Below are positions 1 to 53,819 of a DNA stretch of 53,819 nucleotides, piece after piece. The stretch is from Entophlyctis helioformis. Lineage: Eukaryota; Chytridiomycota; Chytridiomycetes; Chytridiales; Chytriomycetaceae. The notes beneath the pieces were generated by a model. It worked only from the letters and a program-made list of their open reading frames with translations. It was not told where the DNA came from and made no database searches. The position numbers and the translations under genes are program-made. Location of the stretch: NCBI GenBank assembly GCA_025526915.1, contig JAHLKH010000184.1, positions 1-53,819 on the forward strand, given 5' to 3'. The number at the start of each line of letters is the position of its first letter. The stretch's first letter is position 1.

Positions 1-1645
1 CATTCGAATGCGGCAAACGGAGTATGGCCCAGATTGACGAGCACTCGCTGCTTGCCCTGCGTCTGCACCGCTCCGTTGGTGCGTACAGAGAGTCGCCTGA
101 TATGATCGAAGCGCTTGGCTGGCCTGCAATGGCGACGCGCATCAAAACGCGCTGCAGGAATGTTCCTGGGTTTGCACCCACCGGCGGTGAATACCTTTGT
201 AAGCATTCGGCCAGTCGCGATGGCTAGCCTGAACTGCATGGCACTATGCTTGCTCACAACACCATGGTTATCGTATCGACAGCCGATCATGTTGCAGTCA
301 CGCATCTTGTGTCCAATCTGGACAAGGTCGACATTCGGCAGTTTGCTGCCGACCTGATTCCGCTGTCGATTTCATCGCACTTTAATGAGGACATTGCGGG
401 AAAGAGCGGAGAGCTGGCGTCCGTCATACAGTCGTTTGCACAAGTCGGATTCAACAGCATTACCATCGACTCTATTTGCCGTGACACGGATGAGCCCATG
501 GTGGCTGGCTACATGGCCATGAAAAAGCAGAATGTCGGCAGTGGCATCTACGCAACAGCCAGCCTTCTGAATCACAGGTACGCCATCCGCCCAATGCCCT
601 GTCAGCACCGGCTTTGGAAACAAACTGACTTGGTTGTACGCGCAGTTGCGACCCGAACACGCACATGTACTTTACCAACAGCCACCTGCATGTCCGCACG
701 ACGCGGCTTGTGCGCAAAGGAGAAGCCGTGACAACCAGCTATGTACGCAGCTGTCTTGAGTCGACCATGATTAACGCCGGTGCTAACAGCAACCGTTTCA
801 GACCCCTACAGCTGCAAGATCTGCGAGAGAAAGCCGGCAAGCAGCACTCAGCAGTCGGTGGTGCTTTGACTGCAGCTGCACTGCCTGCACGGCCGCAGAT
901 GACCTCGCTGAACGGCGCGTCCTGGGCCTTGTTTGCGACGGCTGCAAACACCCGCTACTGCCCACTGACAAGCGGTGCTCCAAGTGCTGCCAGGCTATTG
1001 ACTGGGATGGCATCCATTCTGTAAGCGGCTTCTTGCATTTGCCTGGTATTCCGCCGGCTGCGGATGCTAACCAACGCTGAATGCCGTGCAAAGCGAATGG
1101 AGAGACTCGAGCAGGCATTTCTGCCGTCCGTCGACCTCTTTCTGCAAGATCCACTCCGCTTGGACGAAGCCGCCCGCATGCTGACCGATGCATGCAACAC
1201 GTTCTTGGATCCATGCAGCCTCAAAGCAGGAGGGCTCCACGACAGCCTTGCTGCCATGTACGCGCATGTGGGTGTCTTGAATGGCCGTGAGGACGTGTGG
1301 CTTCCCAAGGCTGTCACCCTGCTTGGCAAGAGCATCCAGGCAGTCGAACGCGCATTTGGCAGCACGAGCCCGCAGTCGGCATACGAGCAGCTCAAGTTGG
1401 CGCATCTGACTGCCATCGTATCCTGCAAGCAGGCGATCGATGCGTTTGGCCACTGCATCCGCATGTTTGAGACGCTGTTTGGCCCAGATGCTCCTGAACT
1501 CGCGGATCTCAAAGGTGCCATGGCTGCACAGCAGCGTGCGGCTGGATCTGCATTCTCGCCGCTCGATCTGGCCCACGACGCAGCCAGAGCGCAGGCCGCC
1601 GCGTTTGCGTGTCTGGCTCGTCCGCCGACTGCGGCGTCGTGCTGA
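1..1645 (+). CDS. SMYD4-like SET/MYND-type lysine methyltransferase (5' partial)
   Basis: Exons 3-198, 283-577, 646-742, 802-1020 and 1094-1645 join in one frame through GT-AG introns (453 codons visible). The SET core signature is made by splicing across 577/646: NHSCDPNTHMYF, the NHSCxPN motif that binds S-adenosylmethionine and closes the active site. It is followed by the TTSY segment, and then a post-SET cysteine cluster (CFDCSCTAC plus CDGC, CSKCC) that would bind zinc. The last exon is a helical, TPR-like C-terminus, as in SMYD proteins. The beginning of the visible part (FECGKRS) looks like the end of the MYND finger or its flank, so the start codon lies outside the window. Family role: lysine methylation of histone or non-histone proteins. 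The exact SMYD class is inferred from the order of parts. All splice junctions keep frame, so this gene looks intact. Confidence 0.82.
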
Positions 1646-1776
1646 CAGACTGCGATGTCTGTGCTGACGGACTGCGATGTCTGTGCCTGCTTGCAGCCAC
1701 CACGGCTGGAATCTCAAAACCAACTTTCCGAATTTCCCGAATTGCCCCGACTTGCCCCGCCAGCCACTGGCCCCAC

Positions 1777-3550
1777 ATGGCGCAAGAACCTGGTGCACAG
1801 CCAAGGGATCCTGATGTGCTGGGAAAGGGTGTGGATGTGGCGGCGCTGATGGCACGCCTGCTGCCGGCCTCGGAGGACCCCGCGGCCATTGACGACGCCA
1901 TTGCTGCCTGGGCGGAAGTCGACGAGCGGCTGAGTGAGTCTGCACTGCTTGGTCTGCCTGCCGCTGCATCCATGCCGACCAGCATACCTCCAACGGACGC
2001 TTGGCTGGAGTGCTTGCTGACGCCGCTCTGTGTGTGATGTGTCACTGGCGGCTCGCAGTGGGCTTGCCGATGGAGCGCAGGGTCGAGGCCATCAAGCTGT
2101 ACCACGACCATCGGATGACGACGCAGCAGTGCAAAGCCCTTCTCTTTCCGTCGCTGAGGGTCAAGGTGAGTTGCCGTCGCAGCAAGACACCTGCGATCGG
2201 CTGACTAATCCCCCTCTTCTCAGGTCGCCGTCCTCAACTCTGTCGACACGTTCATGCGTGCAACGCACAGCATGGAAGCGGTCGAATATGTCGACCGAAT
2301 GCCAGAAACAATCGAATGGGACATTGGCGCAGTATTCATGAGCCTGCTTGCCGGCACGGATATCCAAGTCCGCATGGCTGTCAGTTATTGACAGATCTGC
2401 ATGGGATGCTGCTGCTGTGGTACTGACCGATCGCCATCCTTGGACAGGTCAACGAGGCACTGAAAACCATGTCGACGTACAACACTTTTACAGTGAAATG
2501 GCCGATCCGACGCGGTCCGGCTGTTGTCGCTGCGTTGGTTGCCGAAACAGATCGAGACGCCATCTTGAGGATCCTGTTCTCGATCAATCTGCGGCTTCGT
2601 GCCTACCACGATCTTGACATCGTACGTGTCGAAGCCATCACCCAAGTGCGTGGGAGAGTTGCCTCGCCACGCATGGATCCATAACGCTGACAACATGTGA
2701 ATGACAGAGTGTCTCAAGCCGTTTGCCGAAGCTGTGCTGCACGTGCTTACCAAACAAGACGACGGAGAAGTCACTGTGGCTGCATGCAGGTGCTTGTTTG
2801 GAAACAAGTACAACTTTCCGGCACTCTTCCCAGACCTGTCATTCTACTCGACCACTGTCGAGAAACTCGAGTACGATGCTGCCACATCTTCCATCGTCTT
2901 GCTGGCTGCCCACTGACCAATGCAATGCCTGTAAACCAGATCGATCACGGACGCTGACCATCTCAAGGCCATTCTCGAGTTGCTTCATCAACACATGATC
3001 ACACACACGGATTATGACTTCACGATGGCAGATCGGCTCGCCAATGCAGGCATTATGACTGCATTGAAAGGATACTGGCCAACGATGAAGCAAGCAAGTC
3101 GGATGATCTCTTTGCCGCCCTCTCGTTGCTCGTCAGCCGGATCCTCTTGCGAGTCGACCAGCAAGCTTCGGAGTAGCATACAGCGCCGTCGTGGGTCGCA
3201 TCATCGCGGCGTTCAACCCTCCTGGCCACGCAAGGGCCGATGCCGCACTCGGATGCATTCATGCGACGATTCAAGACCCAAACAACGGCAGCGATGCGCT
3301 CGTTCCAGCATACCTGCATCACGGCATTGCACCGGCGATGCACAAACTCCTCCTTCTCCTCAGCAGCAGCAGCAGAGCACCGAGACATCAAGCCTGAGCA
3401 AGGCCATCGAAGTTGTCGACTGTCTGCTGACGTGGTACAAGCACAGCGACTCGAACCCAACGGCAGACGCGATGCAAGCAATCGGCATGCCGTTGCTGCT
3501 GCAGCAACTGGCCGAAAGCCACAGACTCTCGTCGGTGGTCGTGAACGCAT
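1777..3550 (+). CDS. ARM/HEAT-like helical repeat protein, frame interrupted
   Basis: I do not recognise the family. Start ATG 1777 (MAQEPGAQPRDPDVLG), 131 nt after the SMYD-like stop. Exons 1777-1933, 2059-2165, 2224-2379, 2448-2621, 2710-2895 and 2968 onward join cleanly; the donor GTGAGT at 1934 restores frame perfectly. The product is rich in Leu/Ala helices of ARM/HEAT type (for example DLFAALSLLVSRILLRVD and DAALGCIHATIQD). From about 3092 the coding sense hops one frame back near 3092, 3168, 3365 and 3535, each equivalent to one missing base. After the last hop the frame flows into the DUF4246 coding region with no stop and no intergenic gap. It may therefore be the N-terminal half of one long protein, or a separate gene whose 3' end is blurred by sequence errors. 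Confidence 0.5.
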
Positions 3551-5327
3551 CATTGCCATCCTGCGCACCTTCTTTGGCACAGAACTCGAGCCGGGCGACA
3601 CCAACTACGAGACAAACGAGTACAACATCGATCTGCCCATAGCCTCATCCCGAGCGCCGAGCAGCCGCATCTCACCGGTCAAGGAGCGCCAGTATCTTGG
3701 TCTGCTCGGCTCGGTCCTTGCCAAGCCACAGTGGTGGATCAAGCTCAAGGATGCTGCCACTGCAGCCACGTGGGCCGCCGAGGCGACTGAACGCGGCTTC
3801 TCCAAGCGCGCGGTCGGTCTGCTGTTCAGCGAGTTGGCGTATCTTGCCGAGCACGGCATTCGCACAGCCGAGCTGGCCAGCGGCGATGTGGTGACACTCA
3901 CGCCTGGAGCCGTCAAGTGCACAGTCATGTCGGATGATGCCTTGCCGCAACCGCTGCGAGACACGCTCGTCCGCCAAGTCGCTGTGCTCGAAGACGTTCC
4001 CAGCCACAAGAAGGATTGGCATCCAGGCTCGTCCGACACGGTGCTCGACCTGGTCAGCACGTCGCTGTATCCGCTCACGTACGGCCGCACTCTGGTTCTT
4101 GCTTGTATCCATCGCGCCGCGGCCAACTCCATGCCGCCATGGGACATCCTTGGCGCCGCCGAGACCGTGGCAGACGCACCGACCGTGTTTGACGAGCTCG
4201 ACGATGACGTGTACGCCGCACCGGAGCCGTCGCAGATGCTGCCGTCAGAGTTCCATATCCACGAGGACGGCACCGTGTCCATCAACTCGTACATCAACAA
4301 CCTGCATCCGGTCTGGCACAAGCCGCTCTACACGACGATCGCCAAGGTGTTTGAGCGGTTTGTGCCGCTGCTTGAGAGTCTGTTTGGGCACAGCAGCGGT
4401 CTTGTGCCGTACATTACCAATCCAGGCGAGGTGTACACGACACGCGATGCACTGCGATGCCTGCTTCGGACAATGCCGGAGCTGCCCAGCGAGGACGACG
4501 ACGAGGGCTATCAACAGGCAAAGGATATCATTGACGGCTATGTTGAGGGCGACGACGATGGCGACGACGATGCTGGAAACCCAGGCAACCACCAAGCATC
4601 GGGCTTTCTGCATCCCCGACTGCCAGACTCGTTTCTGCGATCTGCAGCTCTGCCAACTCCCGTCATCCTGCGCGACCGCGGCCTGCAAGTCATTGTCAAG
4701 CTGGTCAGCATCCATCTGAGTCCCGAGAGTCCCGAGTATCACGGCAGCAGCTGGCACACCGAGGGATCGCAGACCGAGCCGATTGTTGCCACGGGCATCT
4801 GCTACTACGCCATGGACAACGTCACCACGCCGCGACTGTCGTTCCAGTCAGAGACGCCGACGTTTGAGGCATGGCTGACGCGGTACGATCAGACCGAGTA
4901 CGACTACCTGGAGGAGGTGTATGGATTCCACGACGACGCCAGCATGCGAGTGCAGAGCGTTGGAACGATGGATGCCGTCGAGGGCAGGTGCATTGCGTTC
5001 CCCAACAGTTGGCAGCACAGGCAGGAGCCGTTCCGGCTGGCCGACCCGACCCGAGCAGGCCATGCCAAGATGCTTGTGTTTTGGGTTGTGGATCCGGTCA
5101 AGCGAGTTGTGTCGACTGCGCATGTGGCGCCGCAGCAGATGGACTGGTACGCGACGGGCGTGGTTGCGCATGGACTGCCTGCCGATCTGGCCATGCACAT
5201 TGGGCCGCATATCCGCGGAGCGATCAGTCTGGAGAGCGCGCGGCAGACGAGGAACGAGCAACACGACAAGCAACAGGCCGGCCAGTCTGCTGAAGATCTG
5301 TCCGTGTTTGGCATGGGCGGTTTCTGA
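3551..5327 (+). CDS. DUF4246 domain protein
   Basis: A long uninterrupted frame (open from 3240) whose part from about 3640 to the stop at 5325-5327 matches the fungal DUF4246 layout. It starts with ERQYLGLLGSVLAKPQWW and later shows GLQVIVKLVSIHLSPE, SSWHTEGSQTEPIVATG, CYYAMDNVTTPRLSF, FPNSWQHR and DPTRAGHAKMLVFWVVDP. The His/Glu (WHTEG) and QHR elements fall where a 2-oxoglutarate/Fe(II)-oxygenase-like barrel would place metal and cosubstrate ligands; that activity is inference, as the family is formally of unknown function. An acidic EDDDEGYQQ...DDDGDDD loop interrupts the middle. No ATG lies between 3266 and 3927 in this frame, so the true start is either an upstream exon or the preceding ARM-like frame. 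The body has no frame break, unlike the 500 nt before it. Confidence 0.72.
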
Positions 5328-5800
5328 TCCTCGCAATAGCTGAATAATAGAATGTATACTCGTATTGGTGGACAGCGAGTCGCGCATCTGGTGGGCAACA
5401 GGCAGATCTGCATGAATAGTACATGATGTATTGCTGAATCAAGACGATGAAGTCATGCTTGGTTGATGGCGCAAGTAGAGTCTGCGAGGCTGAGAAAGGG
5501 AAGCTGTGTGTGCAGCAAGAATGGTCAAATGGATACGAAAGCTCAACTCCAAGCACTCGCAATGCACGACCCGCCAGCCATGGCATAGGCTCGTTGGAAA
5601 CGATCCCACATGACCCTCTGTCTTACAGCACGCCGCTTGTGTGCCCAGAGCTCAGATCCGACCAGCCTTCTGCACCATGGCGTGGCATGCCGTGCCGTGT
5701 CTGTGCATGTCCCACATTCTCATGTGTTTCCACGCATTTGGACGATCGCGTCGAGTGGATCTTGTCCTCACAACAACAAACAGAGCAAGCGGCTGTGACG
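5328..5800. other. intergenic; left edge of duplicated unit 1
   Basis: No gene seen. From about 5460 the sequence matches 14113 onward, marking the left boundary of the 4.7 kb duplication. An open frame reads from 5447 into the ankyrin gene but has no protein-like character before the ATG at 5801. A short stretch at 5521-5563 (starting ATGGTCAAATGGATACGAA) recurs in diverged form downstream of the ankyrin gene at 7544-7585. Confidence 0.6.
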
Positions 5801-7515
5801 ATGCAGGCGGAGCGACAGGCGGCAGAGAACGCAGACGCAGACGCAGCAGCCAGCGACGAGCATGTGGGCAGTCTGCAGAGCCAGCTGCAGAGCACAGTCG
5901 AGCAGGTCGTTGGAGCGAGTGGCAGCCAAGCCGTCGAGCCGGGACAGCCGGGACAGCCGCCGGCCAAGCGACTCAAGACAGCAGCAGCAGCAGCAGCAGC
6001 AGCAACGACACCACAGCCTGGCGTGCCTCGCTATGTGGTGCCGCCAGCGACGGGTGACCTTGCGTTCGGCAGCAGCCACTGGGACCGGCAAACCCGCCGA
6101 GATCCACGCCATGATCCTCAAGCTGGCCGGCCCGCTCACTCGCTTCCTGTGTGGCCTGCTCGGCGACAAGGCCACACTCGACGAAGCGACCAAGCTGGAG
6201 CTGTGGACCGAAGCGCTCAAGATGGACTGGCCGGGCAACCTTGCACTGCTGCCTGACGTTGAGCTGACAGCCGACAACGGAATGTTACTCGCGCACTCTC
6301 GCTCCATGTACCACCGTCTCCGCAAGCGCTTTCCTCGGCAAGCCGAGGACAGTTATGCATTCACTCAAATCAACTACTACATCTCGTCCAGCAGCGCTTG
6401 GTCGAAGAGGAACTATTTGATTCTCATTCCCATGCGGCACGGCTGGTACGATCTAGTCGACTTTACGTACCAGCTTTCACTCGCTCGCTTGGCCATCTGT
6501 TATGGATTCCTCGATCTGCTCAAGTATCTCGACGACAAGTACAAAACGCTCCAACGCTGGATGGCCAAACACGATCCGTCAAGCGAGTACTGGCACTACG
6601 AAGTTCATATTGCAGCGCGCGGTGGGCATCTCGATGTTGTGCAGTACTTGTTTGATCTCGGTGTGACGGGATGCACGACAAATGCAATAGACTGGGCGGC
6701 TGGAAACGGCCATCTGCATGCGGTCATCTGGCTTCATGAGAATCGGACGGAGGGATGTACAGCCTACGCGATGGAAAGCGCGGCTCGATACGGTCATCTG
6801 CATGTGGTCAAGTGGCTGCATGCCAACAGGACGGAGGGATGCACATACAGGGCCATGGATGGCGCAGCTGCCAACGGCCATCTTCATGTCGTCAAGTGGC
6901 TTCAGGAAAATAGGACGGAAGGATGCACGGAGCGAGCGATGAATGACGCGGCTGCCAACGGTCATCTGCACAGTATCAAGTGGCTCCACGAGAAACGGAC
7001 GGAAGGATGCTCGTCGGAAGCCATGACCGGCGCGGCCAAGAATGGGCATCTGGATGTCGTCAAGTGGCTCCACGAAAACAGGACGGAAGGACGCACGAAA
7101 CAGGCGATGGATTTGCGGCTGGACACGGCCACCTGCATGTCGTCAAGTGGCTCCATGAGATCCTCGGTATGCCGTGCAGGTCCAACGCAGTGCATGCAGC
7201 AATCATCGCGGGAAAGTTGGACGTCGTCAAGTACATGCACTCCAAAGGCTGTCGTGCACCAAACGATGCCGTCGAGACAACGGTCAACGCGGGCAACAAG
7301 ACATTACTGCAGCATCTGATGGATTGCGGATACGCGGTTCAACTCAGAGCACTCAAACAAGCCAAAGTTGCTGCCATTGCCAACATTATGCTTGGGAGCC
7401 TCACACTGGAAAGGGCACAGGCGCTGCTTGCTGAAACCAACAAAGCAAAAACCAACAAGTTCACCATCAGGCGACTCGAGTCGACATCAAGAAACTGCAG
7501 AAGCCGCGCAAGTGA
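5801..7515 (+). CDS. ankyrin-repeat protein, copy 1 (frame interrupted)
   Basis: Start ATG 5801 (MQAERQAAENADADAAASDE). The low-complexity N-terminus has a basic patch (PPAKRLK) and poly-Ala from a GCA run. It is followed by a conserved block (KPAEIHAMILKLAGPLTRFL, LLAHSRSMYHRLRKRF) and then a run of about 33-residue ankyrin units of the form NGHLHVVKWLHENRTEGCT xxAM xxAA. The C-terminus matches copy 2 up to the stop at 7513. Compared with copy 2 there is one extra C near 6084, one missing base near 7112 and one near 7487, so no single frame spans the gene. Ankyrin units are protein-binding modules; the partner is unknown. Family members also sit at 14442 and 40287. Confidence 0.75.
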
Positions 7516-8067
7516 TGAATGGATGGCCAAGAATGAAGACGCGATGGCCAAATGGATACGAATGCTTCATTCCAAGCGATCGCAAGCAGCCACGCCATCC
7601 TCCGCTCTGCTTGTTGGCAGCAATCTCACAGGCTCTCTTCCCAACAGCTGCGTCTGAAATGTCGGCCGATCAGCCCGTGACTGGCTGGCAATCAAAAAGA
7701 GAAAGCGACACACCACACCACACCACACAGGCGTGTGGGCAGGATGTCAAAACAGCCATGTGCAAAAAGTATGGTGGCAGAGCCAAAAGGGAAGGTCCCA
7801 CCGAGATTCGAACTCGGGTCTCAGGAATCAGAATCCTATGTGATGACCACCTACACTATGGAACCCCTCTTGGTAAATCTCGATTGCATATACGCCATAT
7901 TCCCGACTGTCTGATCCAAACAAGCAGAACGATGGTGCTGTTGAACACGATCGAACAGCGTGCCTTGGTGTCTTGGACCAACATTGCTTCTCACCAGGCG
8001 TCGGTGATGTACGAAACAAGTGCATGCAATGAAAGTGGTTCATTTCAAGGTGTACAACGAAAGGCGA
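7516..8067. other. spacer around tRNA-Gln copy 1
   Basis: Apart from the tRNA I see no gene. 7544-7585 contains a diverged repeat of the element found upstream of the ankyrin gene (ATGGCCAAATGGATACGAA). An ACACC-rich microsatellite lies at about 7709-7730. At 8037-8061 is the 25-nt sequence beginning GTGGTTCATTTCAAGGTG, which marks the 3' flank of every dehydrogenase copy in the window (also near 10106, 16676 and 18771). Confidence 0.5.
7793..7865 (-). tRNA. tRNA-Gln (anticodon CTG), copy 1
   Basis: On the minus strand the 73 nt fold as a full cloverleaf. The acceptor stem GGTTCCA/TGGGACC has one G-U pair. The D arm is GTGTAGGTGGTCATCAC. The anticodon stem TAGGA/TCCTG carries loop TTCTGAT, giving anticodon CTG. 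The T arm is CCGAG TTCGAAT CTCGG. The start GGTTCCATAGTGTAG is typical of fungal tRNA-Gln. No intron is present. The body is identical to the copy at 16432-16504. Confidence 0.9.
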
Positions 8068-8857
8068 TCAGAGGGCAAAGGCAATGCCGCCGTTGGCACC
8101 AATGTTCTGGCCAGTGATCCATGCGCCAGAGCGAGGGTGTGCAAGGAAAGCCACAGACTCGGCAATGTCCTCTGCCGTGCCGGGACGCTTGAGGATGGAC
8201 ACCTGCGCGGCCGTCTCGACCATGCCATCGCCGAGGGACGTGAGCAGGTCTGTGACGGTGTATCCAGGCGACACGGTGTTGACACGGATCTTGCGGGGAG
8301 CGAGCTCAACGGCCAGTGCGCGGGCAAACGCCTCGACAAACCCTTGGTCGCCGTGAGGACAGATGTGCCTGGGTAGATCGCCTTGGTGATCACGCTCGAG
8401 ATGTTGATGATGACGCCGCCGTCCTGGATGACCTTGACGGCCGCGCGAGTGGGCAGGAACGTGCCGTTGACGTTGACACGCACCACGCGGTGGAACTCCT
8501 CAATGTCGTGGTCGAGGATGGGCGTTGCGCTGAACACACCAACGTTGTTGACGAGAATGTCGAGGCGGCCGTAGATGCGGATGGTCTCATCAATGAGGCG
8601 CTGAGCGTCTTCGGCCTTGGAGACGTCGCCCTGGACGGCGGTCGCCTTGCCGCGACCAGACTTTGTGATGGCGTCCACGACTCAGCGGCGGCAGCAGCGT
8701 TGCCGGCATAGTTGACAATGACGGACGCGCCGAGAGAGGCGAGCTTGAGCGACACGGCACGGCCAATGCCACGCGAGCCGCCAGTGACGACGGCGACGTG
8801 ACCCACAAGGTCAGCGGGGAGCTTGGCGACAAAGTCGAGGTCGTATCCGTGGGACAT
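8068..8857 (-). CDS. short-chain dehydrogenase/reductase SDR-1 (frame interrupted, catalytic Tyr lost)
   Basis: Start ATG at 8857 ([19 protein letters not shown]); stop at 8068. Classical SDR with a Rossmann nucleotide-binding motif (TGGSRGIG) and NNVG in place of NNAG. Two single-base deficits relative to SDR-2 (near 8684 and 8340) break the frame. As in SDR-2, the YxxxK catalytic tyrosine is replaced by leucine (LTATK, codon at 8355-8357), while the lysine is kept. An ordinary SDR would be inactive without this Tyr, so a binding or decoy role, or decay, is possible. Divergently oriented to the Prp6 fragment. A TATA-like box lies upstream. Confidence 0.8.
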
Positions 8858-8943
8858 GGTGACTGTGTGTGTGTGTGAGTGAGAGAGAGAGGACTGGCTG
8901 TTGGTTGGCTGATGGGATGAGAGTGGCGGCAGTAAAGTGGCTG

Positions 8944-8953
8944 CCTTTTTATA
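8944..8953 (-). promoter_or_regulatory. TATA box of SDR-1
   Basis: On the minus strand the sequence is TATAAAAAGG, about 90 nt before the SDR-1 ATG. The equivalent position of SDR-2 (17594-17602) keeps TATAAAAGG, and SDR-3 (about 19665-19673) has CATAAAAAG. Confidence 0.55.
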
Positions 8954-8981
8954 GGATTTGTGGCTGTTTTTCCGCGCTTGC

Positions 8982-9000
8982 CCGAGCTGTGCCTCATTGA
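8982..9000 (-). promoter_or_regulatory. conserved upstream element of SDR-1
   Basis: Minus-strand TCAATGAGGCACAGCTCGG. It is identical at 17639-17657 upstream of SDR-2 and differs at two positions at 19711-19729 upstream of SDR-3, whose surrounding promoter has otherwise diverged. This suggests a shared activator site just upstream of the TATA box (inference). Confidence 0.4.
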
Positions 9001-9270
9001 CGCTGCATTGGCCGTAGGTGCCGTCTACCATGCCGTCTGCAAGGGTACTCACAGCTGACACAAGCCAAGCACGCAGGAACAATGCAGGATAAACAGAGGA
9101 TTTATGCAGGATTAACTCCGGGAAAACTATGGCGTGATGGCGTGCGCAGATGGTGGATGCGAGAGCATCGAGCCCCTGCAGAGCCACTCTGCGGTGCTGT
9201 GCGTCGTGTGCGCAGTGCGTGGTGAGCGTGTGCGCTGTGCACCACGCGAGCGCAATGCCAGCCGGCCACG

Positions 9271-10047
9271 GTGCTTGCCATGATCCGCGAGTGCGTGCCG
9301 CGCATGTTGCCCTGCCTGCGAGGCGAGGATCTCATCGCAAGATCAGGTGTCGGCGAGGAGGATGCTGGCGATGCACGCAAGAGTGCCAACACAGAGCGTG
9401 TGTGGATGAAGTCGGCCGTGTTTGAGCGGCAGCAAGGACGGTTCAACGAGGCACTCGAGCTGCTCGAGCAGGGTCTCAAGCAGTTCCCTGCCTTTGACAA
9501 GCTGTGGATGATCAAGGGCCAGATCCTTCATGCTGACCAAGGCAACATTGCAGCTGCGCGTGAGGCGTCTGTGCAGGGACTCAAGCGCGCACCAAAGTCT
9601 GTGCCGCTGTGGCTGCTGGCGTCGCGGCTCGAAGAAGACGCTGGCCGTCCGGTCAAGGCACGAGCGACGCTTGAACGAGCACGGCTGCTCAACCCGAATG
9701 CACCTGAGCTGTGGTGCGAGGCCGTGCGTGTCGAGACGCGCTCCAACAACCAGCCGGTGGCAAAGGCACTGCTTGCCAAGGCACTGCAGGCGTGTCCGAC
9801 ATCCGGGCAGTTGTGGTCGCAGATGATTGCGACCGAGGCACGGCCGCAGCGTCGCGCGCGGTCTGTGGACGCACTCCAAAAGTGCGAAAACGACCCAGTG
9901 GTTGTGACGACGGTCGCGCAGCTGTTCTGGGCCAAGCGCAAGCTTGACAAGGCACGCAGCTGGTTCAACCCGTGCCATCAAGACCAACCCGGATCTGGGC
10001 GACACATGCGGCATGCACCATGGAATCCTTGGATCTGCAATGCATGA
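9271..10047 (+). pseudogene. PRP6: truncated Prp6 (U4/U6.U5 tri-snRNP, HAT repeats) fragment, copy 1
   Basis: From about 9375 to 10005 the frame is unmistakably the C-terminal HAT-repeat region of Prp6/PRPF6: [77 protein letters not shown]. Prp6 scaffolds the U4/U6.U5 tri-snRNP and is normally about 900 residues; only about 210 are present. Prp6 similarity stops abruptly at both ends: about ten residues before ERVWMKS, and after GDT, where the usual C-terminus is missing. Copy 1 also has an extra C (SWFNPCHQ instead of SWFNRAIK). No start ATG fits. It is best read as a captured gene piece duplicated with its neighbourhood. Confidence 0.82.
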
Positions 10048-10139
10048 CATCATGTGGCTGGATGCGCCATGAATGGTCAAAGGATCGACAAGCAATATCC
10101 AGAAGTGGTTCATTTCAAGGTGTACAACGAAAGGGCAGA

Positions 10140-10199
10140 TCAGAGAGCAAAGGCAATGCCGCCGCTGGAGAAGATGTTCTGGCCGGTGATCCATGCGCG
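10140..10199 (-). pseudogene. 3' remnant of a fourth SDR copy
   Basis: The minus strand encodes only the last residues of the dehydrogenase ([18 protein letters not shown], stop). It is closer to SDR-3 (NIFSSGG) than to SDR-1 and SDR-2 (NIGANGG). It is followed by the same 3' flank (TGGTTCATTTCAAGGTG on the plus strand). The homology ends at 10199, the right breakpoint of duplication unit 1. Confidence 0.85.
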
Positions 10200-10464
10200 A
10201 TGGCAAGGGCCAGAGCTGCCCAGATCGGCTGGGCTGCAGACAACTGATCAGAGTGGTCGCGTCAAGCGGGCTGGTTCGTTGGATGTGCACAAGCATCGGG
10301 GATCAACGCCAGCGAGCCGAGGAGACGGTCTGTGAAGTGAGGGATCTGCGTGCGTCTGCGTGCACACAGATCCAGCAGACGCTCGCAGACGCTTTCTGGC
10401 CAGCGCCAAGCCGATGCCAAGCCGATGCCATCTCGCCTTGTCGACTTTGTCACAAACCCCCAAA

Positions 10465-13400
10465 ATGGTGCTGCCGACGCACAACGGATATCCGGCACCA
10501 ACCCCTTACGGCGGCCCTGTCAGCCAGATGTCGCCCCCGCACCTCAGCAGCGCTGCACCCGCCATTCCAGCGGGCCCGCCAGCGCCGGCAGCCGCGGGAG
10601 CCCCCAGCCGCAGCCCGTCGCTGGACATTGTGGCTGCTGCCGCCGCTGCCGCCGCCGTGGAAGACGAGGCCGCCCAGGCCGCCCAGGCCAGCCCCGCAGC
10701 CCTGATGGTTAGTAGTAAGCGGGCCGCTGCCTTTTCTTATTTCTCGTTGCTTGCCACTGGCCGATGGTGCATGATGCCGCTTTCTGGCTGCCCGGCTGAC
10801 GCTTTCTGGCTGCCCGGCCGTCTGCTCGGCTGCCCGGCTGGCTGCGTACTCTGTGCGATTGCAGAAGCTGCTGCTGGCCATGCAGCGCAAGCTCGACACT
10901 CTGTCTCAGGCCCACGACGCCCTCAACACCTACGTCACGCAGCTCGCCAAGATATCCAACGAACAATCCGTCGGCATGCGGCACCTCGCCAAGACGCAGC
11001 AGAAGCTTTTGGATGCTGCGTCTGCACAAGAGGCACGGGCCGCCTCGCCTGCTGCCGGCTCTGGCTCTGGCTATGATGCGAACGGCGACAGCAAGTACAG
11101 GGAGGGGCCAAGCACAGGCGTGCGTCCTGTGGCTGCATCTAGGAGCAGCGGCAACGTGCCGTCGCGGTTTGCGTCGAGGACGGCTTCCGAGTCGTCGCCC
11201 GGCCGTGCACAGTCGCCTGCGGACGACGAGGACCTTGGCGACGGAGACTACGACCACGACTCGGAGACGGTGTAAGTGCACACGGTGATTTCCTGTCTGG
11301 CGGCCGTGTGTCTCCTGCATTGTCCAGCTCAACTGACTGGCAATGCCTTATCTGTCCAACTGACTGGCGTGGCCTTATCTGCTATAAAACCCCACAGATC
11401 TGACTCGTCAGAGCCGTCGCAAGTCGACGACGAAGAGTTTGTTCCCCGGACACGCTCGCCCTTTGTGCCCCAACTGCAGCACCGCCCATCATCATCGCAG
11501 TCGCAGCTGCCCAGTGACCTGCAGGCGGACTCGCAATCCTCATATCCCTCTCGAGCATCGTCTGTGCTGGATGGCAAACTGATGCCTCCGCCCGGCACCA
11601 AGAGACGACTGACGGCGCACCCGCGCAGCTCGCTAGCGTCTGCATCTGGCGACAGCTCCAAGGCACCGGCTGATGCTGCTGGCCATGACGACGAGTTGCA
11701 CACCAAGAAACGCAAGCGGCAGGCCGCCCCGACCGGCAAAACGGCACGAAGCAACGCTTCTCGTCCAGACATTCGTCCGCCACCGCACAGCACCAAGCTC
11801 CCGCCCAACGGCATGAAGGCTCTCAAGAAATTCAAGCTGCAAGTGGCGTTCGAGGCCGTCATTGGCGATCTCACGCAGGATCAGCGCGTTGTCTTTGCCG
11901 AAACGCTCAAGAATGCCCCTGCGTCTCAACTTGGCGTGATTGCCCCCAAGGGCCGGTTCCAACTTCCTGATCCAGCTGGACTGGCTCTGGAAGTCGTGCG
12001 TCGACGCATGCTCCCCAACCCAGGATCCAACAGCAGGCGCGCCGTCCGCTGACAGACGAAGAGGCCCGTGATCAGAGGCGAGTGCACTGTCCCGCCAGCT
12101 GACGATATCCACGCCTGGTTTGCTCGATGCTTGCGTGCTGACGACGCACGCGTATCCGCAGGCACGAGATTGAGCTCATGCTACAGCATGGCAGAAGCAA
12201 GTACGCGGCCATCCGGTTTGCTGACCAGGTTCTCAACTGGCTCAACGCGCCTCAGGCTCAGACGTGGACGGTCAAGCAGTTCATTTTCGTCTATGCCATG
12301 TAGGTTGCTGCCGAACGGTGCTTTCGGGCTGATGCAAAGCAACCCCAGCCACTCACTGTCCTTGTCATTCTATGCTGTTGCTGTTGTTGTCGTTTGCAGG
12401 GCAGTTTACCGTATCCAGGGCTATTCGGCGTACTTTGTTAGCGACAGCTCGGGCATTGTGGAGCAGATCAAGTCGTCTCTGGCGGGATCCGAGTCGGAGA
12501 CGGACCTGGCGCTCGCAACGTCACTCGACTTTCTCTCCAAGGCAGGCCTCGAGCAGGCCGTTGACTTTACGGCGGCCAATGCAGCCAGTAGTGTCGAGAC
12601 GCCTGACGCCAGTGAGTTGATTGGCTGTCGCGGTTGCCGCTGCCCTCCGTGTATCCGCCGCAATATCGTCCGGTTCTGACGTTTTTGCTGTTGGCCAGCC
12701 AAACCCAGCGACGATGCATCAGCGCTTTGGAGGCGGACTTGCAGCAAGGTCAAGGACCAGCAGATCCTGACGTATGTCGACCTTCCCTGTCCCCTCAGTA
12801 CCAGGGTCGGCCAACTGGACGAAGTGACGCGGCCGCTGCTCAGTTCGGCGTTCCACTCGGCAAGTGCAGCGGCTCTCGACCGAATTGCTGTGAATATCGG
12901 CAAGCAGCTGCCGGATCCTGCATCCATGTCTCTGCAGGTACTGTACCGTCGGCTTCTGCCCAACGTGACGCGCGGATTCGGCAGACGGCGACAGCTGACG
13001 CAGGAAGAGACGAATGTTCAAATGTGAGTCGCGTGCATTTCCTCCCCCACGACTGATGCGGGCATCTTTGCACCGGATGGCAGACTAGTATGCGGTCTGC
13101 CCGTCTGCAAAACGGTTACACTGACATAATGCTGATGTCGATGATGAATGCGTTGGCAGGTCGGAGATTGAGCTCTATGAAGCGGTTGGGGCATCCAAGT
13201 ACTCTGTCAGGCGATCGGCCGAGGTCGTGGACATGTGGATGGACAATCCAATTGTCCAGAACTGGACCATTAAGGAGCTGATGATTGTCTTTTCCTGGTG
13301 AGCCGTGTTTCACGTGGATGCAGACATGGATGTGGATGGCTGACAGCCGACGGGCATGCTCCTTGACGGTTGCAGCTTTGTGAGACGCCTCCGCGTGACG

Positions 13401-14009
13401 GTCAATGCCATGCGGAAACGCGAACCGGGGCTTTTCCCACGTGAGTGCACCTCCGCCTTGCGTATGCGAGGAGCTAGGTGTATTGGACGCGTGCTGACTG
13501 ACGTATCGGTGCAGAATCTGCTGCACGGAATGCAGCCACTCCCCAAACTAGGTCGGCTGTGGACAGCATGGACGCACTCGCGCAAGACCAGCTGGAGGAC
13601 GGGCAAGAACAAGAGCAAGAGCAAGAGCAGGATCACGAGCAGGAGCAGGAGCAGGAGCCGATCAAGGCCGAGTCAAAGGTGTCGCGGGTGGACGACTTTG
13701 GCGACCTGGCGATGGACGGCGACGTGACCATGGACAGCATGGGGCCGAGATGGACATGTCCATGAACATGAGCAACATTGGCATGGACATGGGCATGATG
13801 GGCTACGAGCAAGGCATGGGCGACCACGACATTGAGCAGTACGTCATGCTGGACCAGTTTGACGACGAGGAGGGGGGAGGGGAGACGCGGAAGGAGACGC
13901 GGAAGGAGATGCGGAAGGAGATGGCGGCGCTGGCGGTCAAGCATACAACGCAGACAATGCAGACGAGGACGTGACCGGCGACTTTTATGACGACAACATT
14001 TACGACTAG
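10465..14009 (+). CDS. nuclear-type protein with coiled coil and a duplicated ~90-residue domain (unknown family)
   Basis: Exons 10465-10707, 10865-11271, 11398-12077, 12162-12299, 12400-12611, 12699-13023, 13160-13297, 13376-13440 and 13515-14009 fit together. A Pro/Ala-rich start is followed by a helical stretch (KLLLAMQRKLDTLSQAHDAL) and basic KKRKRQ, probably a nuclear localisation signal. Two copies of one domain then follow: RRRMLPNPGS...EIELMLQHGRSKYAAIRFAD and YRRLLPNVTR...SEIELYEAVGASKYSVRRSA, each ending in a WTxK(Q/E) segment. The tail is EQEQ-, Met- and Asp-rich, ending in NADNADEDVTGDFYDDNIYD. Single-base deficits near 12040, 13740 and 13938 break the frame. The domain vaguely recalls BEN-type DNA-binding folds; I am not confident of that. 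The gene lies between the two duplication units. Confidence 0.62.
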
Positions 14010-14441
14010 GATCGTGTGCAGACTCCAATGAATGTGCGAAAACTTGCTGTGACTGAGCGTGCTGTGTGTGTCTCTGCATGATGGTCAAGGACACATGTTG
14101 GGCGGTGTTGTTGATGGCGCAAGTAAAGTCTGCGAGGCTCAGAAAGGGAAGCTGTGTGTGCAGCAAGAATGGTCAAATGGATACGAAAGCTCAACTCCAA
14201 GCACTCGCAATGCACGACCCGCCAGCCATGGCATAGGCTCGTTGGCAACGATCCACAGGACCCTCTGTCTTACAGCACGCCGCTGGTGTGCCCAGAGCTC
14301 AGATACCGATCAGCCTTCTGCACCAAGACATGGCATGCCGTGTCGGTGCATGTCCCACATTCCCGTGTTTCCACGCATTTGGACGATCGCGTCGAGTGGA
14401 TCTTGTCCTCGCAACAACAAACAGAGCAAGCGGCTGTGACG
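14010..14441. other. intergenic; left edge of duplicated unit 2
   Basis: No gene seen. Homology to 5460 onward starts at about 14113 (GTTGATGGCGCAAGTA). The sequence before that is unique. The ATGGTCAAATGGATACGAA element recurs at 14168. Confidence 0.55.
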
Positions 14442-16150
14442 ATGCAGGCGGAGCGACAGACGGCAGACAGTGCAGATGCAGCAGCAGCCAGCGACGAGCA
14501 AGTGGGCAGTCTGCAGAGCCAGCTGCAGAGCACAGTCGAGCGGGTCGTTGGAGCGAGCGGCAGCCAAGCCGTCGAGCCAGGGCAGCCAGGACAGCCAGAC
14601 CAGCCGCCAGCCAAGCGACTCCAAGACAGCAGCAGCAGCAACGACCGCACAGCCAAGTGTGCCTCGCTATGTGGTGCCGCCAGCCACCGGCGACCTCGCA
14701 TACGGCAGCAGCCACTGGGACGGCAAACCCGCCGAGATCCACGCCATGATCCTCAAGCTGGCCGGCCCGCTCACTCGCTTCCTGTGTGGCCTGCTCGGCG
14801 ACAAGGCCACACTCGACGAAGCGACCAGCTGGAGCTGTGGACCGAAGCGCTCAAGATGGACTGGCCGGGCGATCTGGATCTGCTGCCTGATGTTAAGCTG
14901 ACAGCCGACAACGGAATGTTACTCGCGCACTCTCGCTCCATGTACCACCGTCTCTGCAAGCGCTTTCCTCGGCAAGCCGAGGACAGTTATGCATATGCTC
15001 GAAGCAACTACTACATCTCGTACGACGACGTTGGATCGAACGACAACTATTTTCTTCTCATTCCCATGCGGCATGGCTGGTACGATCTGCTCGACTTTCG
15101 CTATCCGGTTTCACTCGCTCGCTTGGCCATCTGTTATGGATTCCTCGATCTGCTCAAGCATCTCGACGACAAGTACAAGACGCTCCAACGCTGGATGGCC
15201 AAACACGATCCGACAAGCGAGTACTGGTACCGCGAAGTTGATCGAGCAGCGCGCGGTGGGCATCTCGATGTTGTGCAGTTCTTGTTTGATCTCGGTGTGA
15301 CGGGATGCACGACAAATGCAATAGACTGGGCGGCTGGAAACGGCCATCTGCATGCGGTCATCTGGCTTCATGAGAATCGGACGGAGGGATGTACAGCCTA
15401 CGCGATGGAAAGCGCGGCTCGATACGGTCATCTGCATGTGGTCAAGTGGCTGCATGCCAACAGGACGGAGGGATGCACATACTGGGCCATGGATAACGCG
15501 GCTGCCAACGGTCATCTGCATGTCGTCAAGTGGCTTCGGATAACAGGACGGAAGGATGCACGAAACGGGCGATGAATGACGCGGCTGCCAACGGTCATCT
15601 GCATGTCGTCAAATGGCTCCACGAGAACAGGACGGAAGGATGCTCGTCGGAAGCCATGACCGGCGCGGCCAAGAATGGGCATCTGCATGTCGTCAAGTGG
15701 CTCCACGAAAACAGGACGGAAGGACGCACGAAACAGGCGATGGACTTTGCGGCTGGACACGGTCAGCTGCATGTCGTCAAGTGGCTCCATGAGATCCTCG
15801 GTATGCCGTGCAGGTCCAACGCAGTGCATGCAGCAATCATCGCGGGAAAGTTGGACGTCGTCAAGTACATGCACTCCAAAGGCTGCCGTGCACCAAACGA
15901 TGCCGTTGAGACAACGGTCAACGCGGGCAACAAGACATTACTGCAGCATCTGATGGATTGCGGATACGCGGTTCAACTCAGAGCACTCAAACAAGCCAAA
16001 GTTGCTGCCATTGCCAACATTATGCTTGGGAGCCTCACACTGGAAAGGGCACAGGCGCTGCTTGCTGAAACCAACAAAGCAAAAACCAACAAGTTCACCA
16101 TCAGGCGACTTGAGTCGACCATCAAGAAACTGCAGAAGCCGCGCAAGTGA
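14442..16150 (+). CDS. ankyrin-repeat protein, copy 2 (frame interrupted)
   Basis: Start ATG 14442 (MQAERQTADSADAAAAS); stop at 16148-16150. Same layout as copy 1: low-complexity N-terminus, the block KPAEIHAMILKLAGPLTRFL, the LLAHSRSMYHRLCKRF block, about eight ankyrin units of about 33 residues (NGHLHVVKWLHENRTEGC consensus), and a C-terminal helix ending KKLQKPRK. Frame breaks: an extra C near 14612 (CTCCAAG against CTCAAG), a missing A near 14827 (GACCAGC against GACCAAGC) and a missing base near 15538 (GGCTTCGGATAAC). Differences from copy 1 cluster in the region before the repeats (AYARSNYYISYDDVGSND against AFTQINYYISSSSAWSKR), suggesting divergence there while the repeats are homogenised. 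Confidence 0.75.
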
Positions 16151-16431
16151 TGAATGGATGGCCAAGAATGAAGACGCGATGGCCAAATGGATACGAATGC
16201 TTCATTCCAAGCGATCGCAAAGCATGCCACGCCATCCTCCGCTTTGCTTGTTGGCAGCAATATCACAGGCTCTCTTCCCAACAGCTTGCGTCTGAAATGT
16301 CGGCCGATCAGCCCGTGACTGGCTGGCAATCAAAAAGAGAAAGCTGACACACCACACCACACCACACAGGCGTGTGGGCAGGATGTCAAAACAGCCATGT
16401 GCAAAAAGTATGGTGGCAGAGCCAAAAGGGA

Positions 16432-16504
16432 AGGTCCCACCGAGATTCGAACTCGGGTCTCAGGAATCAGAATCCTATGTGATGACCACCTACACTATGG
16501 AACC
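16432..16504 (-). tRNA. tRNA-Gln (anticodon CTG), copy 2
   Basis: Same 73-nt cloverleaf as 7793-7865, with no substitution in the body. The 5' flank differs by one extra C after the acceptor stem on the plus strand. It was duplicated as part of unit 2. Confidence 0.9.
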
Positions 16505-16713
16505 CCCTCTTGGTAAATCTCGATTGCATATACGCCATATTCCCGACTGTCTGATCCAAACAAGCAGAACGATGGTGCTGTTGAACACGATCGAACAGCG
16601 TGCCTTGGTGTCTTGGACCAACATTGCTTCTCACCAGCGTTTCGGTGATGTACGAAACAGGTGCATGCAATGAAAGTGGTTCATTTCAAGAAGGTGTACA
16701 ACGAAAGGGCAGA

Positions 16714-17505
16714 TCAGAGAGCAAAGGCAATGCCGCCGTTGGCACCAATGTTCTGGCCGGTGATCCATGCGCCAGAGCGAGGGTGTGCAAGGAAAGCCAC
16801 AGACTCGGCAATGTCTTCTGCCGTGCCGGGACGCTTGAGGATGGACGCCTGCGCGGCCGTCTCGACCATGCCATCGCCGAGGGACGTGAGCAGGTCTGTG
16901 ACGGTGTATCCAGGCGACACGGTGTTGACACGGATCTTGCGGGGAGCGAGCTCAACGGCCAGTGCGCGGGCAAACGCCTCGACAAAACCCTTGGTCGCCG
17001 TGAGGACAGATGTGCCTGGGTAGATCGCCTTGGTGATCACGCTCGAGATGTTGATGATGACGCCGCCGTCCTGGATGACCTTGACGGCCGCGCGAGTGGG
17101 CAGGAACGTGCCGTTGACGTTGACACGCACCACGCGGTGGAACTCTTCAATGTCGTGGTCGAGGATGGGCGTTGCGCTGAACACACCAACGTTGTTGACG
17201 AGAATGTCGAGGCGGCCGTAGATGCGGATGGTCTCATCAATGAGGCGCTGAGCGTCTTCGGCCTTGGAGACGTCGCCCTGGACGGCGGTCGCCTTGCCGC
17301 GACCAGACTTTGTGATGGCGTCCACGACCTCAGCAGCGGCAGCAGCGTTGCCGGCATAGTTGACAATGACGGACGCGCCGAGAGAGGCGAGCTTGAGCGA
17401 CACGGCACGGCCAATGCCACGCGAGCCGCCAGTGACGACGGCGACGTGACCCACAAGGTCAGCGGGGAGCTTGGCGACAAAGTCGAGGTCGTATCCGTGG
17501 GACAT
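16714..17505 (-). CDS. short-chain dehydrogenase/reductase SDR-2 (intact frame, catalytic Tyr replaced by Leu)
   Basis: Intact 263-residue frame, start 17505, stop 16714; normal size for a classical SDR. It has the NAD(P)-binding TGGSRGIG near residue 27, DVSKAEDA, and NNVG near 108 where NNAG is usual. The catalytic Ser is in IINISS. The active-site YxxxK reads LTATK: the general-acid tyrosine is Leu (codon 17002-17004), while the lysine (16990-16992) remains. The later SPGYTVTDL and the ITGQNIGANGG tail are typical. SDR enzymes oxidise or reduce alcohols and ketones; without Tyr, normal catalysis is not expected. Single exon, with TATA-type and upstream elements shared with its paralogues. 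It faces away from the Prp6 fragment. Confidence 0.92.
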   Translation of the reverse strand: MSHGYDLDFVAKLPADLVGHVAVVTGGSRGIGRAVSLKLASLGASVIVNYAGNAAAAAEVVDAITKSGRGKATAVQGDVSKAEDAQRLIDETIRIYGRLDILVNNVGVFSATPILDHDIEEFHRVVRVNVNGTFLPTRAAVKVIQDGGVIINISSVITKAIYPGTSVLTATKGFVEAFARALAVELAPRKIRVNTVSPGYTVTDLLTSLGDGMVETAAQASILKRPGTAEDIAESVAFLAHPRSGAWITGQNIGANGGIAFAL

Positions 17506-17593
17506 GGTGAGTGTGAGAGGGTGTGCGAGGGTGAGAGAGAGGACTGGCTGTTGGTTGGCTGATGGGATGAGAGTGGCGACGGTGAAGTGGCTG

Positions 17594-17602
17594 CCTTTTA
17601 TA
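17594..17602 (-). promoter_or_regulatory. TATA box of SDR-2
   Basis: Minus-strand TATAAAAGG about 90 nt before the SDR-2 start codon; counterpart of 8944-8953. Confidence 0.55.
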
Positions 17603-17638
17603 GGATTTGTGGCTGTTTTTCCGCTTGCTTTGCCTCGG

Positions 17639-17657
17639 CCGAGCTGTGCCTCATTGA
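17639..17657 (-). promoter_or_regulatory. conserved upstream element of SDR-2
   Basis: Minus-strand TCAATGAGGCACAGCTCGG, the same element as at 8982-9000. Confidence 0.4.
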
Positions 17658-18012
17658 GGCTGCATTTCGTAGTCCGTCTGCCATTCCGTCTACCATGCCG
17701 TCTGCAAGGGTACTCTCAGCTGACACAAGCCAAGCACGCAGGAACAATGCAGGATAAACAGTGGATTTATGCAGGATTAACTCCGGGAAAACTATGGCGT
17801 GATGGCGAGTGCAGACGGTGGATGCGAGAGCATCGAGCGCCAGCAGAGCCACTCTGCGGTGCTGTGCGTCGCATGCGCAGTGCGTGGTGCGCTGTGTGCG
17901 CTGTGCACCACGCGAGCGCAGTGCCAGCTGGCCACGGTGCTTGCCATGATCCGCGAGTGCGTGTCGCGCATGTTGCTCTGCCTGCGAGGCGAGGATCTCA
18001 TCGCAAGATCAG

Positions 18013-18738
18013 GTGTCGGTTGAGGAGGATGCTGGCGATGCATACAAGAGCGCCAACACGGAGCGTGTGTGGATGAAGTCGGCCGTGTTTGAGCGGCAGC
18101 AGAGACGGTTCAACGAGGCACTCGAGCTGCTCGATCAGGGTCTCAAGCAGTTCCCTGCCTTTGACAAGCTGTGGATGATAAAGGGCCAGATCCTGCACGC
18201 CGACCAAGGCAACATTGCAGCTGCGCGTGAGGCGTATGCACAGGGACTCGAACGCGCACCAAAGTCTGTGCCGCTGTGGCTGCTGGCGTCGCGGCTCGAA
18301 GAAGACGCTGGCCGTCCGGTCAAGGCACGAGCGACGCTTGAACGAGCACGGCTGCTCAACCCGAATGCACCTGAGCTGTGGTGCGAGGCCGTGCGTGTCG
18401 AGACGCGCTCCAACAACCAGCCGGTGGCAAAGGCACTGCTTGCCAAGGCACTGCAGGCGTGTCCGACATCCGGGCAGTTGTGGTCGCAGATGATTGCGAC
18501 CGAGGCACGGCCGCAGCGTCGCGCGCGGTCTGTGGACGCACTCCAAAAGTGCGAAAACGACCCAGTGGTTGTGACGACGGTCGCGCAGCTGTTCTGGGCC
18601 GAGCGCAAGCTGGACAAGGCACGCAGCTGGTTCAACCGTGCCATCAAGACCAACCCGGATCTGGGCGACACATGCGGCATGCACCATGGAATCCTTGGAT
18701 CTACAATGCATGACATCATGCGGCTGGATACGCCATGA
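18013..18738 (+). pseudogene. PRP6: truncated Prp6 fragment, copy 2
   Basis: The HAT-repeat C-terminal part of Prp6 from about 18045 ([14 protein letters not shown]) to 18670 ([11 protein letters not shown]). It then runs into non-homologous residues and a stop at 18736. Unlike copy 1 there is no extra base in SWFNRAIK, so the piece is continuous. Upstream the frame has no ATG (a GTG is the first possible start), and the N-terminal two thirds of Prp6 are absent. It lies head-to-head with SDR-2, with about 500 nt between them. A functional full-length Prp6 is expected elsewhere in the genome (inference). Confidence 0.82.
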
Positions 18739-18805
18739 ATGGTCAAAGGATCGACAAGCAGTATCCAAAAGTGGTTCATTTCAAGGTGTACAACGAATGG
18801 GCAGA

Positions 18806-19596
18806 TCAGAGGGCAAAGCCAAGACCGCCGCTAGAGAAGATGTTCTGGCCGGTGATCCATGCGCCAGAACGAGGGTGTGCAAGGAAAGCCACAGACTCGG
18901 CAATGTCCTCAACCGTGCCAGGACGCTTGAGGATGGACGACTGTGCCGCTGTCTCGACGATGCCCTCGCCGTTGGACATGAGCATGTCTGTGACGGTGTA
19001 TCCAGGCGACACGGTGTTGACACGGATCTTGCGGGGAGCGAGCTCAACGGCCAGTGCGCGGGCAAACGCCTCGACAAAGCCCTTGGACGCCGTGTAGACG
19101 GACGTGCCGGGGAAGATCTCCTTGGTGAGCACGGTCGAGATGTTGATGATGACGCCGCCGTCCTGGATGACCTTGACGGCCGCGCGAGTGGGCAGGAACG
19201 TGCCGTCGACATTGATGCGCACCACACGGTGGAACTCCTCAATGTCGTGCTCAAGGATGGGCGTCACGCTGAACACGCCGGCGTTGTTGACGAGAATGTC
19301 GAGGCGGCCGTAGATGCGGATGGTCTCGTCAATGAGGCGCTGAGCGTCTTCGGCCTTGGAGACGTCGCCCTGGACGGCGGTCGCCTTGCCGCGACCAGAC
19401 TTTGTGATGGCGTCCACGACTCAGCAGCGGCAGCAGCGTTGCCGGCATAGTTGACAATGACGGACGCGCCGAGAGAGGCGAGCTTGAGCGACACGGCACG
19501 GCCGATGCCACGCGAGCCGCCAGTGACGACGGCGACGTGACCCACAAGGTCAGCGGGGAGCTTGGCGACAAAGTCGAGGTCGTATCCGTGGGACAT
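18806..19596 (-). CDS. short-chain dehydrogenase/reductase SDR-3 (catalytic triad kept, one frame break)
   Basis: Start ATG 19596 ([19 protein letters not shown]); stop at 18806. It is most diverged from SDR-1 and SDR-2 in the C-terminal half. It keeps a full active site: NNAG, INIST and YTASK (Tyr codon 19094-19096), so it is the only one of the three with a standard catalytic set. One base is missing near 19421 (CACGACTCAGC against CACGACCTCAGC in SDR-2), the same position as in SDR-1. The tail [16 protein letters not shown] matches the remnant at 10140. The promoter has diverged, but the upstream element at 19711-19729 is retained. Confidence 0.85.
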
Positions 19597-20011
19597 GGTG
19601 TGTGTGTGTGAGAGAGAGAGAGAGGACTGGCTGTTGGTTGGCTGAAGACTGCGGCGAGCCGGTCTCTTTTTATGCGGATCGCGCGCATTTCTCCGCAAGT
19701 TTCGTTTCGGCCGAGCTGCGCTTCATTGACGCAACATTGCGAGGCGAACGTCGCTCAAATGGTTACCACCATCGGCTTGATCCCCTCAGCCGGCGAATGA
19801 AGCGGCGACCTATCTGGAGGGCCAGGAAGCCGTTGGAACAATCGCCGGTCTGACCGGCAACCAAGCCACCGCTTGTCGCTCAGCAGACACGTGATCACTG
19901 ACACGTGACCCCAGACACGTGACCGGCAGCCAACTGCTCGAGTTGCCGCTGGCGAAGTTGAGAGGACTTGCCTGGCAGATCACCAACCGCATCACAACAG
20001 AAACACACGCA
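19597..20011. other. divergent promoter region between SDR-3 and the thiolase
   Basis: No gene seen. Contains a GT/GA microsatellite at the SDR-3 start (19598-19623), a TATA-like CATAAAAAG (minus, about 19665-19673), the conserved SDR upstream element (19711-19729), and three spaced ACACGTGA E-box-like words at about 19888-19923 that could serve either gene. Confidence 0.45.
19711..19729 (-). promoter_or_regulatory. conserved upstream element of SDR-3
   Basis: Minus-strand TCAATGAAGCGCAGCTCGG, two differences from the SDR-1 and SDR-2 element, standing out in an otherwise diverged promoter. Confidence 0.4.
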
Positions 20012-21899
20012 ATGAGCAACAAGGTCTACATTGTCGGCGTCGGCATGAGCAAGTTCGAGAAGCCCGGCCGTCGCTCGGTGCGTGCCTGCGTGTCTGCCTT
20101 ATGCCGTGTGCTGCCCCTTGCTGCCTGCCTGGATCTGACCCGCCGGCCTGCCTGCCCGTCCATCTGCCTGCCCACTTGCCCGCCTGCCTGGCATCGGCGA
20201 CGCTTGAACAGGACGCAGACTACACCGACGATGCGCTGCAGGCGGCCACCAAGGCCCTCCTCGACGCCAACCTCACCTACGACGACGTCAAGTATGCCGC
20301 TGCCGGCTACTGCTTTGGTACGTCTGTCTGTCTGTCTGCCTGTCTGTCTGCCTTCCCATACCCATGCCCCTGTTGCCCCTGTTGCCCCCGCCTCCGTCGT
20401 GCATCGCCTGCCAGCTTGAGCCACGTGCGCTCGAGTGCCACCGCTCTGAGCTGGACGCGGCGCAATTTGTCGGAAGGTGCTGATCTGGCGGCTGGTGCAC
20501 ACGCATCGCTGTCGAGGCCGTCCCACGTGCTGACACACATGCCCGCCGCGGCGTCTCTGTTCGGCACCCCCCAAATGACATCGTCCACACAGGCGACTCG
20601 ACGTCTGGCCAGCGCGCGCTCTACCAGCTCGGCCTGACGCAGATCCCCATCATCAACGTCAACAACAACTGCTCAACCGGCTCGACGGCCCTGTACACGG
20701 CGCGCCAGGCAGTTGCCTCTGGCCAGGTCGACTGCGCCATGGCGCTCGGCTTTGAAAAGATGGCCGCCGGCTCGCTCGCTGCGCTGTGGCAGGACCGCAC
20801 CAACCCGATGGACAAGACCATGGAGGTCATGGGCGAGCTGCGCGGCATTGGCCAAGCGCCGTTTGCGCCGCAGATCTTTGCCAACGCCGGCATCGAGTAC
20901 CTCGAGCGCAACGGCGGCTCCGCCGAGTCGATGGACTGGATAGCGTACAAGTCGCACGCGCACAGCACGCTCAACCCGTACGCGCAGTTCCGCACGCGCT
21001 ACACGCTCGACCAGGTCAAGGGTGCGCGCAAGGTGTTTGGCCCGCTCACGCTCCTCCACTGCAGCCCGACGTCGGACGGCGCCGGTGCGGCTATTCTCGC
21101 CTCGGAGGACTTTGTGCGCCGCCACAACCTCGGCCGCCAGGCGATTGAGATTGCGGCCCAGGTCATGGCCACGGACTCGACGGCCGCCTTTGACCCCAAG
21201 GGCGTGTCCAAGTCGTGTCTCGAGGTGGCCGGTGCGGACATGACGCGCCGGGCCGCGCGCGACGCGTATGCGCAGGCGGGCATCACCGCCAGCGACGTCA
21301 ACGTGGTCGAGCTGCACGACTGCTTCTCTGCCAACGAGCTCGTCACGTACGATGCGCTCGGCCTGTGCGAGCCCGGCAAGGCCGCCGACTTTACGCTGTC
21401 GGGCGCCACCACCCTGCCGGCGTTTGCGCCGGGCAAGACCCCCGCCCGCCGCGTGATTGTCAACCCGTCCGGCGGCCTCATCTCCAAGGGCCACCCGCTC
21501 GGCGCCACGGGTCTCGCCCAGTGCGCCGAGCTCACGTGGCAGCTGCGTGGCTGGGCCGGCGACCGCCAGGTGCCCGGTGCCCGCGTGGCGCTGCAGCACA
21601 ATATCGGTCTGGGCGGCGCCGTCGTGGTCGGCATCTACCGCCCGGCGTCGGACCATGTCGCCAAGGCGGCCCCTGCCCCCGGCGCCAAGCCGTGGGTCGA
21701 CGCGCGCGAGCGCTTTGGATACAACCCGGCGCTCGAGTGCCGTCCTGTGCGCGTTGCGGACGTGCGCGCGGTGCTCAGTGCCAACGGCGGCCTGGTTGGC
21801 ATGCCCGACAAGCTTGTTCCCGAGATCCAGGAGAAGCTCGAGGCGCCGTTCAAGGCGGGTGCCAAGGGCGGTGCTGCTGCTGCGACTGCTCGTCTCTGA
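20012..21899 (+). CDS. SCPx-type 3-oxoacyl-CoA thiolase, probably peroxisomal
   Basis: Exons 20012-20077, 20212-20317 and 20593-21899 give 492 residues. The N-terminus MSNKVYIVGVGMSKFEKPGR is typical of sterol-carrier-protein-X thiolases. The nucleophile cysteine is in VNNNCSTGSTALY. Further thiolase signatures are VELHDCFSANE (His/Cys) and NPSGGLISKGHPLGATG (active-site His), followed by QHNIGLGGAVVVGIYRP. The reaction is CoA-dependent cleavage of (branched) 3-oxoacyl-CoA in beta-oxidation. The protein ends in ARL, which fits a type 1 peroxisomal signal. The separate SCP2 sterol-binding domain of animal SCPx is absent. Both introns are rich in CTGCCTGC and CTGT repeats. The reading frame is unbroken. 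Confidence 0.9.
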
Positions 21900-22037
21900 T
21901 CTCTCCCTCTCTCTGCCTGTGTCTGTGTGACTGCCTGTCTCTGTTCTTTTGTCTTTCTGCCCGTTTGTGTGCACGCCGTTGTGACTTGTGCATCAATAAC
22001 AATCAAGTGAATGGGATTCTTCCGTCGACTGCTTTTG

Positions 22038-24041
22038 CTATGACGTGTATTGCGGTATACTGGGCAGCACGTCACGCTTGAGAGGCAGCAGCGGCGGCGG
22101 CGAGTGGACGGCCGTTGTCCCGACATTGGCAAACGGCTTGGCTGGTAGAGCAGCGGCATGGGGAGCCGGCAGCCCGCCAAGACAGCGGCTGCTGATCTCG
22201 AGCTGCAGCGCGTGGTTGCGGGCGACCCAGAAGGCAGCGAGCGTGTCCAGCGACGCTTTGGGGCAGTCGAGTGTCGCGCAGACGTTGGCGCCATGGCTGA
22301 GCAGCAGGAAGATGATCTGCGGGTTGCCCTTGCGCAGCGCGTATCTGAGCGCCGACTCGATAATCTGGCTGCTGTTGCTGCTGCTGTCCATGGCCACGGC
22401 TTTGTCGGATGCGACGGATGCGACGGATTGGGCAGACGCGTGCACGGACATGGACGCAGGCACAGTGTTGGGCAATGCACCAGCCACGCCACATGCACCG
22501 AGCAGGGCCGAGACGACACTGACGCGGCCAGCCTCCACGGCGGCCAGCAGCGCCGCCTTGACGGCCTCTGCCGACCGCGCATGAGCAAGCAGCAGCAAGA
22601 GCAGCGGCACGCGTCCCATGGCCGCCGCCTCTGCGACCAGAGCATCGCCGCCGACACGCGCATCCGCACCGCCCGATTCGAGGAACACGCGAGCCACGTC
22701 GATTGCATTATGCACGCACGCCAGCCGCAGCGGCCAGTTGTTCTGGAAGCCGACGCCCAGGCCGCGGGCCACGAGCGACCGCGCCACGGCCGCATAGTTT
22801 CTGGCGATAACGAGCTCGAGGAGGTCGTAGTAGAGGAACGGGTCGCGCATCGACAGGTAGCGCGATTGCAGGAGGGACGTGACGAGAGTCTGCAGGTGCG
22901 GCTCGGGCAGGGCGGCCCAGTCGAGGGCCAGATGCTCGGGGTGTGTGTTGGCGTACGAGAGGAGCACATGTAGACGCGGTATCGGGTTGTGTGATCGCAG
23001 GGCAGCGGGGATGGCGCGTGCGAGGATGGCTGTGACGGCTGGCGGTGTGTGTTGGGAGAGTAGCGACGGCGGTTGTTGGACTGGCTCGAAGTGGGATCGG
23101 ACGAGGTTGATGAGGTGGTTGAGCAGCGGGATGCCGTCGTGGTCGGGGATGCACGTGAGAACGAGACTGAACAGCGTGTCGAGTGCAGCATAGGATGGTT
23201 GTGCAGCCGATGCTAGGGATGCTGCTGCTGCTGGGGATGCTGCCGATGCTGCTCGATAGGGATCGGCGATTGTGCTGGGGACGCTGGCGCCCCAGCCGCC
23301 CATGGTGGGCACCCACACGTGGGCAGGCTGCCGGCCGAGGTTGAGCGGATCGGGTGCGTTCAGGGCGTGATGCGGGGGTGCCAGTGGCGGCGTTGAAGCC
23401 GACAGGAGGAGCGATCGCGTGACGGGGTCCTGGAGGAAGAGGACGACGGCGAGGGTCTGGCCGTGGGCGGCAGCGGCATGCAGGGCCAGCACGCGGACGG
23501 CGGGCGGCACGGTCCAGCGGCAGGACGGGCGGGCAGCGAGCAGCAGGTCGATGCAGGCGGTGAAGCCACGCGCGGCGCAGTAGTGCAAGAGGATTGCGCT
23601 CTGGCAGCCTGGTGTGGCGGGTGCGTGCGGTGCATGCGGTGGTTGTGGCGATCGAGGCGATTGTGTCGACGGTGATCGCAGATGCGAGCGGATCATTGGG
23701 GCAAGGACGGCATCGGACAGCAGCGAGGCGACGATGGGAGGGACGGGCAGGGAGCGAAGCGAGAAGGCGGAGCCGAGAGGGAGTGTGGTAGGCAGCGAGG
23801 CAGCTGTAGAAGGCGGCGAGGCGGCTGTAAAAGGCGGCGTGGGAGTAGAAGACAGCAGCGACGCGAGATTGGGCAGAAGCGGGAAGTTGCGAGCGAGCCA
23901 GAGGCGGCGGGCGGCGGGCGAGCGGACGAGGGCGGCCAGGCGGGCGCAGACGCGGGCGAGAGAAGCGACGGAGGACGGGGCGGCGTGGGCGACGACGAGC
24001 AGGAGCAGCTCGTTGGAGAGCGCGAGGAGCGGCGAGTGCAT
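22038..24041 (-). CDS. F-box-like protein with ankyrin-type C-terminal repeats
   Basis: Single exon, 667 residues from ATG 24041 (MHSPLLALSNELLLLVVAHA). The first 55 residues fit an F-box-like helix bundle (LSNELLLLVVAH, SVASLARVCARLAALV, RRLWLARNFP). Further on are ankyrin-like helices (ILLHYCAARGFTACIDLLL, LRLACVHNAIDVARVFLESG, ALRYALRKGNPQIIFLLLSHGANV). Proteins of this plan often deliver substrates to SCF ubiquitin ligases; that role is inferred. The open frame extends upstream to 24296, but through Ser/Thr/Gln/His-rich sequence encoded by minisatellite, so the ATG at 24041 is preferred. Ser/Pro/Ala-rich linkers separate the segments. Confidence 0.65.
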   Translation of the reverse strand: MHSPLLALSNELLLLVVAHAAPSSVASLARVCARLAALVRSPAARRLWLARNFPLLPNLASLLSSTPTPPFTAASPPSTAASLPTTLPLGSAFSLRSLPVPPIVASLLSDAVLAPMIRSHLRSPSTQSPRSPQPPHAPHAPATPGCQSAILLHYCAARGFTACIDLLLAARPSCRWTVPPAVRVLALHAAAAHGQTLAVVLFLQDPVTRSLLLSASTPPLAPPHHALNAPDPLNLGRQPAHVWVPTMGGWGASVPSTIADPYRAASAASPAAAASLASAAQPSYAALDTLFSLVLTCIPDHDGIPLLNHLINLVRSHFEPVQQPPSLLSQHTPPAVTAILARAIPAALRSHNPIPRLHVLLSYANTHPEHLALDWAALPEPHLQTLVTSLLQSRYLSMRDPFLYYDLLELVIARNYAAVARSLVARGLGVGFQNNWPLRLACVHNAIDVARVFLESGGADARVGGDALVAEAAAMGRVPLLLLLLAHARSAEAVKAALLAAVEAGRVSVVSALLGACGVAGALPNTVPASMSVHASAQSVASVASDKAVAMDSSSNSSQIIESALRYALRKGNPQIIFLLLSHGANVCATLDCPKASLDTLAAFWVARNHALQLEISSRCLGGLPAPHAAALPAKPFANVGTTAVHSPPPLLPLKRDVLPSIPQYTS

Positions 24042-24909
24042 TGGGTGTGGATTCGTTGCTGTGTGGATTCGTTGCTGTGTGGATTCGTTGCTGGTTGCTG
24101 TCTGTCGAGTGTCTGTCTGCGAGTGGATGCCGAGTGGATGCCGAGTGGATGCCGAGTGTCTGTCTGTCGAGTGGATGTGACCCAGAGTGACTGACTCGCA
24201 ATGACTGACCCAGAGTGCTGACTGAGCGAGCGTCACCTCTTTGCGTGCGGCTGGCAGAGTGGCTGGCTGGCTGGGCTGTGACTCTGGCTCTCTCACTCAC
24301 TGCCCGCTCTCTCACTGCCCACTCACTGCCACTTCCGCACGCTCGGTCCCCCGATGCACGGACACGCCGAGTCCGACTGGATCGCTCTCTCGCTCTTCTC
24401 TCTCTCCTCTCTCTCTCTCTCTCTCGCTGACTCGCCCTCCCCCACTCAAGTGTCCACTGCGATCGGGCTCGGCACACCTGCGATCTCCACTCCCGCTGCT
24501 GCTTCGATCCCCAGCAGCGCCGTGACTCACCGTGCCAAATGCATCGTCGATGTGCCTGTTCACGGCCTGGCTGCCTCGGGTCGTGCGGATCGGGCAACTT
24601 GTCCCAGGACGCCGTGCCAACGCCGTCCGATCTGCAGAGCCAGCACGCGGCTGCTCTTGGCTGTGCGTGGCTGTGCGTGGCTGTGTATGGATGTGCGGCG
24701 GTACTCGGGCTGTCTTGCTCCATCTCGCCGGGTCTCGCCATGTCCAGCCTTGCCTCGCTGCTGCTGCTGCTGCTGCTGCTGAAGGCCCACGGCGTCTGGG
24801 CCACCCGATCGTCCCGCACAGGCGCGAGTGCCGCCTCCCGATCGCCATCTTCCGAGCGTTTGCTCTTGCTCTTGCTGTCACTCTTGCTCTTGCTGTTGCT
24901 GCTCTTGCC
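24042..24909. other. divergent intergenic region with simple repeats
   Basis: No convincing gene. Holds a 16-bp minisatellite (GGATTCGTTGCTGTGT, about three units, 24049-24095), an 11-bp one (GAGTGGATGCC, three units, 24121-24153), a CT tract (24391-24425) and a (CTG)n run (24757-24781). Just before the hydrolase ATG is a TTGCTCTTGCTG-rich stretch (24856-24908) that reads as a hydrophobic Ala/Leu string in frame with the hydrolase. I treat it as repeat, not as a signal peptide. Confidence 0.5.
24049..24153. repeat. two short minisatellites
   Basis: Unit GGATTCGTTGCTGTGT repeated about three times, followed by unit GAGTGGATGCC repeated three times; both lie in the 5' leader of the F-box-like gene. 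Confidence 0.8.
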
Positions 24910-26016
24910 ATGAACGCCGACTCGGCCAGCCAGACACCTCACACAACCACCCAGCTCGTGGTCGGCGGCATCCCCGTGACGTTGCTGAGCCCGCCTGGCT
25001 CGCAGCCCGTGGGCCCTGCTGCCGTCTGCTTCTTCCTGCACGGCCGCAAGGGTGCGTATCTGCCGTGGCGCATCACGCTCTGCCCGAGCTGCCCGTCTGC
25101 CGATCTGACCATCTGACCATGTGCCGCATGCACAGAGTCGCCGGCCAAGTACATGGACTTCTGCGTCGACCTCGTCATGGCTGCATCAAAGGCCTCGACG
25201 TCAACAACCACACACACCCGCCCTCTCCCCCTGCACGTGGCCGTCTTTGAGCAGCGCAACCACGGCAGCCGGCTCGCCAACCCTCTGGCCAACGACGGCT
25301 GGCGCGAGGGCAACAGCGCGCACGCCATCGACATGTGGGCCATCCAGTACGGCACCAGCCGCGACGTCTCGTTTCTCATCGACACGCTCCCGCTGTACCT
25401 GCCGCCGTCCATCTCGTCCGTGTCGCTGTGGGCCGTCGCCGGCGTGTCGCTCGGCGGCCATGCCACGCTGCTGACCGTCGTCCATGGTGAGCTGTATAGC
25501 ACATGGCTGCCTGCTGCTCGGTTCTCACGGATCACCCATCACACCACATCACAGCCCACAGATCTGGCTGACACCATGCACACGCTCTCTCTCTCTCCAG
25601 AGCCGCGTGTCGACATTGCCGTGTCCGTCATTGGCTGCGGCGACTATGAGGCTCTCATGGTTCCCCGCGCCATCAAGAACGGCCTGCCTGTCCCGCCCGA
25701 GTCCTACTCTGCAATCCCGAAACCGCTGCTCTCGCTCCTGGCCACACACGATCCTGTCAACGCCATCCACGCGCTCGGCCGCCAGAAACTGCTGTTGCTG
25801 AGCGGCGGCGAGGATCGCCTGGTGCCGGCCGCTGCCAACGAGCGCTTTGTGCAGCTCGCCAGAGACCAGTATGCGGCTCACGGACACGGCGCGTGGTTCG
25901 ACGTGGTGGTCGAAGACGGCGCCAGGCACACGTTTACGCCTGCCATGCGGGATCGCACAACCGACTGGATCCTTCAGTGGCTGTTGCATGCGTCTGGCTC
26001 CGAGTCCAGGCTCTGA
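24910..26016 (+). CDS. alpha/beta hydrolase with C-terminal SRL
   Basis: Exons 24910-25051, 25136-25486 and 25601-26016 give 302 residues. CFFLHGRKG forms the HG oxyanion turn. VAGVSLGGHATLL is the nucleophile elbow (GxSxG). GGEDRLVP supplies the likely acid, and DGARHTFTP the catalytic histidine near the end. This is a complete Ser-Asp/Glu-His set for an esterase or lipase-like enzyme; the substrate is unknown. The last three residues, SRL, fit a peroxisomal targeting signal. The second intron (114 nt) has no stop and is a multiple of three, so an unspliced form would stay in frame, adding a 38-residue insert next to the active site. The GTGAGC...CCAG ends and pyrimidine tract favour splicing. 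Confidence 0.82.
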
Positions 26017-26107
26017 CTGCTGCCTAATACAAAAGGGATCGTCTGTCGCTGCCTCCGTCTGTTTTCCAAGCGACTCGGGTTTGACTTGTCGCCAGCCACA
26101 ACACGCA

Positions 26108-27125
26108 ATGACATCAAGGCGAAAGCAGGCGGCCGGCGTCGACGAGGGCGAGACCGACGCCATCATCAAGTCGTGGAACACCACTCGCGGGTCGGCCCTC
26201 ATCCACATGGCGCTGTACTTTGCAAGCGCCAAGACCGCTGCCGATGTGTGCATGAGCGACCTCGACACTGCAGGCAAGCCTCGCTTCTCGCTGTCCTTCC
26301 CGTGTTCGGCCGAACGCTGCTCTGCTGCTTCTGCCGCTGTTGCCTCGAGTCGGGCGGCAGCCGTGGATGTGCCCAACGTTGCACGCAGAGTGGAGCAGCT
26401 TGGCAGCGACAGGCTGGCCCACTGACTGACCGACTGACTGACGCTGGTCTCGTGGTGCTCGGCAACACACACACACAGGCTTCACGCTGCAGTACGTCGA
26501 AAAGAACGTCGACCATGGCTTGCAGCAGGTCGAGACCCGCGTTCAGTTTGACCGTCCCGTCGGGTCGCTGGCCGCCATTGAACAGAAGCTCGAGGGCATG
26601 GCGTACGAGGCCCGCACTGCTCTCAGCATGGTACGTCCCGCGCTGCCCCACGCAGCAGGATCGCCAACAGCCACCCTCGTGGCCGACAGTGTGTATGTGC
26701 GACTGACTGACACTGTGTATCTGTCTGCCCAGAAACCCAACAAGAACTACGTGGCGCCCGGCACCCGCAAAGACGAGCTGTTTGTGCCGCCCACGCTCGC
26801 CACGTCCATCGGCCTCACGATCTTCTGGACGGTGCTCTACTGCATCTCGTGCGTCGACGCCCTGCCCGCGCCGCTCGAGATCCTGCGGTCCATCATTGGC
26901 GGGCGGGCGGCGTGCGAGAACATGGCGCTCGGCATCGTGTGCATCCACGTGCTCGAGTGCGCGGCCGTGTTCGGCTTTGGCCTGTGGTCCGAGATCCCGC
27001 TCGACATTGTCGCCAAGTGGGTCGGCCTGACGTCCTACTATGGATTCGCGACCCTCGGGCCGTTTATCAAGATTGCGTACAAGCACCGCATGAAGCTGGA
27101 TGCGGCAGAAGATATCCAGAACTGA
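26108..27125 (+). CDS. small multi-pass membrane protein (DUF4499/TMEM254-like C-terminus)
   Basis: Exons 26108-26273, 26479-26630 and 26733-27125 give 236 residues. The first intron uses a GC donor (CAG/GCAAGC) and an AG acceptor after an AC repeat; it joins DLDTAG to FTLQYVEKNV in frame. The N-terminal half is soluble and helical. The C-terminal half has hydrophobic segments (TSIGLTIFWTVLYCISCV, MALGIVCIHVLECAAVFGFG, YYGFATLGPFIKIAY) and ends in a basic KHRMKLDAAEDIQN tail. The HVLE...FGFATLGPFIKIAYK pattern is like small DUF4499/TMEM254 proteins; the match is tentative and no function is known. It is convergent with PAM17, whose stop lies 220 nt downstream on the other strand. Confidence 0.6.
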
Positions 27126-27345
27126 GCCTGCGGGATGCGGGATGCGGGATCGGGATGCGGATGCGATCTGGCCATCCAGGACTGCAGAAACGAATCCATG
27201 AATGAATGCATACAACACGTTGTTGGTATGAAGAGATGCGCATTGTTGGTGTTTTTTCGAGTGGTCGTCGCGGTGTTTGTTGTGGTTGTGGTGGTTGTGG
27301 TGGTGGTTCACACAAAGTACAGACAGACAGACAGACAGAGAGAGA

Positions 27346-28202
27346 CTACAACTTGGAGGCCGAGATGAAGCGCCGCTGCTTTCTGATCCACGCGCGGTAG
27401 TCTGCAGCCGAGTAGATCTTCTCGCCGTAGTAGTCGGGCGGGGTCGCGATCCTGCTCGCCACGCCTGTTCCCGGGCCGCCGCCCGCGCCGAACATGGGCA
27501 GCTCCTTGGGTCTGTGCTTGAGGATGCGGTCGTAGAGCTCCTTTTCTCTCTGTCGAAAGCGATCAGGGCCAAGCGTCAGTCAGCCAGTCAGCCCAGTCAG
27601 TCGGCCACAGATGTTCTGTCCAGTCATGCCATGCGATGCCAGCCACTTGCATGCTCGAATGCCTTGATGGTGTTTCTGTCGAGAGAATGGCCAGTCCGTC
27701 ATGGTCAGTCACGAACAGCCAGCCGAGTCCAGTCACATCCGGCACATCTGGCACAACAGACAAGAGTCGGGCACGCACGAGTTGCGAGTGAGCCGCCAGA
27801 GCTGCGAGGCACTTAGACTGCCGCCGAGGGCCGACAGGGCGCCGACGCCCATGGCAGCCATGATGTAGGCCATCATGGGATCGGGCAGGCCCAGCAGCGG
27901 CGTCGTGGGGTCGAACTCGGCGACAAAGAAGAAGTAGTAGGAGCCGGCCGACAGGCCCAGCCAGCCCGACAGCAGCGTGCTGGCCAGCGACCACGACTTG
28001 CGGGACTTGCGCATGGCGAAAAAGTCTTTCCAGGCGAGCTGCTGTTGGCTGCTGGGGTCTGCTGCGAGGTCTGTTGCTTCAGCGTCTGTCTGGCTGCGGC
28101 GGCTGTTGACGAGGCGAGGCGGCTGAGCGACGATGCATGGCTGGCGGATGCGTGCAGACGCAGACGCAGACCCAGACGGGCACCGAGCGACAGCGAGTTC
28201 AT
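27346..28202 (-). CDS. PAM17: PAM17, presequence translocase-associated motor subunit
   Basis: Minus strand. The C-terminal exon 27346-27549 encodes REKELYDRILKHRP, then DYYGEKIYSAADYRAWIRKQ, the hallmark end of Pam17. The upstream exon (about 27790-28202) encodes LAWKDFFAMRKSRKSW and two membrane spans (LASTLLSGWLGLSAGSYYFF and AYIMAAMGVGALSALGG). The start at 28202 (MNSLSLGARLGLRLRLH) gives an Arg-rich, acid-free mitochondrial presequence. One base is missing near 28050 between presequence and mature part. Pam17 sits in the inner membrane and organises the TIM23 import motor. It is essentially fungal. The exact donor of the intron is uncertain (GTGCGT is best, but its phase needs checking). 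Confidence 0.85.
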
Positions 28203-28600
28203 CCTGTTGGACTGTGTGGGCGGCGAACAGCCAGGCCAGCACAGCACAGCGCAGCGCATGCGGTTAGCAGGCTGCATCGAGTGCGCGTGGAGCGACGCAG
28301 ACGGACACCACCAACCTTGACGAGGCGGGCTTGCTGCGTCGATCGAGGGAAGATCGCTGGTGCGGGAGTTGACAACGTGGAAGTGGCTGCGTGGAGTGCG
28401 TGTCACGTGGCGCACACGTGACGGGATGGCGCGCCAATCAGACGCGTACTCTCAAGGCGGCAGCTTGAACCGCGTCGCGCTGCTCAGATCGTGTCGCAGA
28501 CTCACGCACGGACTCACTCACAGATCCAGTCGCCAACACAGATCCAGTCACAGATCCACGGCCCGCTGGCACCCGCCATCGCACACAGCCCTAACCCGCA
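28203..28600. other. divergent promoter region, PAM17 / Sel1 gene
   Basis: About 400 nt between divergent start codons. Contains CACGTG-like words (28404-28411, GTCACGTGG, and CACACGTGA at 28413-28421) and degenerate ACACAGATCCAGTCAC repeats near 28520-28560. No gene seen. Confidence 0.45.
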
Positions 28601-30588
28601 ATGGCGCAACAACCGCCCGCCTCGCCCGCCTCGGCTGCGTCGCCGCTCTCTGCTGCGTCGCCCGCCCCGCTGCTGCCCCGCTCGCCTGGCTCGCCTGGCT
28701 CCGATGCCGCATCGGTGCGTCTGCCGAGCGTCTGCTGAGCGTCTGCTGTGCTGACACCTGATGCTGGCTCTGCGTTCGACGGCCCCTTGCTGACCTGCTG
28801 CCCCGCTGCTGCCCCCTGCAGGACGCTCTCTCGCCTGTGCTCGCTGCCGACGCCGAGGCCGGCTCGTCACGCTCCGATCCACTCACGCAGCCTGCTGCAC
28901 GCAGCAACAACAGCAACCAACAACAGCAGCAACAACAATGCAACGGCCACAACGACGACCACAGCGACCGACAAGAATCGCCGCATTCGCTTCAACTGGC
29001 ACTTGACTGGCCCTGGCTTCCTTCCCGCGCACACAGCCGGCGGCTGCTGCAGCAAGAGCGCCGCAGATCGTCTGTCTGGTCGTTCTTGGCCCATCGCCCA
29101 TCGACTCCGTCGCTGCCCGCGCTGCCCCCTGTTCCTGCTGACGCGCCGTCCTCGGACCCGCTCGACCTCGCAGAGTACTACTGGCACTCGCGCATCGACC
29201 AGGCCATCGCCGTGCGCTACCTCCAGCAGTCGGCCGCAGAGGGCAACCCCGCCGGGCTGTATCTCGCCGGCTTGGCCTTCTGCCACGGCTGGGGCGGCCT
29301 GAAGCGCAACGAGAAGCTCGGCGTGCGCTTCTTCCAGACCGCCGCCGAGATCATCATTGACATTTTGCTCCACGACAATGCCTTGGCGCCTGTCATGGAA
29401 TGCGAAATAGACGACCACGAGGCCTACCACCACGACGACGACGACGACGACGACGACAACGCTCACATGCACCATCTCGACGACAAACAGCTCGATCTGG
29501 TCATCACAAATGCCGCCATTTCTGCAACCAACCGCGCATTAGGCAAACGCGGCAGCAACGCTAGCCATACAAGCAACGGCAGCCGCAGCAAGCACAACAG
29601 CTTTGACAAGAGCCCGCCGGGTTTCATCATCTCGCATCCCGACGTGCCTGGCTTTGGGCATCCGTCCGACGGCATCTTGAATCCAGACATTATCTTTGTT
29701 GCAGATTCCAGCAATCTGCCATCGCAGTCCACTCTGAACAACAGCCAACCGGCCATCCATGCAGCATCACAGTCAGCGTCAGCGTCACCGTCACCATCAC
29801 CATTCAGTCTTGTGCAACAAGCACAACAGCAGCGCCAATTAGCCACAGCTCGACGTGATGCGGCCGTCGACGGTCGCGTTGTTGGCACGCTGCTCGCACT
29901 GCCGCTGCTCGAGCTCGGTATCGCCTTTTTGTTAAAATGGGGCACGCCTCGCATGTCCAAGAAGCTGGGCTTTGATCTGATCCGCACGGCGGCCGAGCTG
30001 GGCGACACGGACGCCAAGCAGCAGCTCGGATTCCTGTTTCTGCATGGCATCGGCGTGCGCCGCAACCGCCATCTCGCTGCATACTGGTACCGTGCCTACG
30101 AGACTGCGAGTGGCGAGAGCCTGTTCGAGGGCTGGATATGGGCACCGCCGTACTTTTGTCCGCCTGTTGCACCGCGTGCTCCCAAAGCCCTGCCGCCGTT
30201 GCCCGCCAAACCCGGCGATCCGGCATACACGAGACCGCCCGTACCTGAAAAGAAATCCAAGCGCATGAGCAGGAAGGCTGTTGCTGCTGCCGCCGCTGCG
30301 GCCGAGGCGACTGTTGTTCCTGTTCGCACGACGCGGCAGCTCGTGTCCCATGCGCAGCAGCTTCTGACCATAACGGGCATCAAGCCCATCGAGATCACCT
30401 GTCAACCCGTTGTTTCCGTTGAGCCAGCTGCTGACAAGAACAACGACGACCACCACGGCCAGCACGACTTGGCTGTCGGCTCTGACGCGTTTCTGTCACC
30501 GGCCGTTGGCAGGCATGGCAGCGTGTATGCCGCTAGCCAGCTGTCCAGCCAGAAAGGCAAATGGAGCTTCTGGCGACGTGGTGTGTGA
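28601..30588 (+). CDS. Sel1-like repeat protein
   Basis: Exons 28601-28714 and 28822-30588 give 626 residues. The Pro/Ser-rich start is followed by a poly-Gln tract (CAA/CAG run near 28919-28938) and SLR-type helices: AVRYLQQSAAEGNPAGLYLA, GWGGLKRNEKLGVRFFQTAA, and later KKLGFDLIRTAAELGDTDAK plus LGFLFLHGIGVRRNRHLAAYWYRAY. An Asp-rich loop (D repeated about nine times near 29436) and a Ser-rich linker separate the two SLR blocks, and the C-terminus is Pro/Lys-rich. Sel1 repeats act as adaptor scaffolds, for example in chitin-synthase activation or ERAD; the specific role here is unknown. The frame is unbroken for 1.7 kb. Confidence 0.8.
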
Positions 30589-30923
30589 GTCCACGCCACG
30601 CCACGCCCACAAACCACACCACACCACACCACGCGGTCGTGCCTGATTGGCAAAGAGCCTCATATGTACATCCCCTCTCTTCCCTTCTCTTCCCATCCCA
30701 TCCCATCACTGCTACTCTGCGAGCATCTCATAGTGTGCCTATACAACCTTGCGTCTCATAGTGTCCATACTTCCCATAGCCCCTTCCCACAGCCCTTTGT
30801 TTGCAAAGCCGGCTGTTCCGGCCCAGACAACAATAAACCCGTTGACGTGATCCAGACGCGACGCTCCTCTTCTTGCCAGATCACATTGCCCGCAGCCACA
30901 CACGTACACACACACACCACGAA
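30589..30923. other. intergenic between Sel1 protein and TTLL
   Basis: No gene seen. ACACC/CACGCC low complexity (30596-30640), TCCCATCCCATC repeats (30690-30706), and an AATAAA-type polyadenylation word at about 30831 that could serve the Sel1 gene. An (AC)n tract lies directly before the TTLL start. Confidence 0.5.
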
Positions 30924-33900
30924 ATGGACCTGTCGCGGCCCCACCTGTCGCCCCTGTGGGACTACCAGCACAACAACTACCAGCGGGCCGACGTGCGGTA
31001 CCGACGCATCACTGCTGCCGCCGATGCCGCCGGCAAGGCGGCCCAGACCGCCGCGTCAGCCTCGGCCACAACGACCGCCGTCGCGTCCATATCGTCGTCA
31101 ACCAGTGCCAGGACAGCAGCCGTGACAACCAGCACGGGCCGGTCCGGCGTGCCCGCTGGGCTTGCGACCACCACTACCACTACCACAACCGCATCCGCCG
31201 CATCCACCGTGGCTCCTGGCATCGAGAGCCGCATTGCACCTATCCGCTCGTCGTTTGATGTCCATGTGTCGGGTGCGTTTGGCCATGATGGCGCGTATAT
31301 GAATCTCGCCGACCGTGCGGGCAATGGCCTGGGCGACGGCGGCAGTCGCAGCAACATCAACAGCAACAGCACGGGCAGTACGAGCGCTAGCAGCAGCAGC
31401 AGCAGTAGTCCTTGTGGTCCCGACAACGACAACGACAATGACGGCGATGGCGGCGACGATGACGATGATCGCGATGATGACGAGGACGGCCGCGGTGCGT
31501 CTGGTGATCAAGACGACAAGTCGTCCAGCAGATCTCAAGCCGGTCGGCGGGACGGTGCAGCCGACACGGCCAAGACGGCCAAAGCGACACCCACTGGCGC
31601 TGGGCCTACCGCAGCCGCCGCCGTCGGTGGAGGAGGGGGAGGAGCGAGCAGCGGCGCAGCAACCAAGACAACCAAAGCGCGACGGCTCAAAAAGGCGATG
31701 CCGCTCCTGGTGAACCTCACCAACTGTAAATACGACATCGTGCGCGAGTGTGTGGTCAACCATGGATGCAAGGTCGTTGACGATCCGACTGCGTGGTCGC
31801 TGTTCTGGATCGACACGGGCGTCTCTCTTGAGCGTGTTCTTGAAATGTGGGTTGTGTTGTGGGGACGTGTTCATGCTCATGGTGGCTGTGGCGCATGCAC
31901 TGACACTGACATCCGGCATGCCGTGCTTGCCGTGCTCGCTGTGATGCAGGAAGGCGCATCAGCGTATCAACCATTTCCCTGGCATGCACGAGATATGCCG
32001 CAAGGACCATCTTGCCCGCAACCTCGGCCGCCTGTCGCGGCTGTTCCCCAAAGACTACAACTTTTTCCCCAAGACGTGGATGCTGCCGTCCGAGTGGAGC
32101 GAGTTCAAAATGTCCTTTAAGCCGTCGCGCAAAGGCGGCGGCGGCGGCAGTGGCAGTGGCAGCAGCAGCGGACAGAGCTTCATTGCCAAACCAGACCACG
32201 GCTGCCAGGGCAAAGGCATTTTCCTGTTCAAAGACCCCGACCAGGTGCATGATCTCCGCAACTCGAACATGATCATCCAGACGTACCTTGCATCCCCCTG
32301 CCTCATCGACGGCTTCAAATTCGATCTCCGCGTCTACGTCCTCGTCACGTCTGTCGACCCCCTGCGTGTGTTCATCTACCGCGACGGCCTCGCGCGCTTC
32401 GCGACCGAAAAGTACCACCCGCCGTCGGACAAGAACATGGGTAACGTGTGCATGCACCTGACCAACTACGCCATCAACAAACACTCGGACAAGTTTGTGC
32501 GCGACGACGACGAGCGCGGGTCCAAGCGCACCATCTCGTCTGTGCTCAAACAGCTCGTCGAGTTGGGCCGCATCCCCTCGGCTGAAGACACCTGGCGCCG
32601 TATATCCGACGTGGTCGTCAAGACGATCGTGACCGTGCAGCCGCAGATCAGTCGCGGCCTCAAGTCGTGGTTTCCGTCCGCCACTGCGCTGCAGGGTCTC
32701 GCCCATCGCAATCGCAGTCGCAGTCTGCTGGTGACCAACAGCAGCAGCAGCAGCCGTTTACACCGCTGAATGTGCCGCTGTCTGCACAGCCAGGATCCAC
32801 GGCCGAGTCTCCCCCACAGCCGCAACCGCAACCGCACACCCGATCCCCAACATCGCCATCGACGGCATGGGCAGCCTGTGTTTCGAGATCCTGGGGTTCG
32901 ACATCTTCCTCGACGCCAAGATGAAGCCGTGGGTCCTCGAAGTCAACCACTCGCCGTCGTTCACGTGCGACTCGCCGCTCGACCGCGAGATCAAGGCCGG
33001 CGTCATCTCCGATGCCCTCCGCCTGCTCAACCTGAGCGCCGGCCTCGTCAAGCGGCTGCAGCGCCAGGAAAAAGCCATGAGCCTCACGCGGCTGTGGCGG
33101 CCTGGTGGCGATCAGGGTGGTGCTGTTGCTGGCGAGAAAGCTGCGCTGGTGGTGGCGGTGGGAAGAACAGCAGTGGTTTGGCTGCTGCTGCTTCTGATGG
33201 GCCGGGCACGGCTTCGAGTGGCGTCGTGGGCGGTGGCGGGCCGGCCGCAACGAGCGGCTCTGCGTTTGGATCTGCATCGGGGTCTGGATCTGGATCTGGC
33301 AGCCATGCTGGCAATGGACAGACGCGCCGGCCTGGATTTGCCAACACGTATGGCGTGGCTCCATCGGCACCTTCTGGACCAGCCAATGGGACCAGCAACG
33401 GCATGTACGGCGGGCTGGGCCGCGTGAGTGTGCCGCGGCGATCGGTTGGGCAAGACAAGCCGCCTGCCCTTCCCGGCCGAGTATCGCGCGGAGGCTCCTC
33501 TGTCGAGCCGGCTGGACCAGCCAAGTTGCTGGCGCCACCGCTGACCACGTCAGCCGTCTGCGCCAGCAGTACAACAGCGGCTCTGCGTCCGACTCGTCCG
33601 ACTCTGACCCGTCAGACAGCGGCCGCGACCACACGCCCGCTGATGCACAACAACCCCGCCTCGGCACATCCACCAGCCCGCGTCGCAGATCCAAGCGGCG
33701 GTCATCCATCGCAGCCGCTGCGCTGCGCAAACCGAAAATCACGCATGCGTCGCAGATCCCAAAGGTGCACCAGGTGCCGCAAGTGCCTGTGCCGCGATCT
33801 GTCTCGTGCGATCGGCGGCCCCGCCGTGCACGGTCCGTCTCGTCCGACTCTGACTGTTCGTGCAGCTCGTGCTCGGGCGAATCGTGCTCGGATCAGTCGT

Positions 33901-36304
33901 GCTGGCGGTCGTCCAGCCGCTCGTCACGGACCTCACGGTGCTCGTCACAGTCACACGACTCGTCGTCGTCGTCATCATCGTCATCCGCTGACCGTATCAG
34001 CCGCATTGCGGCCAAGCTGCGCGCCATGTCTGCTGGCCGACTGCCATCAGACGCGACGGCCGCATCATCGGAGAGTTTGGCGGCGGCGGCAGCAGCAGCA
34101 TCGAGTCTGACGGCGATGCTGGCCGTGGCCGCCGCCATGCCGTGTCTGGACGGTACCGCTCTGCATCAGCAGCGGCTGGCGACGGCGCCAACGGCCACAC
34201 ACGAGGGCGCCATCGCCATCGCCATCGCCATCACTGCGCCAAATGCAGGCAGCGACGCCGCGACAAGAAGACGGCCAAGAACGGCGACGAGTCGAGCGAC
34301 GTGGACAATGGCCAGGACGAGTACATTTTTGCAATCGACAAGAGCGGGCTGGGCACTTTGCCGTCCACCGGCCGGCCAGGCGGCAAACAGGCTGCTGATG
34401 GCAGCGGGTCGAGTGAAGACACGGCAACCGTCTCGTCCAGCCAGAAACGTGCCGAGGCGCAGCAGCGTGCACTCGATGCGTACCATGAACGCTATCATCC
34501 CGGCCTGCTGGCCAAGCTGTCTGACTTTGAAGACACCAACATGGGCAGCTACCAGCGCATTTTCCCGCCTCCCGAGCCGTCGACACAGCAACCTGCATCA
34601 GGGGCAGCGCGCTCGACCACAAACACTGCACATACCCACACGTCCAAGCTCGGCTACTACCTCAACCTCATCTGCGAGACAGCCAACTGGTCGTCCGAAA
34701 CCAACTCGACCAAAGCGCGTCGCGAGTTCCTTGCCAAGAAGCGCGAAAAAGAGGCAGAAAAGCAGCGCAAGTTTGACGACTGGAAGCTGCGGCGACAGCG
34801 GTCCAACCCGCACGTGCACGCCAAAATCTCCACCACCATCGACAAGTCCGTGCTGGCCATGTCGCGCCGCGCCATCTCCATGAGCGATGTCCACGTGCGC
34901 CGGCGCTACGAGCTCGTCTACCGCGTGCGCGGCTTCAGCAAATCGCCGTACGGCCTCCATGGCGGCGGTGGCGCTGGCGCTGGAGGTGACGCTGGGCATA
35001 TAGGCACGTTCGAGGCGGCCATGGCACCTCTGGCGCACCCGCTGCTGCCGCCGCCGCCCGTGTCTGTTCCGCCGGGGTTCTGGACAACCGCGCAGGGCGG
35101 CGCGCATCAGCAGCTCCAGCTCCAGCTTGCGTTGCACCAGCAGCAGGTGCTCATGGCGCAGCAGATGCAAAACAATGGCAGTGGGAGTGGTGGGAGTGGC
35201 AGTGGGGGTGGCCGTAGCAAGCAGCTCATGCCGATCAAGGTCAAGAACCTGAATGACAGCTTCAAGGGCGGCTGGGAGCCGCATGCGTCGAGCGCGGGCG
35301 GTGCGAGTGGAGGGAGCGGCGGTGGCTTGGCGAGCACGGCCAACAGCATGTTTGCGACGCTCGTCGGCGCCAACGGCACGGGATCTGGCAGTGGCGGTGG
35401 CAGTGGCGGTGTTGGCGGTGGATCTGGAAACGGCGATGTCGGCGTCGGCGTGAGTTTCCTGGGCACGTCGCCGTTCTCGGGGCGTGGCATGACGGGCAGC
35501 AAAGGCGTGCCGGCGGCCCTGATGCGCATGGCGGCAACCACCAACGCGGCCAGCGGCGGCGACCGTGGCGGCGATCGCGGATCCAATGCGTCGTCTGGCG
35601 GGCTGCGGATACCGGCCGGGCCGCCTGGGCCGCTGGGGTCGCTGCTTCTGGCCACCATGTCCAACAACGGCACTGGTTCTGGCACCGGCAGTTCAAGCAA
35701 TCTGTACAGCGGACGCAGCAGTCTGACGACCGTCGGCGGCAGCGGCAACGGCGCGTCGGGGAAACTGGGCAGCAGCGGCAGCAGCTCCAAGGCGGGCGAC
35801 GGATCGAGTGCGCGATTGTCGTCAAGCACGTATGCATCGTCGGGATCGTCTGCGGCTTCGTGGTCCGCTGCACTGCCCAGCGATCTGATGAGTGCCACTG
35901 TACGTCGGACGCCGCGGGCCCGCATGCAGACGTCTGCCACGGACTCGATCATGGCGTCGTCCTCGTCGCCATCGGCACGGATGATGCAGTACGATCGGCC
36001 AGCGGCTGCAGGCCGGCCATCCCAGTCGCAATCGCAGTCGCAGTCTCAGGGTGCAGCACCAATCGGCGGCAAGCAGGCGTCACGGGTGCGGCCCGCCTCG
36101 ACTGGCAGCGGCGGCATGCGGCATGCGTACCGCACAGGCAAGAGTGACGCGGCTGTGACGTCGGCGTTTCCAATCAACATATCGCCTGGCCACGGTCATG
36201 GGCGGACGGCAGGCCATGCCGCGGGGGCAGGCCATCTGCCGGCCAGCAAGCAGATGTTCTGGCGTGTGCCTGATCTGGATCGGGGCGAGCGGGTTGACAA
36301 ATAA
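30924..36304 (+). CDS. tubulin polyglutamylase, TTLL6/TTLL13 type, with very long low-complexity tail
   Basis: Exon 1 30924-31846, intron 31847-31949, then 31950-36304. The splice creates [20 protein letters not shown], diagnostic of TTLL4/5/6/13 glutamylases. The ATP-grasp core follows: [63 protein letters not shown] and LEVNHSPSF. These enzymes add glutamate chains to tubulin of cilia and flagella, fitting a zoosporic fungus. The N-terminus carries Thr/Ser and Asp-rich tracts. After the core come about 1000 residues of Gly/Ser-rich and basic sequence, including [11 protein letters not shown], the segment TTLL6-like enzymes keep after the catalytic domain. Frame continuity needs -1 corrections near 32695, 32845, 33150, 33535 and 34140. 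The stop TAA is embedded in AATAAA (36300-36305). Confidence 0.85.
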
Positions 36305-36476
36305 AGCCTGCCGTGTGTCCGTGTCTTGCCGACTCTGAATGGCCGCCTCTGCATCGCCGTTGGGCGGCAGCACTGCCAGACACGCCGCAGCCAAGCCACG
36401 CCTTTGACGGGTCGTGCGGTTCAACCCAGAATCTCCGCGTTTTTTCGGCTGCTTGGTTGCCCACAAGCCGCCAACA

Positions 36477-38073
36477 ATGACAGCGACAAGAACGACGACG
36501 ACGACAGCCGGGCCGGGCAGCGTGCAGGCGCAGGTGCCTGGCCGTAGACACAGCCGCAGAGGCAGCCGCAGCTACAGCCGCCGCGCGTGGTCGCTGCCGC
36601 TCGTGCTGGCCGCGCTGCTGGTGCTGCTGGCTGCCGGCCCCGGCCTCGTCGCTGGTGCACCAGGCGACTCGACGGCCGCCCAGAGCCCAACGGCCGCACC
36701 GGCGCCGTCGCCCACATCTGCTGCTCCCCCGGCCCCGCCCACAGCGTCGCCGTCGCCGCCGTCGCCGCCTTCCCCGTCGCCGCAGCCGCCGCCCCGCTCG
36801 CCCGATCCTCCCGCCCCGTCGCCGTCGCCGCCCGCCCCGTCGCCGCCCCCGCGCCCGTCTGCCGAGCCGTCCGCCGAGCCGTCCCGCGGTCCCGCCCCGT
36901 CGCCCACACAGCCCGCACCGCCCGCACAGCCCACGGACCGCGCGCCCGCCCCGTCTGCCAGCGTGTCGGGCTCGCCGGCGGCCTCGGCTGCCGCAAGCCC
37001 CTCGCCCTCCGATGCCGCAGTGAGTGGCCCGCCCTCGGCTGCGTGCTTGCTGGCACCACGATCCTGCGCTGACCCCCCGCCCCCTCGTGCGTCCGTTGAC
37101 TGGGCAACGCATCGTCCATCATCAACAGGCCGGCCAGCAGCAGGACGCTGGCAGTGGCGGCATCAGCCCACAGGCGCGCGTCGCCATCATCGTCGTGGTC
37201 GTCATGGTCGCGCTCGCTGCTCTGGCCATCTACGTCTTCCGCAAGTTCACGCTGCGTCCCTCGAACAAGTTTGCCGAGCGTCTGCGGTCCATCCGCCGCG
37301 CTACCATCTCGCGCGACCGCCGCGATCACGAACCCGCGTCTGATGCTGCCGGCAACCACGAGCTCGAGTCCAACCCCTTCCGATCGGCCCGGAACCGTGC
37401 TGCCACTGCATCCACTGCAGCTACGGCGGCTGTCACTGCTGATCTGCACAATAGCGTTCCTGCTGCCAATGGCATGCAAGAGGCTAGCGGCACCTTGAAC
37501 AGCAACGCCAGCAGTCATACGGCCAAACCCGTGCCGACCGGTTCAAACGGCGTGTATGTGCTCGTGCCATCCGCCGAGGTTGGCAGCGGCTCGGTGACCG
37601 GATCTGCTGTCGCCTCGTACACTGGCGCGCCGCTCGCGCCACCTGGTGCACCTATTGGCCTCGTGTCTGTCGCTGGACCTCCGGTTGCCATGGCATCGGG
37701 AGTGCCTGGCCAGAGTGCCGGACAGGACGACTGGCAGTCGTATCACTACCAGCACCCGCAGTATGTGCCGTACAACGAGGTGGTCCGACTGTCGCACTAC
37801 GACTACCAGACCGATGCCGGCGGCTCTGCCGTTGGATACCAGTACGGAGCACAGCCCGTATTGCCCCAGACGCAGCTTTTGCAACAGCAGGTTCAGCCCA
37901 TGCACTTGGACGCGAATGGACACATGTACGCTGTGCCATTGGGTGCACCTATCCCGTACGGATACGAGGCCGTCTACTCGGATCCGCGCGATTCCGCTGG
38001 CCGTCACCCGCCGCTCGCCAGAACAGGCTCGTACCAATCCCTCACCAGCATGAACAACGGCCACCGCTATTAA
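36477..38073 (+). CDS. single-pass surface protein with Pro/Ser-rich ectodomain (sensor-like)
   Basis: Exons 36477-37019 and 37129-38073 give 495 residues. A basic N-terminus (RRHSRRGSRSYSRR) is followed by a hydrophobic signal segment (LPLVLAALLVLLAAG), and a 130-residue Pro/Ser/Ala ectodomain (SPSPPSPPSPSPQPPP style) likely to be O-glycosylated. One membrane span (RVAIIVVVVMVALAALAIYV) is followed by basic FRKFTLRPSNK, and a long Tyr/Gln/Gly-rich cytoplasmic tail (YHYQHPQYVPYNEVV, GYQYGAQPVLPQTQ). The layout resembles fungal wall-stress sensors and mucin-like receptors, but no WSC or other named domain is seen. The frame is intact. It starts 172 nt after the TTLL stop. Confidence 0.68.
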
Positions 38074-38207
38074 CTATTAAAAGCGTCTCTTTCGTATTCA
38101 AGAGCCTCAAGGGCTACTACATATCGGATGGATAGAACGGACAGGATTCTGGAACAATGTCATGGGGTGGGGGAGATGGTGGCCAGAGAGACACTCTTTT
38201 GGCAAGA

Positions 38208-40275
38208 TCAGGAGGTCATCCTAAGCTTCTTCTTGGACGAGTTGCTGTTGGTTGCTGAATGAGCCTTCGAGCCGCGAAGGTTCTTGAGACCAGTCATGGC
38301 TTTCCAGATGCCGAAGCCTGCAGCCAAAGAGTTTGTTATCTTGTCTCCATACCACCACATCTGCCCAATCACCATGTGACTTACAGCCAATGACGGTGAA
38401 GCTGGCACCGCCGCCAATCAGGTTCTGGCTCTTGCGCCAGCCAAGCGACGGCGGTGGTCTGACAATGGATTCCGCCATGATCACAAGAAACATGCAGATG
38501 ATGTTGTCGTCACGTACACCAGCACCCACAGCAACAGCTTGATTGCGACGCCCTTTGTGGAAACTGCAAAGTTCTTTGCTCCGCGCACCGTTTTGGCCAC
38601 ACTCCGCTTGGAAACACCACTCTCTGTACCGCTGGCGCTCTCGGTGTTGCTCGCAGGCATCTCCGCTGTCGACGCGCTTCCATTCACCACAGCGGACGAC
38701 GAGCTGCCAGATGAGTGCTTGCCGGCTTTGGCAAACTGGTTAAACTTGAGAAACAGGACGCTGACTGCGTATGCGCACGTGATGAAGGAAATGCCGATGG
38801 CCATGAATGTGAACGCTGGGACTGTTTTGCCGTACCACTGGAGACCGTGATTGCATGAGATGGCAGTACGATCAGCATGCGGATGCGGCATTCATACCTG
38901 TGCAAACACGTTCTTCTCGAGCGGTGAGATGAACATGGAGTACATGAACCAGCCTGGGGGGATCGTTGCAGCTGTCAGATTAGGTGTTTGTGGTTGAGTG
39001 CCCAGCGGCTGGCAAGGCACTTACGCGGCGTGTACATGCCAAAGTACATGATGTTCATGACCACAAAGACAGCCATTGGAAACCATTCGGGCAACATCTG
39101 CAAAAGCATGAGCGCAAATGTGAGATGATGTATTGGAGGCTGGGCAAAGGCGGCCTGCCTCACCTTGCTCTTGGCGAAAATCTCGAGAATGTCGTGCGTG
39201 CATCGCACTTCGAGCACATACACTGCCACGCAGTAACTCCATACTCGAACCTGGTCCCCGTGTATGGTTGTGTGATAAGGTGTCATGGAAAGCGAAACCA
39301 GTCAACGGCGCGACGCGGTCAGAGAATGACATCAGCAGGACAATGGCAGGACAACTCGATCCAAAGTTGCCAGATTCCATTATTCAGCGCAATGGAACGC
39401 TCCAGCTAGAAGAGGAGAAGTGGAAATCCAGGGCAGGCAAATGCCGGCGTGCGGCAAGTGAAGGCGAGTCTCACCATCATGATACCGACGTGGTTGGTCA
39501 AGTAGATGGACACGGCAACAAGGATTTGATACAGCCACATGGAAGAGAAAGCACAACAAAGTTGAGCTGCGCAGCGTACAGATCCAGAGATACTGTGTTA
39601 GCTTGTCTGGCAAACGACGCGATGGCATCCTTGTCCTCCACTCGGCGTGCCACGGAGCAGATGACCACATCAAGGCGACTGGACGTACCATAAACAGCGT
39701 GCGGGTCTTGAGGTAGGCTTTAGTCGCATCGTAGAGGCCGTATGTGGCCAATGGAATGCAGACGGACAGAGACAGAGCACCAAAGATCTCTTCTCCGCTC
39801 TCGAACTTGGGCGGGTCGAACGGAATCGTGTACATCTCGGTGTCGCGATTGCCTGAGTTGTGGTATCGCAATACAAAAGCTATTCTGGCTATTGAAGGTT
39901 TGGTTTGTGACAATGGACGATGATGTCATTGGGACAGTTTGGATTCGAATGCAGCAGCACAATGAGACCGCCGTCAGCTGCGATGAGTGTGAGCCGCACT
40001 GATGTGATCTCAACAGAGTAGAATGTGGAGCGTCTGGCGTTGATCATGGTCGTGCCAATGTTGAACAGCAGGTACAGCGATCCGGTGATACCGATGCCCA
40101 GTGTGTATGCTGGCGACCATGCGCCGGTCTGGACGCACAATACAACGGCGGCATGACTTGTGTTGGTGACTCGCTGGCCAAGAGCGTGTTTGGCCACGCC
40201 ATCACTTTCCGTCGCGTCCAGATGCGGAGACTCGCCAACAGAGAACACACAGCCGTCCAGAAGGCAGACAGGCAT
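38208..40275 (-). CDS. polytopic membrane protein, about seven spans, unknown family
   Basis: Minus strand, start ATG 40275 (MPVCLLDGCVFSVGE), stop 38208. Well-supported exons: 39164-39250, 39025-39097, 38898-38953, 38385-38837 and 38208-38317. Earlier exons lie about 40275-39990, 39904-39693 and 39560-39478. Spans include TLGIGITGSLYLLFNIG, FGALSLSVCIPLATYGLY, WLYQILVAVSIYLTNHVG, WFPMAVFVVMNIMYFGMY, AFTFMAIGISFITCAYAVSV, and KLLLWVLVYV joined to DDNIICMFLVIMAESIV after one missing base near 38510. A Ser-rich loop and a Lys-rich C-terminus (SKKKLRMTS) face one side. The number of spans would suit a receptor, but I cannot name a family. The ATG is only 11 nt from the ankyrin ATG on the other strand. 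Confidence 0.6.
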
Positions 40276-40286
40276 GGATAGAGTCG

Positions 40287-40980
40287 ATGTATGCTGCTGC
40301 ACTCGCTGACCTCTTTTCATCCAGACAGCTCTTGGCAGCGTCCACAGTCACAGCCGCAGGTTTGGTGTCTTGGCTGGTCGGACAGAGTGCCGGCACCAAC
40401 GGCACTGCTTATGTCGACATGATGCTCGTCAGCAGCCGATCCATGCACGGCCGACTCAAGGCCAGGTTCAACGGCATCAAGGAAGGCGACGCAGAGTCCC
40501 ACAAGTGCAGGAGCAGGACAGACAGATACTCTGTGCATGCATATGTGCCCAATGGCAGGCGCTGGATGCCATTGCCATGCGCAACACGTGGCTGGATCTC
40601 GTCGACATGCAGTTCCCTGTTGCAGTCGGCTGGCAGGCGATCAGGTTTGGCCATGCCGCTCTCCTGCGCCACCTTGTCCAAGAGCACTCGGTCGATCTTG
40701 TTCTGTACGCCAACCACGGGCTGGAGTCGGCCATGGACTGCGCTGCTCGCCGTGGTCATCTTGGTGTCGTACAGACGCTGCACGATGCAGGAAGCATTCG
40801 CTGCACATGCTGCGCGATGGATGGTGCTGCAGAGAGTGGGCGTCTGGATGTGCACAAGTGGCTGCATACCAACGGCGCTGTGGGATGCACACTTCGCGCA
40901 CTGGCGCATGCGACCCACAACAGCACCGCGCAGTTGTAGAGTGGATCCAGTCGACTGCGGATCTTGCTGTGCGGCAATGA
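40287..40980 (+). CDS. short, diverged ankyrin-family paralogue (probably decaying)
   Basis: Related to the two ankyrin genes but much more diverged. SSRSMHGRLKARFNGI corresponds to LLAHSRSMYHRLRKRF. MRNTWLDLVDMQFPVAVGWQ corresponds to the MRHGWYDLVDF block. Three or four ankyrin units then follow (SAMDCAARRGHLGVVQTLHD, GRLDVHKWLHTNGAVGCT, HRAVVEWIQSTADLAVRQ, stop near 40978). The coding sense drops one frame near 40510 and again near 40920. Only about half the length of its relatives. The start ATG at 40287 is practically back-to-back with the divergent membrane-protein gene, leaving no room for separate promoters, so either the start or the gene's activity is doubtful. Confidence 0.55.
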
Positions 40981-41366
40981 AGCACGCTGGCGCCACTTGG
41001 GCCGTGTCTGATGAATGTGTTGCCCTTGCAGCCGCCTGTCTGGCCTTCAGGCTCACTGCATTGCCAACAGCCTGCACCTACGGCCGTGACTGCAACCACT
41101 GCAGTCTGCCCTGTCGCAGCCGTGCCTGTGCCAGACCGACTTGGACAGCCTCTTTGCACACGCGCATCTGTGCACCACCTGCATGCGTGCGTCGAGCAAG
41201 ACGAGTGGCCATTCGAGCCATGGCCGTGTGCTCTGCAGCTCCTTGCAGCTGGCATGCGCCGGTTTGCCGGTATTCCCTCGCCCTATTGCCCACCCCTCAG
41301 TCCAACCTCGTCGTGCACACTGCCTCGCTTTTAGTCTTTTTGTCCGCACTTGCCCGCGTCTTCCGC
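40981..41366. other. intergenic, no gene seen
   Basis: About 385 nt between the ankyrin paralogue and the NYN gene. Open frames here are Cys/Arg/Ala-rich with no family features. A pyrimidine-rich stretch lies directly before the NYN ATG. Confidence 0.4.
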
Positions 41367-44169
41367 ATGAACGTTGCTTCAACCACGTCCGCCGCAGCTG
41401 CTGCTGCTCATGGCGGGCTGCTGCCACCGCAGAGCTGCTTTGTGTTCTGGGACTTGGAGAACGTTGCAGTGCCCCGAGGTGTGTGCCTGTGTGTGTTTGT
41501 GTGTGCCTGTGCTTGGCAGACTGCGCAGACACAAACGCATGCCCTCCACTCACACAATGACAACCCGCTGCGACTCTCCGCAGGCGTGCGTGGGTTCGAG
41601 GCCGTCTCGGTGCTCCGCCAGCACCTGCGCAAGCTGCCCGACGCTCTGCACGTCCGCGACATCGTCGCTGTCGCCAACGTCGCCCGGCTGTCCGAGCAGC
41701 TGCGCTGCGACCTGCAGGATGCCGGCGTGTCGCTGCTGGACTGTGCGTCGCCCAAGCCGTCGGCGGCCGACATCTCGCTCGTCGTTGAGCTCATGAAGTT
41801 TGTGCACAGACACCCACCGCCCGCCTCGCTGTGTCTGGTTTCGAGCGACAACGACTTTGCCAAGGTCCTCCAGTTCCTCGGCCGCAACGACTACAATGTC
41901 GTGCTTGTCCACGGCAACCTTGCCTCCAGATCCCTGCGCTCGGCAGCCTCGACCGCCATCTCGTGGGAACTGCTCGCCATCCAGATGCAGAAGCTCGCCA
42001 AGCAGCACACGCACAGCTCGAACCTGCCCGTCCACGCTCCCATCGCGCCGTCGTCGTCCACAGCTGTAAAGCCCACGTCCAAGTGGCCATCAGCGTCAAG
42101 GGCAAGCAGCCGACCGTCTCGTTCCTGCCGCCCTCTCGCCTGGCCCTGCGTCCTCTCGGGTCGTCGGATCTCAACGCTCCTGCTTCTCCCAAGAACAAGC
42201 CGCCGACACCTGCATCCAAGCAAGCTGGTCCATCCGCTAAACCGCATCCCATGGCCATTGATCTCAGACACTCGGTTGCCGAAGCTGCCCAGACTGAGCC
42301 TGCTGATGGCAGCGACGATGACGCATTGACGGCGATGACTGCTACGAGTCGGCCGATGAATGGATCGATGAGGAGGATGCCATCAACACCTCGACCGACA
42401 CTGACAACAACGAGAGCGCGCATGTGTCCTCGAGCGACATGGACGACGAGCTTGATCTTTATGATAAGGAATTTCCAACACTCTCGACGGCGATGACTGT
42501 TGGACCCGCATCCATTGACGACTCTCACCACGGCGACACTGCTCGCGATCGCAGTTCAATGGAGGCTTGTCAAAACGACCAAGACAACCTTGTCAAGTCT
42601 CTCTCGCATGTTGACGACTCGCCTGCTGGTGGCAGTGTCGCGGTCTCGCGCACCCCGTCCAAGAAAGTCAGCAGCTCTGCCATTCAGTCCACGCGGGCGG
42701 ACCCTGCTGGCCATGACAGCGAAGAGGACAACGGCAGTGACAGCAGCAGCCTCAGCAACGCCAGCCTTGACACTGATGATTCAAGCATCACTGTTGGCGT
42801 TCCAGACTCGACAGACAACAAAGCAGACGAACGCCTCGCGCTTGCCGATCCAGCTGCACCGGCATTTATCTGCATCGCCTTGAACAAGTTCGTCACCAGC
42901 ACAAAGGACATCAACCTGGTTGTGGCAGAGATAGAGTCCTTCTTTTCCAAGCATGGCTGCATCCGGCACCTTACCATCAGCATTCATCGCAGCCAGTGCA
43001 TTGTCATCCTGCAGTCCAAGCGCGGCATGGTTGACCAGGCCTTCAAGAGTCTCAGGCAGCGTGTCAAGTCGGGCGACTGGGTGCTTGGTGGGCAAGGCAT
43101 CACCATCGAGCCAACCCCCATGCACGAGGCTCTTCGTCGCGCAACCTCGCTCTCCAGGGAAACACCACTCTTGTGCACATTAACGATCTTCCGTCCAACG
43201 AACGCCAGGAGCCAGAATGCCCTCCGTCCAAGGTAAAGCTTCTCACATCTCGGACTCTGCCACCATCACAGAATCTGCTTTTGGCTAAGCTTTCTTCTGC
43301 TCTCCCCCTTGATTGCGACTGCTCAACCAACGTAGGCATCGTCACAGGCACCTGCACCTGTCCAGGAAGAGCATGAGACCTTGGACACGAACGACGCCAA
43401 GGCCGATGCAAGTAGCGAGGCCGCGACTGCTCGCAGCAGAATCAAGAGCGCCGACATTGCCGGCGGAATCGTGCTCTACAATGTGCGCTTTGCAGAGCCT
43501 GGCAAAGAGCCTGAAAAGTTGGCTACACTGCGCCGAGCCCTCCAGTCGTTTGGCATGTTGGCCGACATGGAGTATTCGTTGAGCTCTGGCAGAGGTTACG
43601 CCGTCTTCCTCGCTCCCTTTGATGTCAACACTGTGACTGATGCGTTCAAGAACAACACTGTCAAGGGAGTCACGGCTATTGCGAAGGCGGAACATGTGGT
43701 CAAATCCATTCTGGGCAAGATTATCGTCATGCGTTCGGCCACCAACCTCACTCAGCTGTCTAGCAAGTATCGCATCAAGTGGTGGACTGCAGACGACAGC
43801 GCGCAGCCCCTCAATTACAAGCCCACCAGCGTGCCTGCCTCGGAGCCATTCATTGGTCTGCTCATCAAGGGCATCCGTTCCACCATGGGCAGCGCGGTCA
43901 CCCAGGATCTGCTTGTCGACTTTTCTCGCCAAGTTGGCGAGCTCCACACCTTCTACTATTCCTTTGGCACGGGCGAGTTTATAGCGGTCCTAGGCAAAAA
44001 TGGCATGGGATCTGATGCGTTCGTCAAGAACGCAACCAAGACCAGCCGCTGTGATGACTATGCCCATCTGTTCACGGATCGCACGGTGTTTGTTCCCATC
44101 ACGGTGCAGATGGCTGTTGCGGGCATCCACTACCTCATCTCGATGGTTAAAAAGAAGGGACTTGGCTAA
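41367..44169 (+). CDS. NYN-domain (MARF1-like) RNase/RNA-binding protein
   Basis: Exons 41367-41478, 41584-43232 and 43336-44169. The first splice yields CFVFWDLENVAVPRGVRGF, the opening strand of a NYN nuclease with its metal-binding acidic pair. VELMKF and then LVSSDNDFAKVLQFLGRND (acidic SDNDF) and NVVLVHG complete the fold. A disordered acidic middle (DEWIDEEDAINTSTDTD, SSSDMDDELDLYDKEF) follows. Then come two RRM/LOTUS-size globular parts: CIALNKFVTSTKDINLVVAE...IRHLTISIHRSQCIVILQS, and GIVLYNVRFAEPGKEPEKLA...GRGYAVFLAPF. The plan parallels MARF1/Limkain-type RNA-silencing endonucleases. One base is missing near 42060, 42345 and 43165. No stop interrupts the NYN part itself. Confidence 0.75.
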
Positions 44170-44455
44170 TGGTCACAGGTATGCAGACGCTGCTTTTGCT
44201 TACCCGCTGTGCTTCATCCAACTCACCACAGTCGTTGTTGTGCTCGTTTGGCTTATGCACATCCAAGTTAAACATTGCCAATTCTAAGGCGATCTAGCAA
44301 TGTGCCACCAAGAATGCAGCCCTCGTCCTCGCCAACAATGCCCATTGCCGATCTGGGTCTCAGAACACGGCACCACACAATCCCTTGGTCGGCACGCTCG
44401 CCACACTAGTGTTTGTCATAGCTTTTTGGAATGAAAACGATCCGTCTGATGTGAT
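44170..44455. other. intergenic, no gene seen
   Basis: Sequence between the NYN gene and the retrotransposon remnant. I could not identify an LTR or target-site duplication here. Confidence 0.35.
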
Positions 44456-45390
44456 CTACACTTGCTGTAAGATGAGCAAGGTGGCGGAGCAGACGGCGGC
44501 CGGATCGTGGTATGGCTTCAGCAGACGGACATGGAACCACGGATGCAGGCGATGCATGGTCGGATGCAGAGCCAGCTTGCAGTTGAGACCATCCAGTGCG
44601 GCATTGACCTCTGTGATCGGGAATGGACCCAGCCAGTTGGGCAGGAACGCGTTGGGGCGATGCGTGTCGGTGGGCCACACAATACCGGCGGCTTGCAGCA
44701 TGACCATGTCGCCGACAGCGTAGGCAGGAGCATCCCGGCGGTGGCGATCGGCGTTGCGCTTCTGTCGTTCCTGAGCCTTGACCAGGTTGGCTGTGGCATC
44801 CACGCGAGCCTTGTCAATGGCAGCGAGCAGGTCGCGGACAGCAGGCGGCGACGATGCTGCAGGTTCGTGTGGCAGCGTGCGAGGCTCGAGACCAAAGGCG
44901 AGGAAGTATGGGGCATAGCCGGTCGATGCACTTGGAGCAGAGTTGAGGGCATGGACAGCCGCATCGAGCATGTGCTCCCAGTTGCTGCCGCGGTGGTTGG
45001 CGTACTTGGACAGCAGGTCCTTGAGCGTGCGGATGGTGCGTTCGGACTGGCCGTCGGTCTCCTGGTGGCGGGCCGTCGCCATGACCTGCTCAATGTCCAG
45101 CGCCGCACAGAGCGCCGTCCAGAAGGCAGACAGGAAGCGAGCGTCGCGGTCCGACACGATAGACGACGGCAGGCCGTGACCAGCAAGCACGCATCGGTTG
45201 AGGAACAGCGCGGCAAGATCCTCGGCAGTCGCATCGCGTCGCGTCGGCACGCACTTGACAAGCTTTGTCAGGCGATCCACAATCACAAACGCAGCGTCGT
45301 TGCCCTCGTCCGACATGGGCAGCAAGGCAATGTCGCAGGTCACAGACTGGAAACGGTCGGCAGGGATGGGCAGCGGGTGCAGCGCACGTT
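44456..45390 (-). mobile_element. Ty3/gypsy LTR retrotransposon remnant: integrase
   Basis: The minus strand encodes an uninterrupted integrase C-terminal half. The DDE residues are visible in VTCDIALLPM, IVSDRDARFLSAFW and HQETDGQSERTIRTLKDLL. Next comes the typical WEHMLDAAVHALN, SAPSASTGYAPYFLAFG helix, a GPY/F-like module (NWLGPFPITEV) and the end LHPWFHVRLLKPYHDPA. Integrases of this family insert element cDNA into host DNA. Reverse transcriptase, RNase H, gag and both LTRs are missing, so it is a truncated, non-autonomous copy. The upstream limit lies at about 45385, where sequence switches to a plus-strand exon-like stretch. Confidence 0.88.
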
Positions 45391-45582
45391 CATAGAGACC
45401 GAGACGTTCAACAAGCACGCGCTCAAGACCGCCACCGAGTCGCCGTTCCAGATCCTGCTTGCGTCGGGCGAGATCAGCAAGGCCGACGACAAAGTGCGCG
45501 AGCCTGTGCTCTCGGACACTGCGATCGTGCAGGTGCCGCTGTGGATGGCTGCCACGGTGCCCAAGATGCCTGCGTCTGTCTA
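45388..45582 (+). other. orphan exon-like plus-strand stretch
   Basis: Directly beyond the integrase remnant an open frame reads RTFIETETFNKHALKTATES, then PFQILLASGEISKADDKV and LSDTAIVQVPLWMAATVPKM. It is preceded by GGGTGCAG (acceptor-like) and followed by GTCT/GTCTG-rich, AC-repeat sequence. It looks like a real protein segment but I cannot assign it. It may be the surviving exon of a gene cut by the retrotransposon, or a 5' exon of the neighbouring RSA4 gene. Confidence 0.35.
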
Positions 45583-45945
45583 TGTCTGCGTCTGTCTGTC
45601 TGTCTGTGCACGCATGTGGCGCTTGCAATGCACTTGCCCGCTCTTGCTGCTCTCTGCCCGTCGCCCGTCTCGTCCGGAATCTTGCTCGCACACACACACA
45701 CACACAGCCGCACAGCATGGCTGCTCAACGGCCACCGACACAGCCAGCCACGCACCGTGCTGGGCCTGCCCGCCACAGGGGCTCAGTGCCCAGCAACCCG
45801 CAGCCGCAGCCTCGTTCAGCAATGCCCCGCCCACAGCGCACCCGCTCGACTCGGCTGGTGCTGCAACCAGCACACTGCTGGCACGGCGGCCTCACACAGA
45901 CACTTCACCACCAAGCACAACGACGACGACGACAACCACTGCTAG

Positions 45946-47628
45946 GATGACCCAATGCCGTACTCGTTCTCGGTCGAGAACACAGACACCACCAACAGCC
46001 TCTTCCGCACGGCGACCCGCTGCACAGCATCGCTGTCTGGTAAGCTCCACTTCCGCCTGCCCATCTCTCGTGGCATGCTCTGCAAGAGTGCGTGCTGACT
46101 GCTCTGCTGCGTGGACAACCAACAGGCCACACTGAGGCGATCCTGTCCGTGTGCTTCAGTCCCGACGGCAAGTCGCTGGCGACGGGGTCGGGCGACACGA
46201 CGGTGCGGGTGTGGGATCTGAACACAGAGACGCCGCGCCACACGCTCGCTGGCCACACCAACTGGGTCCAGATTGTTGCGTGGTCGCCCGACTGCGAGTG
46301 GATCGCATCAGGCAGCATGGACTCGACCGTGAGTTGGTTGTGCGGTTCCTGCTGTTGGGAGGCTGGCACTGACACGGGCTGGATGGCATGCATGCGTGTG
46401 CACTTGCACATACAGATCCGGTTGTGGAATGCGAAACGGGGCATGGCGTTCGGCGATCCGCTGCGTGGACACACCAACTGCATCTCCAGTATCGCTTGGG
46501 AGCCCATGCACAGGTGCGCCATGGCTGCTGCGATATCGCAGGCGAACGGCACAGCATGGCACAGCATGGCACAGCATGGCTGTTTGCTTGCTCGACAGAA
46601 ACATGGCATGCAACAGGTTCGCCAGTGCGGCCAAGGACAACACGGTCCGCATCTGGGACGCCACATCGCGTCGCGTGCTCTTCTCGCTTGCACAGCACAC
46701 GGCACCGATCATGTGCGTCAAGTGGGGCGGCGAGGGTCTCATCTACACAGCATCGCGCGACAAGTTGATTCGTGTCTGGGACAGCAATGATGTACGTCCC
46801 AGCCCTTGTTGCTCTGTCTCTTGTCTCCATACTCACGCGAGCCTGCCGACCAACCAGGGCAAGCTTGTGCGTATCCTCGAGGGCCATGCACACTGGGTCA
46901 ACCGCCTTGCACTCTCGACCGACTTTTTCCTGCGCACGGGTCCGTACGACCACACGGACCCGGTGTTCTCAACCAAGGAGGCGGCGTTTGAGGCAGCCAA
47001 GAAGCGCTACGATGCTGGCCTCGCTGCACAGGGCGGCATTGAGCGTCTTGCGTCGGGATCAGACGACTTTACCATGTTCCTGTGGGAGCCGACCAAGGCC
47101 AAGAAGCCCATCGCGCGCATGACTGGCCACCAGCAACTCGTCAACCACCTCTCGTTTTCGCCCAACGGCCGGCTGCTTGCAAGTGCCAGCTTCGACAAGA
47201 GAGTCAAGCTCTGGGAAGCCAACAGCGGAGAGTGAGTTGCTTTGTCTGTGCACGCACGCACATGTATTCACTCGCATGTATGCATGGTTTGTGCACGAGG
47301 CTGGATCTGACGCGTGGTGTGCAGGTTCATTACAACGCTCCGCGGACATGTTGGGCCGGTGTACCAGGTGTGCTGGTCGTCAGACTCGCGACAGCTGCTG
47401 TCGGGATCGCGCGACTCGACGCTCAAGGTGTGGGAACTCAAGACCAAGAAGATGAAGATGGAGCTGCCAGGACACGCCGACGAGGTCTTTTCGGTCGACT
47501 GGTCGCCTGGCGGCGATCGTGTTGCCTTGGGCGGCAAGGACCGCATCCTCAAAATGTGAGTTGTCTGGATGGGGCGATGCGATGTGGCTCACACTGACAT
47601 GCTGCCGGTCCACAGATGGAGACATTAG
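45946..47628 (+). CDS. RSA4: RSA4/Notchless (NLE) WD40 ribosome-assembly factor, N-terminus missing
   Basis: Exons 45946-46039, 46126-46328, 46416-46513, 46617-46791, 46858-47231, 47325-47555 and 47616-47628 join in frame (395 residues), ending KDRILKIWRH. The blades match Notchless: GHTEAILSVCFSPDGKSLAT, GSGDTTVRVWDLNTETP, SGSDDFTMFLWEP, IARMTGHQQLVNHLSFSPNG, FITTLRGHVGPVYQVCWSSD, LPGHADEVFSVDWSPGG. Rsa4/NLE is a pre-60S factor pulled off by the AAA-ATPase Rea1/Midasin through its N-terminal UBL (MIDO) domain. Only the end of that domain (DDPMPYSFSVENTDTTNSL) is present, and it jumps straight to FRTATRCTASLSG, omitting about 30 expected residues. The first exon begins at an acceptor (CTGCTAG). 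No credible upstream exon is seen. Confidence 0.88.
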
Positions 47629-47657
47629 ACTGCTGTTGGAGGTGTGCCACTTGGCGC

Positions 47658-47663
47658 AATAAA
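47658..47663 (+). terminator. AATAAA polyadenylation signal of RSA4
   Basis: AATAAA about 30 nt after the RSA4 stop codon. Confidence 0.45.
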
Positions 47664-47873
47664 CCGTTCTACTTCAGGCACTTGTGTGGATTCATGCATT
47701 GTCGGTATCCGCCTGTGTTTGATTGCCATGCCGACATGCTGCTTTGCACCACATCGAGAATCTGACTGACGGTGAGCCTACGGTCTCAACCTGCCGGATG
47801 GTGGCGTCTGCAAGTACTGACACTGTTGCTGCAGCACCACCGAGCGACAAGCGACAAGCAACGACCAACGACC

Positions 47874-50800
47874 ATGACCCTCAACGGCAAGGAAACTCCC
47901 CACGACGGGTCGCCGCCACTAGCGGTTGCCGCCCCTGCTGCTGAGCACGCCGTGCACCAACGCGGAAACGCCCCCTCCTTTGACGCCCCTCCATTGACGC
48001 CTCCTCGACGGCCATCACCAAGCCGCCTCGAGCCATCGCTGCTCCAAGTGTGGCCGCCATCAGCACCAAGAGCAAGCCGAGCAAGTGGTACGACCGTCTC
48101 ATCTGTGGCAGCGTGCCCACATCGGCCAGCAGGCAACTCCTGCCAAGAGTGCCTTGCCCTCTGTCTCGACCGTCGAGGATGACGAGCAGCGATCCGCTCC
48201 TCCAAACGCTGTGCCAATCAGCATCGATGTGGCTGAAGTCAATGCCAACAAGGTGTGGCCGTGCACCACTGCCGTTGCTGCCGTTGCTTCTGCCTGCCGC
48301 CACTGCTGCATTGACTGACACACACACAGCTCCGCTCTGAGCTCGTGGTGATGCTCGAAGAGGAGGCTGCTCGCATCAAGACTGCCAATCCATCCAAGCA
48401 TGAAGATCTCGTCAGTGCCATCGACGGGCATGTGGACAGGATGTTCGAGCTGCGGAGCCAGATCGTCGTGAGCAGCCGCATCGCTCCCGCTGCTGTGGAT
48501 GACTCGCTGGCCCAGGCTGCTCGAGTCGCTCCGACTGCGAAAGTGGATGCTGCCTTTAAGGAGCTCAAGCGCGTTCTCGGATCGGCACTCGAGAAGAAAG
48601 AGATCATCACGGCCTATAGCTCGTTCCTCAAGGAGGTTGGCGAGGACGAGGTTGACATTGATGCAGCCACCGTCTCCAACATCGCCACGCTGTCGTCGTC
48701 CGTCGTCGAGTTTGTCGACAGGATCCACAAGGCTCCCAAGAAGACCGACGGCAGCAGCTTCAAGGCCGTGACGCGCTTCCTCGCCACCAACAGCCTCGAA
48801 GTCATCTCGACTGTCATCTCTGCAGCCAAGGTTGCGTCGCAGTTTTTGCCGTTCCCATTCATTCACGACGCCATTGGCATCATCGACAGCATCTTCAGCA
48901 ACATCAAGGGCGGCGTGGAGAGCATTGCCGGTCTGAAGAGCTTCCTGGACGACCTAAAGGAACTCAAGGCGATCCTTGCACCGATGGCCAACCAGCGGTT
49001 CTCTGCCGATGTGCGCGACAAGTGCGCTGAGCTGGTGGATCTGCTCAAGCAAGTTCAGGCGTGCATCCCGACTGGCACCAGCACGACTGGTAGCTGGTAC
49101 AAGAATATCTCTGAAGCCAAGAAGGTTGCAGCCCAGATCACTGGATACAATAGCCGTCTTGCCAAGATCAAGGAGGTGCGTGACGATCGCTTTGCTCTCA
49201 GGGATCTGTGCACTTGGCTGACTGACACTCTCCACCCACCAGCTGATCTCGCTCGCCATGCAAGTGGACTCTGCTGTCATGCTGATGCACACGGCCAAGA
49301 AACTCAACCTGATCGACACCAAGACAGACAAGATCCTGCAGTGCGTCTTGCTGCCATTGGCTGCCACCACCACACCATTTCCATCCACTGACACGCGACG
49401 CTATACAGATACGTCCGTCCGCGTACTCTCCACCTTCGCCACGACGACTTTTCCAATCCCAAGTCTGCACCGAACGATGTCCATGGTCGCTTCATCACCT
49501 TGATTGCCAGTATGGACGGAATGGACTTTGTGCTCAAGACCTTTAAGCAGCCATTCAACTCAGAGGCGATCGAGACTGAGGCACGCAAGTGGTTCAACAT
49601 GAGCCACCCCAGCATCCTTGATCTCACTGGCATCTGTCTCAAGGGCAAGGACGACCAGAAGCCATTCCTCGCCTTCCCCTTTGTAAGGGACGATCTTGAG
49701 TCCTTCATGAAAGCCCCTCCTCGTCTTTCCATGGACAATCGCATCTCCATCCTCATCCGTCTGGCCCGCGGTATCCAGTATCTACACAAGTATGCACCTG
49801 GTGCACCCATTGTGCATGGCTCACTGACTCTACGCCATGTCCGCGTTGGTAAGTGTGCTGTGGAAACACATTGGGTTTCATGTCAATGCATTGCTGGATC
49901 GTATGCAGATGGGCTGATTGAATGGCATGCCATGACAGAGGCAAAGATGAATGATGCTGGCACTCTCAAGATCCGCAGTGTCAAGATTATGCCCAACATC
50001 AAGTCAGCTGGTGATGCCACGCAAGCGATGGATTCCCCTTTTCTAGCTCCTGAGGCTAAGGAGGATGCCGAGAATCCTGAGGAGCCACTTGACATCTATG
50101 CCTTTGGAATCATTGCCAAGGCAGTGCTGTCCTGTGAGCTGCCAGAGCAGCTGGATCTGGAGGCAATGGAGAAGCCTGAATATGACTTGGACCGGCTGTG
50201 GGGCATCATCAACAAGTGCTGTTATCCAGTGGATCACTACCGCCCAGAGGCGGATGAACTCATGCAAGAACTACTCCAGGCTGCAACCTCCAACAAAAAA
50301 GGCAAGTGTGATACTGCCTGTAGCTGCATGATCTGGCTGTCCAGCATAGAGCTGACTGAATGAGACCTGAAATGGAAGCAGGCAACAAGGTCATGCTGCA
50401 GGCCGGCGCCACTGATCTGGAAACACTCTGCTTCTTGTTCCCTGAGTGGACAGATGACAGCGAGATCACTGACAACTCGACCAATGTCAATGGCGGAATG
50501 CTGCATCTGTTTGATGCTCATCTGGGACGCACAATCTCCAACCTCAGACTTGAGTGGAATGCCAAGTTCAACTTGACAGCTCTGTGAGTGCGGTTGTGGT
50601 GTGATTGGATGTATGACAGCTGTGGACTGACAGAAGTGCTGTGTGTGCACCGCATGGACAGACGCCTGACTGGCTGTGGTCTCACTGGCACCATTCCTGA
50701 GGAGATTGGCAATCTGAGAATGCTGACTGAGCTGTGAGTTGGAGAAAGCTGCAAGTGTGTGAATGTGGTGGATGGCTAAGACTGCATCAAATGGTTGAAT

Positions 50801-53800
50801 GGACAGCTGGCTTGATCAGAACAATCTGGTTGGCATCTCACCAAAGATCTGCAAGCTGACAAAGCTCAAGTCACTGTGAGTGCTTTGATGCCACTGTGGA
50901 TGGATGGATGGATGGATGGATGGATGGATGGATGCTGATGCAGACAAATCAACCAAACAGGCGGCTTGGACAAAACATATCAATTGGATCCCTTCCATCA
51001 ACAATCAGACTGCTGAGGGACTTGGAGGAGCTGTGAGTGTGAAGCATTGTTTGCACTGGCAGAACAAGTGAGTTTGACTGACTGGATGGTGGATCACATG
51101 TGCAGTGATATCCAGGGCAATCAGATTGAAACACTACCAGAGGCTTTGTGGGATCTGCACAAGTTGACAAAGCTGTGAGTGGCAATGATGGAGAAGCAAG
51201 ATTGATGGGGTGGCTTTGTTGGCTAACTATTGCTTGATGGACAGGAATGTCTCTGATAATGGCATCCAGGAAATACCAGAGGAGATTGGACAGTTGTCGA
51301 GCTTGGAGGTGTTGTATGTACTGACTATGGATGGATGGTGAAGTGGATTGGATGTGACTGCTGACATGGATTGGATGCTGCAGGGATCTGAGGGACAATC
51401 AGCTCAGATGGCTGCCTGAATCAATTGGCAATCTGACACAACTGACTGAGCTGTAAGTTCAAACTGTGGATGGGTGGTGAAGTGTATTGGATGTGATTAC
51501 TGACATGGAGTGGATGCTGCAGGGATCTGAGAAGCAACAAGCTGAAGACACTGCCTGAATCCATTGGCAAACTGGTCAATCTGACTGAGCTGTAAGTTCA
51601 AACTGTGGATGGATGGTGAAGTGGATTGGATGTGATTGCTGACATGGAGTGGATGCTGCAGGGATCTGAGAAGCAACAAGCTGAAGACACTGCCTGAATC
51701 CATTGGCAAACTGGTCAATCTGACTGAGCTGTAAGTGTCAACTGTGGATGTATGGTGAAGTGGATTGGATGTGACTACTGACATGGAATGGATGCTTCAG
51801 GGATCTGAGAAGCAACAACTGGAAACACTGCCAGAATCCATTGGCAATCTGACACAACTGACCAGTCTGTAAGTGTCAACTGTGGATGGATGGTGAAGTG
51901 GATTGGATGTGACTGCTGACATGGAGTGGATGCTGCAGGGTCTGTATGACAATCAGCTCACAGAACTGCCTGAATCCATTGGCAATCTGATCAATCTGAC
52001 TGAGCTGTAAGTTCAAACTGTGGATGGATGGTGAAGTTGATTTGATGTGATTGCTGACATGGAGTGGATGCTGCAGGGATCTGAGAAGCAACAAGCTGAA
52101 GAACTGCCTGAATCCATTGGCAACTGGTCAATCTGACTGAGCTGTAAGTGTCAACTGTGGATGGATGGTGAAGTGGATTGGATGTGACTGCTGACATGGA
52201 ATGGATGCTGCAGGGTCTGTATGACAATCAGCTCACAGAACTGCCTGAATCCATTGGCAATCTGATCAATCTGACTGAGCTGTAAGTGTCAACTGTGGAT
52301 GGATGGTGAAGTGGATAGGATGTGATTACTGACATGGAGTGGATGCTGCAGGGGTCTGTATGACAATCAGCTCACAGAGCTGCCTGAATCCATTGACAAT
52401 CTGGTCAATCTGACTGAGCTGTAAGTGTCAACTGTGGATGTATGGTGAAGTGGATTGGATGTGATTACTGACATGGAGTGGATGCTGCAGGGTCTGTATG
52501 ACAATCAGCTCACAGAGCTGCCTGAATCCATTGGCAATCTGATCAATCTGACTGAGCTGTAAGTTCAAACTGTGGATGGATGGTGAAGTTGATTTGATGT
52601 GATTGCTGACATGGAGTGGATGCTGCAGGGATCTGAGTGGCAATCAGCTGGAGACATTGCCTGAATCCATTGGCAAACTGGTCAATCTGACCAGTCTGTA
52701 AGTTCAAACTGTGGATGTATGGTGAAGTTGATTTGATGTGATTGCTGACATGGAGTGGATGCTGCAGGGGTCTGTGGAACAACAAGCTGGAGACACTGCC
52801 TGAATCCATTGGCAATCTGACACAACTGACCAGTCTGTAAGTGTCAACTGTGGATGGATGGTGAAGTGGATTGGATGTGATTGCTGACATGGAATGGATG
52901 CTGCAGGGTCTGTATGACAATCAGCTCACAGAGCTGCCTGAATCCATTGGCAATCTGATCAATCTGACTGAGCTGTAAGTGTCAACTGTGGATGGATGGT
53001 GAAGTGGATTGGATGTGATTACTGACATGGAGTGGATGCTGCAGGGTCTGTATGACAATCAGCTCACAGACTGCCTGAATCCATTGACAATCTGGTCAAT
53101 CTGACTGAGCTGTAAGTGTCAACTGTGGATGTATGGTGAAGTGGATTGGATGTGACTACTGACATGGAATGGATGCTGCAGGGATCTGAGAAGCAACAAC
53201 TGGAAACACTGCCAGAATCCATTGGCAATCTGACACAACTGACCAGTCTGTAAGTGTCAACTGTGGATGTATGGTGAAGTGGATTGGATGTGACTGCTGA
53301 CATGGAGTGGATGCTGCAGGCATCTGTATGGCAATGTGCTCACAGAACTGCCTGAATCCATTGGCAATCTGGTCAATCTGACCAGTCTGTAAGTTCAAAC
53401 TGTTGATGTATGGTGAAGTTGATTTGATGTGATTGCTGACATGGAGTGGATGCTGCAGGGATCTGAGTGGCAATCAGCTGGAGACATTGCCTGAATCCAT
53501 TGGCAAACTGGTCAATCTGACCAGTCTGTAAGTTCAAACTGTGGATGGATGGTGAAGTTGATTTGATGTGATTGCTGACATGGAGTGGATGCTGCAGGGG
53601 TCTGTGGAACAACAAGCTGGAGACACTGCCTGAATCCATTGGCAATCTGACACAACTGACCAGTCTGTAAGTGTCAACTGTGGATGGATGGTGAAGTGGA
53701 TTGGATGTGACTGCTGACATGGAATGGATGCTGCAGGGTCTGTATGACAATCAGCTCACAGAACTGCCTGAATCCATTGACAATCTGGTCAATCTGACCA

Positions 53801-53819
53801 GTCTGTAAGTTCAAAACTG
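47874..53819 (+). CDS. helical N-terminus / pseudokinase / LRR receptor-like protein (3' partial)
   Basis: Start ATG 47874 (MTLNGKETPHDGSPPLAVA). Exons 47874-48252, 48330-49175, 49243-49340, 49409-49848, 49909-50301 and 50382-50583, then one LRR exon after another to the window end. Frame slips (-1) occur near 47985 and 48115. 48330-49340 encodes about 315 helical residues, including the hydrophobic PFPFIHDAIGIIDSIFSNIK. 49409-50301 is a kinase fold. The ATP-site Lys (FVLKTF, 49536) and APE (FLAPE, 50039) are present. HRD is HGS (49815), DFG is SVK (49977), and no glycine loop is visible: a pseudokinase. The donor of the 50302 intron is GC (AAG/GCAAGT). LRRs are the xLPESIGxLxxL type. The plan resembles helical-bundle pseudokinases (MLKL) fused to an LRR sensor; binding or cell-death roles are inference. 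Confidence 0.8.
50662..51313 (+). other. five diverse leading LRR exons
   Basis: Exons 50662-50733, 50807-50875, 50944-51032, 51106-51174 and 51245-51313 encode LRRs such as LTGCGLTGTIPEEIGNL, WLDQNNLVGISPKICKL, DIQGNQIETLPEALWDL and NVSDNGIQEIPEEIGQL. Their sequences and introns differ from each other, unlike the array that follows, so they are the older part. The third is longer and has one base missing near 50975. Confidence 0.75.
50893..50937 (+). repeat. (ATGG)n microsatellite in an LRR intron
   Basis: About nine uninterrupted GGAT/ATGG units inside the intron between the second and third LRR exons. The same GGATGGATGG word persists once in each downstream LRR intron. Confidence 0.85.
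51384..53819 (+). repeat. tandem LRR exon-intron array (18 units, continues past the window)
   Basis: Unit of 137-139 nt: one 67-69 nt exon plus one intron of about 70 nt. Exon starts: 51384, 51523, 51662, 51801, 51939, 52077, 52214, 52352, 52491, 52629, 52768, 52907, 53045, 53182, 53320, 53459, 53598, 53737. Exons begin in phase 2 and end in phase 2, so each adds exactly 23 residues (DLRSNKLKTLPESIGKLVNL pattern). Introns share GTAAGT, the GGATGGTGAAG word, a CTGACAT branch-like site and GGATGCTGCAG. Ten exons keep 69 nt; the others lack one or two bases, mostly in the GGG at the exon start. Confidence 0.93.

Follow-up and report, generated by a model that had tools for sequence, protein, structure and literature searches.

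Chytrid genes joining a helical N-terminal region, a pseudokinase and a leucine-rich repeat array encode candidate intracellular receptors

Animal and plant MLKL proteins carry a helical domain followed by a TKL-type pseudokinase, and NBS-LRR/NOD-like receptors (NLRs) have a three-part layout composed of an N-terminal signalling domain, a central switch and C-terminal leucine-rich repeats (LRRs). In plant LRR receptor kinases, the LRRs precede the kinase, a membrane-spanning segment is present and the kinases are mostly active. Among fungi, HeLo/HELL proteins and basidiomycete MLKL-like effectors are described as bearing an MLKL-related N-terminal helical domain on sensor-type proteins (PMC9815663, PMC12881547), and some HELL domains are reported to occur in proteins with kinase or pseudokinase domains (PMC12881547). 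Most fungal NLRs are described as having ANK, TPR or WD40 repeats in place of LRRs (PMC9815663, PMC10197012), and NLR numbers as low as one are given for species of Chytridiomycota (PMC12258605). A survey of 2010 reported LRR receptors, meaning LRRs combined with one membrane helix, to be missing from 45 of 49 fungal genomes, and lists four genes of Batrachochytrium dendrobatidis in which LRRs occur together with a kinase domain but without a membrane helix (PMC2939053).

The gene described here reaches the end of the window, the stretch of 53,819 bases that was analysed and that constitutes the whole of contig C184 of Entophlyctis helioformis (Chytridiomycota; genome of 29.6 Mb). In the public annotation it is represented by a single protein of 1,220 amino acids (P0001, BC831DRAFT_515624), and the ATG aligned at the beginning of exon 1 is the start of both P0001 and its relative P0003 on contig C165. 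The original prediction had read one gene with a helical N-terminus, followed by a kinase fold and then by LRRs, and this order and the motifs were borne out by splicing, by a match to Pfam PF07714 and by alignments. Exons 2 to 6 and the first eight LRR exons (Table 1) splice into one open frame across 12 introns, of which 11 are GT-AG and one is GC-AG, and the same order is found in separate annotations of two species; the domain architecture is real. The possibility that the kinase and the LRRs belong to separate genes is rejected on the grounds of the continuous splicing and of the agreeing annotations in the two species. The modules are known ones and their combination appears to be undescribed: the order of domains was not found among the top matches of literature searches on chytrid LRR kinases, fungal MLKL/HeLo proteins and chytrid necroptosis, in keeping with the earlier statement that no described fungal family is known to show it.

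Table 1. Exons of the gene, in positions of the window
Feature	Content	Positions	Strand	Basis and remarks
Exon 1	Pro/Ser-rich N-terminal tail, ATG at 47874	47874..48252	+	paralog alignment; frame disturbed in the window copy
Exon 2	helical N-terminal region, 282 aa; MLKL_N-like core in its C-terminal part	48330..49175	+	
Exon 3	highly conserved link from helical core to pseudokinase (SLAMQVDSA...LIDTKTDKIL)	49243..49340	+	
Exon 4	pseudokinase N-lobe up to the catalytic loop; FVLK kept, HRD to HGS	49409..49848	+	
Exon 5	pseudokinase C-lobe; DFG to SVK, APE kept; followed by the GC-AG intron	49909..50301	+	
Exon 6	pre-LRR linker (DLETLCFLFPEW...)	50382..50583	+	
LRR exons 1-8	69 or 72 nt, one LRR per exon, in frame with exons 2-6	50662..51730	+	
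15 further LRR exon units	139-nt tandem array up to the contig end; 9 of 15 are 67 or 68 nt, out of frame	51801..53804	+	

At least 23 LRRs had been read originally, and 23 LRR exon units were indeed counted before the contig end; since the window is the whole contig, the array is cut there and this number is a minimum. Fourteen of these 23 units are 69 or 72 nt long, seven are 68 nt and two are 67 nt, and because of these nine shorter units the gene falls out of frame from LRR unit nine onwards. Exon 1 also shows two one-base length differences from the copy on contig C101, one of which is seen against other copies as well, and the P0001 model crosses the frame-disturbed places by splices of its own. 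The out-of-frame exons could be due either to sequence error in a near-identical tandem array or to decay, and the window copy is hence regarded as a doubtful one. It is quite conceivable, at somewhat less than even odds, that the window copy, perhaps together with the most similar paralog (on C96), is a duplicate in decay within a family that is still working, a reading compatible with all others considered below. Such decay would account for the disturbed exon 1, for the two stops in exon 2 of the C96 copy and for the off-length LRR exons of the window, given that a length divisible by three is seen in 139 of the 141 LRR exons detected at 12 paralogous loci as against 11 of 16 in the window under the same motif filter, which favours readable exons. 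However, exons 2 to 6 and the first eight LRRs of the window copy have stayed in frame, and errors of the consensus are to be expected where the off-length units are found, in tandem copies that are almost identical and run up to a contig end.

A genome search with the main part of exon 2 yielded 31 matches at 20 loci including the window. The kinase is present at 16 of these 20 loci (the window and 15 of the 19 others), and no kinase match was obtained in the stretch examined at the remaining four (C318, C286, C27 and C111, the last being cut by a contig end); six weaker kinase matches with 28-36% identity elsewhere in the genome lie outside the family count. A search for the same order of domains in other chytrid proteins, proposed as a check of the original prediction, found it in Polyrhizophydium stewartii, where at least five gene models (P0008, P0011, P0013, P0015 and P0016) contain the helical region, the kinase and the LRRs in this order and three further models (P0018, P0020 and P0021) are partial. 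Three protein searches were performed, each scoring about 8,000 candidates, and the two-species range of the family holds within those candidates; the third, with the N-terminus plus kinase as query, contributed four more chytrid proteins as well as four other kinases, and Batrachochytrium proteins were not among the matches of the three. A possible exception to the one-gene reading is the pair P0018/P0020 (HK105_006998 and HK105_006997).

Within the E. helioformis genome, 17 of the 20 loci lie less than 12 kb from a contig end, a zone that holds at most 39% of the genome (P 3e-5), and this excess is partly explained by the breaking of assemblies at repeat arrays. Telomere repeats are located within about 11 kb of two members, C29 and C286. 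An ankyrin-like gene of the same orientation has its 3' end immediately upstream at 12 of the 19 other loci, and two of the 19 share the WD40-gene flank of the window with 96-98% identity; such common flanks argue that whole blocks have been copied.

The kinase part of the window gene matches PF07714 with 43.6 bits at a cut-off of 23.1. As predicted, HRD reads HGS and DFG reads SVK with retention of the VAIK-type Lys and of APE, and the alignments confirm these replacements; the glycine loop, which had been taken to be missing, proved to be degenerate. The catalytic loop is readable at 14 of the 15 other E. helioformis loci with a kinase, with HGS in 13 and HCS in one. In an alignment of 15 proteins, from which the proteins without a kinase were left out and also P0009, P0010 and P0012, these being shorter models of genes already included, HRD is present in none of 14 readable loops and DFG in none of the 15, while the Lys is conserved in all 15 and the helix-C Glu in 14. 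These residue patterns support a true pseudokinase family, and since members of both genera have neither HRD nor DFG, the dead kinase probably predates the split between Entophlyctis and Polyrhizophydium. The dN/dS of the kinase exon is 0.19-0.60 (36 pairs, window copy excluded). A kinase fold without HRD/DFG catalytic residues is a feature that the chytrid proteins share with the MLKL family, and in the VIA and PDB sequence searches their kinase stands no nearer to MLKL than to the rest of the TK/TKL kinases. When the N-terminus plus kinase was searched against PDB sequences, the best 60 of 801 matches were all kinases, among them c-Met, SymRK, IRAK, MLK, MLKL and BAK1, and their alignments were confined to the kinase part. 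The VIA matches cover the kinase only, so the bundle's being unlisted there is no evidence against it.

An MLKL-like nature of the N-terminus had also been proposed, and is supported in part. In Pfam, the helical core matches best to MLKL_N (PF22215); the window copy scores 18.4 bits (E 0.0016) and P. stewartii copies reach 23.8 bits with a best E of 3.4e-5, all below the cut-off of 27. MLKL_N was matched by five of nine trimmed members, over overlapping stretches, and no other Pfam family by more than two. A reversed-sequence control with the same nine members gave a best E of 0.0018, to another family, and as the value of the window copy is no better than this, the case for MLKL_N rests on the P. 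stewartii members. Four of eight full-length proteins (P0011, P0013, P0015 and P0016) match MLKL_N, and no such match was obtained in full-length P0003, P0006, P0008 and P0017 or in P0018, P0019 and P0021. A genome-wide MLKL_N search did not single out the family and returned two weak matches elsewhere (E 0.03 and 0.7). HeLo (PF14479) gave no match at E <= 10 in the genome, in a kind of search of limited sensitivity because it also missed the family's own MLKL_N matches. With the N-terminal profile against PDB sequences, no MLKL chain was found at E <= 10 and all matches had E 0.16 or worse.

Structure prediction adds to the likeness in part. The AlphaFold2 model of the paralog P0006, built from 15 sequences, is of low confidence, having a mean pLDDT of 55, with 81-87 in kinase residues 591-650, 31-63 in the helical core and 31-44 in the first core helix. 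Its helices span residues 225-251, 257-272, 282-300, 307-330, 337-342 and 346-385, which can be read as an additional helix followed by h1, h2 and h3 and, after a short perpendicular helix, by h4; the same order is given for basidiomycete MLKL-like domains (PMC9815663). In Foldseek against the PDB this model matches kinases, and the MLKL structure 4btf stands at rank 19 with E 2e-9. Among the 50 matches listed, 4btf is the sole one with 437 aligned columns (its chain having 413 residues), more than the kinase alone, the others covering 271-302, and we infer that the extra columns fall on the predicted helical bundle. With an rmsd of 20 the model superposes poorly on 4btf, which would be expected if the domains sit differently or if the N-terminal model is wrong. 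The isolated N-terminus gave a weak model (mean pLDDT 50), with which Foldseek returned nothing at E <= 0.001. Of the proposed comparison with known helical folds, the alignment of the paralog model to 4btf speaks for the likeness and the isolated domain found no partner at that threshold. Taking together the sub-threshold MLKL_N matches, the reversed control and the 4btf alignment on one side and the lack of a confident domain model on the other, we consider kinship of the N-terminus with the MLKL/HeLo bundle to be moderately probable.

The linker of exon 3 leads from the helical core to the pseudokinase, a place taken in MLKL by brace helices; it is conserved, and pLDDT is below 50 at residues 374-406 of the P0006 model. 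Unlike in MLKL and HET-S, a long extension precedes the helical core, and for related domains with an N-terminal extension experiments are called for before killing is assumed (PMC9815663). The dN/dS of the helical exon is 0.33-0.94 (21 pairs). Of the 20 proteins with this region, 13 have their overall hydropathy maximum in a stretch that overlaps the predicted h1. The Kyte-Doolittle hydropathy of h1 is about 1.9 where FVPIPGIAVAIGIID is found (several members) and 1.26 in the window copy, in which a kinase stretch is higher; a hydrophobic h1 would suit contact with membranes.

The LRR array is the variable part. Each LRR is encoded by one exon of 69 or 72 nt flanked by short introns, and since both exon ends split a Leu codon in the same phase, LRR units can come or go in frame; on contig C101, a block of four LRR exons is repeated, with three copies complete and a fourth incomplete. 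The LRRs are of two types, LPESIGNL with 69 nt and GxIPxELGNL with 72 nt. The scan for LRR exons covered 14 of the 19 other loci and detected them in 12, with none in C460 and C382 and one in C10, and the analysis of variation used 82 distinct 72-nt exons from seven of these 12 loci. Variability is highest at the residue that immediately precedes the LxL strand, with an entropy of 3.55 bits in the 82 exons. At four predicted binding-face positions, which we take from general LRR geometry, pN/pS is 0.95 as compared to 0.47 elsewhere in the 82 exons, and 0.67 as compared to 0.38 for the rest in 43 close pairs. In the close pairs, the same pN is reached by 12 of the 210 possible choices of four from ten positions, the chosen set included, and LRR positions 8, 10 and 13 are variable too, which makes the enrichment moderate. 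These data are moderate evidence for diversification of the predicted binding face, and ratios below 1 are no proof of positive selection.

The reading that we prefer, with a probability of roughly 0.4, is that these proteins constitute chytrid intracellular LRR receptors without a nucleotide-binding switch, in which the pseudokinase would be the switch and an MLKL/HeLo-related bundle the output. The C-terminal LRR array would act as a variable intracellular sensor that binds a ligand, and the central pseudokinase as a conserved, catalytically dead conformational switch. Ligand binding would free the N-terminal helical bundle to oligomerise, and the freed bundle could act on membranes or on partners, the outcome being probably local or whole-cell death or another defence response. 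Release of the bundle and its action on membranes are modelled on what is described for MLKL and HET-S (PMC10197012, PMC12881547), and sensing, recognition of non-self, relay and cell death are putative functions in the chytrid family. The term receptor is best read as intracellular sensor, since no strong membrane-spanning stretch was found in the family proteins by a hydropathy scan, which is a crude test.

Each of the known systems shares part of this layout. Compared with MLKL, the chytrid family has an added C-terminal LRR array, the long N-terminal extension and about 20 copies mostly near contig ends. It differs from the fungal HeLo/HELL and MLKL-like systems in bearing LRRs and in residing in a genome without a Pfam HeLo match under the search described above. 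The three-part layout is that of NLRs, including C-terminal superstructure-forming repeats in the form of LRRs, but a pseudokinase occupies the site of the central ATPase, and neither NACHT nor NB-ARC was matched at E <= 0.5 in eight members. The B. dendrobatidis proteins (PMC2939053) are similar in being chytrid, in combining LRRs with a kinase and in having no membrane helix, and may be relatives of the family. Plant LRR receptor kinases have the kinase group in common with the family, whose order is reversed, with the kinase before the LRRs.

The same proteins might instead be regulatory scaffolds and not immune receptors, acting in development or growth, with LRRs binding endogenous partners, the pseudokinase serving as an allosteric adaptor and the helical domain as a module for dimerisation or localisation. 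This we hold to be a possible reading, at about one chance in three, given that all MLKL_N matches are below the cut-off, that many intracellular LRR proteins are scaffolds and that variability of the concave face is seen also in LRR proteins without immune roles. A large family placed mostly near contig ends, with two members near telomere repeats, nevertheless fits recognition better, and repeated LRR blocks and variation focused on the predicted binding face likewise fit recognition better than fixed partners. It is highly improbable that the proteins are cell-surface or allorecognition receptors akin to plant LRR kinases, as the LRRs follow a dead kinase instead of preceding an active one and the best hydropathy windows reach 1.2-1.9 in the family as compared to 2.7-3.4 in P0022, P0023 and P0025, even though the GxIPxELGNL-type LRRs resemble those of plant LRR receptor kinases and the best non-chytrid match to the family profile, among about 8,000 candidates scored, is a plant receptor-like kinase (P0022).

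For the preferred reading of an intracellular receptor family, the NLR content of the genome is of relevance. Genome searches at E <= 0.001 gave one NACHT match and no match for NB-ARC, in agreement with the low NLR number given for Chytridiomycota (PMC12258605), and with so few NLRs the family could be the main intracellular sensor set of this genome. A more specific version, which appears less likely than not as a whole, would be that of a single-chain NLR-like immune receptor, in which an MLKL-type pseudokinase replaces the ATPase and the LRR sensor directly releases a necroptosis-like executioner without a separate NLR, amyloid or RIP kinase, the repertoire arising by duplication near chromosome ends and in-frame turnover of one-LRR exons in a genome with hardly any classical NLRs. 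If true, sensor, pseudokinase switch and executioner would be naturally fused in one chain, which would make the evolution of necroptosis-like death directly testable. With the family, early-diverging fungi would have a candidate system of intracellular sensing based on LRRs, whose one-exon-per-LRR arrays offer a clear route to new specificity with the frame intact. The two genera are placed by NCBI taxonomy in Chytridiales and Rhizophydiales. Both E. helioformis and P. stewartii are pond fungi.

A stretch of WD40-gene 3' flank was found by flank comparison to be common to the window copy of the receptor gene and to those on contigs C96 and C101, and hence the duplicated block exceeded the receptor gene in size. 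At 12 of the 19 family loci other than the window, an ankyrin-like gene on the same strand has its 3' end directly upstream of the family gene and is possibly a co-duplicated partner of it. The LRR exons of the C101 copy form a higher-order repeat with a unit of four different exons, present in three full and nearly unchanged copies plus a partial fourth, a sign of recent amplification of this block.

Some members may depart from the full domain order. On contig C286, 8.5 kb from a contig end formed by telomere repeats, the kinase match is absent downstream and the gene model P0019 encodes 287 amino acids annotated with the helical N-terminus alone; such a member could serve as a decoy or adaptor. 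A motif scan detected no LRR exons downstream of the helical region and kinase on C382 and C460. In Polyrhizophydium stewartii, a helical-domain protein (P0018, HK105_006998) and a kinase-LRR protein (P0020, HK105_006997) bear adjacent locus numbers; either the gene itself has been split or one gene was annotated as two.

A genome search of E. helioformis at E <= 0.001 found a single NACHT match (33.8 bits). Upstream in the window, an open frame adjoining the WD40 gene has a motif resembling a retrovirus-type integrase core, and is probably a retrotransposon remnant.

Coordinates of flanking and related features
Feature	Location	Strand or basis
WD40-gene 3' flank	window 47522-47870; L039:1-336 (C96); L040:1-350 (C101)	96-98% identity
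Ankyrin-like 3' end	upstream ends of L041-L044, L046, L048-L053, L055 (family loci)	as family gene
Open frame	window 44456-45718	minus
NACHT match	G000:C17:90946-91446
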